From: Anaerolinea thermophila
Lineage (GTDB): Bacteria; Chloroflexota; Anaerolineae; Anaerolineales; Anaerolineaceae
Direction of reading: 5' to 3'
Assembly: GCF_020723905.1 (NCBI RefSeq)
Contig: NZ_DYHZ01000001.1
Span: 1 to 64,000, forward strand
Length of the DNA stretch: 64,000 bases
In this document: positions 1 to 64,000 of the stretch, one piece after another
Position numbering within the stretch: position 1 is the first letter of the stretch
How the letters are laid out: each line of letters starts with the position of its first letter
Notes under the pieces: model-generated
What the model saw: the letters and a program-made list of their open reading frames with translations, nothing else
Database searches by the model: none
Told to the model about the DNA's origin: nothing
Made by a program: the position numbers and the translations under genes

Positions 1-55
1 CCATCGTCCCTACGTTCAGATGCGGCTTCGTCCGTTCAAATTTCTGCTTCGCCAT
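1..55 (-). CDS. tuf: Elongation factor Tu, N-terminus only (cut by window edge)
   Basis: The reverse strand from base 55 translates as MAKQKFERTKPHLNVGT, the canonical start of EF-Tu, the GTPase that delivers aminoacyl-tRNA to the ribosome. Only 18 residues lie in the window, so the GTP-binding motifs are not visible. A strong Shine-Dalgarno (GGAGGAGTG) lies just upstream. The gene follows fusA by 36 bases on the same strand, the classic rpsL-rpsG-fusA-tuf (str) order, so it is probably co-transcribed. Residue 18 reads Met where most EF-Tu proteins have Ile. Confidence 0.93.
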   Translation of the reverse strand, partial: MAKQKFERTKPHLNVGTM

Positions 56-91
56 AAAAACACTCCTCCAAAATTTCTGGTGAATATCCGG

Positions 92-2164
92 TTATGAATT
101 GAGAATCTTCTGCGCTACGGTGGCGCTCACGGGTGCGTAGTGATCGAACTCCATGGAGAAGACCCCACGTCCCTGAGTGGCTGAGCGCAACTCGGTCGCA
201 TATCCGAACATCTCTGCCAGCGGCACCATCGCCCGAACCGCCTGAGCGTTGCCAGGGCGAACTTCCATGCCCTGAATTTCACCACGGCGGGCGTTCAACT
301 GCCCCAGCACATCGCCTAAAAACTCTTCTGGCACCACGACCTCAACCTTCATGATGGGTTCAAGCAAAACGGGCGAACCGCGTTGAATCCCTTCTTTGAA
401 GGCAAAAATCGCCGCCATTTTGAACGACATCTCGTTCGAGTCAACCTCGTGATAGGAGCCGTCAATCAGCGTCACCTTGACATCCGTGACTGGATATCCG
501 GCAAGAACGCCGCTCTCTGCGGCTTCAATCACGCCTTTTTGCACAGCAGGGACAAATTCCTGCGGTACAGCCCCACCGACAACTTTGCTCTCAAACTGAA
601 CACCATTCCCCCGCTCGACCGGTTCCATGCTGAGAACCACATGCCCATACATACCTTTTCCACCGGTCTGCTTGACATAGCGGTATTCCACCTTGGGCAC
701 CGGCCGGGTGATGGTTTCGCGGTAAGACACCTTGGGTTTCCCCACGTTTGCCTGTACGCGGAACTCCCGCAACATGCGGTCTACCAGCACATCCAGATGC
801 AGTTCGCCCATACCGGAAATAATGGTTTGACCGGTATTTTCATCGGTGCGCACGCGGAAGGTTGGATCTTCTTCTGAAAGTTTGCGCAGGGCTTCTGCCA
901 TTTTGTCCTGGTCAGCAGTAGTCTTGGGTTCAATCGCCACCGAGATCACCGGTTCCGGGAACTGGATGCTTTCCAGCAGAATCTGCGCCTGCGGATCACA
1001 CAGGGTATCGCCAGTAAAGGTGTCTTTCAACCCCAGAACGGCGCCGATATCACCCGCAGGAATTTCCTCCACGTCCTCACGCCGATCCGCATACATGCGC
1101 AAGAGGCGCCCAATGCGTTCCTTTCGCCCCTTGCCCGGGTTGTACACCATGGTATTGGTGGTCACCTTCCCCGAGTACACGCGGAAGTAAGCCAGCCGCC
1201 CCACATAGGGATCGGTGACAATTTTGAATACCAGCGCGCTCAACGGCGCATCATCGGAAACCGGTCGGGTAATCTCTTCGCCTGTATTGGGATCGGTTCC
1301 GCGTACCGGCGGAATATCCAGCGGCGAGGGCAGGTAATCAATGATCGCGTCCAGGACCGGCTGTACGCCTTTATTCTTTAACGAACTCCCGCAGAAAACC
1401 GGTGTGGCTCTATTCTCCAGCGTAGCCCGACGCAGTGCCGCTTTCAACTCTTCCACGGTGATTTCCTCACCCTCAAGGAATTTGACCGTAAGGTCATCAT
1501 CCAGTTCGGCAATACGCTCCACCAGAATGGCGCGCCGTTCTTCGGCTTCATCACGGAGTTCCGCCGGGATTTCCCCATACACGGGTTCGCGGCCCAGTTC
1601 ATCGCGCCAGGTGATGGCTTGCATGGTCAGCAAGTCCACCACACCAGAAAAGTTGGATTCAGCACCAATGGGGATTTGCATCGGAATCGGGTTGGCGCCC
1701 AACCGGTTGCGAATTGATTCAATCGAATACTCATAGGACGCACCGACCCGATCCATTTTGTTGATAAAACAAATACGCGGGACGTTATAACGATCTGCCT
1801 GTCGCCAGACAGTTTCGCTTTGTGGTTCTACCCCTTGAGTGGCATCGAACACCACCACACCGCCGTCTAAAACACGCAGGGAGCGCTGAACCTCCGCCGT
1901 AAAGTCAATATGACCTGGCGTATCAATGAGGTTAATCTGGTAATCTTTCCACTCGGCTGTGACTGCCGCAGAAACAATCGTAATTCCCCGCTCTCGTTCC
2001 TGCACCATCCAATCCGTTACAGTGGTGCCTTCGTCCACCGACCCCAACCGATAGGTTTTACCTGTGTAGAACAGGATCCGCTCGGTAGTCGTGGTCTTCC
2101 CTGCGTCAATATGAGCAATGATTCCGATGTTACGGCACCGCTCTAACGGAAATGTTCGAGCCAT
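92..2164 (-). CDS. fusA: Elongation factor G
   Basis: A 690-residue translational GTPase that drives ribosome translocation and, with RRF, recycling. The sequence shows G1 (AHIDAGKTT, about residue 17), the switch II DTPGH motif (about 82) and the G4 motif NKMD (about 136). Domains II to V follow over the rest of the chain, including [10 protein letters not shown] and the C-terminal [14 protein letters not shown] segment. Length is normal for bacterial EF-G1. The ATG at 2164 has AGGTG a few bases upstream. It lies between rpsG (26-base gap) and tuf in the str operon. A second EF-G paralogue elsewhere cannot be excluded, but the context marks this as the main copy. Confidence 0.98.
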
Positions 2165-2190
2165 GCTTCACCTTTTTATACCTTGTAAAA

Positions 2191-2658
2191 CTAAACCCGG
2201 AAGTGGGAGAATGCCCGGTTAGCCTCCGCCATCTTGTGGGTTTCTTCGCGCTTGCGCACGGCAGCACCCTGATTGTTATTGGCATCCAGCAGTTCAGCCG
2301 CCAACTTTTCAGAGAAAGACTTGCCCGAGCGGGCTTTGGCAGCCTGGATAATCCAGCGCATGGCTAACGTCATGCGGCGGCGCGCAGGAACTTCCAACGG
2401 CACCTGATAAGTAGCCCCACCCACGCGGCGCGGACGAACTTCCATGATCGGACCGACGTTCTTAATCGCCTGTTCAAAAATATCCACTGCAGGGCGACCA
2501 GTCTTTTCCTGCACCATTTCCAAGGCATCATAGACCAGCCGTGCCGCAAGGCTTTTCTTACCGCGGCGCATGACCCGGTTGATAAACTCCTGCACTAACA
2601 CGCTGTTATAGCGCACATCCGGATTGATTTCTCGGACTTCAGGTTTGGTACGACGCAT
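2191..2658 (-). CDS. rpsG: 30S ribosomal protein S7
   Basis: A 155-residue S7, the primary 16S rRNA-binding protein that nucleates assembly of the 30S head. The start MRRTKPEVREINPDVRYNS, the central RRVGGATYQVPLEV segment and the C-terminal KREETHKMAEANRAFSHFR are diagnostic. Length matches the family. It sits 27 bases after rpsL and 26 before fusA. In enterobacteria S7 represses this operon by binding its mRNA; whether that holds here is not visible. Confidence 0.98.
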   Translation of the reverse strand: MRRTKPEVREINPDVRYNSVLVQEFINRVMRRGKKSLAARLVYDALEMVQEKTGRPAVDIFEQAIKNVGPIMEVRPRRVGGATYQVPLEVPARRRMTLAMRWIIQAAKARSGKSFSEKLAAELLDANNNQGAAVRKREETHKMAEANRAFSHFRV

Positions 2659-2685
2659 ATTTCCCTACTCCATGATCCAAAAAGA

Positions 2686-3102
2686 CTATTTCGGCCGCTT
2701 CGCGCCGTACTTTGAACGACCCTGGCGCCGCTTGGCAACACCGGTGGTATCCAGCGTGCCGCGAACGATGTGATAACGCACACCCGGCAAGTCTTTCACG
2801 CGGCCGCCACGCACCAGCACCACCGAGTGCTCCTGCAACTGATGCCCCTCACCCGGAATATACGCCGTGACTTCGATACCGTTCGTCAGGCGCACGCGGG
2901 CAATTTTCCGCAAAGCCGAGTTCGGCTTCTTGGGGGTCATCGTACGGACTACGGTGCAAACCCCACGTTTCTGCGGGGAGCCACCCTCCTTGGGAAGACG
3001 GCGCTGCTTGTACACATTGAGAATGTACTGCAGAGCAGGCGCTTTGCTCTTCACCTTTTTCGATTCGCGTCCTTTTCGAATGAGTTGATTGATGGTTGGC
3101 AC
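2686..3102 (-). CDS. rpsL: 30S ribosomal protein S12
   Basis: A 138-residue S12, the decoding-centre protein. Two diagnostic loops are present: [13 protein letters not shown] and [15 protein letters not shown]. These hold the lysines and proline whose mutation gives streptomycin resistance elsewhere, and all appear wild type. The start is a GTG at 3102, chosen because GGAGG lies seven bases upstream and the protein then begins [12 protein letters not shown] as in other S12s. It is the first gene of the str operon after a 127-base leader driven from a promoter at the end of rpoB. Confidence 0.98.
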
Positions 3103-3164
3103 CTTCTTGCCTCCAAAAAATATATATCAGTACGGTTTGATAGCGTTTCTTTTCTCCATAAAGG

Positions 3165-3197
3165 GAGGCCATCATTTCACCTTGCACAGATGGCCTC
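3165..3197 (-). promoter_or_regulatory. Leader hairpin of the str operon
   Basis: A perfect 9-bp inverted repeat (GAGGCCATC / GATGGCCTC) with a 15-base loop lies in the predicted rpsL leader, about 60 bases upstream of the GTG start. It is followed on the minus strand by CCTTTATGG, which is too poor in U for an efficient intrinsic terminator. It could be an attenuator, a ribosomal-protein binding site, or a weak terminator for read-through from rpoB. Confidence 0.5.
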
Positions 3198-3235
3198 GCC
3201 TCTATTTCCGTGTCTATGACAGGCAACGGGCAAGG

Positions 3236-3264
3236 ATTATATCACAACTCCCGGGCTATAGCAA
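3236..3264 (-). promoter_or_regulatory. Sigma70-type promoter for rpsL-rpsG-fusA-tuf
   Basis: On the minus strand TTGCTA (3264-3259) and a perfect TATAAT (3241-3236) are separated by exactly 17 bases. The -35 overlaps the rpoB stop codon (3258-3256). Transcription would start near 3229, giving a leader of about 127 bases before rpsL. Seen by eye, not experimentally supported. Confidence 0.65.
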
Positions 3265-6200
3265 GTCATCCTCGCCATCGCCGCTTCCCAGTCCTAAATC
3301 CTCACCCAAGCCAAGCAAGCCCGTCTCAATCTTTGGCGGTCGTACACGCTCTTCATCTTTACCAAAGCGCACCACCTCGCCATTTTCCATAATGGCTTCG
3401 ACCGCTACACCCAGGCTTTGCAGTTCCTTGACCAGCACGCGGAAAGCCGCCGGTATGCTGGGCTCTTCAATGGGTTCGTTCTTGACAATTGCCTCATAGG
3501 TGGCGACACGTCCCTGAACATCATCAGATTTCACGGTGAGCATTTCCTGCAGGGTATGTGCCGCACCGTAGGCTTCCAGCGCCCACACTTCCATTTCACC
3601 AAAGCGCTGACCACCAAACTGCGCTTTACCACCCAGCGGCTGCTGAGTAACCAGACTGTACGGGCCTGTAGAGCGGGCGTGAACTTTGTCTTCCACCAGG
3701 TGGTGCAGTTTCAACATGGTCATCACGCCTACTGTCACCGGCTGATCGTAGTACTCACCGGTCTTACCATCGCGCAGACGTTGTTTGCCCAGCAACGGCA
3801 TGGGGTTACCGGTCTGGCGCATGTAATCTTCTGCCACCTCACGGATTTTCTCATTGGCAACGTTGCTGACATCCACACCCTGCGATTCCAGCCAGATGCG
3901 CAGACAGACTTCAATGGCGTTGAGATCCTTAGACGAGATCGCCGGGGCTTTCAAGCCAACATCCTCAAATTGCAGGATGGAATCAGGGTCATAGCCCTTA
4001 TCGCGGAGCCACTCAGTGAGGGTAGAGCGGCGAGCATATACCTCATCTTCGCCCAGTCGGTTTATGTCGTATCCGCGCTCACCCAACCATTGCTGAATGT
4101 ACAAAGTGCGCACTTCATTATCATCCCGGAAATCTTCCGGAGCAGCGCCCTGCTCCTTGGCCATCTGCCAGGCAGCATCAACGGTTTCTTTCCATGCCAG
4201 GTCAATCAGATAGGCACGTGCCAGTTCGGCTTCAATTTCGGTTTCGTTTGCACCATCGAAGACAGGGGTAATGGCGCGGAACCCCAGACGCATTGCCGCC
4301 CAACCCAGATGAGTTTCAAGCACCTGCCCAATGTTCATACGTCCGGGCACACCCAGGGGGTTAAGGATGATATCCACCGGGGTACCATCTTCAAGGAAGG
4401 GCATATCTTCCACCGGCACGACCCGAGAGACCACGCCTTTGTTCCCGTGGCGCCCTGCCATTTTATCTCCCGCAGTGATCTTACGGCGCTGTGCAACCGA
4501 CACACGCACCATCATATCCACACCGGCAGGCAAATCGGTATTGTCCTGACGGGTGAAGACTTTCACATCCACCACTTTACCCCGCTCGCCATGTGGCATG
4601 CGCAGGGAAGTATCTTTCACATCCCGGGACTTTTCACCAAAGATTGCCCGCAACAGGCGCTCTTCAGGAGTGAGTTCTTTTTCACCTTTGGGAGTAATTT
4701 TGCCAACCAGAATGTCGTTGGGTCCCACCTCAGCACCGATGCGAATGATGCCGTTTTCGTCCAGATCTTTGATGGCATCCTCACCCACATTCGGAATGTC
4801 ACGGGTAATCTCTTCCGGTCCCAGTTTGGTGTCGCGGGCTTCGATTTCGTACTTTTCGATGTGGACAGAGGTAAATTTATCTTCCTGAACCAGGCGTTCA
4901 GAAATCAGGATGGCGTCTTCAAAGTTTCCGCCCTCCCAGGAAAGGAAAGCCACCACCACGTTTTGACCCAGAGCCAGATTCCCATTGACGGTGGAACTGG
5001 AGTCCGCCAGAACATCTCCCTTGCGGACAATCTGTCCCTTACGCACTGCAGGACGCTGATCAATACAGGTGGACTGGTTGGAACGCTGGTATTTGCGTAG
5101 TTGATACACCCGCACACCGCTGGGGGTTCGCAGGACAACCTGCCGCCCGTTGACCGAAATCACCTCGCCATCCTCTTCCGCAACCAGCACCTGTCCGGAG
5201 TCGCGTGCGGCATACAGTTCCATACCGGTAGAGACAATGGGGATCTCCGGGCGCACCAGAGGAACGGCCTGCGCCTGCATGTTCGATCCCATCAAAGCAC
5301 GGTTGGCATCATCATGCTCAAGGAAGGGGATAAGCGCAGCGCTGATGCCCACCACCTGATTGGGAGCGACATCCATGTAGTTAATGCTATCCGGTGAGGC
5401 TTCGGTGAAGTCTGAGTGATAGCGGCAGGAAATCCGATCCTGAATGAATTCGTTGTATTCGTTGAGCAGGGAGTTCGCCTGCGCAATCATGAATTTATCT
5501 TCGGCGTCGGCGGAGAGGTACTCCACATCATCCGACACAAACGGCACCACAAAGATGGTCGATTTGTTCAGTTTCTGGATTGCCGGGAGCATTTCCGCGG
5601 TCACGCGTTCACCTTCGCGGGCAATCACCTCACCCGTTTCGGGATCGGTGAGGGTTTCGCGGAGTTTACGTCCTACCAGACGTTCATCTCTGGAAGAGAG
5701 CGATTTAATCACCCGGCGATAGGGCGTCTCAATAAAGCCGTATTCGTTCACCCGGGAGAAGGACGCCAGACGTCCAATCAAACCAATGTTTGGACCTTCA
5801 GGCGTCTCAATCGGGCAAATTCGGCCATAGTGGGAGTGGTGCACATCGCGGACATCAAATCCTGCCCGTTCACGGCGCAAGCCACCAGGACCCAGCGCCG
5901 AGAGAGTGCGCTTATGACGCAGTTCGGCAAGCGGGTTGGTCTGATCCATGAACTGAGATAACTGGCTGGAGCCAAAGAACTCACGCAGTGCCGCCACCAC
6001 CGGTCGAATGTTGACCAGGCTCATCGGCGTCACCTGTTCCTGATCACGGATGGACATGCGTTCTTTGATGACCCGCTCCATGCGGCGCAGTCCAATGCGC
6101 AGTTTGTTCTGGATGAGTTCACCCACCGTCTTGACCCGGCGATTGCCGAGGTGGTCAATATCATCCTTGTCTTCGCGCTCGTTGTTGATAAGGATCATCC

Positions 6201-7203
6201 GTCGAATCAGATTGAGGATGTCCCACTTGGTAATGGTGCGGTGTGTGACGGGGATTTTATCGGACAAATCCAGTTTCTGATTGAGTTTGTAACGCCCCAC
6301 CCGCTCCAGATCGTAATGACGCTGGTCAAACAACTGCTCTTCCAGGAACTGGCGGGCGTTTTCCAGGGTAGCGGGGTCTCCCGGGCGCATCCGCTTGAAG
6401 AACTCCAGCAACGCCGCCTGAGCAATTGTTAACCCGCCGGTCAAATCCCAAACCGGTTCCTGGCGCATCGTCGAGGCAATAAAGAGACGTTCAGGATTGT
6501 TATCCACATCCTGGAAGAGTGCCAGCAGTTCCTCATCCGTCCCTTCCTTAAGGGGACTTTCACCACCAAGACCATCGTCAACTGCCGCCAGAGCGCGCAG
6601 GAAAATGGTAATGGGTACGGTGCGCTTGCGGTTGAATTTGAGAATCAGGTAATCATTTTTACGGGTCTCAAATTCCATCCATGCGCCGCGATCGGGAATC
6701 AATTTTGCCATTGCCAGGCGGCGCCCTGTGGCACGATCCACGGGAGCGTCAAAATACACGCCCGGCGAGCGGATCAACTGCGAGACAACCACGCGCTCTG
6801 TACCATTAATGATGAACGTGCCTTTATCGGTCATTTCCGGGAAATCACCCAGGAAGATTTCCTGCCGGATGGGTTCAGGCACTTCGGGACCAGCCAGCAA
6901 CACCCCCACGTACAGCGGGCTGGCATAGGTCAAATCCTTTTCCACACACTCTTCAATGGAGTGCTTCGGCTCCCCAAAGCGAATGCGCAGGTTAAACTGC
7001 TGAGCCTCCTGCGAACGCCCGGGGAAATACAATTTCATCCCCTTGTTGTAAGATTCAATTGGGGAAATCTCATCAAACAGATCAATCAATCCTTCTTGCT
7101 TGAGCCGTTTGAACGAGTCAACCTGAACATCAATCAGATCGGGAAGATCGAAAACAACCGGAATACGCGCGTAAGACTTCGTGGTTGTCAATTCGGAAGC
7201 CAT
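3256..7203 (-). CDS. rpoB: DNA-directed RNA polymerase subunit beta
   Basis: The beta subunit of RNA polymerase, about 1315 residues. The rifampicin pocket ([11 protein letters not shown] through [13 protein letters not shown]) is intact with the usual sensitive residues. The late catalytic signatures [12 protein letters not shown] and [19 protein letters not shown] are present. ATG 7203 is preferred over an in-frame GTG at 7218 because AGGAG lies at good spacing before the ATG and nothing similar precedes the GTG. A lineage-variable insertion of about 140 residues (995-1135) precedes the [15 protein letters not shown] segment and holds three WL-type repeats. Downstream comes rpsL, not rpoC, and upstream no rplJ or rplL, so the usual beta-beta-prime linkage is broken. 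Confidence 0.98.
3859..4095 (-). repeat. Three degenerate 14-residue repeats inside the RpoB insertion
   Basis: Within the RpoB insertion three similar segments occur: [28 protein letters not shown] and [14 protein letters not shown]. The invariant tryptophans are near residues 1039, 1065 and 1104. The shared pattern is W-L-x3-G-[YV]-D followed by a polar tail. They look like repeated small helical units. The alignment is by eye; I do not recognise the fold. Confidence 0.6.
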
Positions 7204-7282
7204 GCTTTTCTCCTGCACCTCATACTTTAGACCGGATCCTGTCCTGCGATAAACACAATACGTGCATTTTACGCAAAAGGCA

Positions 7283-7312
7283 ATTATACCCGAACGGATC
7301 TGTTTGGGTCAA
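7283..7312 (-). promoter_or_regulatory. Sigma70-type promoter for rpoB
   Basis: On the minus strand TTGACC (7312-7307) and a perfect TATAAT (7288-7283) are 18 bases apart, about 80 bases upstream of the rpoB ATG. It is one of the best matches in the window. The rest of the 147-base gap between rpoB and the phosphatase gene holds an A8/T8 run at 7328-7335 and nothing else I recognise. Confidence 0.7.
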
Positions 7313-7350
7313 GAAACTGGACATTCTTTTTTTTCAAATACCCCACTACT

Positions 7351-7839
7351 TTAATCCGACGAAACCTCACTGTCAAAGCCCGCTAAGGATAAGATCCGCG
7401 CTAACCCTCTTTCGATTAAGGAGTCCAACTCGGCGGCAGTTTTTTCATATTCCTCCAGCGAGGCGCCATACGGATCTTCAACAGGCAGGGATTCTCCTGC
7501 CATTTCACTCAACAAATAAATTCTTGAAGCCAGATGAGGAAATTCCACCTGTAAGGCTTCTTTGTGACCCGGCTCCATGACCAGAATGAGATCAAACATT
7601 TCCAGCAAATAACTGGAGACTGTCTTGGAACGGTGGGCACGAATGTTCAGACCGCGTTTTTCCATGGCGAGAATGGCGTTTTGCGACGCCGCCTGTCCAT
7701 CGTAAGCCCATGTTCCGGCAGAATCCACCAGCCATTGTTCGGGATGAAGTCCATTTGAGTTCAAGCGCGCCAAAAAGAGCGCCGCTGCCATGGGCGAACG
7801 ACAGATATTGGCTGTACAAACGAACAACACCGCGGGCAT
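7351..7839 (-). CDS. Low-molecular-weight protein-tyrosine phosphatase
   Basis: A 162-residue cytosolic phosphatase that removes phosphate from tyrosine, often on kinases controlling exopolysaccharide synthesis. The P-loop CTANICRS at residues 8-15 supplies the nucleophile Cys8 and Arg14, and the general-acid segment DPYGASLEEYE is present near the C-terminus. Length fits the LMW-PTP family. It starts 11 bases after gmd and is the last gene of its group. Arsenate reductases share the fold, but the DP[YF]G motif and neighbourhood favour a phosphatase. Confidence 0.88.
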   Translation of the reverse strand: MPAVLFVCTANICRSPMAAALFLARLNSNGLHPEQWLVDSAGTWAYDGQAASQNAILAMEKRGLNIRAHRSKTVSSYLLEMFDLILVMEPGHKEALQVEFPHLASRIYLLSEMAGESLPVEDPYGASLEEYEKTAAELDSLIERGLARILSLAGFDSEVSSD

Positions 7840-7850
7840 CGGTAATTTTC

Positions 7851-8924
7851 CTAATGATCATCCATGGAGATAACCTGCTTCTCCCAGCGGTGCCAGTTCC
7901 CGAAGCGTTCCTGGAGAATGCGTTTCCCTTCGCCTGGACATTCCAACCCCATCAATTCCAGATCGGCATCCACCATGATTCGCACCAGTTCGCGGAAGCG
8001 AACTTTCGGCTCCCAGCCCAGCACAGTACGGGCTTTTGTGGCATCGGCAAGCAGATAATCTACCTCGGTTGGACGGAAGTAACGCGGGTCAATTTTGACG
8101 TATTCATGCCAGTCCATATCGAGGTAGCCAAAGGCTTCATCCAGAAATTCACGCACCGTATGGGCTTCACCCGTTCCGATTACAAAGTCATCGGGTTCAT
8201 CACGGTTGAGCATCATCCACATGGCTTCAACGTATTCCGGAGCATACCCCCAGTCCCGGCGGGAGTCCAGGTTACCCAGGTAAAGCACCTTTTGTTTGCC
8301 CGCCCGAATGGATGCCAGCGCGCGGGTAATCTTACGGGTCACAAAAGTTTCTCCACGCCGTGGACTTTCATGGTTAAAGAGAATTCCATTCACTGCAAAA
8401 ATGTGATAGGCTTCCCGGTAATTGCGGGTGAGCCAGTAGGAATACAGTTTGGCTACAGCGTAGGGGCTGCGCGGTTCAAAGGGGGTGTTTTCATTCTGAG
8501 GAGGCTTGGCGCTCCCAAACATCTCACTGGAAGAAGCCTGATAAAAACGAGCCTTAACACCGCTTTTGCGAATGGCTTCCAGAATGCGTGCCGTACCTAA
8601 CCCGGTGACATCGCCGGTAAACTCCGGCATATCAAAACTCACCCGCACATGGCTTTGAGCGCCAAGATGATAAATCTCATCCGGGCGAATGTTATAAATG
8701 ATATCCAGCAGAGTATCCGAAGCGGTCAAATCGCCATAATGAAGGTATAAGTGCACCGGATCTCCGTTGGCATGGGGATCACGGTAAATGTGATCGATAC
8801 GGCGGGTGTTGAAAGTGCTTGCGCGTCGAATCATTCCATGAACTTCGTATCCTTTGGAAAGGAGCAGTTCAGCCAGATACGAACCATCCTGTCCGGTAAT
8901 CCCCGTGATGAGTGCCTTTTTCAA
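7851..8924 (-). CDS. gmd: GDP-mannose 4,6-dehydratase
   Basis: An extended SDR enzyme converting GDP-D-mannose to GDP-4-keto-6-deoxy-D-mannose, the precursor of fucose, rhamnose and related sugars. It shows the Rossmann motif GITGQDG (residues 8-14), the [13 protein letters not shown] loop typical of GMDs, and catalytic Y155-x3-K159. The start is the TTG at 8924: GGGAGG lies seven bases upstream and the protein then begins MKKALITG. An in-frame TTG at 8939 would place the Shine-Dalgarno inside the gene. No fucose synthetase follows here, so the product is used by a distant enzyme. The phosphatase next door suggests a role in surface polysaccharide. Confidence 0.95.
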
Positions 8925-8957
8925 TTTCTTGCCTCCCAAACAAAAGTAGAGCCAGTG

Positions 8958-8978
8958 CCAGAGTATACCATACTCTGG
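8958..8978 (-). promoter_or_regulatory. Palindrome over the predicted gmd -10 element
   Basis: A perfect inverted repeat of nine-base arms (CCAGAGTAT / ATACTCTGG) with a three-base centre lies 34 bases upstream of the gmd start. On the minus strand it contains TGGTATACT, an extended -10 element, so a repressor dimer bound here would block the promoter. No clear -35 is seen. It could alternatively form a hairpin in read-through RNA from the epimerase gene, but no U-tract follows. Confidence 0.5.
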
Positions 8979-9012
8979 AAATGTGTTTGGAACAACCTCT
9001 CTTCAACTGGTT

Positions 9013-9909
9013 TCATTCCAATAAATTCCGCAAAGCCTCTTCCAGGTGGGGATACGCAAACACAAACCCCTCCGCCAGTAAGCGGGCAGGCACAACCCGT
9101 TGGCCATCCAGCACCAGTGTGCTCATCTCCCCCAGCAAGACACGCAGGGCAAATCCCGGAACCGGAAGCCAGCAGGGTCGGCGAAGTACCTTTGCCAGCG
9201 TGCACATGAAATCCTGATTTTGTACGGGAGTAGGTGCAGTCAGGTTATACACCCCCCGGGCAGAGGTTGTCTCAATGAGAAATCGCATGGCACGCACCTG
9301 ATCCTGAATATGGATCCAGGATATCCATTGCCTTCCAGACCCCAGAGGACCACCCACCCCCAGGCGAACGGGCAACACCATACGATTCAGCACGCCTCCT
9401 TCACGCGCCAGCACCACCCCCGTGCGGATGATCACCCGGCGAACTCCCAGATCCTCCACTTCACGGGTAGATTGTTCCCACGCTCTCCCTACCTGAGCAA
9501 GAAAATCTTCCCCACCGGGTGCCGCCTCATCCAGCGCTAAATCGCCTGATTGAGTTCCATAGTATCCAATTGCAGAGGACTGAATCAGCACCTCCGGCTT
9601 GCGGCTTGCCTGAAAAAATGCCTGCGAGACCATTTTGCCAGCCTGTAACCGGCTCTCCTGGATCCGCTGTTTCTTTTCCTTTGTCCAGCGTCCAGCGCCG
9701 ATATTTTCTCCTGCAAGATTCACTACCGCCCGGGCATTCTCCATCTCCAGAGGCAAATCTTCCCAGCCAATCTGGCGAAATTGCCCCCCTGAAGCACCTC
9801 TTCGAGGGCTTCGGCTGACAATGACCACTTCCCAGCCTGCCGATTGCATTTCTCTGCAAAAGGACTGTCCTATCAACCCACTGCCGCCTGTTACGATGAC
9901 TGATGGCAT
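9013..9909 (-). CDS. TIGR01777-family SDR, YfcH-like epimerase
   Basis: A 298-residue NAD(P)-binding protein of the atypical SDR family (TIGR01777, YfcH/SDR39U1). It begins VIVTGGSGLIGQSF, has NLAGENIGAGRW and SSAIGYYGTQ in the middle, and a C-terminal DUF1731-type segment (VPARLLAEGFVFAYPHLEEAL). The substrate is unknown for the family. GGAGG is five bases before the ATG. It is first in a minus-strand group with gmd and the phosphatase, separated from gmd by 88 bases that hold another promoter-like site. Divergent from the HNH gene. Confidence 0.88.
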   Translation of the reverse strand: MPSVIVTGGSGLIGQSFCREMQSAGWEVVIVSRSPRRGASGGQFRQIGWEDLPLEMENARAVVNLAGENIGAGRWTKEKKQRIQESRLQAGKMVSQAFFQASRKPEVLIQSSAIGYYGTQSGDLALDEAAPGGEDFLAQVGRAWEQSTREVEDLGVRRVIIRTGVVLAREGGVLNRMVLPVRLGVGGPLGSGRQWISWIHIQDQVRAMRFLIETTSARGVYNLTAPTPVQNQDFMCTLAKVLRRPCWLPVPGFALRVLLGEMSTLVLDGQRVVPARLLAEGFVFAYPHLEEALRNLLE

Positions 9910-9958
9910 AAAAACCTCCGATCTTTTGATTGATATACTACTTTTTATTCCCTGAAAG

Positions 9959-9990
9959 GGTTCGTGCTATAATTTTGTTATGCACGAACC
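9959..9990 (+). promoter_or_regulatory. Extended -10 promoter flanked by a perfect inverted repeat
   Basis: TGCTATAAT (9965-9973) is an extended -10 that ends six bases before the ATG at 9980, so transcription should begin at or beside the start codon. Nine-base perfect arms GGTTCGTGC (9959-9967) and GCACGAACC (9982-9990) flank the -10 and the start codon. The left arm is outside the predicted transcript, so the repeat is more likely a DNA operator than an RNA hairpin. Confidence 0.55.
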
Positions 9991-10483
9991 TGTACTGGTG
10001 TTGAATGCCAACTTTGAACCGATTCATGTATGTGACATGCGTCGGGCAGTTGGGCTTTTAATGAGTGAGAAAGCCACCATGGTGGTCAACGGAAGAGGCA
10101 ACATTCTCACAGTCAGCCGTGTCATCCCACGTCCCTCGGTGATTCGACTGCAAAAAATGATTTCACGCCCCCGCCCGCGGCTGAAACTCACCCGCCGCGA
10201 GGTGTTCCGCCGCGATAATTACACCTGTCAATACTGCGGTAAACATACCACCGACCTGACCGTAGATCATGTCATTCCCCGCCATCTGGGCGGAAAACAC
10301 TGCTGGACCAACGTGGTTGCTGCCTGTCCGGTTTGTAATCATCGCAAAGGTGGACGCACGCTGGAAGAAGCCGGTATGAAATTACTCCGCCCGCCAGCAG
10401 AACCTCCCATGTCGGCTCAATATATCTTTGGCAGACACCTGGAAGAAAATAAGGAGTGGGAACAATTCCTGGTGGGCTGGTAA
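9980..10483 (+). CDS. HNH endonuclease family protein
   Basis: A 167-residue protein with a zinc-bound HNH domain in its second half: CQYCG, LTVDHVIPRHLGG, then CPVCNHRKGG (about residues 79-119). The two CxxC pairs should hold zinc, and the D-H pair with the later Asn and His form the nuclease core. The N-terminal half (LNANFEPIHVCDMRRAVGLLM) is typical of widespread stand-alone chromosomal HNH proteins of unknown role. No methylase, restriction or phage partner is nearby. The transcript looks leaderless, as no ribosome binding site precedes the ATG. DNA repair or DNA turnover is possible but unproven. Confidence 0.88.
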   Translation: MHEPVLVLNANFEPIHVCDMRRAVGLLMSEKATMVVNGRGNILTVSRVIPRPSVIRLQKMISRPRPRLKLTRREVFRRDNYTCQYCGKHTTDLTVDHVIPRHLGGKHCWTNVVAACPVCNHRKGGRTLEEAGMKLLRPPAEPPMSAQYIFGRHLEENKEWEQFLVGW

Positions 10484-10510
10484 TTTCTATCCAGTTCTAT
10501 CATAACAAAA

Positions 10511-10535
10511 AACAGGGCGCTGTGTGCGCCCTGTT
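10511..10535 (-). terminator. Intrinsic terminator between convergent genes
   Basis: A perfect 10-bp stem (AACAGGGCGC / GCGCCCTGTT) with a five-base loop lies 20 bases past the stop of the ABC permease. On the minus strand it is followed by a run of T residues (10512-10507), so it should terminate the ABC operon. It may also stop the convergent HNH transcript, though the plus-strand U-tract is weak. Confidence 0.85.
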
Positions 10536-10554
10536 CGTTTCCGTCAAAGGTTTT

Positions 10555-11976
10555 TCAAGAGCCGAGTATCGCCAGAACCAGTTGAGGGGTGACGAAGGCT
10601 TCAATAAATGCCGCAACCAGAAGCAAGGGAACAACAATCCCTACCATAATCTTTGCCCAATCGGCAAGGGATCTCAATAACACTTCACCAATGGTAAAAT
10701 CGCGCGCGGGAGTGGCTAAGGCAGCGCCAATTTTCAACACTGCCGCAGTAGCAAAAATCGCCGCAGGTACTTCAAAAATCCCGTGGGGAACGATCATCGC
10801 CAGAATAGGGAGAAGAGAAACCTGATTGGTGGAAAGAAACGCTCCCAGAAAGCCTACTGCCGCCATTGTTCCCATGATGGGTAAAGCCCCAACCACGCCA
10901 AAGGTGAAGATGCCCAGCACCATAGACAGCAACAACACCCGTAAGTTTTGCCAGAAAATCAACAGAAACATGCCTGGCTGATTTCCCAGCAATGCCTGCC
11001 GAAGCCGTTCAATATCGGGCAGGTTTTGTTGTTCAAGTTTGCTGGCGGTCACCAACACAGGATACTGTTGAAGCATATAAGCCCCAATCGCCATTCCCAC
11101 CAGTGCAATCGCCAGCGTCAGAATCGATGGAACCAGTAATTCCCGAAAAGTGGGAAAAACTTTCTGTACGTACCATTCCGAAAGAGAACGCGCTTCACCC
11201 TTGAACTGTTTCCAGAAGACCTGCCATGCCCAGGCAGGTTTGAGCACGTCAATCTCACGCCCCAGCACCTTCTCGCGATTGAAATGGGACACCCCTACCC
11301 GGCTCAACAGGACAGCCAAAATGAATGTGCCCAGCAGGACCCACCAGAGGGTCATCTCATTACCCCAGAACATCACCAGCGCTTCCCATTGAATCAGAAA
11401 AGCCACAGGTAAAACAATAAACGAGGACAGCAGGTTTGCCGCTCTCACCGAAGTTGCCTGACTGGAAATGACCACCGCCCCTGAAACCATCATGACTGCC
11501 TGAATGGTGGTAAGAAGAAAGATTTGTGTCATGATGATGGGCTGCGGGAGGGATATCCCCCGGTTGACCAACCCAACCAGATAGACAATCATGGCAAGAT
11601 AACTTCCCAGCAAAGGCATGAGTGTTGAGGCAAGTAACTTTCCAACGTAAATTTGCCAGTCCAGCAACGGAGTGTTGAGCAGAGGCTCAATGCTGTTGCG
11701 TTCTTTTTCACCGGCAAAGGACTCCAGCGCAATCACCAGCGAAACCGAGATCGGGAAAAAACCCACTACCATGAACAGGAACGGCACCAGACGATCCGCA
11801 ACAATGGACGCGCCATATTCCGAGGTGAAGTCCAGCATTTCACGAACCGTCCAGTTCATGATGAACGGAAAGCCCAAAGCCAGAATCAGAATGGGGAAAA
11901 TGATACGCCAGTCGCGAAGTTGATCCCTTAACTCGCGGCGTACTAAAATCCAAACCGGACGAAGTTCAGTCCACAT
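10555..11976 (-). CDS. ABC-2 type exporter permease with C-terminal SpoIIM-like domain
   Basis: A 473-residue integral membrane protein. The first half is an ABC-2 permease (cytosolic RRELRDQLRDWRIIFPILILAL, a large outer segment, then SFAGEKERNSIEPLLNTPLLDWQIYVGKLLA, a NatB-like signature). From about residue 285 it continues with five or so membrane helices that resemble the SpoIIM/DUF95 family, including the PHGIFEVPAAIFA motif. SpoIIM-like proteins usually stand alone beside such transporters, so a fusion in one chain is noteworthy. It overlaps the ATPase gene by 11 bases. The substrate is unknown. A terminator follows. Confidence 0.8.
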   Translation of the reverse strand: MWTELRPVWILVRRELRDQLRDWRIIFPILILALGFPFIMNWTVREMLDFTSEYGASIVADRLVPFLFMVVGFFPISVSLVIALESFAGEKERNSIEPLLNTPLLDWQIYVGKLLASTLMPLLGSYLAMIVYLVGLVNRGISLPQPIIMTQIFLLTTIQAVMMVSGAVVISSQATSVRAANLLSSFIVLPVAFLIQWEALVMFWGNEMTLWWVLLGTFILAVLLSRVGVSHFNREKVLGREIDVLKPAWAWQVFWKQFKGEARSLSEWYVQKVFPTFRELLVPSILTLAIALVGMAIGAYMLQQYPVLVTASKLEQQNLPDIERLRQALLGNQPGMFLLIFWQNLRVLLLSMVLGIFTFGVVGALPIMGTMAAVGFLGAFLSTNQVSLLPILAMIVPHGIFEVPAAIFATAAVLKIGAALATPARDFTIGEVLLRSLADWAKIMVGIVVPLLLVAAFIEAFVTPQLVLAILGS

Positions 11977-12895
11977 CCTCTTTCTCCATTCGAATTGCCT
12001 TTAAGAACACCTCTTCCAGACTACGCGGCACTTCCTGAAATGAGAGGACCTCTACCTGCTGGTGGAACAAGGCTCTGAGCAATTCAGGATTGTTGACCCG
12101 GGGATGTGCAACCTGGAACCGCACCCAATCTTCCCCTCTGGCTGTCACAGTAACGCCCTCCGGCAACTGCAGGGCTACCCCATTAAGTGGATGAGCCAGT
12201 CGGGCAAGAAACTCAGGGGCTCCCAACTGTTGTTCTTTAACCTCTTCCAGTGCCCCCTGCAAAATGATACGTCCACGATGAATGATTGCAACATCATCAG
12301 CCAGTTCTTCCCCTTCCACCAGATTGTGCGTGCACAGTAAAATGGTTCTTCCCTGTCCGCGCATATGGGCGATGGCATTGCGCACGACCCGGGCGGATTC
12401 AGGATCCATTGCAGAAGTAGGTTCATCCAGCATCAATACCGGCGGATTATGCAAAATAGCGCGCACCAGAGCCAGTTTCTGGCGCATCCCTTTGGAAAAT
12501 TCTCCCAAGCGCTTTTTCTCTGTGCCATTCAGTTCGAATTCTTCCAAAAGGGGTCTTGCCCGCCGACGCACCTCGGTTTCGGTCATACCGTAAAGGCTGC
12601 CAAAGAATTCCAGATACTCCCATAACGACATACGGGAATACAAGCCATGATGTTCGGTAAGAACGCCTACTGAGGCTCGCACCTTTTGGGCTTCACGAAC
12701 AATATCATAACCCGCCACCCGCGCGCTTCCCTGTGTGGGTTTAAGGAGGGAAGAAAGCATGCGAATCGTGGTCGTCTTGCCAGCGCCATTTTTCCCCAAA
12801 AGCGCCAGCACGCGCCCTTCCGCAACCGAGAAGGAGACCTGATTAACGGCAACAAAATCGTCAAAAACTTTTGTCAGACCCTCAGCATGAATCAT
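11966..12895 (-). CDS. ABC transporter ATP-binding protein (NatA/CcmA-like)
   Basis: A 309-residue ATPase subunit that powers the adjacent permease. Walker A is GKNGAGKTT (about 33-41), the signature is FSKGMRQK in place of LSGGQ, and Walker B is VLMLDEPTSAMD. The signature variant and the C-terminal extension of about 90 residues are typical of ABC-2 exporters for drugs, sodium or cell-surface components. Its 3' end overlaps the permease, so the two are translationally coupled. It follows lgt by 46 AT-rich bases that show no convincing promoter. Confidence 0.92.
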   Translation of the reverse strand: MIHAEGLTKVFDDFVAVNQVSFSVAEGRVLALLGKNGAGKTTTIRMLSSLLKPTQGSARVAGYDIVREAQKVRASVGVLTEHHGLYSRMSLWEYLEFFGSLYGMTETEVRRRARPLLEEFELNGTEKKRLGEFSKGMRQKLALVRAILHNPPVLMLDEPTSAMDPESARVVRNAIAHMRGQGRTILLCTHNLVEGEELADDVAIIHRGRIILQGALEEVKEQQLGAPEFLARLAHPLNGVALQLPEGVTVTARGEDWVRFQVAHPRVNNPELLRALFHQQVEVLSFQEVPRSLEEVFLKAIRMEKEDVD

Positions 12896-12941
12896 CCAAA
12901 ACCTCTACCATTAATATAAAAGAAAACCGACATAAAAAAGA

Positions 12942-13754
12942 TTACAGTTCCTTATCAGTTCTCCGATGACGCCAGAACAAAATCGCACCAGACACTACAG
13001 CCACCGCCAGCATAATCACCTGGTTTGCGTTGAGCGTCCCCCACGGCGCTGGATCCAGACGTAAAAATTCCAGAGCAAAACGCCCAATGCCATAAATCAT
13101 CGCATACATCAAGAACACATCCCAGGTCTTGAGTTTTCCTGCAAAACGCCTTGATGCCCAGAGCAAGAAGCCCATGTTCAACAGGTTCCAGAGAAACTCA
13201 TACAGGAACAGAGGATGATAATACTCCACACTGGCATACTGGGGCAAGCGATGAGCAGGGTCTATATAAAGTTTCCATGGCAAATTTGTGGGTGCGCCAT
13301 ACAGTTCCTGGTTGAAATAATTTCCCCACCGTCCAATAGCCTGGGCAAGAGCCAGACCGGGAGCAATTGCATCTGCCCAGACTCCCAGCGGGAATTTCTT
13401 GCTCCGCGAATAAATCCATACGGCAATTAAACCGCCAATGACCGCGCCCGGGATTCCCAATCCGCCCCGGCGCAGATTCAGCATATCCAGAGGGTGAGTG
13501 AAATAATATGCTGTGGTGATACCCTGTTCCACCATCGAGGCTGGCGGAAGAAGCACATGCCACAACCTCGCCCCAATGATGCCACCGATCAATGCAATGG
13601 GCAGTAAATCCCAAGCCAGATCGGGGTTTTCTCCATACCGTCTGGCTTCACGGCTGGCAAGCCAGGTTGCCGCTACAGCACCCAAAACAATCAAAATACC
13701 ATAGTAATAAATCTTAAACGTACCAATCAAAATCCCGTCGAACTGGATAGACAT
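12942..13754 (-). CDS. lgt: Prolipoprotein diacylglyceryl transferase
   Basis: A 270-residue inner-membrane enzyme that transfers diacylglycerol from phosphatidylglycerol to the lipobox cysteine of prolipoproteins, the first step of lipoprotein maturation. About seven membrane helices are evident. The family signature GRWGNYFNQELYG (about residues 142-154) carries the essential Arg and Asn. It follows a CDP-alcohol phosphatidyltransferase by 15 bases, a fitting pairing since Lgt consumes phosphatidylglycerol. The signal peptidase lspA that completes the pathway is also in this window (27762-28289). Confidence 0.96.
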   Translation of the reverse strand: MSIQFDGILIGTFKIYYYGILIVLGAVAATWLASREARRYGENPDLAWDLLPIALIGGIIGARLWHVLLPPASMVEQGITTAYYFTHPLDMLNLRRGGLGIPGAVIGGLIAVWIYSRSKKFPLGVWADAIAPGLALAQAIGRWGNYFNQELYGAPTNLPWKLYIDPAHRLPQYASVEYYHPLFLYEFLWNLLNMGFLLWASRRFAGKLKTWDVFLMYAMIYGIGRFALEFLRLDPAPWGTLNANQVIMLAVAVVSGAILFWRHRRTDKEL

Positions 13755-13769
13755 ATGGCTTTTTCCTCC

Positions 13770-14402
13770 TCATCCTTCTCGTTTTACGGTTGTGCGTTCA
13801 TACGCCTGTTTACGCACGTGCCATATTCGTTGTAAGGCAGTGATGTTTCCAAAAAAGGCAATCAATGCCAGCGAGATTATCGGTTGATTGAAAATCAACC
13901 CCGGCACCAGCACAAGAAAACGTTCGACCCGCGTGAACAATCCAATCTTGGTTTCAAACCCCACCGACTGCGCCCTGGCACGAATGTAAGACACCAGCAC
14001 CGAACCCGCTGCAGCGAGATAGACCATCAACACCCCCAGCCAGAGGTCCTCCCTTAAAAAATAAATCAGCAAGCCAAGGAAAATGACCAGTTCAGAGTAG
14101 CGGTCGGTCACCGAGTCCACAAAAGCGCCAAATTCACTGGACAAACCGCGCAATCGCGCCATCGTTCCATCCAAAGCGTCAATCGGTCCCATCAGTAAAA
14201 TCACCACACCGCCCGCGGGAATGTGCCCCAGCGCCAGAAGCACTGCCCCAAAGACATTCCCCACCAGTCCCAGGATGGTCATAGTATTGGGCATAATGCC
14301 AAGGCGATTGAAGAACATCGCCACTGGTTCGAGCACATTCTTGAAAGTCTTACGGAGAAAATCGGTGAAGGTCACTGGTTCTTTCCTGACAATCTGTTCC
14401 AC
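13770..14402 (-). CDS. CDP-alcohol phosphatidyltransferase
   Basis: A 210-residue membrane enzyme joining a CDP-activated lipid to an alcohol, as in phosphatidylglycerol-phosphate or phosphatidylinositol-phosphate synthesis. The complete catalytic signature D-x2-D-G-x2-A-R-x8-G-x3-D-x3-D is visible as DALDGTMAR followed by FGAFVDSVTD (about residues 92-118). Several hydrophobic helices surround it. It starts with GTG after TGAGGTG. Which alcohol is used cannot be told from the sequence; actinobacterial PgsA1-like and PgsA enzymes look alike here. Its own promoter lies just upstream. Confidence 0.9.
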   Translation of the reverse strand: MEQIVRKEPVTFTDFLRKTFKNVLEPVAMFFNRLGIMPNTMTILGLVGNVFGAVLLALGHIPAGGVVILLMGPIDALDGTMARLRGLSSEFGAFVDSVTDRYSELVIFLGLLIYFLREDLWLGVLMVYLAAAGSVLVSYIRARAQSVGFETKIGLFTRVERFLVLVPGLIFNQPIISLALIAFFGNITALQRIWHVRKQAYERTTVKREG

Positions 14403-14456
14403 AGTTTCACCTCAATGGGAAAGATAAACATATACCGATAACCGGCACTGCGCCTT

Positions 14457-14485
14457 ATGCTATCTTACCCATGAGGAACTGTCAA
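14457..14485 (-). promoter_or_regulatory. Sigma70-type promoter for the phosphatidyltransferase-lgt-ABC group
   Basis: A perfect TTGACA (14485-14480 on the minus strand) is 17 bases from TAGCAT (14462-14457), a four-of-six -10. The -35 overlaps the stop codon of ftsK (14484-14482), like the str promoter at the end of rpoB. Distance to the GTG start is about 55 bases. Confidence 0.6.
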
Positions 14486-16638
14486 GAACCCTGTTCGTTT
14501 TCCTCGCCATCTTCCGGCAAGGGTGGCAAAAGTACCTCGCGGTCCTTTCCACCCCCTTGTGAGGGACCCACAATTTCCATCTCTTCCATGAGATCAATCA
14601 AACGGGCGGCGCGGGGATATCCAATGCGCATCCGCCGCTGGAGCAAAGAAGCACTGGCACGCCGGGCTTGCCGGACAATACGAATGGCTTCTTCCAGCAA
14701 AGCATCGCCTTCTTCCTCAGCGGCATTGACCAGAAACTCCTCCCATGGCACCGGCACTGGTTCTTCAGAAGCAGGCACTTGCTTTTGCCAGTAAGCGATG
14801 ATGCGCTCCACCTCTTGATCGGCAACCATGACCCCCTGGGCACGCTGGGGAGTACCCACTTCAGGGTTCAGGAAGAGCATATCCCCCTTTCCAAGCAGGG
14901 TTTCAGCGCCTACCACATCCAGAATGACACGCGAATCCACCGACGATGCCACGCTGAAGGCAATACGGGCAGGGAAGTTGGCTTTAATTAAACCGGTAAT
15001 CACATCTGTTGAAGGGCGCTGTGTGGCTACCACCAGATGAATGCCAATGGCACGCGCTTTCTGAGCCAGACGCACCAGCGCCGGCTCGGTGTGTTCTGGA
15101 GCCGTCATCATTAGATCTGCCAGTTCATCCACAACCACCACAATTCTCGGCAGGGGAGATTGTCCGCGTTTCTCTGCACGGCGGTTATAGGTTTCCAGAT
15201 CACGAGCGCGGGCTTGCTCGAGAACTTTGTAACGATTCTCCATCTCTGCCACTGCCCACTGTAGAACAGCCACCATGCGCTCCATTTGAGTCTCAACCTT
15301 GCCCAGCAAATGCGGCAACCCATTAAAACGAGAAAGTTCTACCATTTTGGGATCCAGCAGTACCAGACGCAAGCGTTCCGGGGTGTTATTCATCACAAGG
15401 CAGGTCACAATGGCAGACACACACACCGATTTTCCGGAACCGGTTGTGCCTGCAATCAATAAATGGGGCATTCGCGCCAGGTCCGCCACCACTGCCTGAC
15501 CCGAAACATCCTTACCCAGTGCCAGCGCCAGAGGAGAATTCAGGCGCTGGAAGGCTTCATCCTGCATCAGAGAACGCAACCGGACCACGGTATTACGAGG
15601 GTTGGGCACTTCAATGCCCACATAGGAACGTCCCGGCACAGGGGCTTCGATTCGTAAACGCTCTGCTGAAAGCGCCATGGCAAGGTCGCGCTGTAAGGCA
15701 GAGATTTGAGCGACCCTCACCTTCATATGGGTGACTTCGCCATCAGCCCCCGTCCGCTCCACATAGCCCGGCTCCACCGCATACTGGGTAATGGTGGGGC
15801 CCACCCGATAGCCAACCACCTTTACCGGCAATCCAAACTCTGCGAGCACCTGCTCGATACGCAAACCGGTCTCAATAATGGTATCTTCGTCAGGGGCGGC
15901 GGATTGTTCCTCCACCAGCAAATCCAGAGGAGGTAAGCGGGAATCGCGCTGTGCCTGTGAAAGGGGTTTATCGGGTTCACTTTCTTCAGAAGGGCGGGTT
16001 GAGGTTGACGACAAAGGGCTCTGGACAGCCACTGTTGCTGTAGAAGTGCTCATCGCATCCAGCCATTTTAAAAGTGCCTGAAAACCCCATCCTAAAAGTC
16101 CACTGCCATATGATAACAACACCAGCAGGGCAAACAGCAGGACAATGGTAATCCACGGATAGGGGAAAGCCACCTCCAGCAAACTCGCCAGCCCCCATCC
16201 GATCACCCCACCATCTTTCCCGCTTTCTGCACGGGTGAGATCCATTCCTCCAAATACTGCCAGTAAGGCTAAAAGGAAAAAAGCACTGGCTTCCAGAGCC
16301 AGTGTACGCCCAAGAGAAATATGGGGAAATTCCTGAAAGTAATGGCGGAAGCAAAGCAACCCCAGCAGGATGAAAACTGCCACCATCCCCCAGGCGAGCC
16401 AGCCAAAAGCCATGCGGATACTACCCACCCAGGCATCCAGGAGGACACCCCGAGACCATCCTGCCAGACCAAGGAAGGTCATAAAAGCCCATGCCATTAA
16501 AAAGATACCCAGAATATCCCATCCAAAACGGCGAAAACGCCCCCACCACTCCATACCAGTTGTGGTTGTGGTTTCTTCGCCAGTTGGAGGAGATCCTGGA
16601 GATACCCCTGTGGGCTTGCGTTTTGGTTCTAACTTCAT
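14482..16638 (-). CDS. ftsK: FtsK/SpoIIIE-type DNA translocase
   Basis: A 718-residue septal DNA pump that clears chromosomes from the division plane. About four or five membrane helices lie within residues 30-200, then a linker, then the motor domain with Walker A AGTTGSGKSVCV (about 415) and Walker B RIVVVVDELADLMM. The C-terminal winged-helix gamma domain (RRMRIGYPRAARLIDLMEEM) would read KOPS/SRS-like sequences. Length fits SpoIIIE rather than the longer E. coli FtsK. The ATG overlaps the stop of the S1-domain gene by four bases. Confidence 0.96.
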   Translation of the reverse strand: MKLEPKRKPTGVSPGSPPTGEETTTTTGMEWWGRFRRFGWDILGIFLMAWAFMTFLGLAGWSRGVLLDAWVGSIRMAFGWLAWGMVAVFILLGLLCFRHYFQEFPHISLGRTLALEASAFFLLALLAVFGGMDLTRAESGKDGGVIGWGLASLLEVAFPYPWITIVLLFALLVLLSYGSGLLGWGFQALLKWLDAMSTSTATVAVQSPLSSTSTRPSEESEPDKPLSQAQRDSRLPPLDLLVEEQSAAPDEDTIIETGLRIEQVLAEFGLPVKVVGYRVGPTITQYAVEPGYVERTGADGEVTHMKVRVAQISALQRDLAMALSAERLRIEAPVPGRSYVGIEVPNPRNTVVRLRSLMQDEAFQRLNSPLALALGKDVSGQAVVADLARMPHLLIAGTTGSGKSVCVSAIVTCLVMNNTPERLRLVLLDPKMVELSRFNGLPHLLGKVETQMERMVAVLQWAVAEMENRYKVLEQARARDLETYNRRAEKRGQSPLPRIVVVVDELADLMMTAPEHTEPALVRLAQKARAIGIHLVVATQRPSTDVITGLIKANFPARIAFSVASSVDSRVILDVVGAETLLGKGDMLFLNPEVGTPQRAQGVMVADQEVERIIAYWQKQVPASEEPVPVPWEEFLVNAAEEEGDALLEEAIRIVRQARRASASLLQRRMRIGYPRAARLIDLMEEMEIVGPSQGGGKDREVLLPPLPEDGEENEQGS

Positions 16639-17582
16639 TCGATTCGAACCAGCCCTAAGCCAAGCCGGCGACGCTCGGCATCCAGATGCAGAATGCGCAC
16701 CTGCACCTTTTGCCCAACCGTCATCACCTTTTCAATGTCCTTTACCCCATCGGGCAGGGACATGGTCGAGATGTGGATCAACCCTTCCACCCCTTCTTTC
16801 AGGCGGGCAAAGGCACCAAACCGCATGATCGCGGTCACTTCGGCTTCCACGACATCACCGGGACGGTAAATTTGGGGCAAAGCCTCCCAGGGATTGGGAC
16901 AAAGCCGCTTGAGGCTGAGCGCTACCCTTCCATTTTCAGCCGAAACCGTTAGCACCAGGGCGCGCACCGGATCGCCCACCCGCAGAATATCAGTCGGGTG
17001 TTGCACCCTCCCCCACGACAGTTCGGAGACATGAATTAGCCCTTCCAGACCACCCAAATCCACAAAAGCGCCAAAGTCGGTGACGTTCGTCACAGTTCCA
17101 TTGACAATTTCGCCCGCGCGCAGGGTGCTGAAAAGTTGCCGGCGTTTCCCCTCGCCAGCCAGCGCCGCGCGTTCTGAAAGGACAATCCTCTCAGACTGCA
17201 TCTCACATTCAATGACCTTGAGGGAAAGAATCCGCCCCACGTAATTTGCCAGGCTCTGCCTGCGTTGTTCCTCGTCGCCGGGGACACAGGGCATCTCCAC
17301 CAGATGAGACACCGGTACAAACCCTTGAATATCCTCCCCGCGCACCAAGAGCCCGCCGCGATTGAAGCCGTACACCTCCAGTTTGACAACTTCGTCGTTT
17401 TCCAGATACTGGCGTGCTTTTGCCCAGTTGACACTGGCAGAGATTCCCGTGGATTTTGCTCCGGAAGACCTGAGCAGATTTTCTCCATAGACCTGCTCAT
17501 CCGCAAGCACCGAAGCCCACCAGCCTTCATCCATAGGCATCTCCACTTCCTCAATACTGGCAACTGATCGCCTTACCGCCAT
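16635..17582 (-). CDS. S1-domain RNA-binding protein (ribosomal protein S1-like)
   Basis: A 315-residue protein with three consecutive S1 (OB-fold) domains: about 65-155 (ENDEVVKLEVYGFNRGG), 163-235 (GEIVNGTVTNVTDFGAFVD) and 245-315 (GDVVEAEVTAIMRFGAFAR). Each carries the GFxVPVSHL or GLIHVSEL strand typical of RNA contact. Three- and four-domain S1 proteins serve as ribosomal S1 equivalents in many Gram-positive and green-branch bacteria. GGAGG precedes the ATG. Coupled to ftsK by a four-base overlap, which has no obvious functional logic. A tex-like regulator is less likely because the Tex helical core is missing. Confidence 0.88.
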   Translation of the reverse strand: MAVRRSVASIEEVEMPMDEGWWASVLADEQVYGENLLRSSGAKSTGISASVNWAKARQYLENDEVVKLEVYGFNRGGLLVRGEDIQGFVPVSHLVEMPCVPGDEEQRRQSLANYVGRILSLKVIECEMQSERIVLSERAALAGEGKRRQLFSTLRAGEIVNGTVTNVTDFGAFVDLGGLEGLIHVSELSWGRVQHPTDILRVGDPVRALVLTVSAENGRVALSLKRLCPNPWEALPQIYRPGDVVEAEVTAIMRFGAFARLKEGVEGLIHISTMSLPDGVKDIEKVMTVGQKVQVRILHLDAERRRLGLGLVRIE

Positions 17583-17638
17583 TTCTTACCTCCATACCCC
17601 ATCTCTGTAAGTTGTTAAGAATAAAATACCAACCGCGG

Positions 17639-19555
17639 CTATTCCTGCTTCTGGTTGGCTCCCTCCCGAGCATCCATTTCCATTTCCAGAATGGCTTTTG
17701 CGACGGCTTCAATGGCAACCCGCTGTTTCCGATAAAGATCTGCTTCTGACATGGCTAAACGCATCGCAATATCACGCACCTTGCGCCCTTCAACAAACTT
17801 CATTTCCAGAATATTATACAATATCCATTCACCGGTGAACTTTCTTTCGCCCTCGGGTTTTACCTGATCAATGGCTTGCCGGAGCACCGCGCGGAGTGCG
17901 TTGGCTTGATTGCCATTATGTTCACGCAGGGCTTCCTGAACAACCCTGTACTTCATCAGGGGATTATTGAGCAATTTAGGACCACCCCAGTAATGCGAAA
18001 GCGCTTCCCGCACCCATGTCGCCACATCTTCAGGGGCTTCTGGGACCTCCGCTTGCATGAATTCCTGACGATCATACTGACCTGCAGTGCGAAGACGCTG
18101 AATAAAATCTGCCTGAGGAGTAAGGGCTTCCAGAGCGGAAAAAATCCGTTCCTGGAGTTTACGGTCGCGCAGTGCCATCGCCGCCCGATCAATCAACATC
18201 CAGATGGTTTCATCCGGCTCAAGCGCTACCTCTTTGCCTTCCACGCCGCTCACCCCAATGAACCCCAGCAGAGGGCTTTCTTCTCCATTATGAAGCGGGA
18301 AAAGCCAGTCTCCCTCCCAGATGAAATAGCGGGCTTCTCGGGCTTTTTCCCACTCCGGATAAATCTTCAGAGGAGATTGCGTTGGATCCTCCAGACGTTC
18401 AAAACGGGTTTTGCCCTGTGAAAGAATGAACTGGGAGCCGGATTCCAGACCGACCAGATAGGCTCCTTCCGCCTGAGTGCGGTCCATCAAAGCGACCAGA
18501 ATCATCTCCAGGAACTGACGCAGGTCGTTCCGCGTTACCAGTCTCTCTTCCAGACGCCGTAAAATTTCCAGTTCTTCACGATCGTTTCCTGCAAAGAGAA
18601 TGCGTTCTCCCAAAGGCGACAGCAGAGTAATGAGATACTCCAGAATCAAAATGGTGGCAACCATTGCAACCGGCACAAGGATGCTGGCGTTGTACCCAAG
18701 CACATCACCACCGCGCCGGATTAATGTCACCACGCCCAGCGTTGCCGATGCAGTAAAGGGACCTCGCATCAGCCACTTGAACAGGCGCGCCTTGACCACC
18801 CGGTCCGGCATCATCACCCCGAAGAAAGCCACAACATACGCCATAACCACCAGCAAGGTTCCTACCAGAGCATTGACCAGTGCCGCCAAGCCCCAGAACC
18901 AGATGGGATGCCGCAAGGGAAAATCAGGGTTATAAGGGAGGAAGGGGAATACCCCTAGAATTAACGCTACCGAACTGAATACCAGATAGAACATGCGGCG
19001 CCGACTGGCAGAGAGCGTCGATCGCCGCATGGCACGAACCAGTAAACTGATACCAATCCCACAAAGGGTGATCAGGTAAACGAGAAAAACATTGGTCAGA
19101 GGGGTGGGCTGAAAATGGCTGATTTTCCCCTCCACACTGACCACCGGACCAATCAGCCAGCCAAATGGAATGGACAATAAGAAAAGGAAAGAGATAAAAT
19201 ACGCCAGACGCGAAAGGAAACGCCTTCGCCCCCGGCTGGGCTGTCCCGTGGTGGCTAACACGGCATCCGCAAAATGCAGGTAGGTGGCAGGTAGAAAAAC
19301 CACTCCTGCCCACTGCACCTGCAACCAGAACATTTGGTCCGCACTTGAAGAGGCAATGTTACCCATTGATTCGGCAGTAAACGCCACCACCACGCATACC
19401 AGAATCAAGGCAAAAGAGCGAACCACTCGATTGAACAAATTGAACGCCAGAGCATAGAGCAAAAGCGCAAAGGCTGTTATGGCAATCCCGGCAGTGAAAA
19501 TATCACTGAGCGCTCGAAGGATACCCTGTAGTGCAATCATGCCGTCATTCTGCAT
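17639..19555 (-). CDS. Membrane sensor: 7TM N-terminus, GAF-like middle, HTH-like C-terminus
   Basis: A 638-residue protein I cannot name. Residues about 10-330 hold seven to nine membrane helices in the style of the N-terminal 7TM region of histidine kinases. Residues about 345-480 look like a GAF domain (LRQFLEMILVALMDRTQAEGAYLV; later LIDRAAMALRDRKLQERIF). There is no kinase, GGDEF or HD domain. The C-terminal about 130 residues are helical and end with VRDIAMRLAMSEADLYRKQR, which resembles a sigma-region-4-type helix-turn-helix. It could be a membrane-tethered transcription regulator that senses a small ligand. It lies between the GNAT and S1 genes in one minus-strand run. Confidence 0.6.
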   Translation of the reverse strand: MQNDGMIALQGILRALSDIFTAGIAITAFALLLYALAFNLFNRVVRSFALILVCVVVAFTAESMGNIASSSADQMFWLQVQWAGVVFLPATYLHFADAVLATTGQPSRGRRRFLSRLAYFISFLFLLSIPFGWLIGPVVSVEGKISHFQPTPLTNVFLVYLITLCGIGISLLVRAMRRSTLSASRRRMFYLVFSSVALILGVFPFLPYNPDFPLRHPIWFWGLAALVNALVGTLLVVMAYVVAFFGVMMPDRVVKARLFKWLMRGPFTASATLGVVTLIRRGGDVLGYNASILVPVAMVATILILEYLITLLSPLGERILFAGNDREELEILRRLEERLVTRNDLRQFLEMILVALMDRTQAEGAYLVGLESGSQFILSQGKTRFERLEDPTQSPLKIYPEWEKAREARYFIWEGDWLFPLHNGEESPLLGFIGVSGVEGKEVALEPDETIWMLIDRAAMALRDRKLQERIFSALEALTPQADFIQRLRTAGQYDRQEFMQAEVPEAPEDVATWVREALSHYWGGPKLLNNPLMKYRVVQEALREHNGNQANALRAVLRQAIDQVKPEGERKFTGEWILYNILEMKFVEGRKVRDIAMRLAMSEADLYRKQRVAIEAVAKAILEMEMDAREGANQKQE

Positions 19556-19579
19556 ACTTTCCCAGCCAGTTCGTTCTCA

Positions 19580-20122
19580 TCAACGCAAAGATTGCGCAAA
19601 GAATAAGGCAATGTCTTGATTCGCAAAGTAAGCGTCGCTGAAACCCGAAAATTCATAGCCAAGTTTTTTTGCCAGTTGAATGGCAGGATAATTCTTGGAC
19701 TGCATTTCCAGCATAATCCGGCGATATCTCCGCTCGAGGGCATAATCCTGCACCGCAATCAAAAGCGCAGTGCCAATGCCCTCACGGCGCAAATCGTGAC
19801 GCACGATTAAATCTTTTACCCACAAATTGCCCGATGTGATTTCCAGCGCCAGACGAGCAAACCCTACCGGTATACTGGAAAGGCTGGCGGTGAGAAAGAT
19901 ATCTTTGTCGAGCCAGCCTTCCTGAAAAATATCCTCCAGAGAACGGGGGTATTCAACCAGAACTTCCCGCGGAAGACGCACCTCACGAAAACGCACCTGA
20001 ATCTGCTCTTCCTCCCCACCCCGATCCATTTGCCATACTTTCACAGTATAGTAAGAGGGAACAATCTGGCTGAGCGCCGGGAGATCCGATGATACGGCAG
20101 GACGAATGGCTACTTGTGGCAT
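19580..20122 (-). CDS. GNAT family N-acetyltransferase
   Basis: A 180-residue acetyl-CoA-dependent acetyltransferase. The A-motif region reads VRHDLRREGIGTALLIAVQDYALERRYRRI (given here as the R-x-x-G-I-G-T loop and following helix, about residues 113-140), and the B-motif helix includes NYPAIQLAKKLGYEFSGF. Substrate unknown. It ends 24 bases before the membrane sensor and starts nine bases after the 227-residue membrane protein, so all are probably one transcript. Confidence 0.85.
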   Translation of the reverse strand: MPQVAIRPAVSSDLPALSQIVPSYYTVKVWQMDRGGEEEQIQVRFREVRLPREVLVEYPRSLEDIFQEGWLDKDIFLTASLSSIPVGFARLALEITSGNLWVKDLIVRHDLRREGIGTALLIAVQDYALERRYRRIMLEMQSKNYPAIQLAKKLGYEFSGFSDAYFANQDIALFFAQSLR

Positions 20123-20131
20123 GGCATTCCT

Positions 20132-20815
20132 TTAAGGTGAATTGATAATCCGTACCTGAATCACACAGGCAGGGAAGACATTGTTCTGGTTATCAGTGAC
20201 CACCAGGCGCAAACGATAATCTCCGGGGACAATCTGGCTGACATCCCAGTATCCAATCAATGCGTTCACTTTTGGGCGGTTATCCGCAGCAATGGTCACC
20301 CAATCTTCCGAGTCCATACTGGCGTACTCATATTTGAAAAACCCCAGATTTGGAACATTCACCGTCCCCTTTAATTCTACAGTTTTTTCAATTTCTTCGC
20401 CGGGACGGGGTGAAATCCACTCAATCTGGCCCTCAATACAGCCTTCCTGTGAAGGGGTTACCGTCATGATGAGATTCGATGGGGTAGGCGTACTGGCTTG
20501 AGGTGTAGTGAGCGGAGCGAAGGGGGTCTCAAGCACATTGAGGGTTGGGGTTTGAAAAACCGGTTTGCCCATATAAGCAGGAGCAACAAACGAAACCAGA
20601 AAGAACTCGGCAAATACCAGCAATACCATCAACCCCATCATGGTGAGAGCGGACAGGATTTTACGGCGGGCAATCTCCCGTTCAATGCCAAAAATGGATT
20701 TTCGGTACTCTTCCCAGGCAGATAAAAGCCGCCACAGATAGATTAACGCGACTCCTCCAGCGAGGAAATACACTCCGCTTTCGTACTGCTGAAGAAAACG
20801 GATCAGGTCGTCCAT
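20132..20815 (-). CDS. Membrane-anchored protein with extracytoplasmic beta domain
   Basis: A 227-residue protein of unknown function. Two membrane helices lie at about 15-32 and 53-75, joined by a charged cytosolic loop (SAWEEYRKSIFGIEREIARRK). A Pro/Thr-rich linker follows, then an outside domain of about 100 residues (IEWISPRPGEEIEKTVELKG to YRLRLVVTDNQNNVFPACVIQV) with the look of an Ig-like or CARDB-type beta sandwich. It sits between purine nucleoside phosphorylase and the GNAT gene. No catalytic motif is visible. Confidence 0.7.
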   Translation of the reverse strand: MDDLIRFLQQYESGVYFLAGGVALIYLWRLLSAWEEYRKSIFGIEREIARRKILSALTMMGLMVLLVFAEFFLVSFVAPAYMGKPVFQTPTLNVLETPFAPLTTPQASTPTPSNLIMTVTPSQEGCIEGQIEWISPRPGEEIEKTVELKGTVNVPNLGFFKYEYASMDSEDWVTIAADNRPKVNALIGYWDVSQIVPGDYRLRLVVTDNQNNVFPACVIQVRIINSP

Positions 20816-20866
20816 AATCCTGTGACGGCATTCAATCCCGACAAATCTGTGATTGCAGATTCAGGG

Positions 20867-21703
20867 TTAGAGTCTCTGCAATACCCGGGTAATCAGCGTT
20901 TCCAGTTTGGGAACAATTTGCTTTCCTGCCTCAAGCACCTCTTCGTGGGTGGTGATGGTATTGCCATCCAGATTGGCTTTATTGCTGATGCCAGAAAACG
21001 CCAGAACACGCATACCGGCATGTCTGGCAACAATGGCTTCTGGCACAGTGGACATTCCCACTGCATCCGCACCGATGATGCGCAGGAAACGCAAATCCGC
21101 AGGGGTTTCAAAAGAAGGACCGGACAATCCTACATACACCCCTTCCCGCAGGGCAATTCCGGCTTTTTGGGCTTCCTCCCGGGCAATTTGCAACAATTCC
21201 CGGTCGTACACCTGACTCATGTCCGGGAATCGAGGACCAAACTCATCCAGATTGGGACCTCGCAACGGATTGAAACCGGTCATTCCCATCAGAGATAAGT
21301 GGTCCGTGATAAGCATGACGTCGCCCGGCTCAAACTCCGGGTGAATGGCACCTGCCGCATTGGTCAAAATCACTGTGTTGATTCCCAGACGCTTCATCAC
21401 CCGAATCGGCAGGGTTACCTCTGCCATGGAATATCCTTCGTAGAAATGAGCGCGCCCCTGTTGTACAAGCACCTGTGTTCCAGCCAGTTCCCCAATGACC
21501 AGTCTGCCGGCATGTCCCGGCACGGTAGAGACCGGCCAGTGAGGAATGGTAGGGTACTCAATATATACAGGGTTTCGTATCTGATCCGCCAGCCCTCCTA
21601 ACCCCGAACCCAGCACCAGTCCGACCACTGGCTGGACATCCAATCGCTGGCGAATGGACTGCGCGGCTTCGTCAATCTCCCTTAACGAGAAAAATTCCGG
21701 CAT
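20867..21703 (-). CDS. punA: Purine nucleoside phosphorylase (trimeric type)
   Basis: A 278-residue enzyme that splits inosine or guanosine with phosphate to base and ribose-1-phosphate for purine salvage. Family marks include VVGLVLGSGLGGLAD (phosphate loop), TNAAGAIHPEFEPGDVMLI, YVGLSGPSFETPADLRF and GADAVGMSTVPEAIVA (active-site Glu, Met and later Asn in SGISNKA). Length matches the trimeric PNP/MTAP superfamily. A methylthioadenosine specificity is less likely, since the SNKA segment keeps Asn rather than Asp. It is first in its minus-strand run and has an extended -10 upstream. Confidence 0.95.
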   Translation of the reverse strand: MPEFFSLREIDEAAQSIRQRLDVQPVVGLVLGSGLGGLADQIRNPVYIEYPTIPHWPVSTVPGHAGRLVIGELAGTQVLVQQGRAHFYEGYSMAEVTLPIRVMKRLGINTVILTNAAGAIHPEFEPGDVMLITDHLSLMGMTGFNPLRGPNLDEFGPRFPDMSQVYDRELLQIAREEAQKAGIALREGVYVGLSGPSFETPADLRFLRIIGADAVGMSTVPEAIVARHAGMRVLAFSGISNKANLDGNTITTHEEVLEAGKQIVPKLETLITRVLQRL

Positions 21704-21971
21704 GAATGCTTCTCCTTGAACGCTTTATCCGCATGAAGAATGTGTGGGTTCTCCCCTGCTGGATTATATCAGAGTTTAAAGTGGTCTGAAGAACGCACCA
21801 GCAGGGAGGTGTCATGAATTTCTGGTTATAAGAATCTATTCCTTACAAAACTGAAATGAAGCCGAAATGTTACTGTAATTGTGTTTCAACACAGGGTATG
21901 CTAGACTTCTAACAGACGATGTTATCAACCGTTCCGCCACTTCATCTCATTGCAGTTTGAGTTCTTTCCTC
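21704..21971. other. Divergent intergenic region between PNP and HD-GYP genes
   Basis: These 268 bases separate divergent genes. Beside the PNP promoter they hold, on the plus strand, TGTGTTTCAACACA (21878-21891), a short palindrome directly upstream of TATGCT (21897-21902), a possible -10 for the HD-GYP/GGDEF pair. No -35 at proper spacing and no ribosome binding site before the ATG at 21972 were seen. No RNA gene was recognised. Confidence 0.4.
21754..21806 (-). promoter_or_regulatory. Extended -10 promoter for the PNP gene inside an inverted repeat
   Basis: On the minus strand TGATATAAT (extended -10, 21771-21763) lies about 60 bases upstream of the PNP start. Nine-base perfect inverted arms CCCTGCTGG (21754-21762) and CCAGCAGGG (21798-21806) flank it at a 35-base spacing. 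No convincing -35 is present. The arms could bind one regulator on both sides of the promoter. Confidence 0.45.
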
Positions 21972-24161
21972 ATGAAACCATCCTCCCTGATTTCTTCTCC
22001 CCTCATCACCGGAAAACCGAAAGAGACCGTTCACGCGGAGGTAGAAGGCATTGATGCCGGACATGAGAACAGTGAAGAAGTGCGGCAATTAAAAGCCAGA
22101 ATCCAGGCTCTGGAACAACAATTACTTCTCCAGCGCATTCAGAATGAACAACTGCTCAGGCTCAACCAGTTCAATCAGCAACTGGAAACGATGGAGGATA
22201 TTCCTGTCGAAGCACAGCTGGCGGCAAATGTGCTTCATCAAACCCTGCATGCCTCTTTATGCATGGTGCTGGGATTTTCCCCCGCTTCCCAACGCCTGCA
22301 ACTGCTTGCTGTAGCAGGTCCAGATGCCACGCTGATTCCTCCCGGATTTCAACACAGCATCACCCGCGGTTTGATTGGGCGCGCCATTCGCTCCCGCAAA
22401 ACGCTGTTACGGCACCATCAAACCGAAGAGCCGCCTTTTAAACTCATTCCCCAGCTGTACCCATCTCAACTGGTCTGCCCTCTGCTGGATAACGGCAATC
22501 TGGAGGGGGTGCTGTTTATTGCCTCTCGGGAGATGGAATATTTTTCCCCACAGGACATCCCCTTCGTAGAAGCCCTGGGAATGAGGCTGACCAGCGCATG
22601 GTCGTATCAACGCTACCGCAACACGCTGGCAGACCTTGTACAGTCGGCGGCACTACTCACATCCACATTGAACTTAAACCAGTTAATGGAGAAAATTGCC
22701 GAAATTGCCCGCCAGAGCACGTATGCACACGCGGGAGTCATTGCGGTGCGTTACGAAGAAACCTGGCGCTGGGCACATGCGGGATCCATAGGCGGAACTG
22801 CCCTGAGCGAAACCTTACAGGAAATCGTCAATCATGTCTATCAAACGGGTATAGCCATCCGGGTTCGTGACATCCGCCGAGACCCGCGTACCAGCCATCT
22901 GGATCTGCGCGATCCCACCCTGCGTTCCATGCTGGTATCTCCCATCCTGCGGGAAAGTCAGCCTCTCGGGGTCATTTTGACCATTGGGAAAAAGCAGGGA
23001 CTGAATTTTAATGAACAGGATGAGTTTTTGCTGGACTTAATTGGTACACACGCCGCTGTAGCCATCGAGCGCAGTTTTCTGGATGAAGAACTGCGTTCAT
23101 CGTTGATGGTTACGCAAATGCTTCATGAACTGAGCATGCGGATCGCTGAGTCGGACGATTTGAACGCAGCGGCGCAGGTCATTGCTCTCACGGCTTACCG
23201 CATGTTCCAGGCAAGCGCCTGCGGCATGGTGCTGTATGGATTGGACGGTGAGATGGAGATCAGTTTACAGTATCCATCGGACGATACGGACATTTCCCAT
23301 CCCATGGAAGTTATTCAGCAAGCCATGCAATCCCGCCAGATTTCCACCCAACGGGTGAACGAATGGGTTTCGCTGATGGCATTTCCGCTCCAGACCCACC
23401 GGCGCTGTTACGGCGCGTTGTGGCTGGAATTGATGGAAAGTTCCAGCAGGAACAATCACTATCCTGTTGATGAGGTGAGATTGCTTATCAATCAAGCCAG
23501 CATTGCACTGGAGCGATCGATATTACTGGCAGAAACGCGTCGCCAGGCGCATGAACTGGCACAAGCCTTCGATCAACTGGAACGCTCATACGACCAGACA
23601 CTTCTGGCACTGATGAACTCACTGGACGCCCGCGATCACGAAACCGAACGTCACGTTTTACGGGTGCGCGAGATTGCCCTGAGAATCGCTCAGGAAATGG
23701 GTGTATCTCCTGCGGATCAAAAAGCCCTGGAAAGGGGAGCACTTTTACACGATATCGGTAAAATAGGTATTAGTGACACCATTCTTCACAAACCCGACTC
23801 ATTAAATGAGCATGAATGGCGTCTCATGCGGGAACATCCACTTATTGGGGCGCGCATCATCCGGGAGATTCCATTCCTCAGCAATGCCATCCCCGTCATT
23901 GAATATCACCATGAGCGCTGGGATGGAAGCGGTTATCCGAAGGGACTGAAAGGAGAAGAGATTCCCCTGCTGGCGCGAATTTTCTCGGTTGCTGACGTGC
24001 TGGATGCTCTGCTCTCCGATCGCCCTTATCGGAAGCGTATTAACGTCGAAGATGCTCTTCAATACATTCGATCGCAATCCGGAAAGCAGTTTGATCCGGC
24101 GGTTGTCAATGCTTTGATGCGTTGCCTGCAAAAGAATACTCTGCATCTACTCGAAGCATGA
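21972..24161 (+). CDS. GAF-repeat HD-GYP cyclic-di-GMP phosphodiesterase
   Basis: About 729 residues. A coiled-coil near residues 25-60 (VRQLKARIQALEQQLLLQRI) leads into three GAF-like domains (about 65-205, 225-375 and 380-525). The C-terminal HD-GYP domain (about 540-720) keeps HDIGKIGI and HHERWDGSGYPKGL, so the metal-binding and GYP residues needed to hydrolyse c-di-GMP are intact. No membrane helix is seen, so it is a cytosolic sensor-effector. The ATG at 21972 is preferred to a TTG-started extension of 31 residues that has no family features. Its stop overlaps the ATG of the GGDEF gene (ATGA). Confidence 0.9.
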   Translation: MKPSSLISSPLITGKPKETVHAEVEGIDAGHENSEEVRQLKARIQALEQQLLLQRIQNEQLLRLNQFNQQLETMEDIPVEAQLAANVLHQTLHASLCMVLGFSPASQRLQLLAVAGPDATLIPPGFQHSITRGLIGRAIRSRKTLLRHHQTEEPPFKLIPQLYPSQLVCPLLDNGNLEGVLFIASREMEYFSPQDIPFVEALGMRLTSAWSYQRYRNTLADLVQSAALLTSTLNLNQLMEKIAEIARQSTYAHAGVIAVRYEETWRWAHAGSIGGTALSETLQEIVNHVYQTGIAIRVRDIRRDPRTSHLDLRDPTLRSMLVSPILRESQPLGVILTIGKKQGLNFNEQDEFLLDLIGTHAAVAIERSFLDEELRSSLMVTQMLHELSMRIAESDDLNAAAQVIALTAYRMFQASACGMVLYGLDGEMEISLQYPSDDTDISHPMEVIQQAMQSRQISTQRVNEWVSLMAFPLQTHRRCYGALWLELMESSSRNNHYPVDEVRLLINQASIALERSILLAETRRQAHELAQAFDQLERSYDQTLLALMNSLDARDHETERHVLRVREIALRIAQEMGVSPADQKALERGALLHDIGKIGISDTILHKPDSLNEHEWRLMREHPLIGARIIREIPFLSNAIPVIEYHHERWDGSGYPKGLKGEEIPLLARIFSVADVLDALLSDRPYRKRINVEDALQYIRSQSGKQFDPAVVNALMRCLQKNTLHLLEA

Positions 24162-25735
24162 GCCATTTTCTAAGCCGTATTGTACGAGTACCCGAAACCG
24201 GCAGAGACCAGCGCCTGTTATTGCCCATTCTTCTGGGCAGCGCCGGGATTGCGTTTTTTTTGTTTGTTTACGGGTATGTAGAAGGTACATCTATCACCCA
24301 ACGCTGGATCAATGTCCTGAGCGGGTTAGCCCTGTTCGCTTATTTCCTGATTCAAAATCTTTTCCTGAAAACCGACTGGCACCAAAACCCTCTCACTGGC
24401 GTGGGGGTGTTCCTTTTTCACGTGGCTTTTGTGCTCTGGTTCACCCTGATTGAACCGTACAGTATTCGCTGGATTCAACTGGCAGTTGCCACTCTCTTCT
24501 TTATCAACATCACTATTTTGATGGGGCGGTGGTTTGCTTATGCCGTTCTGGGGATGGTGATCTTCCTGCTTTCCCCGCTGTTCCCAATCAACGTATTTCC
24601 CCAAATTTATATCACCTGGGACCGCCCTTTGAGTTTAATTTTATCCGCCACAATCATCAATGAGACATTCCACTGGATGAAAAAACGGATCGAGAAGCAG
24701 GTGGAAAGGCTCGAAATTATCAATCAAATGACCCGCAGTCTGGCATTTTCCATCGAGCCTTCTCAGGTCACTTCGTTGATGAGCAGTGCCATTCAATCGG
24801 CGCTCAACGCCGATACCTACTATATTGGATTCCTGGAAAACAGTCATCTGCGCCTGGTTTTGCTCTATGACGACGGCGAATTTTTTGAAGATCAACAGGT
24901 GGAACTCGAAAACACCTTTTCAGGCTGGGTGGTCATCAACCAGCGTTCTTTGCTGGTAAAGGACATAGACAAAGAAGCCGCCCGGCTGGGAATTACCCTG
25001 AAAAGCATCGGTAAGCCGGAACGGAGCCGTTCCTGGATGGGAACCCCGTTACAAACCCATGAGAAACTTTACGGCATGGTAGCGGTGGCTTCATATCAGG
25101 TCAATGCTTTCAATGATAGCGATCTGGAATTGCTAGAATCGTTTGCCCAGCAGGCAGCCATTTCACTGGAAAATGCCTTCCATCATCAGGAAGTTGAAAC
25201 GCGATCCATGCAGGACAGCCTGACCTCCGCATTGAACCACGGAGCATTCCTGCAAAAACTCACCGAAGAATGTCAGAAAGCCTTACGAGGCGGTTATCCG
25301 CTCAGTTTAATCATGCTGGATATTGATCATTTCAAGGAATACAACGACCGATACGGGCATCTTGCAGGTGATCAGGTGTTGATCGAAATCACCCAATATA
25401 TTCAACGATACCTGAAAAGCACCGACTGGGTGGGACGCTGGGGCGGCGAGGAATTTGCCGTCATTTTACCGAACGCCACCATTCTCCAGGCATGGGGAGT
25501 AGCCCGCCGCATCCAGAAATCTTTGACGCGCATGGAATTAAAAGATCGAGAAGGGAATCCCATCCCCGCCCCCACCATCAGCCAGGGAATTGCCTGCTTC
25601 CCCATGGAAGCGAGTGAAATCTACGCGCTGATTGACCTTGCCGACCAGCGCCTGTATCAGGCAAAAAGCCGCGGACGGGATCAAATCGAAACGCCGTTAC
25701 CCGTATCCGAAATGGATGAAGAGGTACAACAATAA
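24158..25735 (+). CDS. Membrane GAF-GGDEF diguanylate cyclase
   Basis: A 525-residue protein with about six membrane helices (residues 20-170), a short coiled linker, a GAF domain (about 195-345) and a GGDEF domain (about 360-510). The active site reads GGEEF, which is competent in many cyclases, and the metal-binding LDIDHFKEYND motif is present. The inhibitory I-site position before it reads KSTD instead of RxxD, so product inhibition is probably lost or weak. The ATG at 24158 overlaps the stop of the HD-GYP gene and replaces an upstream TTG. The pair makes and degrades the same messenger under one promoter. Confidence 0.9.
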   Translation: MSHFLSRIVRVPETGRDQRLLLPILLGSAGIAFFLFVYGYVEGTSITQRWINVLSGLALFAYFLIQNLFLKTDWHQNPLTGVGVFLFHVAFVLWFTLIEPYSIRWIQLAVATLFFINITILMGRWFAYAVLGMVIFLLSPLFPINVFPQIYITWDRPLSLILSATIINETFHWMKKRIEKQVERLEIINQMTRSLAFSIEPSQVTSLMSSAIQSALNADTYYIGFLENSHLRLVLLYDDGEFFEDQQVELENTFSGWVVINQRSLLVKDIDKEAARLGITLKSIGKPERSRSWMGTPLQTHEKLYGMVAVASYQVNAFNDSDLELLESFAQQAAISLENAFHHQEVETRSMQDSLTSALNHGAFLQKLTEECQKALRGGYPLSLIMLDIDHFKEYNDRYGHLAGDQVLIEITQYIQRYLKSTDWVGRWGGEEFAVILPNATILQAWGVARRIQKSLTRMELKDREGNPIPAPTISQGIACFPMEASEIYALIDLADQRLYQAKSRGRDQIETPLPVSEMDEEVQQ

Positions 25736-25739
25736 AAAC

Positions 25740-25769
25740 ATGTCCTCATGGATGGAGCCACAAGGACAT
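25740..25769. terminator. Possible bidirectional terminator between convergent genes
   Basis: Seven-base arms ATGTCCT (25740-25746) and AGGACAT (25763-25769), with an inner TGG/CCA pairing across a symmetrical internal loop, lie in the 39-base gap between the GGDEF gene and threonine aldolase. The plus-strand tail is TATGGTTTATT and the minus-strand tail TTTTTATT, so it would suit the minus operon a little better. Confidence 0.45.
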
Positions 25770-25774
25770 ATGGT

Positions 25775-26833
25775 TTATTGAGGGGAATATGGTCGCAGTA
25801 CCTGAGCAAATGCCGCTACGGCGCGATGTATATCCTCATCATTAACCCAGTAATGGGTAACCAGCCGAAAGCGGCGGGTATCCACCCAATCCACTTTGAC
25901 ACCCAATTTTTCCAGTTCTGCCGAAACCTCAGGGGCATCCACGGAAATGCCTTCTTCCAGACACAGATACACCATATTGGTCTGGGGGTGAGGATTTTCC
26001 ACAACCAGCCCTTTGACTCCGCAAAGCCGTTCGGCAAGCAAACGGGCGCGGTCATGATCTTCTGCCAGACGATCCACCATTTTCTCCAGGGCAATGATGC
26101 CAGCCGCAGCAAGAATGCCCGCCTGGCGCATACCGCCTCCTAACTGCTTGCGAATGCGACGTGCCCTGTAAATGAACTCTCGAGAACCACATAAAACCGA
26201 TCCAACCGGGGCACACAGTCCCTTGCTCAGACAAAAGGTCACCGAGTCGGCATCTCGCACCAGATCTGCCACTGGCACCTGCAAAGCCACCGCCGCGTTG
26301 AAAATCCGTGCGCCATCCACATGCAGTTTCAACTGCTTCTCTCGCGCAAAAGCGCCAACCACCTGCATATACTCGGGTGTTAAAACCACCCCGCCACAGC
26401 GGTTGTGGGTATTTTCCAGAATAATTAATCGGCTGGTCGGGTAATGGGGGTCATCCTCACGTACAGCCTTGCGTAAGTCATCCAATCGAAGGGTGCCATC
26501 AGGCTGATTGGGAACCACAAAAGGGTGCACCCCGCCCAGCGCCGCAGAACCCCCTGCCTCAAAGAGATACGTATGGGAGAGGTGCCCCACAATCATCTCA
26601 TCGCCGCGACCACAGTGGGTCAAAATGGCGGCAAGGTTGCCCATCGTCCCCGAGGGGATAAACAAGCCCGCTTCTTTTCCCAGTTTTTCTGCGGCAAGTT
26701 CTTCCAGACGATTTACGGTGGGATCTTCCCCCATGACATCATCCCCTACCTCTGCCTGTGCCATCGCTTGACGCATTTCGGGGGTAGGATGCGTGACCGT
26801 ATCCGAACGTAAATCAATGAAACCCTGAATCAT
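25775..26833 (-). CDS. ltaE: Low-specificity L-threonine aldolase
   Basis: A 352-residue PLP enzyme that cleaves L-threonine or L-allo-threonine to glycine and acetaldehyde. It begins [20 protein letters not shown] and has [30 protein letters not shown] and the PLP lysine in [12 protein letters not shown] (about residue 199). Length and motif order match bacterial LtaE/GLY1. It is the last gene of the long mre-min run, overlapping the pseudouridine synthase gene by four bases. The metabolic link to its neighbours is not evident. Confidence 0.94.
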
Positions 26834-27762
26834 AACGTTGTCCTTCCACGCAAAATTTGAAGAACCTGTTCCAGTTCCGGGGGTAAAGGCGCTTCGAACG
26901 TGCGCGGAGTTTGCTCCCCCGGCAGTTGAATGGTCAACCGGTAGGCATGAAGGAAATGGCGATCCAGTGGAACCGTGGAATGCTTTCGTCCATACACCAG
27001 ATCACCCGCTACTGGACAGCCAATAAACGCCAGATGCACGCGAATCTGATGGGTGCGTCCGGTTAACGGATGCACTTCCAGAAGCGCGTGAGATGGAAAC
27101 TCTTCCCGGGTAAAGTACTCCGTGATTGACTCGCGCCCTTTTTCCGGCGGCACAACTGCCATGCGCTGTCGATTGCGGGGATCACGCCCAATCGGCGCTT
27201 CAATTCGCCCGGTTGGCGTTGGGGGATGTCCATCCACCAGCGCCAGATACATTTTCTGAACCCGGCGCAGACGGAATTGATCCTGCAACCAGCGGTGGGC
27301 GCGGTCATTCTTTGCCAGTAAGATCAATCCGGATGTATCCTTGTCCAGGCGATGCACCACACCCGGGCGTTCCTCCCCATGAATACCTTCCAGATCGGGA
27401 ATGTGCGCCAGCGCAGCGTGCACCAGCGTACCGCGATCATGTCCTGCCGAAGGGTGCACGACCATTCCAGCGGGCTTATTGACCAGCACGAGATCTTGAT
27501 TTTCAAAGAGAATATCCAGGGGAATGGGCTCAGGTTCCAGCGAAGTGGGTTGAGGAGGTGGAACGCGGATCTCTACCTCCATACCGGCTTCTACTGGAAA
27601 TCCCGTCTTCTGAACCAGTTTACCGGAGACGCGCACAAAACCGTCGCGTATCAGCCCCTGGATTTGAGAACGGCTGAAATCAGGAAAATGGGCAACCAGA
27701 AACTTATCCAGACGCCCTTCCTGATGAGATTCACAGGTGAAGACAAAGACCTGATCTTCCAT
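26830..27762 (-). CDS. rluD: RluA-family 23S rRNA pseudouridine synthase
   Basis: A 310-residue enzyme that isomerises uridines in 23S rRNA. An N-terminal S4 RNA-binding domain ([25 protein letters not shown], given here as residues about 17-60) precedes the catalytic domain. The catalytic Asp is in HRLDKDTSG (about residue 138), and [11 protein letters not shown] near residue 240 is typical. RluD (positions 1911/1915/1917) is the closest guess, but RluC-like specificity cannot be excluded. Its start overlaps the lspA stop by one base, and lspA-rluD linkage is widely conserved in bacteria. Confidence 0.92.
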
Positions 27763-28289
27763 TACTGCACAACCGGATTTTCAGGTGGGCTCTCTCTGGA
27801 TTCCTGAGCCAGACGGCGTTCACGCCGCTCTTGCAGGTAAACCCCCAGCAGCAGAATAATAACCCCAATGGTGATGCTGGAATCGGCAATATTAAAGACA
27901 GGGAACGTGCCAACCGAAATGAAATCGGTGACATATCCCTGATGGAGACGATCAATCATATTTCCCAGTGCGCCGCCCAACTGCAAACTCATGGCAAGGC
28001 GCAAACTCCAATCCTGATCCGGCACTCGAGGGTAATACAGGACAATGAAAACAGCAATAATGATGGCTAAAAAGATGAACCAGTCCCCCTTACCCTGAAA
28101 CAGCCCAAACGCCACACCGGTGTTGTACCAGTGGACAAAGCGGGCATACGGCATCAGCCAGTCCCAGGGCGCCCACATCTCACCCGGTGCAAGGTGGGCG
28201 CGAACAAGGGCTTTGGTCCATTGATCCAGCAATATCACTGCTCCAGAAACCAGCAGGAGCATCCAGTAATTTCGCAAGAGTCTCTTCAA
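27762..28289 (-). CDS. lspA: Lipoprotein signal peptidase (signal peptidase II)
   Basis: A 175-residue inner-membrane aspartyl protease that removes signal peptides from diacylated prolipoproteins. Four membrane helices are clear, and both catalytic aspartates appear in GNMIDRLHQGYVTDFI and FNIADSSITIG. The start is one of two adjacent TTG codons (28292 or 28289); GGAGG lies four or seven bases upstream respectively, favouring 28289. A longer in-frame opening to 28454 has no family similarity. Its first 110 bases overlap the 3' end of the DUF123 gene in another frame. It acts after Lgt, also in this window. Confidence 0.93.
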   Translation of the reverse strand: MKRLLRNYWMLLLVSGAVILLDQWTKALVRAHLAPGEMWAPWDWLMPYARFVHWYNTGVAFGLFQGKGDWFIFLAIIIAVFIVLYYPRVPDQDWSLRLAMSLQLGGALGNMIDRLHQGYVTDFISVGTFPVFNIADSSITIGVIILLLGVYLQERRERRLAQESRESPPENPVVQ

Positions 28290-28719
28290 CAATCTTCCTC
28301 CAAGCGTGATGCCCTCCCATTGTACCAAAAAACACCCAATGCGCGGAGCATTGCCGGGAGCAATCACTGGCGCCAAACCCCGGTAGAGGGATACTTGCCT
28401 GCGGGTGAACAATGAGGGCTTGCGCCCAGTCACACTCAGCATGTACCCCTTCACGCCACCCGGCTCCCAACAGAGTCAGATACGGTTTCAACCAGTCCAG
28501 GTGCCAGTGGGGGTGGGCAGGAACACTCAAATGATACCCCAGACGCGCACGCAATCCTCCCCGTCCCCACGCGCTACCGGTGTAAAAATACAACCCTTCC
28601 GGCAAGAACACAGGGGGAAAGCGTCCAACCCGGTACTCTCCAGGTTTCTCTAAAGAAAAGGCGAGAAAATACGTCCCCGGTTCATCAGGGAATGGGAGTG
28701 CAACCGTTATCTTCTTCAT
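28180..28719 (-). CDS. DUF123 GIY-YIG-like (Uri superfamily) endonuclease
   Basis: About 179 residues. The sequence matches the DUF123/COG1833 pattern: GTYFLAFSLEKPGEYRVGR, LYFYTGSAWGRGGLRARLGYH, HWHLDWL and GFGASDCSRQCSAHW. The Tyr/Gly pairs recall the GIY-YIG nuclease fold; activity is usually assumed, not shown. Family members are about 130-150 residues, and here the last 36 residues run past the usual end and overlap lspA by 110 bases. The ATG at 28719 is chosen over a TTG at 28737, since the family begins near MKKITVALP. The role may be DNA repair, but no partner gene confirms this. Confidence 0.82.
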   Translation of the reverse strand: MKKITVALPFPDEPGTYFLAFSLEKPGEYRVGRFPPVFLPEGLYFYTGSAWGRGGLRARLGYHLSVPAHPHWHLDWLKPYLTLLGAGWREGVHAECDWAQALIVHPQASIPLPGFGASDCSRQCSAHWVFFGTMGGHHAWRKIVEETLAKLLDAPAGFWSSDIAGSMDQSPCSRPPCTG

Positions 28720-28766
28720 GCCTTGTGATCCAGGCAAAAGATCGGGAATACCCGCTCTCCGATAGA

Positions 28767-30260
28767 TTATGCCATGGCTTCCAGCAATTCAATGGCACGG
28801 CGCACCCGCTTAAGGCAGGTATCCCGCCCGATGATCTCCATACTCTCGAATAAAGGCGGACTGACGGTTTGTCCGGTAACGGCTACCCGCAAAATTCCAA
28901 ATACCTGCCCCGCCGAGAGCCCCAGTTCCTCCACCAGCGCTCGCATGGGCGGTTCGGCAACCGCAGGCGATACATCTGAAAGGCTTTCCAGCACTTCCAG
29001 ACTGCGCCGGGCAACCTGTGCCGCTTCTGCCGGAGTCAGTCCTTTGGGAACCAGCGCCGCGGGGTCGGGAACAATTTCGTCTTTGAAGAAAAAGCCCGCC
29101 ATGGCGACAACATCATCCAAGGTGGTCAGGCGCGGTTGAATGAGCGGAGCAATGCGGAGCAGTTTCTCATCCTCTACTGTGTATCCGGCAGAAATCAGAA
29201 ACGGTTTGACCCGCTGGGCGAAATCGGGCAGCGCCAGGTGACGAATGTGCAAACCGTTGAAGTGGTCCAGTTTGGTGAAATTGATGGCTGCCGGAGAGGG
29301 GTTCAACCCTTCCAGAGAGAATTTTTCAATCAGGTCGGGCATGGTGAAAAATTCGGTGTGGTCGTCGTAACTCCACCCCATCAAAGCAATCCAGTTCACC
29401 ACGGCTTCAGGAAGATACCCCAGATCTTTAAAATCGGTGACGAAAATGGAGTAGCCATCTTTCATCAAGTCGGCGGCTTCCCGCTTGCTCATTTTCCCCT
29501 TTCCGCTGGGCTTAAGGAACACAGAGAGATGAATAAACTCCGGTTCCTGCCACCCAAAAGCGCGGATAATGAGAGCATGCAAGGGGAAGGTTGGCAACCA
29601 TTCAGCACCCCGGAAGACATGAGTGATCTTCATCAGGTGGTCATCCACCATTGCAGCAAGGTGATACAACGCCAGCCCATCGGATTTGACAATGACGTAA
29701 TCGTCAATCAGGCGATTCTCCACGGTAATCTCCCCGCGGAGGAGATCCCTCACCACGGTTACACCCTCGCGGGGCGTCTTAAAGCGAATGACGTGACGCT
29801 CACCTCGAGCCACTCTACGGGCGGCTTCGTCAGGGTCAATGTTCCGGCAGGTGCCATCGTAATGTGGTTGTTCCTTGCGGGCTTGCTGTTCCTGACGCAC
29901 TTTTTCCAGGCGTTCGGGGGTGCAGAAACAATAATACGCGTGCCCGCTCTCCACCAGCTGGCGGGCGTAGTGGAGATAAATGTCTTTACGCTCACTCTGG
30001 CGGTACGGTCCATAAGGGCCTCCCACATCGGGACCTTCATCCCACTGTAAGCCCAGCCAGTGCATCCCATCAATCAATTCCTGCTCAGCGGTGGGCACAT
30101 AACGCTTCTGGTCGGTATCCTCAATTCTCAGGATAAACTGCCCCCCGGTTTTCCGTGCCAGCAGGTAGTTATAAAGCGCCGTTCGTCCACTCCCCAGGTG
30201 CATCCGTCCGGTAGGGGATGGTGCAAACCGCACCCGCACAGGTTTACTGTAATCGGTCAT
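28767..30260 (-). CDS. gltX: Glutamyl-tRNA synthetase
   Basis: A 497-residue class I aminoacyl-tRNA synthetase charging tRNA-Glu, and possibly tRNA-Gln if the amidotransferase route is used. The ATP-binding motif is FAPSPTGRMHLGSGRTAL, and KMSKS appears as KGKMSKREA (about residue 257). The second half is the all-alpha anticodon-binding region of discriminating or non-discriminating bacterial GluRS. It follows rodA by 21 bases in the same run. Length is normal. Confidence 0.97.
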   Translation of the reverse strand: MTDYSKPVRVRFAPSPTGRMHLGSGRTALYNYLLARKTGGQFILRIEDTDQKRYVPTAEQELIDGMHWLGLQWDEGPDVGGPYGPYRQSERKDIYLHYARQLVESGHAYYCFCTPERLEKVRQEQQARKEQPHYDGTCRNIDPDEAARRVARGERHVIRFKTPREGVTVVRDLLRGEITVENRLIDDYVIVKSDGLALYHLAAMVDDHLMKITHVFRGAEWLPTFPLHALIIRAFGWQEPEFIHLSVFLKPSGKGKMSKREAADLMKDGYSIFVTDFKDLGYLPEAVVNWIALMGWSYDDHTEFFTMPDLIEKFSLEGLNPSPAAINFTKLDHFNGLHIRHLALPDFAQRVKPFLISAGYTVEDEKLLRIAPLIQPRLTTLDDVVAMAGFFFKDEIVPDPAALVPKGLTPAEAAQVARRSLEVLESLSDVSPAVAEPPMRALVEELGLSAGQVFGILRVAVTGQTVSPPLFESMEIIGRDTCLKRVRRAIELLEAMA

Positions 30261-30281
30261 TCGCTCGCTCCAGTGATCGAA

Positions 30282-31409
30282 TTAGAATTCCAGCACTTTG
30301 TGGCGGCTGACAACGCTTTCCACCAATCCAATGCCGAAGGCTAATGATAACATGGAACTGCCACCGTAACTGATAAATGGCAGAGTCAAACCCGTAACCG
30401 GAATGACGTTCAGATTCACACCAATATTCACCGCCATTTGAAAGAACAACAACACGCCAAAACCATAAGCGATCAAGGCACCAAAGGGATCAGCGGCAAG
30501 TGCAGCAGCGCGGAAACAACGGAGGATGACAAATAACAACAACAAAATGATCACCACCGTACCCACAAAGCCAAATTCTGCCGCCATGGCAGAAAAAATA
30601 AAGTCGGTATGGCGCACCTTGAGGAAGCGCAACTGCACCTGCGTGCTGTGTCCATAGCCGCTCCCAAACAACCCTCCAGAACCGATACTGATTAAGGCTT
30701 GCTGTACGTTGAAGATGTTCCCATGCCGCGAATTGGGATCCGGAAAGAGAAAGTCCACAATGCGCTTTAACTGATAGTCCTCAATAAAAGGAATTTTTTG
30801 CCCGCTAAACAGCATGAAGATAATGACCAGTAAGAGGACAATGGTCACCCCCAGTAAAATCCATAAATACTTGACCGGCAAGCCGCTCACCCACAGCATG
30901 GAAAACCAGATGACCATAATCACAATGGAAGTAGAGAGGTTGGGCTGGAGGAGAATCCAGATCACCACGCCAAAAGTGAGCAGAAAACTCTGCAGAATCC
31001 AGCGCACATCCTTTTTTCGGTCCTGGGTACGGGCAAAGAAATCTGCCAGCACGATAATCATGATGATTTTTGCCAGTTCAGACGGCTGAATCAAAATCAA
31101 GCCGGTATCCAGCCAGCGCGCCGACCCAAAGAAGGCAGTACCAAAGACAAAAATAATTAGAAGAGAAATAATGGCGCCAATGTACAGCACCCGGGATAGC
31201 GCCGAAAAATAGCGATAATCCAGGGATGCCATGAATAGAATCACCACAAACCCGATGATGACGTAAATGGTCTGACGCTGAACCAGTTCTGCCAGCACTT
31301 CGTTACCGGCAATGGCAGAACGAATCATGGCAATGCCAAAAATGGAAAGGATGACCACCGCCCCTAACAGCCAGTAATCAAAGTGTTTCCATGTCTCACG
31401 CTGAATCAT
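30282..31409 (-). CDS. rodA: Rod-shape SEDS peptidoglycan glycosyltransferase RodA
   Basis: A 375-residue SEDS protein with about ten membrane helices. SEDS marks are clear: SARWLDTGLILIQPSELAKI, an extracellular loop with PDPNSR, and the C-terminal GLTLPFISYGGSSMLSLAFG. RodA polymerises lipid II glycan during elongation together with PBP2. The cognate mrdA and mreBCD lie upstream in this run, which favours RodA over FtsW. Unusually, minCDE are inserted between mrdA and rodA. Confidence 0.94.
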   Translation of the reverse strand: MIQRETWKHFDYWLLGAVVILSIFGIAMIRSAIAGNEVLAELVQRQTIYVIIGFVVILFMASLDYRYFSALSRVLYIGAIISLLIIFVFGTAFFGSARWLDTGLILIQPSELAKIIMIIVLADFFARTQDRKKDVRWILQSFLLTFGVVIWILLQPNLSTSIVIMVIWFSMLWVSGLPVKYLWILLGVTIVLLLVIIFMLFSGQKIPFIEDYQLKRIVDFLFPDPNSRHGNIFNVQQALISIGSGGLFGSGYGHSTQVQLRFLKVRHTDFIFSAMAAEFGFVGTVVIILLLLFVILRCFRAAALAADPFGALIAYGFGVLLFFQMAVNIGVNLNVIPVTGLTLPFISYGGSSMLSLAFGIGLVESVVSRHKVLEF

Positions 31410-31447
31410 ACAAGGTACCTTTAAACACCCATTTACAGCCTGAACGC

Positions 31448-31711
31448 TTATCGTTTCCGGGGGGCGGGCTTGAGTGGAATATCCGCCAGCAAACGATGCT
31501 CACGACCTTCCTGAGACATGGTGATATGAACACGGGCTGGATCGATGGCAATGTAGCGCTCGATCACCGCCAGCAAATCATTCTTCAACTGTTCCATCTG
31601 AGCCGGCGACAAATCGGTGCGGTCATTAATCAAAACCAGTTTGAGGCGTTCTTTCGCCTGATCGGCGCTCTTGTTTCGTTGACCCATAAGCCAGTCCAGC
31701 CACCCTGCCAT
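31448..31711 (-). CDS. minE: Cell division topological specificity factor MinE
   Basis: An 87-residue protein that stimulates MinD ATPase and drives Min oscillation or polar exclusion. The anti-MinCD segment (AKERLKLVLINDRTDLSP) and the dimer region ending HITMSQEG are present. Length is standard. It starts one base after the minD stop. Its presence indicates an E. coli-like oscillator rather than a DivIVA/MinJ-based system. Confidence 0.93.
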   Translation of the reverse strand: MAGWLDWLMGQRNKSADQAKERLKLVLINDRTDLSPAQMEQLKNDLLAVIERYIAIDPARVHITMSQEGREHRLLADIPLKPAPRKR

Positions 31712-31712
31712 A

Positions 31713-32516
31713 TCAACTGCCTCCCGAACGCATCATCCTTGCCAGTTTACTGAAGAAGTCCTGGCGATCATCCAGTTTCATCAAGGGGACGTTTTCGCCG
31801 TTCAAACGGCGGGCGATATTATGGAACGCCTCACCAGCGCGTGTTTTCCCGTTGAGTGCAATGGGTTGTCCACGGTTGGTGCTGATGATCACATTTTCAT
31901 CCTCTGGAACGATTCCCAGCAAATCAATTGCCAGCAGTTCCAGCACATCCTCTGGAGAAAGCATCTCGTTGCGTTTGACCATGGCAGGATTAACCCGGTT
32001 GAGGATCAAACGGGCAGGTCCTTTTTCTTCTGCCTCCACCAGCCCCACAACCCGATCGGCATCCCGCACTGCAGAGACTTCCGGATTGGTCACCACCACC
32101 ACCTGGTCTGCGGGGGCAATGGCATTGCGAAAACCGCGCTCAATTCCCGCAGGTGAATCGATACAAATGAAATCGAATTCCGGGCGCAGTTCATCACACA
32201 GGCGCACCATATCAGAGGGAGAAAGGGCATTTTTATCCCGGGTCTGCGCGGCAGGGATGAGATACAGTTCAGGCAAGCGTTTATCCCGAATCATTGCCTG
32301 GCGCAGACGGCAACGTCCTTCCACCACGTCCACCACATCATAGACAATGCGGTTTTCCAAGCCCAGCACTAAATCCAGATTGCGTAAGCCAATATCCCCA
32401 TCAATGCACACCACTTTCTTGCCTAAAAGCGCCAGGGCTACCGCCACATTCGCGGTGGTGGTCGTCTTGCCTACGCCACCTTTTCCAGAGGTAAAAGTAA
32501 TAACGCTTGCTGTCAT
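31713..32516 (-). CDS. minD: Septum site-determining ATPase MinD
   Basis: A 267-residue ParA-type ATPase. The deviant Walker A is GKGGVGKTTTTANV (about 10-23) and the switch region is IDSPAGIERGF. The C-terminal amphipathic helix FFSKLARMMR should anchor ATP-bound dimers to the membrane, where MinC is recruited. It lies between minC (15-base gap) and minE (one base). Confidence 0.97.
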   Translation of the reverse strand: MTASVITFTSGKGGVGKTTTTANVAVALALLGKKVVCIDGDIGLRNLDLVLGLENRIVYDVVDVVEGRCRLRQAMIRDKRLPELYLIPAAQTRDKNALSPSDMVRLCDELRPEFDFICIDSPAGIERGFRNAIAPADQVVVVTNPEVSAVRDADRVVGLVEAEEKGPARLILNRVNPAMVKRNEMLSPEDVLELLAIDLLGIVPEDENVIISTNRGQPIALNGKTRAGEAFHNIARRLNGENVPLMKLDDRQDFFSKLARMMRSGGS

Positions 32517-32531
32517 CTGTGTACTGCTCCC

Positions 32532-33218
32532 TTATTTCTTCGATTTCCAGGTTTCGACAATGGCTCGTCCCTCTTCTATCCGCACCATTTGCGGTTCAGA
32601 TTTTCCTTTGCGAGGCGGCAAAGTCACAGGAAAACCGGCTATACGCACACTGGTTGGATCCAGTTCTAATGCACAAATCACTGCCTGCTCATTTCCATCC
32701 ATACCGGCATGCACACTGCCTTTCAGTTTTCCCCATACCAGAACATTGCCGCCCGCCAACACCTCACCACCGGGGTTAACGTCCCCCAGGATCACAATAT
32801 GTCCATGATGAGAGACTTTGAATCCCGAACGCACCGTACGTTGCACGAGAATGGCATTTTCTCCCTGGAGATGACTTTCCAGAGGACGGATGGTGCGCTC
32901 AGGGCGGGGAGTTGAGAGGCGCGTTGCCAGTCCAAGGGCTTGAGCGTTTTGCTCCGTCACCGGAGAACGGCTGATAACCGCGTAAAGGGTAATGCCCCAT
33001 TCCGAAAATTGATCGCGGAGAGCCCCCAGTTCAGCGGCATGAACGAGATGGTCACCCACATCCAGAGCCACACGCGCGCCTTTCAAAAAACCCAACCGCT
33101 CTTCCATGGTTTGCAGAAGCGCCGGACGGAGTTCTTCCCAGGAACCTTCTGAAAGGGTGATGAGCAACCCATCCCGCACGCCTTTGATGGTGACTGCCTG
33201 CCGCCTCTGCATGATCAT
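32532..33218 (-). CDS. minC: Septum site-determining protein MinC
   Basis: About 228 residues. The C-terminal beta-helix (RSGFKVSHHGHIVILGDVNPGGEVLAGGNVLVWG and on; residues about 125-200) is the MinD-binding domain. The N-terminal part inhibits FtsZ. The start is uncertain: ATG 33218 has GGGGA nine bases upstream, but ATG 33212 or an upstream TTG at 33239 are possible. The last would overlap the mrdA stop by 17 bases. MinC is followed at once by minD and minE. Confidence 0.92.
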   Translation of the reverse strand: MIMQRRQAVTIKGVRDGLLITLSEGSWEELRPALLQTMEERLGFLKGARVALDVGDHLVHAAELGALRDQFSEWGITLYAVISRSPVTEQNAQALGLATRLSTPRPERTIRPLESHLQGENAILVQRTVRSGFKVSHHGHIVILGDVNPGGEVLAGGNVLVWGKLKGSVHAGMDGNEQAVICALELDPTSVRIAGFPVTLPPRKGKSEPQMVRIEEGRAIVETWKSKK

Positions 33219-33222
33219 GGCA

Positions 33223-35325
33223 TTATTTCCCCGCATCAATGGACTTCAACTCAAAGTAGCCTTCCATCACTTTACGCACAATCGGTGCGGCTACGCTTGC
33301 ACCTTCGCCACCATTATACACGAAAGCCACAACAGCAATTTCCGGGTCATCGTATGGAGCATAGCCAAAATACCAGGAATGTGTGGGCCAGTTCCCGCGG
33401 ATACACAGCCCCTGCTGATTGGCAATGTTGTCGCAGTACTCAGCGGTGCCGGTTTTTCCGGCTGAGTTCTGCACCGGGCTGTCGGTAAAAACATTTTTGG
33501 CTGTTCCTTCGGTGACAACCAGGCGCATGGCTTCTTTCGCCAGCGAAACCACCCACGGCTGGACGGTTTTACGCTCGCCAGTCAGAAGATTGTTCTCATC
33601 GTATACCCGAATGACGGGATCCCTGGTGATATCCCACTTCAAACGTGGCTCAAAAGGTTTGACCACATTGCCTTCCGCGTCCAGCACGTCCCGAATCAAC
33701 GTGGGTTGCATGTACTTTCCATCGTTGGCGAGGATGGCTGCAGAAACCAGCACCTGAAGCGGCGTTGCCAGCACATACCCCTGCCCCATGGAGGCGATGT
33801 AGGTATCACCCGTAGTCCAGGACTCACCCTGCGTACGGCGTTTCCAGTCCGGATCGGGGATCAAACCGTTGGCTTCGCCGGGTAATTCAATCCCAGTCAG
33901 GATGCCATACCCCAGCGCGCGGGAGTATTCGCCAAGACGCCAGATTCCCAAACCGGAAACACCGTCCGGAGCATACCCACCGCCGATTTTATAGAAATAC
34001 ACATCGCAGGAAAGCGCCACCCCACGCAACCAGTTAACATCGCCATGTCCATTCTGGTCATAACACACATAATCAAATGGCGTACCCGGAGAGTTAGGCA
34101 GAGCCTTCTGAATAATGGTGATTTTACCGGGGTCGTTCAGTTCCTGCTCTGGCGTGACCACCCCTTCATTCAGCGCGCCAACTGCCGTAGGTAATTTGAA
34201 CACTGATCCTGGGGGATGCTCCGCAGAGATGGCATGATTGAAAAGTGGTTTGTTCGGGTCTGCCAGCAGTTGTCTGTAGTAATACTCCGGAATAAACCGC
34301 GCCATACGGTTATTCTCATAGGAAGGATAAGAAACCAGCGCCAGAATTTCCCCCGTCTTGGGATTCATGGCGATCACCACGCCGCTGGAGGAACGAATTT
34401 TATTTAAACGGCGGTTCCAGTAATCAATCGTGCCTACCAGGGCTTCCTGCGCCACGCTTTGCAGGCGAGTATCCAGCGTCAGGCGGATGGTGTTACCGGG
34501 AACAGGTTCAATGGGCGGCTCGAGATTGCGCAATTCTTTCCCGGCTCCATCAACTTCCACCACGCGTTTACCATTCCGCCCCGCCAGAATATCCTGCATG
34601 GTGGCTTCAATTCCGGCATACCCCACCTTATCCCGTCCGGAAACCAGACCTTTTTCCTCATAATATTCCTGCTGACCGGCAGGAACCGGTCCCAGAAAGC
34701 CCACTACCACTGCTGTCAAGGAACCGGTGGGATAATCACGGACGGGTTCTGTTTCAATGCCTACTCCGGGCAGATCAGCAGAGCGGGCGCGAATGATCAT
34801 CGCCGTCTCCGCAGGCACATTGCAGGCAACCCGCATGGGCGAGTAAGGCGCGTTGGTATCGGCGATATAGACGATTTGAGCAATGCCCAGATCGGTCTGG
34901 CAGGGTGAGAAGGCTTTAACTGTTTGTTCGTTAATCACCCCCTGGCTGACCGGAATGCCCACCAGTTCGGATAACTTGCGGTACACTTCCTGAACCCGAT
35001 CATCCAGCGCCGTGTTCAGCGCATCCGGATCGCCGCCGGCAGTGGGATCACCCGGCAGGTAGGCAGGGGTAATGGTTACATGATATGCCGGTACATTACG
35101 TGCCAGAATAAAGCCGTTGCGATCCATGATCAAACCCCGCTGGGTCGGGACGCTGATTTCTGTACGGCGGTTTTCATCGGCTCGGGCGGCAAAATCGGCG
35201 CCCTGAACGATCTGGTATTCGAACAGTTTATAAATGTAAAATCCCACAATCAAAATGACCAGCGCATACACCACCGCCAGTCGTGATCGCTCCAATCCTT
35301 CATGATGAATGGATGGGAAACTCAT
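33223..35325 (-). CDS. mrdA: Penicillin-binding protein 2 (elongation transpeptidase)
   Basis: A 700-residue class B PBP that cross-links peptidoglycan in the elongasome. One membrane helix near residues 15-33 is followed by the dimerisation region (SVPTQRGLIMDRNG) and the transpeptidase domain. Active-site motifs are SVFK (in PPGSVFKLPTAVG), SCD (in ALSCDVYFYKIG) and KTG (in AGKTGTAEY). ATG 35325 is chosen: it overlaps the mreD stop as ATGA, and a longer in-frame reading of 114 residues is compositionally odd and covers mreD. Partner of RodA and MreBCD. Confidence 0.96.
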   Translation of the reverse strand: MSFPSIHHEGLERSRLAVVYALVILIVGFYIYKLFEYQIVQGADFAARADENRRTEISVPTQRGLIMDRNGFILARNVPAYHVTITPAYLPGDPTAGGDPDALNTALDDRVQEVYRKLSELVGIPVSQGVINEQTVKAFSPCQTDLGIAQIVYIADTNAPYSPMRVACNVPAETAMIIRARSADLPGVGIETEPVRDYPTGSLTAVVVGFLGPVPAGQQEYYEEKGLVSGRDKVGYAGIEATMQDILAGRNGKRVVEVDGAGKELRNLEPPIEPVPGNTIRLTLDTRLQSVAQEALVGTIDYWNRRLNKIRSSSGVVIAMNPKTGEILALVSYPSYENNRMARFIPEYYYRQLLADPNKPLFNHAISAEHPPGSVFKLPTAVGALNEGVVTPEQELNDPGKITIIQKALPNSPGTPFDYVCYDQNGHGDVNWLRGVALSCDVYFYKIGGGYAPDGVSGLGIWRLGEYSRALGYGILTGIELPGEANGLIPDPDWKRRTQGESWTTGDTYIASMGQGYVLATPLQVLVSAAILANDGKYMQPTLIRDVLDAEGNVVKPFEPRLKWDITRDPVIRVYDENNLLTGERKTVQPWVVSLAKEAMRLVVTEGTAKNVFTDSPVQNSAGKTGTAEYCDNIANQQGLCIRGNWPTHSWYFGYAPYDDPEIAVVAFVYNGGEGASVAAPIVRKVMEGYFELKSIDAGK

Positions 35326-35822
35326 ATTTCCACCTCTTCTGAAACCACAGAACGGCTCACATCTACCGTCAAAGCATATATCGGCAATGCCAGCACAAGA
35401 TTGAGGAATACAGCCGGTAAAATCACCAGATTCAGGCTTTCCACGATGGAAATTGGCACCTCCTGGGCTTGCAGTGCCAGCATTTGCATGAACAGCATTC
35501 CCAGCGAGCCTGCAAGGGTAGTGAGGAGCATTGCCAGTACCGGTGTTTGCCAGACCTGACGCCGGAGAAAGCGCGCAAAGGCAACCACCCCAACATATCC
35601 TAGCACCGGAATAAACCAGGGAACGGCTGATACCAGGCCCATTAAAATTCCTGCCATCACTGCCCACTCATAAATGGTTGAAATCCGTTCCTGTAGAGCC
35701 AGCGCTGCCAGCACCAAAAGCACTACATCCGCCGTGCCATGGAGCAAGGGGATATTGCTGACCACTACGCTTTGAAAAATGGTCAGGAGAATGACAATGG
35801 GAAGTCCCAGCAGAATACCCAT
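35322..35822 (-). CDS. mreD: Rod shape-determining membrane protein MreD
   Basis: A 166-residue protein of about five membrane helices, small and poorly conserved as usual for MreD. Identification rests on size, topology (SVVVSNIPLLHGTADVVLLVLAALA start region) and its place directly after mreC and before mrdA. It belongs to the Rod complex and may regulate the MreC-PBP2 interaction. Six bases separate it from mreC. Confidence 0.85.
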   Translation of the reverse strand: MGILLGLPIVILLTIFQSVVVSNIPLLHGTADVVLLVLAALALQERISTIYEWAVMAGILMGLVSAVPWFIPVLGYVGVVAFARFLRRQVWQTPVLAMLLTTLAGSLGMLFMQMLALQAQEVPISIVESLNLVILPAVFLNLVLALPIYALTVDVSRSVVSEEVEI

Positions 35823-35828
35823 TTTTCC

Positions 35829-36677
35829 TCAAGGAACAGGAGAGACCGGTTGAAGCGGAGAAAGATCTACAGGTGCAAAATTGGTGATGACCAGTACTAT
35901 TCGGATAGTCCGAAAATCCACAGCGGGTTGAATGAGCGCCGTTTGAAAGAGAGTGGTTTCCTGCTGTCGTAAAGCGGCAACCTGCCCTACCAGAATATTC
36001 TCCGGATAATTTCCACCCAAACCAGAGGTCAGGACAACATCCCCGACCTTCAGGCTGGCTTCCTGGGGAAGCATTTCCAGTGTCAGTTCACCAGTGAGTG
36101 AACCGCTGAGAATGGCTTCCACCTCACTGTTGGCAATTTTCACATTCACGGCGGCACCCGGATCGGTAATCAACTGCACACGGGCGCCGTTAGCAATGAC
36201 CGCATCAATTCTGCCTACCAGTCCTTCGGCAGTAACTACCGGCATTCCACGGCGCAAGCCATCATCTGAGCCTTTGTCAATAAAGATGTATTGAAGGAAC
36301 GGACTGGGGTCGCGTCCAATTACAGAGGCTCCCACAAACCGGTCTCCAGGGCGTGAACGGGCAAAATCCAACAACGCGCTGGTCGTTTGGGCTTTACGGA
36401 GTTCCTGTTGCAGTTCAATGACCTGACTGCGTAAGCGGGCATTTTCCTCTTCCAGCAAAGCCACCTGCTGACGCAACGCCGCCATCTCCTGCGGGGAACT
36501 GACCAGTTCGTAGAATGCCAGATAACGGGTCATTAACCAGCGTTGTGTTGCAATCCATGGGGCTGAAGCAAGGCGCACCATTGGATTGAGATAGCCCCCC
36601 AGTGCCAGGAAAAGCAACCCTGCCACAATCAAAAAGATGACGCCTGTGCGCCAGAATCGTTCCAGGAAACCCGTCAT
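35829..36677 (-). CDS. mreC: Rod shape-determining protein MreC
   Basis: A 282-residue protein with one N-terminal membrane helix (about 14-30), a coiled coil (QVALLEEENARLRSQVIEL, about 68-95) and a periplasm-side beta domain with GLVGRIDAVIANGARVQLI and GGNYPENILVGQVAALRQ. MreC links cytosolic MreB filaments to PBP2 and RodA. It follows mreB by 29 bases. Confidence 0.94.
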   Translation of the reverse strand: MTGFLERFWRTGVIFLIVAGLLFLALGGYLNPMVRLASAPWIATQRWLMTRYLAFYELVSSPQEMAALRQQVALLEEENARLRSQVIELQQELRKAQTTSALLDFARSRPGDRFVGASVIGRDPSPFLQYIFIDKGSDDGLRRGMPVVTAEGLVGRIDAVIANGARVQLITDPGAAVNVKIANSEVEAILSGSLTGELTLEMLPQEASLKVGDVVLTSGLGGNYPENILVGQVAALRQQETTLFQTALIQPAVDFRTIRIVLVITNFAPVDLSPLQPVSPVP

Positions 36678-36706
36678 TCTAAAAAGAAGTCAATTTCTTC
36701 CCCGAA

Positions 36707-37771
36707 TTATGCCCGGGCGCCGTTTCGTTCTACGGAAGCGAGATAATTACGATAACGATCGAGATTCTCCAATACGATGCCGGCTCCCCGAGCCACACAG
36801 GTCATCGGATCTTCCGCTACCCAAACGCGCAATCCCAGTTCTTCACTTAATCGTTCCGATAACCCCTGCAAAAGCGCTCCACCACCTGCCAGACACACAC
36901 CGGTTTCGATTAAGTCTGCTACAATTTCAGGCGGTGCTTCGTCCAGTGCATCCTTAATGGTATCCACAATCACCTGTAAGGAACCTGAAATTGCCTCACG
37001 GATTTCTACCGAGGAAACTTCCAGAGATTCTGGCAAGCCGCTGATAAGATTACGCCCCCGAACGATCATGGTCTTTTCCTGCGGAAGGGGGTATGCTGAG
37101 CCAATCTGAATCTTCACCTGCTCCGCCATTCGCTCGCCGATGAACAGGTTGTACTTATTGCGAATGTACTGGATGATGTCCTGATCCAGTTCATCGCCAG
37201 CAACCCGCAACGAACGAGAGACTACAATCTCACCCATGGAGATGATGGCAACCTCGGTTGTGCCACCGCCAATATCCACAATCATGGTTCCACGTACTTC
37301 CGAGACAGGCAAGCCCGCGCCTAAAGCCGCCGCCCGGGGTTCTTCAACCAGATACACTTCCCGCGCCCCTGCCGCTGAAGCCGCGTCCATCACGGCACGG
37401 CGCTCCACTTCGGTAGCCCCCGAGGGGATACCAATCACCACGCGAGGACTGGGCGCAGGCACAATGGATTGCTGATGTGCCTTATCAATGAAGTACTGTA
37501 ACATGGCGCGGGTGATTTCAAACTCCGAGATAACCCCATCTCGCAGAGGGCGTACAGCAATCACATTCGCGGGAGTCCGTCCAACCATTTCTTTGGCACG
37601 CAAACCCACCTCCAGTGGACGACGCGTTGGTTTTTCAATCGTCACCCATGAAGGTTCATTAATCACAATCCCTTTCCCGCGAACATGTACAAGTGTGTTC
37701 GCAGTCCCCAGATCAATGCCAATATCCAGGGAGAATAAACCTAAAAGCCACCGAAATGGATCAAACGCCAA
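36707..37771 (-). CDS. mreB: Rod shape-determining actin homologue MreB
   Basis: A 354-residue actin-like ATPase that forms membrane-bound filaments guiding wall synthesis. Signatures include DIGIDLGTANTLVHVRGKG, IGIPSGATEVERRAVMDAA, TMIVDIGGGTTEVAIIS and GVCLAGGGALLQGL, the phosphate and adenosine contact loops. The start is a TTG at 37771 with AGGAG about ten bases upstream. It is the first gene of a 13-gene minus-strand run, with an extended -10 promoter ahead. Confidence 0.97.
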   Translation of the reverse strand: MAFDPFRWLLGLFSLDIGIDLGTANTLVHVRGKGIVINEPSWVTIEKPTRRPLEVGLRAKEMVGRTPANVIAVRPLRDGVISEFEITRAMLQYFIDKAHQQSIVPAPSPRVVIGIPSGATEVERRAVMDAASAAGAREVYLVEEPRAAALGAGLPVSEVRGTMIVDIGGGTTEVAIISMGEIVVSRSLRVAGDELDQDIIQYIRNKYNLFIGERMAEQVKIQIGSAYPLPQEKTMIVRGRNLISGLPESLEVSSVEIREAISGSLQVIVDTIKDALDEAPPEIVADLIETGVCLAGGGALLQGLSERLSEELGLRVWVAEDPMTCVARGAGIVLENLDRYRNYLASVERNGARA

Positions 37772-37826
37772 TGGTTTGTCGCTCCTGTTCTTTACCCAAA
37801 AATCTTAAAACACTCCTTGAATGAGG

Positions 37827-37835
37827 ATTATACCA
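37827..37835 (-). promoter_or_regulatory. Extended -10 promoter upstream of mreB
   Basis: On the minus strand TGGTATAAT (37835-37827) is a perfect extended -10, about 56 bases upstream of the mreB TTG. No good -35 is seen at 16-18 bases. It likely drives the mre-min-rod run, whose gaps are all under 50 bases. The other half of this divergent region belongs to the hydrogenase genes. Confidence 0.55.
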
Positions 37836-37913
37836 TTATTCATCTCCATCTATTTTGTGGAGATTCTTGTTGCTTCGCAACCGCACTTATGATGAATGTC
37901 ACTTGCCCTTTGA

Positions 37914-37933
37914 CCATTCTAAAACTAGAATGG
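37914..37933. promoter_or_regulatory. Palindromic operator-like site upstream of the hydrogenase genes
   Basis: CCATTCTA and TAGAATGG form a perfect eight-base inverted repeat around AAAC, 64 bases upstream of the first hydrogenase ATG. Just downstream, TATAAA (37946-37951) is a likely -10, so the palindrome covers the place of the -35. This geometry suits a repressor or activator site. It does not match the Rex consensus as I know it. The regulator is unknown. Confidence 0.5.
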
Positions 37934-37997
37934 GATGGAAGGTATTATAAATCCACCACAGGAACAATCCTTTACATTCCCCGGGAGACATCTTTCT

Positions 37998-39935
37998 ATG
38001 GTTACTTTGACAATTGATGGCAGAACTGTTGAGGTTCCTGAGGGCACAACGGTGCTACGCGCCGCAGAAAAGGCGGGAATTAAGATTCCTACCCTCTGTG
38101 ACCACCCCCATTTACAACCCTTTGGCGGTTGTCGTGTTTGTGTTGTGGAAGTAGAAGGTTTGCGCACCCTGCAACCCTCCTGCACACTGCCGGTAAGCCA
38201 GAATATGGTGGTGCATACCAACACTCCCAAAGTGCTGGCTGCTCGCAAGTTCGTCCTTACACTTATCTTTAGCGATCGGAACCATTTCTGCCCTTACTGC
38301 CAGGTTTCTGGAGGTGATTGCGAACTTCAGAACACCGCACTGGAAATGGGCATGACCCACTGGGACTACCAACCGGCATGGAAGCCGTATCCAGTGGATG
38401 CCTCTCATCCCAATCTGGTCATTGATCACAATCGTTGTATCCTGTGCCGGCGTTGCGTACGCGCCTGCGGCGAACTGGTGGGTAATTATACGCTGGGCAT
38501 TGAGGAACGCGGCGCCAACAGCATGTTGATTGCTGATACCGGCGTGCCATTTGGCGAAAGTACCTGCATCTCCTGCGGCACCTGCTCGCAGGTTTGCCCC
38601 ACAGGCGCAATCATCGACCGGCGCAGCGCCTATCAAGGGCTGGAAAAAAAGACCGAAAGCACCCATACCGTTTGTGTGCAATGCTCAGTGGGATGTGGTG
38701 TGGAAGTGCTTACCCGCGATAACCGTCTTGTACGCATCCTGGGCGACTGGGATGCAACCGTCAACGGCGGTGTGATTTGCAAGATGGGACGCTTTGACCC
38801 GCTCGATGACACCCGCGAACGAGTCAAGACTCCACTGGTGCGCAAAGATGGCAAGTTGCAACCCGCTTCGTGGGATGAAGCCCTGGAAGTGATTGCCCGG
38901 GAAATCAAAGCCCATCAGGGCAAAGATATAGCCGGGCTGGTTTCTCCGCGACTACCCGCTGAAGCCCTTGCTGCCTTCCATTCCCTGTTCAAAGAGGGAT
39001 TGCAGGCAGAGATGGTTGCCAGCATGGATGGCAGTGGCCTGGCTTCTCTGCTTGCCGCCGAAACGGGCATCCATGAAGATACGCTGGATGTGCTCCATCG
39101 CGCTGACTGTGTGGTCACGGTCGGGTTGGATCTGTACAGTGATCATCAGGTTTTGGGATTCTTCATCAAACGGCGGCTGAACACTTCTACAGCGCTTGTG
39201 GTTGTGGACAGCCATGAAAACCGATTTGCCGAGTACGCCCGCGTTGCCCTCAAACCCACGGTGGGAAAGGAAAGCGTTGCCCTGCAAGCCCTGGTGGCAG
39301 CCATTCGGGAAGGACACAACGGCGCTTCAGGCAATCTGAGCGAACTGGCAGGCAAAGCCGGAGTCGCTGAAACAGACATTGCTAAAGTCGCGGATATGAT
39401 TCGCAAATCCGGAACCACCGTATTTGTGTACGGGCAGGGACTGGATGAAAACGCCGCCAAAGCCCTGCTGGAAGTCATCCAACAGGTGGGCGATAATGCC
39501 AAACTGGTCAGTGCCAAAGGCGCGGCAAACAGCCTCCTCGCCGGGCAACTGGGACTGTCTAAGCCCTTCAATCCTAAGGGACATCAAGCCGTATTGATTG
39601 CACTGGGCGATGACGAACCCTCCAATACCCTCATTCAACAGTTGGAAGGGGTTGAATTCCTTGCGGTGGCTGCCAGCCATGTATCCCGTTTGACGGCAAT
39701 GGCGAATGTGGTGTTGCCTGTGGAAATGTGGGCAGAGCAGGAAGGCACCTACATCAATCTTGAGGGGCGCGTACAGAAGGCTAAAGCCGCATTGCAACCG
39801 ACTGAATGGGTGCGCTCCAGCACCGATGCCCTGATGGAACTCGGAAAACTGCTCAAGGTACCCGTAAACACCGACTGGCAGACCGCATTCACATCCAAAC
39901 CTTCTCCCGTCACTTTGATTGGAGAGCCTGCTTAA
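37998..39935 (+). CDS. HoxU/NuoG-like iron-sulfur subunit of a [NiFe] hydrogenase
   Basis: A 645-residue electron-transfer subunit. Ligands for five clusters are visible: [2Fe-2S] C34, C45, C48, C62; a His-Cys3 [4Fe-4S] H96, C98, C101, C108; two ferredoxin-type [4Fe-4S] clusters C147-C157 and C190-C200; and a NuoG N7-type set C226, C229, C233, C261. After about residue 265 it continues as a short, probably cofactor-free molybdopterin-oxidoreductase-like domain. Standard HoxU stops after the ferredoxin domain, so this is HoxU extended like NuoG. ATG 37998 precedes the ferredoxin fold directly. The NADH-binding HoxF and HoxE are not adjacent. A formate-dehydrogenase subunit is less likely given hoxYH next door. 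Confidence 0.88.
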   Translation: MVTLTIDGRTVEVPEGTTVLRAAEKAGIKIPTLCDHPHLQPFGGCRVCVVEVEGLRTLQPSCTLPVSQNMVVHTNTPKVLAARKFVLTLIFSDRNHFCPYCQVSGGDCELQNTALEMGMTHWDYQPAWKPYPVDASHPNLVIDHNRCILCRRCVRACGELVGNYTLGIEERGANSMLIADTGVPFGESTCISCGTCSQVCPTGAIIDRRSAYQGLEKKTESTHTVCVQCSVGCGVEVLTRDNRLVRILGDWDATVNGGVICKMGRFDPLDDTRERVKTPLVRKDGKLQPASWDEALEVIAREIKAHQGKDIAGLVSPRLPAEALAAFHSLFKEGLQAEMVASMDGSGLASLLAAETGIHEDTLDVLHRADCVVTVGLDLYSDHQVLGFFIKRRLNTSTALVVVDSHENRFAEYARVALKPTVGKESVALQALVAAIREGHNGASGNLSELAGKAGVAETDIAKVADMIRKSGTTVFVYGQGLDENAAKALLEVIQQVGDNAKLVSAKGAANSLLAGQLGLSKPFNPKGHQAVLIALGDDEPSNTLIQQLEGVEFLAVAASHVSRLTAMANVVLPVEMWAEQEGTYINLEGRVQKAKAALQPTEWVRSSTDALMELGKLLKVPVNTDWQTAFTSKPSPVTLIGEPA

Positions 39936-39964
39936 TGGAATGTATTTGAAAGGAGTGATTGACC

Positions 39965-40507
39965 ATGGCAAAACCTAAACTTGCTTCCGATTGGATGGCA
40001 GGATGCGCAGGATGTCACATGTCTTTACTGGATATTGACGAGCGCATTCTGCAAATTGCCGAACTGGTTGATATCCGCGCTACCCCCATTACCGATCTGA
40101 AAGAGCCTGATGAAAGCGGCGTGGATGTTGGGATTTTAGAAGGTGGCATCAACAATACTGCAAACGAGGAAGTTGCCCACAAAATGCGTAAACGCTGTAA
40201 ATTACTGGTAGCCCTGGGCGACTGCGCTGTGTTTGGCGGCGTACCCGCTATGCGTAACTTCTTCAAAATGGAAGAGGTTCTGCGTCGGGCATATATTGAA
40301 ACCGAAAGCACTGATGAAGAGGGTAAAATTCCCGATGATCCGGAACTCGCCAGAATGACCAGAGTGCGCGCTGTTCACGAAGTGGTACCCGTGGATGTGT
40401 TTGTCCCCGGTTGTCCGCCCGATCCGGATGTCATCTTCTATGTGCTCAGCGAACTGGCGCAAGGGCGCATTCCGGAATTAAAAGACGAAAAACTCCAGTG
40501 GCATTAG
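39965..40507 (+). CDS. hoxY: [NiFe] hydrogenase small subunit (HoxY-like)
   Basis: A 180-residue small subunit carrying the cluster proximal to the Ni-Fe site. Ligands are C14 and C17 in GCAGCHMS, C87 in ALGDCAVFGG and C150 in VPGCPPDPD. It is short, with a single cluster and no Tat signal, which fits cytoplasmic bidirectional (group 3d-type) enzymes. ATG 39965 has AGGAG nine bases upstream; a TTG at 39959 is too close to it. It follows the iron-sulfur subunit by 29 bases. Confidence 0.93.
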   Translation: MAKPKLASDWMAGCAGCHMSLLDIDERILQIAELVDIRATPITDLKEPDESGVDVGILEGGINNTANEEVAHKMRKRCKLLVALGDCAVFGGVPAMRNFFKMEEVLRRAYIETESTDEEGKIPDDPELARMTRVRAVHEVVPVDVFVPGCPPDPDVIFYVLSELAQGRIPELKDEKLQWH

Positions 40508-40520
40508 TGAGGAGGGAATA

Positions 40521-41948
40521 ATGGTAGCGCAAAAAATTACCATTGAGCCGGTAACCCGCATTGAAGGACATGCCAAGGTGACCATTCACCTGGATGATAC
40601 GGGAAAAGTCCAGCGGGCTTACATGCATGTAAATGAATTCCGCGGCTTTGAGAAATTCTGCGAAGGCAGAATGGTTTTTGAAATGCCGTATATCACCCCG
40701 CGCATCTGCGGAATCTGCCCGGTCAGCCACCATCTGGCGGCATCCAAAGCCGCAGATATTGTGCTGGGTTGCCCTCCTCCCCGCCCTGCCTCCCTGCTGA
40801 GGGAATTGATGCACATGGGGCAAATTGTCCAGAGTCACGGCATGCACTTCTTTGAACTGGCAGGACCTGACCTGCTGCTCGGTTTTGATGCCGATCCCGC
40901 CATTCGCAACGTGATTGGCGTGGCGCAGATGAATACGGAACTGGCTGTACGTGCGGTAAACCTGCGCAAGTGGGGTCAGTCCATCATCGCCATCCTGGGC
41001 GGCAAACGGGTGCACCCGAATTTCTCAGTACCGGGCGGTGTTAACAAAGCCCTCTCCCCCGCCGAACGGGATGAAATCCTGGCCGGACTGGACGAGTCCA
41101 TCTCCACCATCCAGACAGGGATTCAAATCATTCGGGATTGGGCTGAAGCGAATATGGAAGACATCCGCAAGTTTGCAGTCTTCCCCACCGGCTACCTGGG
41201 CTTGATCACCCCCGAAAACGGACTGGAATTATACGATGGCGAAATCCGCCTTATCGGGCGAGATGGCGTGCAACTGGAGCGCTTCAGCGCTCAGAATTAC
41301 CTCGACTACATCGCTGAACATGTCGAGTCCTGGTCTTACCTGAAGTTCCCGTATTACAAGAAACTGGGCTGGCCTAACGGGGTGTATCGCGTGGGACCGC
41401 TGGGACGCCTGAACATTGCTGAAAAAATTGATACTCCACTGGCAAACGAAGAACTGAAACGCTTTAAAGCCCTCAACCCCGGCAAACCGGTGGAAAATAC
41501 GCTGTATTACCATTATGCGCGCATGATTGAATGCCTGTTTGCAGCAGAACGAGTGCGCTTCCTGCTGGATGACCCGGACATTCTCAGCACAGATATCCTC
41601 AACACCCGCAAAGAGGTAAGAGGTGAAGGCGTGGGCGTTATCGAAGCGCCGCGCGGCACCCTCCTGCACCATTACTGGACGGACCAAAACGGGCAAATCA
41701 AGAAAGTCAATCTTATTGTTTCTACGGGTCACAACAACTGGGCAATGAGCGAAGCCGTTGATTCGGTGGCAAAGACCTACATTACCGGTCCAAAGGTCAC
41801 TGAAGGGATGCTCAACCGTGTTGAAGCGGCAATCCGCGCATACGACCCCTGCCTCTCCTGCTCCACCCATGCCGTCGGGCAAATGCCCATCGTCATGGAT
41901 GTGGTGGATGCAGAAGGAAATCTGGTGCAAACCCTGCGCCGGGATTAG
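40521..41948 (+). CDS. hoxH: [NiFe] hydrogenase large subunit (HoxH-like)
   Basis: A 475-residue catalytic subunit that binds Ni-Fe(CN)2CO and interconverts H2 with protons and electrons. The L1 motif RICGICPVSH (C63, C66) and the L2 motif DPCLSCSTH (C444, C447, H450) are intact. A 25-residue tail after His450 should be cut by a maturation protease, encoded next. The start EPVTRIEGHAKVTIHLDD and overall length match group 3d HoxH. GAGGAGG precedes the ATG. No hyp maturation genes are in this window. Confidence 0.96.
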   Translation: MVAQKITIEPVTRIEGHAKVTIHLDDTGKVQRAYMHVNEFRGFEKFCEGRMVFEMPYITPRICGICPVSHHLAASKAADIVLGCPPPRPASLLRELMHMGQIVQSHGMHFFELAGPDLLLGFDADPAIRNVIGVAQMNTELAVRAVNLRKWGQSIIAILGGKRVHPNFSVPGGVNKALSPAERDEILAGLDESISTIQTGIQIIRDWAEANMEDIRKFAVFPTGYLGLITPENGLELYDGEIRLIGRDGVQLERFSAQNYLDYIAEHVESWSYLKFPYYKKLGWPNGVYRVGPLGRLNIAEKIDTPLANEELKRFKALNPGKPVENTLYYHYARMIECLFAAERVRFLLDDPDILSTDILNTRKEVRGEGVGVIEAPRGTLLHHYWTDQNGQIKKVNLIVSTGHNNWAMSEAVDSVAKTYITGPKVTEGMLNRVEAAIRAYDPCLSCSTHAVGQMPIVMDVVDAEGNLVQTLRRD

Positions 41949-41973
41949 GATTAGGTTTCTCTCTTGTTGATGA

Positions 41974-42014
41974 CATCCTTCCCTGCAAATACCGGCAGGG
42001 AAGGATGCTTTTTT
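41974..42014 (+). terminator. Intrinsic terminator after hoxH
   Basis: A perfect 13-bp stem (CATCCTTCCCTGC / GCAGGGAAGGATG) with an eight-base loop is followed by CTTTTTT. It lies 26 bases after the hoxH stop, so structural and maturation genes are partly uncoupled; the protease gene has its own -10. Confidence 0.92.
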
Positions 42015-42029
42015 AACCAGGGCATCGAG

Positions 42030-42035
42030 TATAAT
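42030..42035 (+). promoter_or_regulatory. -10 element just before the protease gene (probable leaderless start)
   Basis: A perfect TATAAT ends eight bases before the GTG at 42044, so the transcript would begin at or within two bases of the start codon. No ribosome binding site exists between. A -35 is unclear; the region upstream is the terminator tail. Confidence 0.45.
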
Positions 42036-42043
42036 ACTTCTCC

Positions 42044-42553
42044 GTGAAAACACTGGTACTGGGATACGGTAATATTGATCGGCAGGATGATGGCGTGGCA
42101 TGGCACTTTCTGCGCGCGCTTGCAGAGCATTGGGGGTACGTTCTGCCGGAATATCCCGAAGAAAACCCTGTGTTGTCTACCCCCACCCTGGAAATGCACT
42201 TTTATCTTCAGTTGATGCCTGAAATGGCAGAGTGGATGGCAGATTTTTCCCGCATCGTCTTTGTGGATGCCCATACCGGCGTTGTCCCCGAAGAAATTCA
42301 CCTGGAAGAAGTCCAGCCAGTCTTTCAGCCCTCCCCCCTCACCCATCACCTGACGCCGTCTGCATGCCTCTCCCTGACCCATGCCCTTTATGGTAAAAAG
42401 CCCAGGGCTGTGCTGCTTTCACTCCGGGGTTATATCTTTGGCTTTGACCGCTCGCTTTCTTCTCAAACCGCAGAACTTATTCCACAGGCACTTCAGGCAC
42501 TGGAAACCTGGCTGAGGCAATCCTCACAGGAAAATCTTCTTTCAAAACCTTAA
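42044..42553 (+). CDS. hoxW: Hydrogenase maturation protease (HoxW-like)
   Basis: A 169-residue endopeptidase that removes the C-terminal tail of HoxH after nickel insertion. It begins LVLGYGNIDRQDDGVAW, the family GxGN-x4-DDG motif whose Asp/Glu binds nickel (here Asp in the first part is at DRQDDG). VFVDAHTGV is the second metal region. Length fits the family. It starts with GTG and no ribosome binding site, 95 bases after hoxH beyond a terminator. Confidence 0.86.
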   Translation: MKTLVLGYGNIDRQDDGVAWHFLRALAEHWGYVLPEYPEENPVLSTPTLEMHFYLQLMPEMAEWMADFSRIVFVDAHTGVVPEEIHLEEVQPVFQPSPLTHHLTPSACLSLTHALYGKKPRAVLLSLRGYIFGFDRSLSSQTAELIPQALQALETWLRQSSQENLLSKP

Positions 42554-42573
42554 AGCGCCACGCTCATGCGGTC

Positions 42574-42582
42574 TGGTATAAT
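42574..42582 (+). promoter_or_regulatory. Extended -10 promoter for prfA
   Basis: TGGTATAAT lies about 46 bases upstream of the prfA ATG, in the 74-base gap after hoxW. It is the same nonamer as before mreB. No clear -35 was found at 16-18 bases. Confidence 0.5.
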
Positions 42583-42627
42583 ATTCCCTCTGGGTGTATG
42601 ACCTTAAAAGGATTATAACGAACGGTT

Positions 42628-43701
42628 ATGCTGGAAAAACTGATTGCGATTGAAAACCGATACGAAGAGTTAAACCGCCTTCTGGAAGAAAACGCGGATG
42701 ATTACCAGAAGGTTATTGAACTTTCCAAAGAGCGCGCCGACCTCGAACCAATCGTGGAAAAAGCACAGGAATATCGAACAGTGCTGAAACAAATTGAGGA
42801 AGCGCGCAGTTTACTGGAAAGTGGTGATGAGGAATTACGCGAACTTGCCGAAGCCGATCTGGAAACGCTCGTACCGCGGCAGGAAGCACTGGAAAAAGAG
42901 TTGAAGACAATGCTCATCCCCAAAGATCCCCGCGATGAGCGCAACGTGATTGTGGAAATCCGCGCGGGAACGGGCGGCGAGGAAGCTGCGCTGTTCGCGG
43001 GAGATTTGTTCCGCATGTACAGCCGTTACGCCGAAAAACGCGGCTGGAGCGTCGAAATCATCTCCCAGAACGAGACCGGTATCGGTGGATACAAAGAAAT
43101 CATCTTCATGGTTAAAGGGAAAGGCGCTTATTCCAGATTAAAGTACGAATCGGGTGTGCATCGGGTGCAACGAATTCCTGTGACCGAGTCCTCCGGGCGC
43201 ATTCACACATCCACCGCAACCGTTGCGGTTCTGGCAGAAGTGGATGAAGTGGATGTCCACATTCCCGAATCGGATATTGAAATTGAAGTGTACCGTTCTG
43301 CGGGCGCGGGCGGGCAAAACGTGCAGAAGAATTCCACCGCTGTACGCATTACCCATCTACCCACAGGTATCGTGGTTGCCTGTCAGGACGAGCGTTCGCA
43401 ATTGCAAAATAAATTGCGCGCCCTGAGCATTTTGCGGGCAAAATTGTTCGAAATGGAAGAGCAAAAACGCCAGCAAGAACTGGACGCTACCCGCCGCTCG
43501 CAAGTGGGGACGGGCGAACGAGCGGAGAAAATCCGTACCTATAATTTCCCGCAGTCGCGTGTCACCGATCACCGCATTGGCATTTCCTCTTACAACCTGC
43601 CCGCTGTGCTGGATGGCGAAATTGACCTGTTCATTGACGAACTGTCCCTGCGCAGTGAGGCAGAACGTCTGGCTGCCGGCTCTGACGAGGATGAAGAATA
43701 G
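42628..43701 (+). CDS. prfA: Peptide chain release factor 1
   Basis: A 357-residue class I release factor for UAA and UAG. The catalytic GGQ is in [16 protein letters not shown] (about residue 229), and the stop-codon recognition region includes REGTGGEE-like and the P-A-T/PVT-type loop near residue 185 (IPVTESSGR, reads PVT, typical of RF1-type PxT). Length is normal. The start ATG has only a distant AAAGGA (about 15 bases). It overlaps prmC, which methylates its GGQ glutamine. Confidence 0.96.
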
Positions 43702-44545
43702 CCTGACCCTGGGGGAGTGGCTTCAGCAAGCCCGTGAGACTTTGCAAGCCCTATCCGATACCGCTAGCATCGAAGTACAGGTGCTGGCGGCACATGTTTT
43801 AAAGCACCCGCGCACCTGGATTATCACTCATCCGGAAAGGATTTTAACCGCTGAAGAGGAAAATGCGCTTTACGGGTTACTCTCTCAACTGATGAAAGGC
43901 GTACCTCTCCCCTACCTGACCGGCAGGCAGGAATTTTTTGGGCTGGAATTCGAGGTAACACCCGACGTCCTTATCCCCCGTCCAGAAACCGAATTACTGG
44001 TTGAAACTGCCATTGAATGGTTGAAGAGATTTCCATCGCGCCGCCGGGTCGCTGATGTGGGCACCGGCTCAGGCTGTATTGCCGTGTCCATTGCCCACAC
44101 CCTGCCAGAAGTACAGGTGCTGGCAACAGACTGCTCTAGAGGCGCTTTGAAGGTGGCTCAATGGAACGCAGAAAAGCACCGGGTCACTTCTCAGATTCGC
44201 TGGGTGCAATGCAATTTGCTCACTGCGTGCGCCGGTCCTCTGGATCTGGTATGCGCTAACCTTCCATACATCCCCACACCTGCACTTGCCGAAACTCCAC
44301 CAGCCCGTTTTGAGCCTGTTTCTGCACTGGACGGAGGATACACCGGCGTGGAAAAAATTGCCGCGCTCCTGCGAGATGCTCCGCGCTGGCTTGCTCCCGG
44401 GGGAGGTATTTTGCTGGAAATTCAATGGGATCAGGGCAGGCAGGTTACCGGAGTTGCCCGAGAAGTTTTCCCCACAGCGTCCATTCAAGTGTTACAGGAT
44501 TTTGCCCATCTGGACCGGGTCGTTCAAATTCAAACCATCCTTTGA
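43691..44545 (+). CDS. prmC: Release factor glutamine methyltransferase
   Basis: A 284-residue SAM-dependent methyltransferase (HemK) modifying the Gln of the GGQ motif in RF1 and RF2. The N-terminal helical part ([12 protein letters not shown]) and the SAM motif [14 protein letters not shown] (about 112-125) are clear. The catalytic NPPY motif reads NLPY ([10 protein letters not shown]), a variant worth noting. ATG 43691 is chosen because the protein then starts [10 protein letters not shown] as in the family; it overlaps the prfA stop by 11 bases, consistent with coupling. A long upstream in-frame extension lies inside prfA and is rejected. Confidence 0.94.
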
Positions 44546-44843
44546 GCAGATACATTTCAGAGACTTCTTATCTAATTTTTAATCTTTTTTCAGGCACCCT
44601 TAACCTTTTTCCTGTATTTTTAAAGTGCATTCTCCTCTAGAATTCTCCTATGCGGGAATGAGTGGCAGCATTCTCACACAGGGGAATTCTATTTTTTTCA
44701 CCTTCGCATTCAGAATCTGTCAAAAATTATTTCCCTGACCTTTATTTAGTCTGTTTATGGTTATAATTTTGTTTTGTGTTCTTCTGCACAAGGACACGAA
44801 GATTTCTACGCATCAGCACACTCTGAAAGAAGGTTTTTCACCA
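44546..44843 (+). other. AT-rich intergenic region before the ABC exporter operon
   Basis: A 298-base gap. After 93 bases of T-rich sequence with no feature I recognise comes the prmC terminator. Then TATAAT (44762-44767) preceded by ATGGT is a candidate -10 for the ABC operon; CTGACC (44735-44740) is too far (21 bases) to be an ideal -35. AGAAGG lies about ten bases upstream of the ATG at 44844. No RNA gene was seen. Confidence 0.5.
44639..44698 (+). terminator. Intrinsic terminator after prfA-prmC
   Basis: A long imperfect hairpin of about 22 pairs starts AGAATTC (44639) and closes GAATTCT (44690), with two mismatches and two GU pairs. It is followed by ATTTTTTT. It lies 94 bases past the prmC stop. 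Confidence 0.85.
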
Positions 44844-45749
44844 ATGGCTACCATTCAGGTCCACGAAATAACCAAGCGATTTGGTCATCAAACTGCCGTC
44901 AATCAGGTGACTTTCAATGTAGAACCCGGAGAAATTTTCGGACTGCTCGGTCCCAATGGCGCCGGAAAAACCACCACCATCCGCATCATTCTGGATATCT
45001 TCAAACCCGATAGCGGCTCAGTAGAAGTGCTGGGCGGGAAAATGACCGAAGAAAAGAAAAACCGCATCGGCTACCTGCCAGAAGAACGCGGACTGTATCA
45101 GGACATCTCTCTGGAAATGTGCCTGAATTATCTGGTTCGTCTCAAGGGATTAAAACCTTCTCAGGCGGCGCAGCGGGTTGCCGACTTAATGAAGCAATTC
45201 GACCTTTATGAACACCGCAAGAAAAAGGTCAAGGAACTGAGCAAGGGCATGCAGCAAAAAGCCCAGATAATTGCTACCCTGGCGCATGAACCGGATTTGA
45301 TCATTGTGGACGAGCCTTTCAGCGGACTGGATCCGGTCAACACGCAAATGGTGAAAGACCTGTTGCGCGAAGAACGTAATAAGGGAAGGACCATCATCAT
45401 GTCCACCCATCAGATGCATCAGGTTGAAGAGTTGTGCGACCGGCTGGTATTGATTAATCACGGCAAGGTCATGCTGTATGGCAAGATCAATGAGATTCGT
45501 CGAAACTTTGCATCTCACAAGGTCGTGGTACATCCGCTTGGCGAACTTCCCGCATACCTGCCGGGTGTCCTTCAGGTCGAACAGGTCAACTCAGGATATC
45601 TGCTACATGTGGACACCGGAACAACCCCGCAAGAAATTTTGAAATCTCTGGTAGAGGCAAACATTCCGCTGGAAAAATTCGAAATTGCCATGCCCACGCT
45701 GGATGATATTTTCATTCAGGTGGTCACTGCTCAGGGAGAAGAAGCATGA
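44844..45749 (+). CDS. ABC exporter ATP-binding protein (NatA-like)
   Basis: A 301-residue ATPase. Walker A is GPNGAGKTTT (about 36-45), signature LSKGMQQK, Walker B LIIVDEPFSGLDP, and the H-loop STHQMHQVEE. The C-terminal 80 residues match the DUF4162 domain of NatA-type exporters (IFIQVV end). It couples to two permeases by a four-base overlap and a ten-base gap. NatAB of Bacillus exports sodium, but substrates in this family vary. ATG 44844 is used; an upstream extension has no family match. Confidence 0.93.
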   Translation: MATIQVHEITKRFGHQTAVNQVTFNVEPGEIFGLLGPNGAGKTTTIRIILDIFKPDSGSVEVLGGKMTEEKKNRIGYLPEERGLYQDISLEMCLNYLVRLKGLKPSQAAQRVADLMKQFDLYEHRKKKVKELSKGMQQKAQIIATLAHEPDLIIVDEPFSGLDPVNTQMVKDLLREERNKGRTIIMSTHQMHQVEELCDRLVLINHGKVMLYGKINEIRRNFASHKVVVHPLGELPAYLPGVLQVEQVNSGYLLHVDTGTTPQEILKSLVEANIPLEKFEIAMPTLDDIFIQVVTAQGEEA

Positions 45750-46954
45750 GAAAAGCATGGATTGTCTTTCTCCACGAATACGTGCGTCATGTTAAAAACA
45801 AACGCTTTCTCTTTGGTTTACTCTCATTGCCTTTAGCCATCCTGTTGATGACAGGGGTAGCAATTGCCGCCGTTTTTCTCAGTTTCGATTTCCGTCCGGT
45901 TGGGGTGATTGACCGCTCAGGATTATTTCAGGACGCCCAATCATTTAAGGAGATGCCATTCAAGGAGATCTCATTTTTCTTGCAGGTTCTTCCCTATGAC
46001 GATGAAGAAGCCGCCCGACGGGCACTGGATCAGGGCGACATTCAGGCATTTTTTATCATTGAACCTGATTATCTTACCACCGGGAAGGTACGCTCGATTT
46101 CTCAAACAGGCGTGGATTCGATAGTAACAGATGTTGTATCTCAATACCTGCTTACCCATCTGCTGAAAAACGAAAACCCTCTGGTAAAAACCCGCATCCT
46201 GGAAGGACCCCGCCTGGAGTTTGAAACCCTGGATGGAAAGGAACCCATAAACAACTCTTCGCTGTTTACGTCTGTCCTGATTTTTCTCTTTGGAATAATC
46301 TTTTTCTTTTCGATCAATATCACTGGCAACTATCTTCTGCAAGCCCTGGTGGACGAGAAGGAAAATCGCACCATCGAGATCCTCTTTACCTCACTTTCAA
46401 CAGATCAGTTGATGATCGGCAAAATTTTTGGGAATTTAAGCGTCGGATTGACCCAAATCTTCTTCTGGTTTGCCATTCCTCTGGCGCTGGGGGTATTTGC
46501 CCTGCGAACACTTCCCCTGCCCAACACACTCAACCTAGATCTCTCCGCCATAAGGCTGATGATGTTGCTGGCAGTTCCGGCGTTTATCATGGTATCAGCA
46601 TTGATGATGCTGGCCGGCGCTACCGCAACGGAAGCCCGCGAAGCCCAACAGGTTGTCGCTCTCTTCAGCATGCTCTTCTTCATCCCACTGTTTATTCTGG
46701 ACATTCTGATAGAAAATCCTGACAGCCCGCTTTCCATTGGGTTTTCATTTTTCCCCTTTACAGCGCCGCTAATGCTTCCTTTGCGTTCTGTGGTAACCAG
46801 GATCCCCTTCTGGCAAATCGCCGTTTCCGAAGGGATTCTGGTGCTGTGTGCGGCAGGCGCTATCTGGCTGGCTAGCCGCGCTTTCCGACTGGGTATGTTG
46901 CGGTACGGGAAGAAAGTCACACTGATGGAAATTTTCCGTTCTCGGGTGTCATAA
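45746..46954 (+). CDS. ABC-2 exporter permease (NatB-like), first
   Basis: A 402-residue permease: one N-terminal helix (LPLAILLMTGVAIAAVFL), a large extracytoplasmic domain of about 140 residues, then five or six helices. EKENRTIEILFTSLSTDQLMIGKIFG is the family signature. It overlaps the ATPase gene by four bases. With the next gene it probably forms a heterodimeric channel. Confidence 0.9.
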   Translation: MRKAWIVFLHEYVRHVKNKRFLFGLLSLPLAILLMTGVAIAAVFLSFDFRPVGVIDRSGLFQDAQSFKEMPFKEISFFLQVLPYDDEEAARRALDQGDIQAFFIIEPDYLTTGKVRSISQTGVDSIVTDVVSQYLLTHLLKNENPLVKTRILEGPRLEFETLDGKEPINNSSLFTSVLIFLFGIIFFFSINITGNYLLQALVDEKENRTIEILFTSLSTDQLMIGKIFGNLSVGLTQIFFWFAIPLALGVFALRTLPLPNTLNLDLSAIRLMMLLAVPAFIMVSALMMLAGATATEAREAQQVVALFSMLFFIPLFILDILIENPDSPLSIGFSFFPFTAPLMLPLRSVVTRIPFWQIAVSEGILVLCAAGAIWLASRAFRLGMLRYGKKVTLMEIFRSRVS

Positions 46955-46964
46955 GGAAAGCCCT

Positions 46965-48197
46965 ATGAACAAAACCTGGATCGTCTTGAGACACGAAATC
47001 AATACCCTTTTGCACAGCCGATCTTTTCTGCTCGGCGTGTTTTTGTTTCCAGCGTTGGGTTTTTTGATATTACTGGGCGTTGGAATACTCCAAAAAAACA
47101 TGGAGATTTACACCTCACCTGAGGCGCTGTCAGGAGAAGCACAAAGCGACGTCAAAGGTCTGGTGGATTACAGTGGAATCATCCGTGAGATTCCCGCAGA
47201 ATTGAAGGGTAGGATGCAACCCTTCAATGATGAGGAAAGTGGTTTACAGGCACTGGAAGCAGGCAAAATTACTGTTTTGTTTGTGGTCTCTGAGGATTAC
47301 CTGAAAACCGGGAAAGTGAGAAGAATTTCTCCCCGCAGGAATCCTTTCTCCGGCGATTTCCGCGCTTATCCTGTGGACTGGCTGATTGAATACAATCTGT
47401 TCAAAGACCGCCCGGATTTGCTTCAACGCCTCGTTCAGCCCATGAATCTTGAGGAAGAAACCCTCTCCTCGAAGAAATCACGACGAGATCAAAATGAACT
47501 GCAGGCTTTTGCAATTCCATACGGAACCTCAATGATTTTTTACCTCCTCATTTTCTGGAATTCATCACTCATGTTGAGTAGCGTTAACACCGAAAAGAAA
47601 AATCGGGTCATTGAAATTCTGTTGACATCAATCACTCCCCATGAAATAATGGCTGGGAAAATGCTGGGACTGGGCATCATGGGACTTTTTCAAACCCTGA
47701 TCTGGTTGACTGCCGCCCGTCTGGCGCTTTCCTTTGCAGGACGCTCCATCTCAATTCTTCAAGGGCTTCAGATTCCTCAAGAAATTCTTGTCTGGGGCAT
47801 TGTGTACTTTCTGCTGGGTTATGCCGTTTTCTCCAGTATGATGGCGTCTATTGGCGCACTGGCGCCTAACCTGAGAGAAGCCTCTCAGGTCACCATTCTG
47901 GTTGCCCTCCCTTTATACATTCCATTCCTGTTTCTGAATGTCTTAATTTTCCGCCCGGATTCAATCGTCTCTGTGGCATTAAGTCTGTTCCCGCTCACCT
48001 CTCCGGTTGCCATGATAACACGTCTATCAGCAACCGCGGTACCATTCTGGCAGTTGACATTAGCGGCAATTTTGCAGGTGCTGACAGCATGGCTGGTCAT
48101 CCGCATGGCTGCAGGGATGTTCAGGGCACAAAATTTGCTTTCCGGTCAAACCTTTAACCTGAAAGTGTTCATCAAAGCGCTGGCGGGAAAAGCCTGA
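46965..48197 (+). CDS. ABC-2 exporter permease (NatB-like), second
   Basis: A 410-residue paralogue of the preceding permease with the same layout: N-terminal helix (GVFLFPALGFLILLGVGIL), external domain, then a helix bundle. The signature is EKKNRVIEILLTSITPHEIMAGKMLG. The two permeases share about the same length and order of segments, pointing to tandem duplication. AAGGA precedes the ATG. It is followed by modA after 37 bases. Confidence 0.9.
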   Translation: MNKTWIVLRHEINTLLHSRSFLLGVFLFPALGFLILLGVGILQKNMEIYTSPEALSGEAQSDVKGLVDYSGIIREIPAELKGRMQPFNDEESGLQALEAGKITVLFVVSEDYLKTGKVRRISPRRNPFSGDFRAYPVDWLIEYNLFKDRPDLLQRLVQPMNLEEETLSSKKSRRDQNELQAFAIPYGTSMIFYLLIFWNSSLMLSSVNTEKKNRVIEILLTSITPHEIMAGKMLGLGIMGLFQTLIWLTAARLALSFAGRSISILQGLQIPQEILVWGIVYFLLGYAVFSSMMASIGALAPNLREASQVTILVALPLYIPFLFLNVLIFRPDSIVSVALSLFPLTSPVAMITRLSATAVPFWQLTLAAILQVLTAWLVIRMAAGMFRAQNLLSGQTFNLKVFIKALAGKA

Positions 48198-48234
48198 GCG
48201 CATACAAACTCCTTTTTCAGGATCGAGGAATCCC

Positions 48235-49029
48235 ATGCTGAAATCAAACCGCTTTTTCTCTGTCGCGTTAGTCTTGATTCTGATACTCTCTGCCTGCACG
48301 TCGCAAAGCACCCCGACATCCTCCAATACTTTGTCCATCATGGCAGCAACCTCGCTGAGCGAATGCATGAAATCTTTTGAGAAGCGATTCTCCAAAACGA
48401 ACACCGATACTGCATTATCCTTCAGCTTTGCCCCCTCCCAACAACTGGCACAGCAGATTCTACAAGGCGCCAGCGCCGATCTATTTCTCAGCGCAGATGC
48501 CGAACCCGTGCAACAACTGGTGGAGAAAGGATTCATCCATCCAGATGAGCACGGGGAATTCATCGCCAACCGTCTGCTGGTGATAGCCCATTTGCACTCG
48601 CCGGTGGTTCGATTACTGGATTTAACAAAGCCAGGAGTCAAAATTCTCCTTGCGAGTCCGGAATCTCCCGCGGGAAAGTATACCCGGCAACTGCTGGATA
48701 AACTTGACAGGGAATTTGGAGAAAATTACAAAGAAAAAGTGCTGAAGAATGTGGTCTCTTATGAAAGCACTGTCCGCTCGGTGGTCACCAAAGTGGAATT
48801 AGGGGAAGCGGATGCAGGAATTGTTTACCAGAGCGATATTTACCCTTCCTACACAGACAAAGTGCGTCAAATCCTCATTCCCGATTCCATAAATATCACT
48901 GCCGCGTATCATTATGGCATCTTAAAAACAGGTTCCCGGCAGGGCGATGCCAGGAACTTCGTGGAACTTCTTTTATCTTCCGAGGGACAGGACCTGTTCC
49001 AGCAATGCGGCTTCCTGCCCATTCAGTAA
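48235..49029 (+). CDS. modA: Molybdate-binding-type periplasmic lipoprotein (ModA), orphan
   Basis: A 264-residue solute-binding protein. It begins with a lipoprotein signal (VALVLILILSACTSQ; lipobox LSAC, Cys about residue 21). The mature part follows ModA: IMAATSLSECMKSFEKRF, then GASADLFLSADAEPVQQL, and AGIVYQSDIYP near residue 200. These positions line the oxyanion site in ModA/WtpA. No modB or modC is adjacent. The gene follows NatB-like exporter genes, which are not importers, and a convergent gene comes next. The permease may lie elsewhere, or the protein may serve another anion. Confidence 0.85.
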   Translation: MLKSNRFFSVALVLILILSACTSQSTPTSSNTLSIMAATSLSECMKSFEKRFSKTNTDTALSFSFAPSQQLAQQILQGASADLFLSADAEPVQQLVEKGFIHPDEHGEFIANRLLVIAHLHSPVVRLLDLTKPGVKILLASPESPAGKYTRQLLDKLDREFGENYKEKVLKNVVSYESTVRSVVTKVELGEADAGIVYQSDIYPSYTDKVRQILIPDSINITAAYHYGILKTGSRQGDARNFVELLLSSEGQDLFQQCGFLPIQ

Positions 49030-49038
49030 AAGCAAGCC

Positions 49039-49746
49039 TTATCCTCTGAATTCGCCGGCAACCGGGCGGTCGGGGATTTTCAACCACGTTTCCAGTTGTT
49101 GCTCGAGGAACTGGGCAATTTCGGGAGAATCGAAATTGTCCAGCAGTTTTACATCTCTGCCATCCTGCAGGACAGCGTGAAGGGCATAACTCACAGAAGA
49201 GCCCTTGGAATTCTCAGTCACTTTTTTCTTGCAATACAACTGGCGAATTTCCGATACCGGCAGGGTTTTCTCCCCCAGCCAGGGAAGCGGCTCAAACCAG
49301 ACCGCCAGTTCGTCACGGGTCAGTTCCACCACTGTGCGGTTGAAGAAGCCAGTGAGCACCGAATAAGTGAGCCCAACCCCAACTGCCACATGGGCAACGG
49401 GAAAACAAATTGCAATCCAGGGAGCTCCGGTGGTGAATGCCATACCGTACCAGAAAACCAGAAAAACATCCCACGCCAGCGCAAAGAAAGCCAGAGGGAT
49501 ATACTTGAGTGAAAACCAGCGGTGAATCATGCGCACCCGGTCTGGCAGGCGTTCGATTTTGACCGATTCAGGCGCTGCAACACGGGGACGAATTTTCCCA
49601 ACAGTAGATTCGGGCTTCCCGATCAAGTTCTTAAGCAGATATTCGTTACCGCAGTACTGACACTGATACCGTTCTGGCTCCAGCAAAGAAGGCGCCATTT
49701 TTGCGCCGCAGGTTGGACAGTTCATCACAATCCATTCTTGTGCCAT
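49039..49746 (-). CDS. Zinc-ribbon membrane protein of unknown function
   Basis: A 235-residue protein. The N-terminus has a zinc ribbon (CPTCGAKM about 10-17 and CQYCGNEY about 30-37), followed by a basic stretch and two membrane helices (about 85-105 and 112-135). The C-terminal cytosolic part (VELTRDELAVWFEPLPWLGEKTLPVSEI) has a PH-like (bPH) feel but I cannot assign it. A stand-alone gene on the minus strand with its own promoter. Confidence 0.7.
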   Translation of the reverse strand: MAQEWIVMNCPTCGAKMAPSLLEPERYQCQYCGNEYLLKNLIGKPESTVGKIRPRVAAPESVKIERLPDRVRMIHRWFSLKYIPLAFFALAWDVFLVFWYGMAFTTGAPWIAICFPVAHVAVGVGLTYSVLTGFFNRTVVELTRDELAVWFEPLPWLGEKTLPVSEIRQLYCKKKVTENSKGSSVSYALHAVLQDGRDVKLLDNFDSPEIAQFLEQQLETWLKIPDRPVAGEFRG

Positions 49747-49788
49747 ACACTCTCCTGCCTAAAGTATAAAACAAACGCGGAAGATGCC

Positions 49789-49817
49789 ACTCTACAAAAA
49801 TGTAAAAGAAAGGTCAA
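49789..49817 (-). promoter_or_regulatory. Sigma70-type promoter for the zinc-ribbon gene
   Basis: On the minus strand TTGACC (49817-49812) and TAGAGT (49794-49789) are 17 bases apart, about 43 bases from the start of the zinc-ribbon gene. The -10 matches four of six positions. The plus-strand promoter for the next operon was not recognised in this 159-base gap. Confidence 0.45.
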
Positions 49818-49905
49818 GATGTGATACCATAAAAATAGACCAAAATAAATCATACTTCCTCCGGGATGTGGCATTCATACGGAAAGACCTTAAGAGTGTA
49901 TTCGA

Positions 49906-50790
49906 ATGAACAGGCTGACTGCACGACAAACCCTACTGATCCTAACGGGCGCTCTCTTGCTCTTCTCCATCATACTCAGCGCCGGACTGACAGGATTAAC
50001 GTTAAGCCCGGGGTTGATTTACGGAAATCAACGACTGAATCAAACAGAAGACCTCACCGGTAGCCTCCCCGACGCCACGCCACTGCTCGGTTTCTTTCAG
50101 GTCGTCCTGGGGCTGGCATTGACCCTGTTCCCTGTTTACCTCGTGTACATGCTCATCCACCCCCAGCGGCGCAAGAAATTGCTCCGCTACCTGGCAGTGT
50201 TTGCCCTGTTCCTATTCCTCTTTGAGCGACTGCGGCAAGCCATGAACAACCTGAATCCGGAAGGGTTTGGATTTGCAGGCGGGGAGTCCGGCGCATCGCA
50301 GGAAGCCTTGCCCATTCCACCGCTGGCAGATTTTGTAGCCAATCCGCCTTCCTGGCTTGTCAATTCCGTGGCAGTCTTCACGGTCATTTTTATCGCACTT
50401 ACATTCTTCAGCGTGATCTGGTTGTATTTCCGCAGGCGGGAGAGAACCCGTTACCCGCTGGCTCAGGTGGAATTTGAAGCCTCCAGAGCACTCGAAAACC
50501 TGCAATCGGGCGCTGATTTGCGCGAAACCATCATTGAATGCTATCGGAGAATGGTCAAAGTCGTTGCTGAAAGCCGCGGAGTGCAACGGGCAAATGCGGT
50601 TACGCCTCATGAATTCATTCAAACTCTTGTCCAGCAAGGATTACCCGAACAACCCGTCTACCGTTTGACCCAACTCTTTGAAGATGCGCGCTACGGTCAC
50701 TTTTCCAGCACGCCCCGCCAGCAAATGGAAGCCACCGGATGCCTGGAAGAAATTGTTGCGGCGTGTCAACGTACGGAGCAAACCACATGA
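49906..50790 (+). CDS. DUF4129 domain membrane protein
   Basis: A 294-residue protein with about three membrane helices (residues 10-32, 63-85, 155-178) and a C-terminal cytosolic DUF4129 domain (ADLRETIIECYRRMVKVVAE to RLTQLFEDARYGHFSS). DUF4129 proteins commonly accompany transglutaminase, MoxR and DUF58 genes; the function is unknown, perhaps envelope assembly. No transglutaminase is here. It opens a seven-gene run. A clear ribosome binding site is lacking. Confidence 0.82.
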   Translation: MNRLTARQTLLILTGALLLFSIILSAGLTGLTLSPGLIYGNQRLNQTEDLTGSLPDATPLLGFFQVVLGLALTLFPVYLVYMLIHPQRRKKLLRYLAVFALFLFLFERLRQAMNNLNPEGFGFAGGESGASQEALPIPPLADFVANPPSWLVNSVAVFTVIFIALTFFSVIWLYFRRRERTRYPLAQVEFEASRALENLQSGADLRETIIECYRRMVKVVAESRGVQRANAVTPHEFIQTLVQQGLPEQPVYRLTQLFEDARYGHFSSTPRQQMEATGCLEEIVAACQRTEQTT

Positions 50791-51443
50791 ATCTACCTCG
50801 CAAAACGTTCTGGCTGTGGCTGATGCTCTCCGTTGGGGTTGCCGTATTGCTGACGGTAATTTTCCGTCAGCAAATCCGTGCATACCTTGTCGAACCTCTT
50901 TCCTATGTGATCTGGTATGCGCAACTCATCATCCATACTGTACCGCAACCGCTGTTCTGGGCGGTCATGATTCTGGGAGGAATGTACCTGATTGGAAAGG
51001 CAGTTCTGGAAGGTTTACCTTCTTCAGAACAATTATCCGAACCCCGGGATGGTGTTGCCAGTATGTCCCGGTATCGTTACTGGTTATGGTATTTTGGCGC
51101 TTTTTCCAGAAACCGTTTTGCCAGTGAAAACCTGGCACGGCATCTGGCGCATCTGGTCATAGAAATTGTCGGGTATCAGGAACATCTCACCAGCGAGGAA
51201 GTGGAAAAGAAAATCCGTGAGGGAACGCTGAATCTGCCGGAGGAAGTACTTACATTTCTGCGCACCCGCCGCCTCACAGCGCCCGAACATCCCACAAACA
51301 CCCCCAAAGTCTGGATTGAACGCCTGCGTGCCCGGCTTTTCCAGCCTCCCGGAACCATTTCCTCTTCCAATCAGGAAGAAACCATTTATCGCCTGAAAGA
51401 GGTGGTCACTTTTATCGAAGAAAGAATTGGAGGATCAAATTGA
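50787..51443 (+). CDS. Membrane protein of the MoxR/DUF58 cluster, unknown function
   Basis: A 218-residue protein with two N-terminal membrane helices (about 8-25 and 45-68), then a helical cytosolic part (RNRFASENLARHLAHLVIEIVG, and a terminal LKEVVTFIEERIGG). No family is recognised. The ATG at 50787 overlaps the DUF4129 stop (ATGA), and its own stop overlaps the start region of the MoxR gene, so it is a tight member of the cluster. Confidence 0.75.
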   Translation: MNLPRKTFWLWLMLSVGVAVLLTVIFRQQIRAYLVEPLSYVIWYAQLIIHTVPQPLFWAVMILGGMYLIGKAVLEGLPSSEQLSEPRDGVASMSRYRYWLWYFGAFSRNRFASENLARHLAHLVIEIVGYQEHLTSEEVEKKIREGTLNLPEEVLTFLRTRRLTAPEHPTNTPKVWIERLRARLFQPPGTISSSNQEETIYRLKEVVTFIEERIGGSN

Positions 51444-52405
51444 TGTCTGTTCATCCACCCGTCCACGAAGTTGCCAGTTTATCCAAAGCCATCCTCGATG
51501 AGGTCAGCAAAGCCATTGTCGGAAAACAGGACGTGCTGGAAAAAATCCTGACCACCTTTCTGGCAGGCGGGCATGTTTTGCTGGAAGACTACCCCGGACT
51601 GGCAAAAACCCTGATTGCCAATTCGTTTGCCCAGGTACTGGGTATGACCTTCAAACGCATCCAGTTCACCCCCGATTTGCTTCCGGGAGACATCACCGGA
51701 GGATACGTGTATAACCGCGCCAGCAACACCTTTGTGCTCCGCCAGGGTCCGGTTTTCGCCCACATCGTCCTTGCCGATGAAATCAACCGCGCTTCGCCGC
51801 GTACACAAGCCGCACTGCTGGAAGCCATGCAGGAATATCAGGTTACACTGGAAGGCGAAACCATGAAACTGCCCGAACCGTTTCTGGTGGTAGCCACTCA
51901 AAATCCTATTGAGTACGAAGGCACTTTTCCGCTTCCCGAAGCGCAGTTAGACCGCTTTTTGATTAAACTCTCGGTGGGATACCCCAGCCCGGAAGAAGAA
52001 CAGGAAATCCTGCGCCGCCGCCGTGACAGACGGCAGGATGCCATTACCCTTCAGCCGGTCACCAACGCAGAGGGATTCCTGCACATGCGCCAGATTATTG
52101 AAGAAGTTTACGTGGACCCGGACCTGGAAAAATACATTGTGGATCTGGTGCACCGCACCCGTGTGCACCGGCAGGTTGCCGTAGGTGCCAGCCCGCGTGG
52201 AGCCCTGGCACTTCTAAAACTGGGAAGAGCCTTCGCCGCCATCAAGGGTAGAGCCTATGTTCTCCCGGATGACATCAAATCTTTTGCCCGGGTTGCTTTA
52301 CAACATCGCATCATCCTGCAACCGGATTTGTGGACCACCCCTCAAGCCGTCGAGCGTATTCTGGGAGAGATTCTCAACAGCGTACCCGTTCCCGTTGTGG
52401 ACTGA
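51443..52405 (+). CDS. MoxR-family AAA ATPase
   Basis: A 320-residue AAA+ chaperone-like ATPase. The nucleotide loop is GGHVLLEDYPGLAKT (about 36-50), Walker B VLADEINRASPRTQAALLEAM, and sensor 1 VVATQNPIEYEG. The C-terminal lid (GASPRGALALLKLGRAFAA) matches MoxR. Such ATPases assist maturation or metal insertion of partner proteins, often with DUF58/VWA proteins. ATG 51443 is used; a TTG three bases earlier is also possible, and GGAGG lies at nine or six bases. Next is a DUF58 gene. Confidence 0.92.
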   Translation: MSVHPPVHEVASLSKAILDEVSKAIVGKQDVLEKILTTFLAGGHVLLEDYPGLAKTLIANSFAQVLGMTFKRIQFTPDLLPGDITGGYVYNRASNTFVLRQGPVFAHIVLADEINRASPRTQAALLEAMQEYQVTLEGETMKLPEPFLVVATQNPIEYEGTFPLPEAQLDRFLIKLSVGYPSPEEEQEILRRRRDRRQDAITLQPVTNAEGFLHMRQIIEEVYVDPDLEKYIVDLVHRTRVHRQVAVGASPRGALALLKLGRAFAAIKGRAYVLPDDIKSFARVALQHRIILQPDLWTTPQAVERILGEILNSVPVPVVD

Positions 52406-52406
52406 G

Positions 52407-53696
52407 ATGAACAGCAGAACAGCCTTCCTGTTGCTTCTGATTTTTGGTTTTCTCATCACCGGGTTGATCAGCCTGAATGGTGCAGTCATTGCCCTGGCCA
52501 TTCCTCTCCTGGTGTATCTGGGCATCGCCTTGTGGTACAGCCCCACACCACCGGATCTGGTGGCTTTCCGCACGCTTCCTCTGGAAACAGTGTTTCCCGA
52601 TACGCCGGTCGAGGTAAACATCTTCCTGAAAAACAATGGCGGTGATCTACCAGAAGTTCTCATTGAAGACAACGTCCCCGAAGGGCTGACCGTGCTGGAT
52701 GGCGAGACCTCCCGGTTTCTGCCTCTTCCTGCTGGCGAGGAAATTCAGTTGTCTTACGTTGTGAAAGGTGGGAGAGGAGATTACCGGTTTACCACTCTTC
52801 AGGTCAGTTACCGTGAAGGGGCAGGGTTGTTTGAAGGCAAAATTGCTGTGCAGGCATCCCATCGTTTGATGGTACGTCCGCGTCCCCGCCCTTTGCGCTC
52901 CATACCCATTCGTCCGCCGCAAACGCGCGGCTTTGCCGGTCCAATTCCCTCCCGTCAGGGCGGCGTGGGAGTTGATTTCTTCCTGGTTCGCGAATACCAA
53001 CCCGGAGACCCCATGCGGCGGATTAACTGGAAGGTAACTGCGCGGGAAGAGCAAAATTTATTCACCAATCTCTTCGAACAACAGCGGGTTGCTGACGTCG
53101 GTATCATTCTGGATGCACGTGAGCAAAGTTATGGAGGGTCGAACGACCATCTCCTTTTCGAATATGCAGTTGATGCCGCCGCATCCATAGCAGATGCCTT
53201 CTTAAGAGACGGCAACCGGGTGGGGATGCTGGTGTACGGGGCAGGGATTGACACCGCCTTCCCCGGTGCGGGAAAAATCCAGCATCAACGCATCCTTCAG
53301 GTACTGGCAAGAGCACATCTGGGTAGCAACTACGCACTCGAATCGCTTTCCTATCTGCCTACGCGGTTCTTCCCCCCGCACTCTCAAGTGGTGCTTATCA
53401 GCCCTCTCCAACCTCATGACACGGAGATTCTCATCACACTGAGAGCACACGGATATCAGGTGCTGGTTCTCAGTCCCGACCTGATTCGATTCGACGCCGG
53501 ACAGGTAGCACCGAACTCTCCCGAAGAACTGGCTCTGCGCATTGCTCTCGCTGAACGCAAGTTCGCTTTACAAAAACTCCGTAGGGCGGGCATCCAGGTA
53601 CTGGATTGGGACGTTACGCTACCCCTGGAGCAGGTGGTGCGTCAAGCCATCCCCTTGCGCCCTCACCTGAGACGTGGAATGGGAATGCCGGTATGA
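52407..53696 (+). CDS. DUF58 domain protein (VWA-like), membrane anchored
   Basis: A 429-residue protein with two membrane helices near the N-terminus (about 5-40), an Ig-like external domain (FPDTPVEVNIFLKNNGGDLP) and a C-terminal DUF58 domain. The DUF58 signature reads DFFLVREYQPGDPMRRINWK (about 192-211), with a VWA-like segment following (VADVGIILDAREQS). DUF58 partners MoxR ATPases; the joint role is unknown. The start is one base after the MoxR stop. Confidence 0.88.
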   Translation: MNSRTAFLLLLIFGFLITGLISLNGAVIALAIPLLVYLGIALWYSPTPPDLVAFRTLPLETVFPDTPVEVNIFLKNNGGDLPEVLIEDNVPEGLTVLDGETSRFLPLPAGEEIQLSYVVKGGRGDYRFTTLQVSYREGAGLFEGKIAVQASHRLMVRPRPRPLRSIPIRPPQTRGFAGPIPSRQGGVGVDFFLVREYQPGDPMRRINWKVTAREEQNLFTNLFEQQRVADVGIILDAREQSYGGSNDHLLFEYAVDAAASIADAFLRDGNRVGMLVYGAGIDTAFPGAGKIQHQRILQVLARAHLGSNYALESLSYLPTRFFPPHSQVVLISPLQPHDTEILITLRAHGYQVLVLSPDLIRFDAGQVAPNSPEELALRIALAERKFALQKLRRAGIQVLDWDVTLPLEQVVRQAIPLRPHLRRGMGMPV

Positions 53697-54241
53697 AAGC
53701 GCATCACATGCTAACCGCCACCATCATCCTCACGACCCTGTTTCCTGTATGGGGTTTTGTCACACAGGGCATGTACACTGCTGCTGGAATCAACCTAGCA
53801 CTTGGGTTCCTGTGGCTGGTGCTGAAGTGGAAAACCATATACTGGGCAACCCCTGTTCTCTTTTTGATTGTTTGTATGGAAAATGCCCTGCTCCCCTTCT
53901 TTCAAATCTCGCCATTTCTGGCATTGCTCTCCGTGGTATGCGGGCTGGCAAGTTGGGATCTGCATGCATTTGCCAGACGTATGAGCGCTCTGAAAGACCC
54001 CGATTTGATCGCCCGCTTTGAACGCCATCACCTGATGCGGTTGGGCCTAACCCTGTTTGGCGGCTTGGTGCTGGGTGCTGCGGGACTAACTATCCACTTT
54101 CGTCTGGGATTTTTCGTTGCCTTTTTGCTGGGTATTGCCGCCCTGCTTGCATTCTGGTATCTGATTGTGCAAATCGCCCCTGCGCCTCAACGCCCACCGA
54201 GAACTACCTCTTTTCCCAGAGAAAACCAGGAGGAGGAATGA
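53693..54241 (+). CDS. Small membrane protein of the MoxR/DUF58 cluster
   Basis: A 182-residue hydrophobic protein with about six membrane helices (for example TATIILTTLFPVWGFVTQGM and TLFGGLVLGAAGLTIHFRLG). The last 20 residues are polar. No family is recognised. The ATG overlaps the DUF58 stop by four bases, supporting a shared function. Confidence 0.7.
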   Translation: MKAHHMLTATIILTTLFPVWGFVTQGMYTAAGINLALGFLWLVLKWKTIYWATPVLFLIVCMENALLPFFQISPFLALLSVVCGLASWDLHAFARRMSALKDPDLIARFERHHLMRLGLTLFGGLVLGAAGLTIHFRLGFFVAFLLGIAALLAFWYLIVQIAPAPQRPPRTTSFPRENQEEE

Positions 54242-54244
54242 CCT

Positions 54245-55078
54245 ATGCGTCTGGGAGGTCCGTTATTTCAATCCTATCATTCCCCTGAAGAATGGGTGGC
54301 TGTGGTTCAAAAATACGGGTATCGCGCCGTGTACTGTCCGGTGGATGTAAACACCTCTCTGGAGACGATCCGACAGTACGAAATTGCCGCTCAACGGGCT
54401 GATCTGATTATTGCCGAGGTAGGCGCCTGGAGTAATCCGCTCAGCCCCGATGAACAGGAACGCCAGAAAGCCCTCACCCTTTGCAAACAAGCCCTGGCGC
54501 TGGCAGATGAAATTGGCGCTCTCTGCGCAGTTAACATTTCCGGTTCCCGCGGGGATAAATGGGACGGTCCAGATCCGCGTAACCTCACCGCAGAAACATT
54601 TGATATGATTGTTCAGACCGTGCGCGACATTCTCGACAGCGTGAAGCCCCGCCGGGCATATTACACCCTGGAGCCCATGCCGTGGATGTACCCTGACTCA
54701 GTAGACCACTACCTTGACCTCATCCGCGCCATAAACCGCCCTATGTTTGGGGTGCACCTGGACCCCGTTAACCTCATCAACAGCCCCCAGCGATACTTTG
54801 AAAATGCCCGCCTGATCAAGGATTGTTTCGAGCGCCTCGGTCCATGGATCAAATCCTGCCATGCTAAAGACATCCTTCTGCGCCCCCATCTCACCACCCA
54901 TCTGGACGAAGTGCGTCCGGGTCTGGGTGGACTGGATTATCGCACCTTTTTACGAGAAGCCCATCGTTTACCTCAAGATGTCCCGTTGATGCTGGAGCAC
55001 ATGACCGAAGAGAACGATTATTTGCTTGCGGCGCAGTACATTCGGCAGATTGCCTCAGAGGAAGGGTTATCCCTGTAG
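54245..55078 (+). CDS. Xylose isomerase-like TIM-barrel protein (sugar phosphate isomerase/epimerase)
   Basis: A 277-residue AP-endonuclease-2/sugar-isomerase family protein. The usual metal ligands are traceable in order: Glu in YTLEPMPW, Asp in HLDPVN, His in SCHAKD and Glu in MLEHM. The substrate is unknown; ketose or inositol-type sugars are common for this family. GAGGAATG lies before the ATG, three bases after the preceding stop. Its place at the end of the MoxR/DUF58 run is unusual. Confidence 0.85.
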   Translation: MRLGGPLFQSYHSPEEWVAVVQKYGYRAVYCPVDVNTSLETIRQYEIAAQRADLIIAEVGAWSNPLSPDEQERQKALTLCKQALALADEIGALCAVNISGSRGDKWDGPDPRNLTAETFDMIVQTVRDILDSVKPRRAYYTLEPMPWMYPDSVDHYLDLIRAINRPMFGVHLDPVNLINSPQRYFENARLIKDCFERLGPWIKSCHAKDILLRPHLTTHLDEVRPGLGGLDYRTFLREAHRLPQDVPLMLEHMTEENDYLLAAQYIRQIASEEGLSL

Positions 55079-55107
55079 TCGAAACGATTATGGGTGGAGT
55101 GTTGCTT

Positions 55108-55419
55108 ATGGAAGAAGAATACCGGTTGCAACTGCGTCTGGAACAGGCAAAAGAAGTGGTGCGCAGGCTGGAACGCATTTCTGCCGATTCCTGCTGGGCA
55201 CACCAATCCAGTGGGGTGCGGGGCTCATTGTGGCGCACGATTGAACGGTTGGAAAAAGCCCGCCTTGGAAAAGCCTCCTTTCGCCCGGACGACCTGATCC
55301 ATCTGGAAAATCTTCTTAATGAAGCCCACGCCATGCTGGTCGCCGCCGCCCGTGAGATTCCTGACCCGCAGGTAAACAATCACCCTTCAGGGCAGGAAAC
55401 CCCGCCACGTGAAGGGTGA
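55108..55419 (+). CDS. Short helical protein of unknown function
   Basis: A 103-residue charged protein, largely helical (EEEYRLQLRLEQAKEVVRRL at the start; LIHLENLLNEAHAMLVAAAR later). No family is recognised. ATG 55108 is favoured because GGTGGAG lies eight bases upstream; an ATG at 55090 lacks this. It ends the cluster, and its last codons lie in the arm of a terminator. It may be an accessory protein, or unrelated to its neighbours. Confidence 0.6.
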   Translation: MEEEYRLQLRLEQAKEVVRRLERISADSCWAHQSSGVRGSLWRTIERLEKARLGKASFRPDDLIHLENLLNEAHAMLVAAAREIPDPQVNNHPSGQETPPREG

Positions 55420-55420
55420 T
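55379..55420. terminator. Terminator-like hairpin between convergent genes
   Basis: Eleven-base arms ATCACCCTTCA (55379-55389) and TGAAGGGTGAT (55410-55420) form a strong stem overlapping the last codons of the short helical gene. The plus tail is TTTAAA, a weak U-tract. A convergent CPBP protease gene ends 30 bases further on. Moderate confidence. Confidence 0.6.
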
Positions 55421-55449
55421 TTTAAACTCCCGGTCAGGTAACAAATCGG

Positions 55450-56304
55450 TTACTGCACCGCAGACGCTGACTGAACTTCGGAACGCTTCCGCCAGAAGAT
55501 CAGCACCAATACCACCCCTACCAGAGCCAGTCCAATACCAAATTCATCAATTAAATACGGGCTGAGCGTGGATTGCCCGGTCAGAGGCGTAAACACACCC
55601 TGAATGAAAACATTGTGGCTGGCATGGAAAATCACCGCCCCCCAGAAACTCCCCGATTTGAGGCGCATCCAGGCAAGTACAAAACTGATGCCAAGCACCA
55701 TGAGGGTGAAGCAAATCAATCCCAGCCAGCGCGGTGCGGCTGAATTATGGTATTCAGAGAAGAGAATCAGGGGGTAATGCCACACCGCCCAGATTCCCCC
55801 GCTAATCAACGCAGTTGCAGGAAAAGAGGTGAGGCGTGCCAGTTCCGGGACCAGTAAACCACGCCAGCCGATTTCTTCGCCCAGCGCGGCAAAAACAGAA
55901 CCCAGCATCCCCAGAGTACCCATCATCAGGACATAATTTACAAGGAAACCGGAAGTGGATACCGGCATACCGGTCTGTGCTGCCATTTCCTGCGCCATCG
56001 CTTCGCCTTTAAAGGGTGCTGCGCCGCTCAACCAGACGATACCGTATACAATCAATCCATACAGGACCGGCAATCCATACCCCAGCAACAGGAATCGCAG
56101 GGGCTTCAGGCTCCATCCCAATCCGCGGATATTCTTCTGAAAAACCATCTGCGTGAGCAATGCAGCAATGCCCGGACACCACATCAAACCAATTGTCCAG
56201 CCCTCCAGGTTTCCCGAAACGAAAATGAGCGCATAGAACACACTGCTCAACACGACTGTGAGGACAAGAAAGAGGATGATTTTCTTCTTCGGCAAAGTCA
56301 TCAT
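55450..56304 (-). CDS. CPBP-family intramembrane metalloprotease
   Basis: A 284-residue membrane protein of about eight helices. The CPBP (Abi/CaaX-like) motifs are LGEEIGWRGLLVP (the EExxxR glutamates and arginine), WAVWHYPLIL and FHASHNVFIQG. Known members process prenylated or bacteriocin-immunity targets; here the substrate is unknown. A Shine-Dalgarno (GGAGG) lies 11 bases before the first ATG. It lies after the DUF4870 gene on the same strand. Confidence 0.9.
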   Translation of the reverse strand: MMTLPKKKIILFLVLTVVLSSVFYALIFVSGNLEGWTIGLMWCPGIAALLTQMVFQKNIRGLGWSLKPLRFLLLGYGLPVLYGLIVYGIVWLSGAAPFKGEAMAQEMAAQTGMPVSTSGFLVNYVLMMGTLGMLGSVFAALGEEIGWRGLLVPELARLTSFPATALISGGIWAVWHYPLILFSEYHNSAAPRWLGLICFTLMVLGISFVLAWMRLKSGSFWGAVIFHASHNVFIQGVFTPLTGQSTLSPYLIDEFGIGLALVGVVLVLIFWRKRSEVQSASAVQ

Positions 56305-56352
56305 AGAGATATCTTCCTCCAGTAATTCGGGTAGATTTCAGCAAAGAAAGCC

Positions 56353-56778
56353 CTACCCTTCCAGCGTGCCACGTACCCAGTCTCCAATTAACCAGTAACG
56401 GAAATCACGCCCCTGGCTGGTCTCAACCGCCCCGACAATACCATATACAGGCACAGCCAGAGGGACCAGTGTAAAGGCGCAGGCAAAGGGGATGAGACAC
56501 AAGCCCACCAGAATGGCGCTCAACGCCCCAACAATGCCCCAGATGACCCCAACCAGTGCACCAAAACCAACCCATGCCACCAGTTGCAATACCAGCGACT
56601 GAAGCGCATGGTAAGCCACGTACCGCGAGCGGTCTTTGTAAGACAGGTAAATCACCAGCGCAACCACCGGGCCCAGCAATCCGGTGAAGAGGTTAATCAG
56701 AACGCTTAAATGCGCCAGCATTGCCCAGGTGCGCTCTTCGCTGGTTGTGGGGAAAACAACGTTTGTTTGTTCTGTCAT
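56353..56778 (-). CDS. DUF4870 membrane protein
   Basis: A 141-residue protein with about four helices of the DUF4870 (Tic20-like) type: TWAMLAHLSVLINLFTGLLG, then YVAYHALQSLVLQ. The function is unknown in bacteria. ATG 56778 with GGGAGG six bases upstream replaces an upstream opening at 56835. It precedes the CPBP gene by 48 bases. Confidence 0.85.
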   Translation of the reverse strand: MTEQTNVVFPTTSEERTWAMLAHLSVLINLFTGLLGPVVALVIYLSYKDRSRYVAYHALQSLVLQLVAWVGFGALVGVIWGIVGALSAILVGLCLIPFACAFTLVPLAVPVYGIVGAVETSQGRDFRYWLIGDWVRGTLEG

Positions 56779-56957
56779 GGTAAACCTCCCGATTATTCTA
56801 TGAAAGTTTACGCATTTTCCGGTAAGAAGTTGCAAAATTCAAACGATTCAGGAAGAATTGGATATACAATCGAATCAACCCGGGATGGAATTGAGGTTAT
56901 GAAACTTCATCCACGGATGGGCTTTGACCTCTCAGATATGGTTCCAGGCAGGTTGAT

Positions 56958-56986
56958 TTGACATTCCAGGGAGGCAAGGCTAAAAT
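56958..56986 (+). promoter_or_regulatory. Sigma70-type promoter for coaE-cdaA-cdaR
   Basis: TTGACA (56958-56963) and TAAAAT (56981-56986) are exactly 17 bases apart, the best full promoter match in the window. Start of transcription would be near 56993, giving about 42 bases of leader. The rest of the 256-base gap, upstream to 56779, shows no other feature I can support. Confidence 0.75.
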
Positions 56987-57034
56987 CAAAAAGCACTGGA
57001 GATACTTTCCAAGCATTCCCCATCGGAGGACCGC

Positions 57035-58180
57035 GTGAGCAGTTGGCCCGGCAAATATGTGATTGGACTTACCGGAAATATTGGCACCGGCAAAAGCGTC
57101 GTCCGGCGCATGCTGGAACATCTGGGAGCCTACGGCATTGATGCCGACGCGCTGGCACATCGTGCCATCGCCAAAGGAGCACCGGGGTATCAACCGGTCA
57201 TTGATCACTTTGGACGCTGGATTTTGACCCCTGAAGGGGAAATTGACCGAGCCAAACTGGCGCGCGTCGTCTTTGCAGATAGCGAAGCCCTGACCCGCCT
57301 GGAAAACATCATTCATCCGCTGGTGCGGCAGGGAATTGAGTGGCTGGTACAGCGATCTTCTCAAAAAGTCATCGTCATTGAAGCCATTAAACTCCTCGAA
57401 GCAGGTCTCCACAAAATGTGTGACAGTGTATGGGTGACTTATACCCCTCCAGAAATCCAACTGGCGCGGTTGATGCAGTACCGCAAAATGAGCGAAGCCG
57501 AAGCCCGTCAGCGCATTGCTGCCCAGCCACCTCAGGAGCAAAAAATCGGCGCTGCCACCGTAGTCATCCGAAACGACGGCACATTTGAGGAAACCTGGAA
57601 ACAGGTCATGGCAGCATGGAAGCGGCTGGTACCACAAACCCTCGAAGCCGCACAGGAAGTACGCACCCAACCACGCCGCGCTGTTCCTCAGGGGGAAATC
57701 ACTGTATCTCGCGGAAAGCCAAAAGATTCCGAAGAAATTGCCGGTCTGATCAACCGCCTGCGGAAACCTGCCAGACCTCTCACAAGGGAAGACGTGATGG
57801 CGGCGTTTGGTGAAAAAGCATTCCTGATTCTGCGCGTGGGTAATCAGCCCGGCGGTTTGCTGGGCTGGCAGGTGGAAAATCTGGTTGCCCGGACGGTAGA
57901 TATCCTTCTGGATACATCTCTTCCTGCCGCCGAAGTCTTACCCCCTCTCATTGAAGAAATGGAGCGATCTTCCCGCAACCTGCAATGCGAAGCCTCGCTT
58001 ATCTTTGCGCCACCGGAACTGGCTTCAGAGGCTTTGTGGAAACCATTGGGTTATGAAAAGCGAACCCCTCAGACCTTAGGCGTTTCGGCATGGCAGGAAG
58101 CCGCTGTAGAATCCCTGCGACCGGGGACAACCCTGTTCTTCAAACAACTGCGTGCAGACCGTGTTCTTCGTCCGATTTAA
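57035..58180 (+). CDS. coaE: Dephospho-CoA kinase fused to a GNAT-like domain
   Basis: A 381-residue protein. Residues 1-200 are CoaE, the last enzyme of CoA synthesis: P-loop GLTGNIGTGKS (11-21), then GIDADALAHRAI and RLENIIHPLVRQGIE. The remaining 165 residues (from about 215) resemble a GNAT acetyltransferase fold, with a GGLLGWQVENLVARTVDIL strand and an ALWKPLGYEKR end. CoaE alone is about 200 residues, so this is a fusion. The GNAT part has no clear acetyl-CoA pyrophosphate loop and may be inactive or regulatory. A GTG start follows GGAGGA. It opens the c-di-AMP operon. Confidence 0.9.
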   Translation: MSSWPGKYVIGLTGNIGTGKSVVRRMLEHLGAYGIDADALAHRAIAKGAPGYQPVIDHFGRWILTPEGEIDRAKLARVVFADSEALTRLENIIHPLVRQGIEWLVQRSSQKVIVIEAIKLLEAGLHKMCDSVWVTYTPPEIQLARLMQYRKMSEAEARQRIAAQPPQEQKIGAATVVIRNDGTFEETWKQVMAAWKRLVPQTLEAAQEVRTQPRRAVPQGEITVSRGKPKDSEEIAGLINRLRKPARPLTREDVMAAFGEKAFLILRVGNQPGGLLGWQVENLVARTVDILLDTSLPAAEVLPPLIEEMERSSRNLQCEASLIFAPPELASEALWKPLGYEKRTPQTLGVSAWQEAAVESLRPGTTLFFKQLRADRVLRPI

Positions 58181-58186
58181 AAAACC

Positions 58187-59059
58187 GTGACCGACCTTCT
58201 GGATCAGATTTATTTTCTTATTGAGCGCCTCACCTGGATGAGCGTGCTGGATATTGCTCTGGTCACTCTGATTATCTTTGTGGTGTTAATCATGGTGCGC
58301 GAGACTCAGGCGCTCATCCTCTTGCGCGGGGTCATTCTGCTGGTCATCTTCCTCAGTTTGCTCACCAGTCTGGTAAATCTACCCGCCTTTTCCTGGTTGA
58401 TCCGCACCATCATGCCTGCCCTGTTATTAGCCATTCCGGTCATCTTTGCGCCGGAGATCCGCCGTGGACTGGAACGTCTTGGGCGGGCCAGTTCTACGCC
58501 CATACTGGGAAAGGCACGCCCCTATCCCGGGTTAGAAGATACCATCCGCGCCATCGTCACCGCCGCCATCCGTCTATCCAATCGAGGACATGGTGCATTG
58601 ATCGTCATTCAGCGCAACGACTCTCTGGAAGAATTCATCTCCACGGGCGTACGGCTCAATGCCCGCGTGACCCCTGAACTGCTATTGCAAATTTTCTACC
58701 CCAATACCCCTCTACACGATGGCGCCGCCATCATTGTGGATGATCAGATTGCCGCCGCCGCATGTGTCATGCCGTTATCCTCCAGTGGAATCCTGAACCG
58801 CTCCCCCGAACGTCAGATGGGATTGCGGCACCGCGCAGCACTGGGAATTTCTGAGGCGACTGATGCCATTGCTGTGGTGGTTTCAGAGGAAACCGGATTG
58901 ATTTCTCTGGCGCACAACGGCAGAATGATCCGCCGGCTGGATAGCGAACGGTTGGAAAACATCCTGATGGCGTTTTACATGCCCTCTCAACCTGCACCGA
59001 CTTTTCTGGACTGGATACGCGGCTTGCTGGGTCAAAACCGTCCTCGGGAGGAACGGTGA
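58187..59059 (+). CDS. cdaA: Membrane diadenylate cyclase CdaA
   Basis: A 290-residue enzyme making c-di-AMP from two ATP. Three membrane helices occupy residues about 15-90. The DAC domain follows, with DGA (178-180, in LHDGAAII) and RHR (214-216, in LRHRAALG) intact. Length and layout match CdaA (DacA) of Gram-positives. Starts with GTG six bases after coaE and overlaps cdaR by four bases. Confidence 0.95.
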   Translation: MTDLLDQIYFLIERLTWMSVLDIALVTLIIFVVLIMVRETQALILLRGVILLVIFLSLLTSLVNLPAFSWLIRTIMPALLLAIPVIFAPEIRRGLERLGRASSTPILGKARPYPGLEDTIRAIVTAAIRLSNRGHGALIVIQRNDSLEEFISTGVRLNARVTPELLLQIFYPNTPLHDGAAIIVDDQIAAAACVMPLSSSGILNRSPERQMGLRHRAALGISEATDAIAVVVSEETGLISLAHNGRMIRRLDSERLENILMAFYMPSQPAPTFLDWIRGLLGQNRPREER

Positions 59060-60309
59060 AACTCATACGGCAAATCCTGAAATACCTGCCCACTTTTTTC
59101 CTCTCGCTGGCTTTAGCCATCGCGGTGTGGATTTCTGCCGTCACTGCCAATGACCCTGTGGAAGTCCGTACCTATCCCTTCCCCATCACCATCGAATACG
59201 TCGGGCTGGATCCTGCCATGATTGTCAGCACGCAGGAGTCGCGCTCCCTCACCCTGCGACTCAGCGCTCCGCGTTCAGTATGGGAAAAACTCACTCAGGA
59301 ACAGATCAACGTGAGAGGATTTATCTATCTGGCAGGACTTTCCTCTGGACAGTACACTCTTCCCGTCCAGGTTCAAATTGACAATGCCCCCGTGCGCATT
59401 GTTTCTTATTCTCCTCAAACCCTTTCAATCCAGTTAGACGAACTGGCTACCGTTACCCTACCCATCGGGATTGTACAGCGCGGCGAACCTGCAATTGGCT
59501 ATGATGCAGGCATTCCGTCTCTCAGTGTGGATCGGGCGACCATTTCCGGCCCGAAATCGGTGGTGGAACGGGTAAAAACCCTGCGGGTGGTGATTGACCT
59601 GAACAAAGCCGTCGAGACGATCACTCGCAATTTAACGATCCAGGCTGTGGATGAAAACGGACTGCTGGTAAGCAACCTGACCATCTCCCCCGCTGAAGTC
59701 ACCGTGGTGCAACCGATTACCCAAAGAGGCGGGTACCGCAATGTGGTAGTAAAGGTGGTCACGACTGGACAGGTCGCCAGCGGATACCGCCTCACCTCCC
59801 TCACGGTCTCCCCTCCGGCGGTGACAGTCTTTGCCAGCAACCCGGCGCTGGTGGAGAATCTACCCGGGTACGTGGAAACCAACCCGGTTGACCTGAGCGG
59901 GATTACCGATGATCTCGAGGTACGGGTAGCACTCAACCTGCCTGAAGGCATTACCGTTGTAGGGGATCAAACTGTCAGCGTGATTGTGGGTGTCTCCGCC
60001 ATAGAAGGAAGTCTCACCTTGAGCGACCTTCCGGTAGAAATCATTAATCTCAACCCGGAATATTCGGCACAACTGGCGCCCCGGACAGCCACCATCATTC
60101 TCTCCGGTCCCCTCCCCACACTGGATAACCTGAAACCCGGAGAAGTTCGGGTGGTCATTGATCTGGAAGGGGTTACTCCCGGAACCTATAAACTGGTACC
60201 GCGGGTAGAAGTACTGGTGGAGTCTTTACGGGTTGAGTCGGTGTTACCGAATTCCATCGAGGTCATTATCACCCGGGGAACACCTACCCCGCGACCGCCC
60301 GGACGATAA
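59056..60309 (+). CDS. cdaR: YbbR-repeat regulator of CdaA (CdaR-like)
   Basis: A 417-residue protein with one N-terminal membrane helix (YLPTFFLSLALAIAVWISAV) and about four YbbR repeats on the outer side (for example YSPQTLSIQLDELATVTLPI and YTLPVQVQIDNAPVRI). CdaR modulates the cyclase in known systems. It shares four bases with the cdaA stop. A glmM gene, often next to it, is not found here. Confidence 0.9.
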   Translation: MKLIRQILKYLPTFFLSLALAIAVWISAVTANDPVEVRTYPFPITIEYVGLDPAMIVSTQESRSLTLRLSAPRSVWEKLTQEQINVRGFIYLAGLSSGQYTLPVQVQIDNAPVRIVSYSPQTLSIQLDELATVTLPIGIVQRGEPAIGYDAGIPSLSVDRATISGPKSVVERVKTLRVVIDLNKAVETITRNLTIQAVDENGLLVSNLTISPAEVTVVQPITQRGGYRNVVVKVVTTGQVASGYRLTSLTVSPPAVTVFASNPALVENLPGYVETNPVDLSGITDDLEVRVALNLPEGITVVGDQTVSVIVGVSAIEGSLTLSDLPVEIINLNPEYSAQLAPRTATIILSGPLPTLDNLKPGEVRVVIDLEGVTPGTYKLVPRVEVLVESLRVESVLPNSIEVIITRGTPTPRPPGR

Positions 60310-60328
60310 AAGGGGGACCCTGCACCGC

Positions 60329-61246
60329 ATGAAGCGCTTCATTCTCATCATCTGGGGGGGATTCCTGCTCACGGCTTGTGGTCTGGTGCCGGGGTTGCCT
60401 GCTCCAGCAGCGGCACAGGAGCCAACTCCAACACCCCTGCCCACCTCAGTTGCCCCTGCATTCCCAACAATTCCTGATCGTTCCTGTCTGCTGGCAACCC
60501 TTGATCCTGTGCGAACGAATCAGGAGCAGGGAAACCTGCTGGCATGGCATCCGGAAGAAAAAACGCTGGCATACGTCTCACCCAAAGGGCGTTCCATCTG
60601 GTTTACAGGGAGAGTCCTTCTGGCTCAAGAACCGAATTTTCAAAAACCCGAGGTGCTTTTTGAAAACATCAGCGTGTTCGGGGATTTAACCTGGTCACCC
60701 TCCGGAAATCAACTCGCATTTGTAGCCCTGCGCCTGCCCGAGGATGTGTACACCGTCATGGTGACCAACCTGGAAAACGGGCAAACTGTGGACTTGCTTC
60801 CGGGAGACCAAGCCACTGCCACATCTGGAAACGGCAGTAAAGGGATTATCGGATGGCTTTCAGAAAGCCAGATCCGCATCATTGCCTCCTGCGGCATAGA
60901 CTGTGATGTCATGCTGGACATTGATATTCCCAGTGGCAGGGTCGTCCCATATGGGGAAACCATGCGCCACCAGACTGACCGGCTCTCTCCAACCCGTAAG
61001 ACCATGCCCTTTGATGAAACGCTGTATCCTCCCATGCGATCTCCCAACTGGTCACCGGATGGAAAGAAAGTCATTTACTTCGATGATCTGGACCAGGCGT
61101 GGGTTCTCCTGACTGAAGAGAAGGCGCAATACCTTCTCGATATTGGATTGCAAACTCCCTACGAAAGCCACTGGGCAGGCGACAGCCGCACCCTGGCACT
61201 GCGTACAGACGACTTCATTTTTCTGTTTGATACGGAATGTCGCTAA
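60329..61246 (+). CDS. Lipoprotein with TolB-like beta-propeller repeats
   Basis: A 305-residue probable lipoprotein: signal MKRFILIIWGGFLLTAC with the lipobox Cys at residue 17, then a Pro/Thr-rich linker and beta-propeller-like repeats (LTWSPSGNQLAFVALR, SPNWSPDGKKVIYFDD, AGDSRTLALRTDDFI). These WSPDG segments are typical of TolB/WD40-like PD40 repeats. Its 3' end overlaps the convergent U32 gene by 32 bases. The role is unknown; co-transcription with cdaR is likely. Confidence 0.75.
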   Translation: MKRFILIIWGGFLLTACGLVPGLPAPAAAQEPTPTPLPTSVAPAFPTIPDRSCLLATLDPVRTNQEQGNLLAWHPEEKTLAYVSPKGRSIWFTGRVLLAQEPNFQKPEVLFENISVFGDLTWSPSGNQLAFVALRLPEDVYTVMVTNLENGQTVDLLPGDQATATSGNGSKGIIGWLSESQIRIIASCGIDCDVMLDIDIPSGRVVPYGETMRHQTDRLSPTRKTMPFDETLYPPMRSPNWSPDGKKVIYFDDLDQAWVLLTEEKAQYLLDIGLQTPYESHWAGDSRTLALRTDDFIFLFDTECR

Positions 61247-63098
61247 CGGTGCTTCCGTTGTCCCTGCCCTGATAAATCACTTCCATGACACATTCCTGAC
61301 AGCGGAAGCGCAAAGTAAGACGGTTACCCAGTTCATCTTCCAGATATAGCGGTTCCTGGAGCCGCTTGGGATTCTTTTGCTTTGGGCAAGCCCCCAGCGC
61401 AAAGCGTAAACAAAAACGGGTGGTCATCACCTTTCGACCGCGAAGATCAATCCCGGACTCCGCGGCAGGCTCGATTTCTCGCACGCCATGACGAAGATAA
61501 AATGCCCGAGCCAGATGGTTCAGCACATTCCCCTCAAAAGATAGACGCTCAGATGGGAAAATTGCCCCTTCTTCCACCTGCCGCCGCGGGATACGCGGGA
61601 AGTTGCGCAACCGTTCCTGACGTAATTGCTCCACCACCTCACGGCGCAGAGCGTTAATGACCTGTACCGGCAGGAAAGGCACTGTCGAAAACCCCATCTG
61701 CACGCCTGCGCAGGAAAACTCACTCCCGCCAAGGCTGGCAATTTGCCGCCGGAAAGTTTCCATCATTCCGTCGGGTTTCAATGCTGGAGTCCTCTCGCCA
61801 CGCCAGACAACTTCGGCACAGTTGCCATCCTCGTCCTCTGCGCGGAGCCAGATTCCCTGCGAGTCCTCTCGCAGGGTGAATTGAACGGCTATTTTGCGCT
61901 CTGTACGGCTTTTTTCCAGTTGCTGCAGGAAAACACGGTCATGGTTGCGGTACAGAAGCGTTCCGCGGCGGAGCGCCCCGGTATTTTCCAGCCAGAGTCG
62001 TTTCCCCTGCGCTTTCAAGACCACCATTCCCTGCAGGTTTCCACCCGAATCCAGAAAGCAAATGCCGTCACCGGCATGGACTTCGGGCGTGTTTTCTTCC
62101 AGCATACAACCATCCTTTGTCACCGCCACAACTTTACCAAGCGGCTCGCCAACCGATTTCGGAGTGAATGGCGATGCCATCTGCGGGTCTCGCCCTTTGA
62201 GAAAGTAGGTGGTAAATCCACGGTTGAAGGTCTTGCGCAAACTGGGAGAGAAATCAAAAGTACTTTTTCCTGAAGAGGCTTTGCTGAAAGTTTTTCCATC
62301 CAGCAGAGCATCCAGCCGCTGGCGGTAAGCGGCTACCACATTCATCACATAGGCGCGGTCTTTGAGACGCCCCTCAATTTTGAATGAGGTAATCCCCGCA
62401 TCAAGCAAATCTTGAAGCGAGTCAGAGAGATTCAGGTCTTTCAGGGAGAGCAGGTAGCGATTTCGGACAATTGGCTGACCATCCGCTCCGTACAGGGTAT
62501 ACAGGCGTCGGCAGGGTTGAGCGCATTGACCTCGATTACCACTCCGACCGCCCAGTGCGTAACTGAGGTAGCACTGTCCGCTGTAACTCACGCACAACGC
62601 GCCATGCACAAACCCTTCCAGTTCCAGGCTGGTCTGGGCACGGATCTGGCGAATCTGCTCCAGAGAGAGTTCACGCGCCAGAATAACCCGCGAAAAACCA
62701 ACCTGTTCCAGAAAGCGCACCCGTTCGGGAGTGTGATTGTGCATCTGGGTGCTGGCAAACAATGCCAGCGGTGGTAAATCCATCTCCAGTAAACCCACGT
62801 CCTGAATAATCAGGGCATCTGCACCGATTTCGTACAACTTCCAGATGAGATTGCGGGCTTCATCCAGTTCCTCATCGTACAGCAGGGTGTTCACCGTGAC
62901 ATACACCCGCGCCCAGTACCGATGAGCATAGGAAACCAGACGCTCAATGTCCTCCAGGGGATTTCCTGCCGCCTCGCGTGCCCCAAAACGTGTCGCGCCG
63001 ATATAAACCGCATCCGCACCGCAATTAATCGCGGCAATACCAGTCTCGGCGTCCCGCGCCGGAGCAAGTAATTCCACCGGGGAAGGACGATTTACCAT
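61215..63098 (-). CDS. U32 family peptidase (RlhA/YdcP-like)
   Basis: A 627-residue U32 protein. It begins VELLAPARDAETGIAAINCGADAVYIG and has VTVNTLLYDEELDEA, QDVGLLEMD, ASTQMHNHT and the Cys-rich YSGQCYLSYALGGRSGNRGQCAQPCR cluster (read here from about residue 170), then SLKDLNL and SFKIEGRLKDRAYV. The C-terminus has a DUF3656-type part and ends in Cys-rich ARCP-like residues (CLRFALGACPK, CQECVM). E. coli RlhA hydroxylates 23S rRNA; others act as collagenase-type proteases. Its start shares seven bases with the selD stop. Confidence 0.9.
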   Translation of the reverse strand: MVNRPSPVELLAPARDAETGIAAINCGADAVYIGATRFGAREAAGNPLEDIERLVSYAHRYWARVYVTVNTLLYDEELDEARNLIWKLYEIGADALIIQDVGLLEMDLPPLALFASTQMHNHTPERVRFLEQVGFSRVILARELSLEQIRQIRAQTSLELEGFVHGALCVSYSGQCYLSYALGGRSGNRGQCAQPCRRLYTLYGADGQPIVRNRYLLSLKDLNLSDSLQDLLDAGITSFKIEGRLKDRAYVMNVVAAYRQRLDALLDGKTFSKASSGKSTFDFSPSLRKTFNRGFTTYFLKGRDPQMASPFTPKSVGEPLGKVVAVTKDGCMLEENTPEVHAGDGICFLDSGGNLQGMVVLKAQGKRLWLENTGALRRGTLLYRNHDRVFLQQLEKSRTERKIAVQFTLREDSQGIWLRAEDEDGNCAEVVWRGERTPALKPDGMMETFRRQIASLGGSEFSCAGVQMGFSTVPFLPVQVINALRREVVEQLRQERLRNFPRIPRRQVEEGAIFPSERLSFEGNVLNHLARAFYLRHGVREIEPAAESGIDLRGRKVMTTRFCLRFALGACPKQKNPKRLQEPLYLEDELGNRLTLRFRCQECVMEVIYQGRDNGSTVSDIPYQTEK

Positions 63099-64000
63099 GT
63101 CACTTCAATGCCTGCACCCGGCACCACCTCACCCACTTCCCAGGCAGGAACATTCAACTTCTGGGCATCTTGCAGGAATGCTTCACTGCGATCCGGGGGT
63201 ACAGCAAGGAGCAAACCACCACTGGTCTGGGGATCAAACAGCAACATTTGCTCATGTTCATCCAGACTGGGATCAAACTGAACCCATTGCCCGAAATACA
63301 GACGGTTATCGCTGGCGCCACCGGGGAAGATAAACTGGCGGGCATACTTATAAGCGCAGGAAATAAACGGAATCTGTGGATAGCGCAGGCGCATCCCCAC
63401 ACCAGATTCCTGCGCCATTTCCAGCGCATGTCCTAACAGACTGAAGCCGGTGATATCGGTGCCGGCTTTGAGGTCAAATTGCCGGGCAAGGTCTGCCGCC
63501 TGGCGGTTCAATTGCTTCATCCAGGTCACGGCTTCCTCGACATCCTGGGGGTCTGCCACACCGCGTTTCAAAGCCGTTGTCACCGTACCAAAACCCAGCG
63601 GTTTGGTCAATACCAGACGATCGCCAACCCGCGCGCCATGTTTGGTAAGAATCTTTTCGGGATGGACAAAACCCACAACCACCAGACCAAATTTGGGCTC
63701 TTTATCCTGCACGGTATGTCCGCCTGCCACCACCACTCCCGCCTCACGGGCTTTCTCTGCCGCGCCGCGGATAATTTCCCCCAGCAGTTCATGGGGTAAC
63801 TGCGGGGGAAGCGCAGCAACGTTCAACGCGAGGAAAGGCTCTCCACCCATTGCATAGATGTCCGACAGGCTGTTGGCAGCAGCAATTGCCCCGTAATCGT
63901 AAGCATCATCTACAACCGGGGTGAAGAAGTCAGTCGTAATGACCAACGCACGATCATCAGACAGCCGCCAGATGGCAGCATCATCGGGCTGATCTAACCC
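63092..64000 (-). CDS. selD: Selenide, water dikinase, C-terminal part (5' end outside window)
   Basis: About 303 residues of SelD are present. The enzyme makes selenophosphate from selenide and ATP for selenocysteine and 2-selenouridine. The frame is open to the window edge and starts with GLDQPDDAAIWRLSDDRALV, the family metal-loop region. FFTPVVDD, AANSLSDIYAMGG and VVAGGHTVQDKEPKFGL follow, then TGFSLLGHALEMA. The N-terminal glycine-rich loop with the Cys or Sec residue is missing because of the cut. The stop overlaps the start of the U32 gene. SelD implies selenium use, but no Sec insertion is seen in this window. Confidence 0.93.
   Translation of the reverse strand, partial: GLDQPDDAAIWRLSDDRALVITTDFFTPVVDDAYDYGAIAAANSLSDIYAMGGEPFLALNVAALPPQLPHELLGEIIRGAAEKAREAGVVVAGGHTVQDKEPKFGLVVVGFVHPEKILTKHGARVGDRLVLTKPLGFGTVTTALKRGVADPQDVEEAVTWMKQLNRQAADLARQFDLKAGTDITGFSLLGHALEMAQESGVGMRLRYPQIPFISCAYKYARQFIFPGGASDNRLYFGQWVQFDPSLDEHEQMLLFDPQTSGGLLLAVPPDRSEAFLQDAQKLNVPAWEVGEVVPGAGIEVTW

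Follow-up and report, generated by a model that had tools for sequence, protein, structure and literature searches.

How does a membrane sensor that carries no output enzyme pass on what it senses? This question is raised by a gene in a stretch of Anaerolinea thermophila DNA of 64,000 nucleotides, which we analysed as a whole and refer to as the window. The original prediction, made from the letters alone, described a possible membrane-bound transcription regulator in which seven membrane helices and a GAF-like middle are followed by a tail resembling the helix-turn-helix (HTH) of sigma factor region 4. We confirmed the open reading frame, which lies on the minus strand and encodes 638 amino acids (Table 1). 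Sequence comparison and structure modelling together suggest that the protein is a membrane-anchored one-component transcription regulator, a reading that we consider fairly likely and in which we infer DNA binding from fold and conservation.

Table 1. Features of the gene, its predicted product and their surroundings; positions are those of the window.
Feature	Position	Strand	Basis or remark
Whole gene, 638 aa (sensor, GAF-like domain, long helix, sigma-region-4-like tail)	17639..19555	-	Open reading frame, ATG start
Predicted membrane region, residues 1-320, nine membrane-length helices, N-out/C-in	18596..19555	-	Model helices, hydropathy, mean loop charges (25 aligned sequences)
HisKA_7TM match, residues 25-206	18938..19483	-	Pfam PF16927, 37.1 bits against a cut-off of 28.6
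GAF-like domain, residues 342-444	18224..18532	-	Model; Foldseek 3cit; GAF_2 in relatives, not in the window protein
Long helix, probable coiled coil, residues 445-490	18086..18223	-	Model
C-terminal all-helical domain, residues 508-637	17645..18034	-	Separate model; profile A2; invariant columns; other architectures
Sigma-region-4-like helix-turn-helix, residues 575-625	17681..17833	-	hhalign, fold matches
Start of putative recognition helix, residues 603-611 (SEADLYRKQ)	17723..17749	-	Invariant columns
GNAT acetyltransferase, usual upstream neighbour	19580..20122	-	Pfam
Downstream block: S1-domain protein, FtsK/SpoIIIE-like, PgsA-like, Lgt-like	12942..17582	-	S1 by Pfam; others by reading translations
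Extended -10 element TGATATAAT	21763..21771	-	Before the block's first gene (purine nucleoside phosphorylase (PNP)-like by reading, start 21703)
TGnTATAAT sites in the window	3236-3244 (-), 9965-9973 (+), 21763-21771 (-), 37827-37835 (-), 42574-42582 (+)		

Architecture of the window protein

The full-length protein was modelled with AlphaFold2 from an alignment of 26 sequences from the order (A1, window protein included), giving a mean pLDDT of 80 and a pTM of 0.56. In the model, the residues up to 320 form nine membrane-length helices; these are followed by an alpha/beta domain (about residues 342-440), a long helix spanning 445-490 and, at 508-637, the helical tail. HisKA_7TM was the only domain that Pfam placed above its cut-off in the window protein, and 20 of the 25 aligned sequences matched it at E<=0.01; this match and the nine helices of the model bear out a membrane-bound sensor. 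The predicted 7TM region holds as far as the family match goes, but the protein probably spans the membrane nine times, not seven, as judged from the model helices, hydropathy and loop charge, on which the N-out/C-in topology is also based. Over the ten loops, lysine and arginine averaged 0.4, 2.2, 0.7, 3.8, 1.0, 4.9, 0.4, 4.0, 0.7 and 4.8 (25 aligned sequences), an alternation at all ten positions that places the N terminus outside and the GAF-like part and the tail inside.

Structure searches with the whole model returned mostly GPCR bundles in Foldseek (best E 0.0012, none below 0.001). Solved GPCRs also fill the VIA list, led by 8jmt (Z 16.4, 225 aligned, 4.3 A), in a comparison that covers mainly residues 4-265. 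We rejected a relationship to GPCRs: identity in the rows listed is 4-16% and the typical best Z of mostly helical models is 14, so we treat the likeness as that of a similar bundle only.

As predicted, no output enzyme was found: searches of the window protein against Pfam and NCBIfam up to E 1 gave no credible match to a kinase, GGDEF, phosphatase or other output enzyme, and none at all to HisKA or HATPase_c. A truncated histidine kinase that has lost its kinase was considered and rejected, as the frame is intact and the relatives are of about equal length. We likewise rejected identity as a sigma factor. Region 2 of sigma-70 binds core and the -10 element, and Sigma70_r2 had no match in the window protein up to E 1 (Pfam); without region 2, region 4 is all that the two have in common.

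The predicted GAF-like middle is weakly defined. Pfam GAF had no match at E<=1 in the window protein itself. GAF_2 was matched at E<=0.01 by 7 of the 25 aligned sequences (Pfam), and the GAF structure 3cit appeared at rank 34 of the 50 Foldseek rows listed for the whole model (E 0.007). Between the long helix and the tail, model confidence falls below a pLDDT of 50 over residues 478-506. The whole architecture is kept in full-length relatives, at 35-58% identity within the order and 27-40% in 18 more diverged sequences, which argues that it did not arise by chance.

Fold, conservation and relatives of the tail

The tail is the best conserved part of the protein. As a measure, we took how often the commonest residue occurs at each position in 30 orthologs (the window protein among them): the mean is 0.86 for residues 571-625, 0.72 for 511-570, 0.64-0.71 for the membrane region and 0.52 for 341-480. 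In an alignment of 25 diverged sequences (A3), 24 of the 32 invariant columns fall within residues 515-626. S603, E604, D606, Y608, R609, K610, Q611 and A614 are invariant there, and residues 603-611 are fixed at 7 of 9 positions in the diverged set and at 9 of 9 in the 26 sequences from the order. A WGGP motif (residues 523-526) is also invariant in the C-terminal domain. Residues 604-625 have a net charge of 0, and the acidic E604 and D606 are invariant; such features are not what one typically sees in a protein that binds DNA strongly.

We assembled a profile (A2) of 55 tails. One is the window protein's own, 38 belong to its other full-length relatives, and the remaining 16 come from further proteins, including two that resemble the window protein (L031 and L032, with membrane helices by eye and GAF matches below cut-off). 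Aligned with hhalign to region 4 of 10 sigma factors from the same genome, this profile scored 96% over 61 columns, with an E of 4.8e-9 that is valid for that single comparison. Against four LuxR-type HTHs the score was 87% (E 3.8e-6). As controls, the tail scored 0.3% against one unrelated GNAT, and sigma against LuxR gave 97.9% for scale. Since LuxR-type HTHs align too, the nearest HTH relative of the tail is not beyond doubt.

In the domain libraries, NCBIfam sigma70-ECF was matched at E<=0.01 by 27 of the 55 tails and, at the same threshold, the Pfam families matched were Sigma70_r4_2 (13/55), DUF1492 (12/55), Sigma70_r4 (9/55) and HTH_Tnp_1 (8/55). The best E-value for Sigma70_r4 was 1.9e-5 among the 55 tails, where one non-orthologous member may lie just over the cut-off, and 0.0015 among 25 full-length relatives. 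The window's own tail had no single match over a curated cut-off in Pfam or NCBIfam: it reached sigma70-ECF at E 0.00094-0.00097 alone and 0.004 within the whole protein, and UBA_HYPK at E 0.0024, each below cut-off. The weak Pfam names for the tail (UBA_HYPK, DUF87, Nterm_IS4, T3SS_needle_E and others) were rejected, each being below cut-off. Against PDB sequences, the tail profile matched the region-4 end of sigma-B 8x6g (E 0.007), Lin0861 (E 0.008) and sigma-F 1l0o (E 0.02).

Modelled separately, the tail reached a pLDDT of 95.6. The -35-binding domain of SigL took ranks 1-5 in Foldseek, at a best E of only 0.11, and region 4 of SigmaE on DNA took ranks 11 and 14 (2h27 is bound to -35 DNA), in a list that mixes other sigma factors with unrelated rows. 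VIA placed the phage Q21 antitermination factor on top (Z 8.2, 102 aligned, 4.7 A; further Q21 entries at 8.0 and 7.8), followed by SigL (Z 7.6, 73 aligned, 3.1 A), and most of the 50 rows listed are sigma factors by title; a Z of 7-8 sits in the range that this tool calls common. The leading fold matches are thus sigma region-4 domains, 2h27 included, and Q21, rather than a non-DNA-binding fold, and with the hhalign result they uphold the predicted sigma-region-4-like HTH. On profile and model evidence, the tail belongs to the region-4/LuxR-like HTH superfamily, nearer to region 4; single matches are weak, and it is their agreement that carries the case.

The tail also occurs in other settings. 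We ran Pfam on 20 other tail-bearing proteins, in two sets of ten. Six of the first ten have a C-terminal receiver; L043:1906-3759 is a permease-GAF-tail fusion (BPD_transp_2, sugar-permease-type), a possible transporter-regulator hybrid, and L044 reads tail-NB-ARC-TPR. Five of the second ten join the tail to an AAA or NB-ARC match and TPR repeats (the AAA match being at or below cut-off in L195 and L200), while L196 has TPR only, L192 a receiver, and L202 is HisKA_7TM-tail at 26.9 bits, under the cut-off; L203 and L204 gave no Pfam match at E 1e-5. Joined as it is to receiver, STAND-TPR and permease-GAF proteins, the tail appears to be a mobile output module.

In the STAND-type ATPase-TPR proteins (L044, L193, L195, L197, L198, L200) the tail domain is N-terminal. 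An unusual order is seen in L034, L035 and similar proteins of about 400 aa, in which the tail domain is followed by a stretch resembling a degenerate kinase ATPase (read by eye in L034 and L035, with no Pfam match) and then by a receiver; proteins of this size are present in several copies in some genomes.

Distribution, gene neighbours and promoters

The gene is single-copy in its own genome, where no second copy of the tail was found up to E 10. All 61 genomes of the nearest relatives (own included) matched, with nothing more than fragments in G003, G009 and G026 at least. Across the class, 148 of 150 genomes matched, four weakly (G101, G104, G121, G166) and about 144 at E<=1e-60 as read from the match table; the 103 good genomes of the class all have a match, a count that includes at least the weak G104. 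In the phylum, 81 of 301 genomes matched, comprising 38 in the class, 30 strong matches outside it and 13 weak ones. The strong matches outside the class fall into five families (f74, f75, f85, f111 and f114), which we suppose to be mainly class Chloroflexia. The tail profile was searched against the genomes of the phylum Chloroflexota, and the tail alone matched 152 of these 301, with up to at least 14 matches listed per genome. Plasmid and phage collections held no relatives of the window's tail at E 0.01.

The best 80 of 563 confirmed loci, a set biased towards close relatives, come from Anaerolinea, Levilinea, Longilinea, Thermanaerothrix and other Anaerolineae, with many titled Chloroflexi bacterium; one of these 80 (L090) is from Chloroflexus sp. 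The relative in Anaerolinea thermolimosa, a cultured species, is 56% identical. A contig of Levilinea saccharolytica (NZ_LGCM01000042.1) carries two equal-scoring copies (L104 and L105) on opposite strands about 50 kb apart, which represent either a recent inverted duplication or an assembly artefact.

In the window, the GNAT gene ends 24 bases upstream of the gene and the S1-domain gene lies downstream, all on the same strand, and the gene order of the downstream block was seen in a few diverse loci. The best 80 of the 563 loci encode GNAT (79/80), the membrane protein of the window's block (78/80), S1 (77/80), PNP-like (75/80), FtsK-like (58/80), PgsA-like (56/80) and Lgt-like (55/80) proteins, counts that record co-occurrence in the same locus, not adjacency, with many contigs ending early. 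Across 60 loci of greater diversity, the gene directly upstream on the same strand came from the GNAT cluster in 21 loci, from the CdsA cluster in 14 and from the FtsH cluster in 3; none of these stood upstream in the remaining 22, of which 2 are at a contig end. The cluster names GNAT, CdsA, FtsH and UppS come from a Pfam scan of one member of each. On a tree of 66 proteins, linkage to cdsA required 3 changes (at least 2 forced by well-supported branches) and linkage to GNAT 10; L190, a cdsA row, has a long branch and an unsure placement, and five of the 27 GNAT labels (L002, L007, L015, L020 and L022) were assumed from the 80-locus pattern.

These neighbours, ftsK, pgsA and lgt here and uppS-cdsA elsewhere, hint at the cell envelope. 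CdsA and PgsA perform successive steps in phosphatidylglycerol synthesis, which suggests envelope lipids, yet the blocks are housekeeping. That the protein watches the state of the membrane or envelope is a tentative guess from its gene neighbours, and one we would sooner doubt than adopt.

The neighbourhood also bears on two other explanations. Under regulated proteolysis, a signal would cut the tail from the membrane and so release a soluble regulator. The low-confidence, possibly flexible stretch ahead of the tail would suit such a cut, as would the upstream FtsH cluster, of whose three members the one scanned by Pfam matches FtsH/M41. Against it, the three loci form a single clade, and the succession of sensor, GAF-like domain and long helix looks like an allosteric chain, so we hold proteolysis to be quite improbable. 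A chromosome-membrane tether, in which the HTH holds many DNA sites at the membrane near the division machinery and has no role in transcription, would fit the near-universal presence in the class and the ftsK-like gene often found nearby. In a tether, though, the sensor-like membrane and GAF-like parts would be superfluous, and receiver and STAND proteins carry the tail as well; we give this explanation hardly any credence.

Other signalling genes are found close by. In the window, a GAF-GAF-HD-GYP-like protein is encoded beside a GAF-GGDEF protein (21879-25735, plus strand), divergent from the operon; the two are probably a c-di-GMP pair. Downstream of the gene in L134-L136 lie a short receiver (scanned by Pfam in L134), a protein of about 960 aa and a 419-531-aa protein of one linkage cluster, and a protease that is ClpP-like by eye, which suggests an added phosphorelay in that family.

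To find operators, we looked in 72 loci for words over-represented ahead of the first gene of the operon, with singly shuffled letters as the control. This search yielded no operator candidate and one strong word, TGnTATAAT, which 52 of the 72 loci, window included, carry in the 220 bases ahead of that gene. The whole genome holds 106 such sites versus 21 for the reversed pattern, which identifies the word as an extended -10 promoter, not an operator. The notion that it is special to the operon (54 of 90 sites in one bin, best 80 of 563 loci) is countered by the genome count, and extended -10 words apparently form a general promoter class in this genome. No -35 consensus was found over 45 extended -10 sites (40 elsewhere in the genome and 5 in the window), of which 4 had a 5-of-6 match to TTGACA versus 1.0 expected. 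Eight loci from outside the class (L130, L131, L133-L137 and L190) carry TGnTATAAT in front of the homologous gene itself, at a distance of 26-187 bases from its first possible start.

Sigma region 4 binds proteins (RNA polymerase, anti-sigma factors) as well as DNA, and the tail too may have a protein partner. It would then contact the beta flap of RNA polymerase, or a sigma or anti-sigma factor, either in place of DNA or in addition to it, and polymerase would be recruited to or held at the membrane. Its best whole-domain VIA alignment is to Q21, an antitermination factor in a loading complex, and an extended -10 class without a -35 consensus makes a missing region-4 contact at least conceivable. 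Yet this promoter class is general and not tied to the window gene, and invariant residues are densest in the HTH. We therefore regard a protein partner as unlikely. Far bolder, and very improbable in our estimate, is that the protein serves as a membrane-bound stand-in for sigma region 4 with polymerase at -35-less promoters, such that an envelope signal would set polymerase activity at housekeeping operons (ftsK-pgsA-lgt, uppS-cdsA) in Anaerolineae and related Chloroflexota families.

A candidate mechanism and its known counterparts

We favour direct DNA binding, by which the protein is probably a conserved switch controlling genes directly from the membrane, as sequence and model suggest. 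The HisKA_7TM-type membrane bundle would sense something in the membrane or outside, to which the GAF-like domain may add a cytoplasmic ligand. The long helix would relay the signal to the sigma-region-4-like HTH domains, which would pair as a dimer and bind DNA while the protein remains in the membrane.

If this is right, these proteins would be among the most widely kept signalling proteins of the whole class, acting without a partner regulator through an output domain that stays below standard domain-library thresholds in the family proteins scanned. The same domain is present in several copies per genome in some families, and knowing which DNA it targets would give access to gene regulation in a group that has been little studied. 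As a near-invariant case, the family would also bear on how a membrane-held regulator gets to its DNA. Membrane one-component regulators are already known; the novelty lies in a core family kept across the class, with a region-4-like tail under domain-library thresholds.

In the open-licence PMC literature, we recognised no paper describing this family. Its parts, in contrast, have counterparts. The window protein and the HisKA_7TM histidine kinases (PF16927) share a membrane sensor family, named in PMC6944256 and treated as a sensor domain of archaeal kinases in the portion of PMC5847659 used here. Unlike those kinases, the window protein lacks HisKA, HATPase_c and a receiver, ends in an HTH-like tail and has, in the model, two more membrane-length helices. 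With sigma-70 region 4 (SigL, SigmaE, WhiG; ECF) the tail has in common the HTH fold and alignable sequence; unlike sigma factors, the protein has no region 2 match, carries extra N-terminal tail helices with WGGP and is attached to a membrane sensor. Q21 gives the best whole-domain structural alignment to the tail, at 10-11% identity, and differs in being a phage protein without a sensor. A further likeness is to ChiS, which we take to be a membrane sensor. Its family's DNA-binding domain, as presented in the part of PMC8092284 drawn on, is a precedent for an HTH variant called cryptic, which we suppose to be unrelated to the window tail.

The closest counterparts in design are the transmembrane transcription regulators (TTRs). 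The original prediction held a one-component membrane sensor acting directly on DNA to be unusual at this size; membrane-bound regulators of this kind are, as such, not unusual: according to the sections consulted of a 2023 Pfam-based survey (PMC10269533), there are 50,302 TTRs in 9,673 genomes, of which 56% are single-pass and, in our reading of its sentence, 17% have two spans and 27% more than two, some up to 22. DNA-binding domains were detected there with Pfam models, and Chloroflexota are mentioned once in those sections, for hybrid types; a survey of that design would probably have missed the present family. Its TTRs are mostly single-pass, whereas the window protein has about nine predicted spans and a GAF-like domain, and they were found by Pfam DNA-binding models, none of which reaches its cut-off in the window protein. 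Like ToxR, CadC and TcpP, the window protein unites membrane spans and a domain of DNA-binding type in a single polypeptide, with no separate response regulator, combining a transmembrane region with a domain that belongs, remotely and through sigma region 4, to a DNA-binding superfamily.
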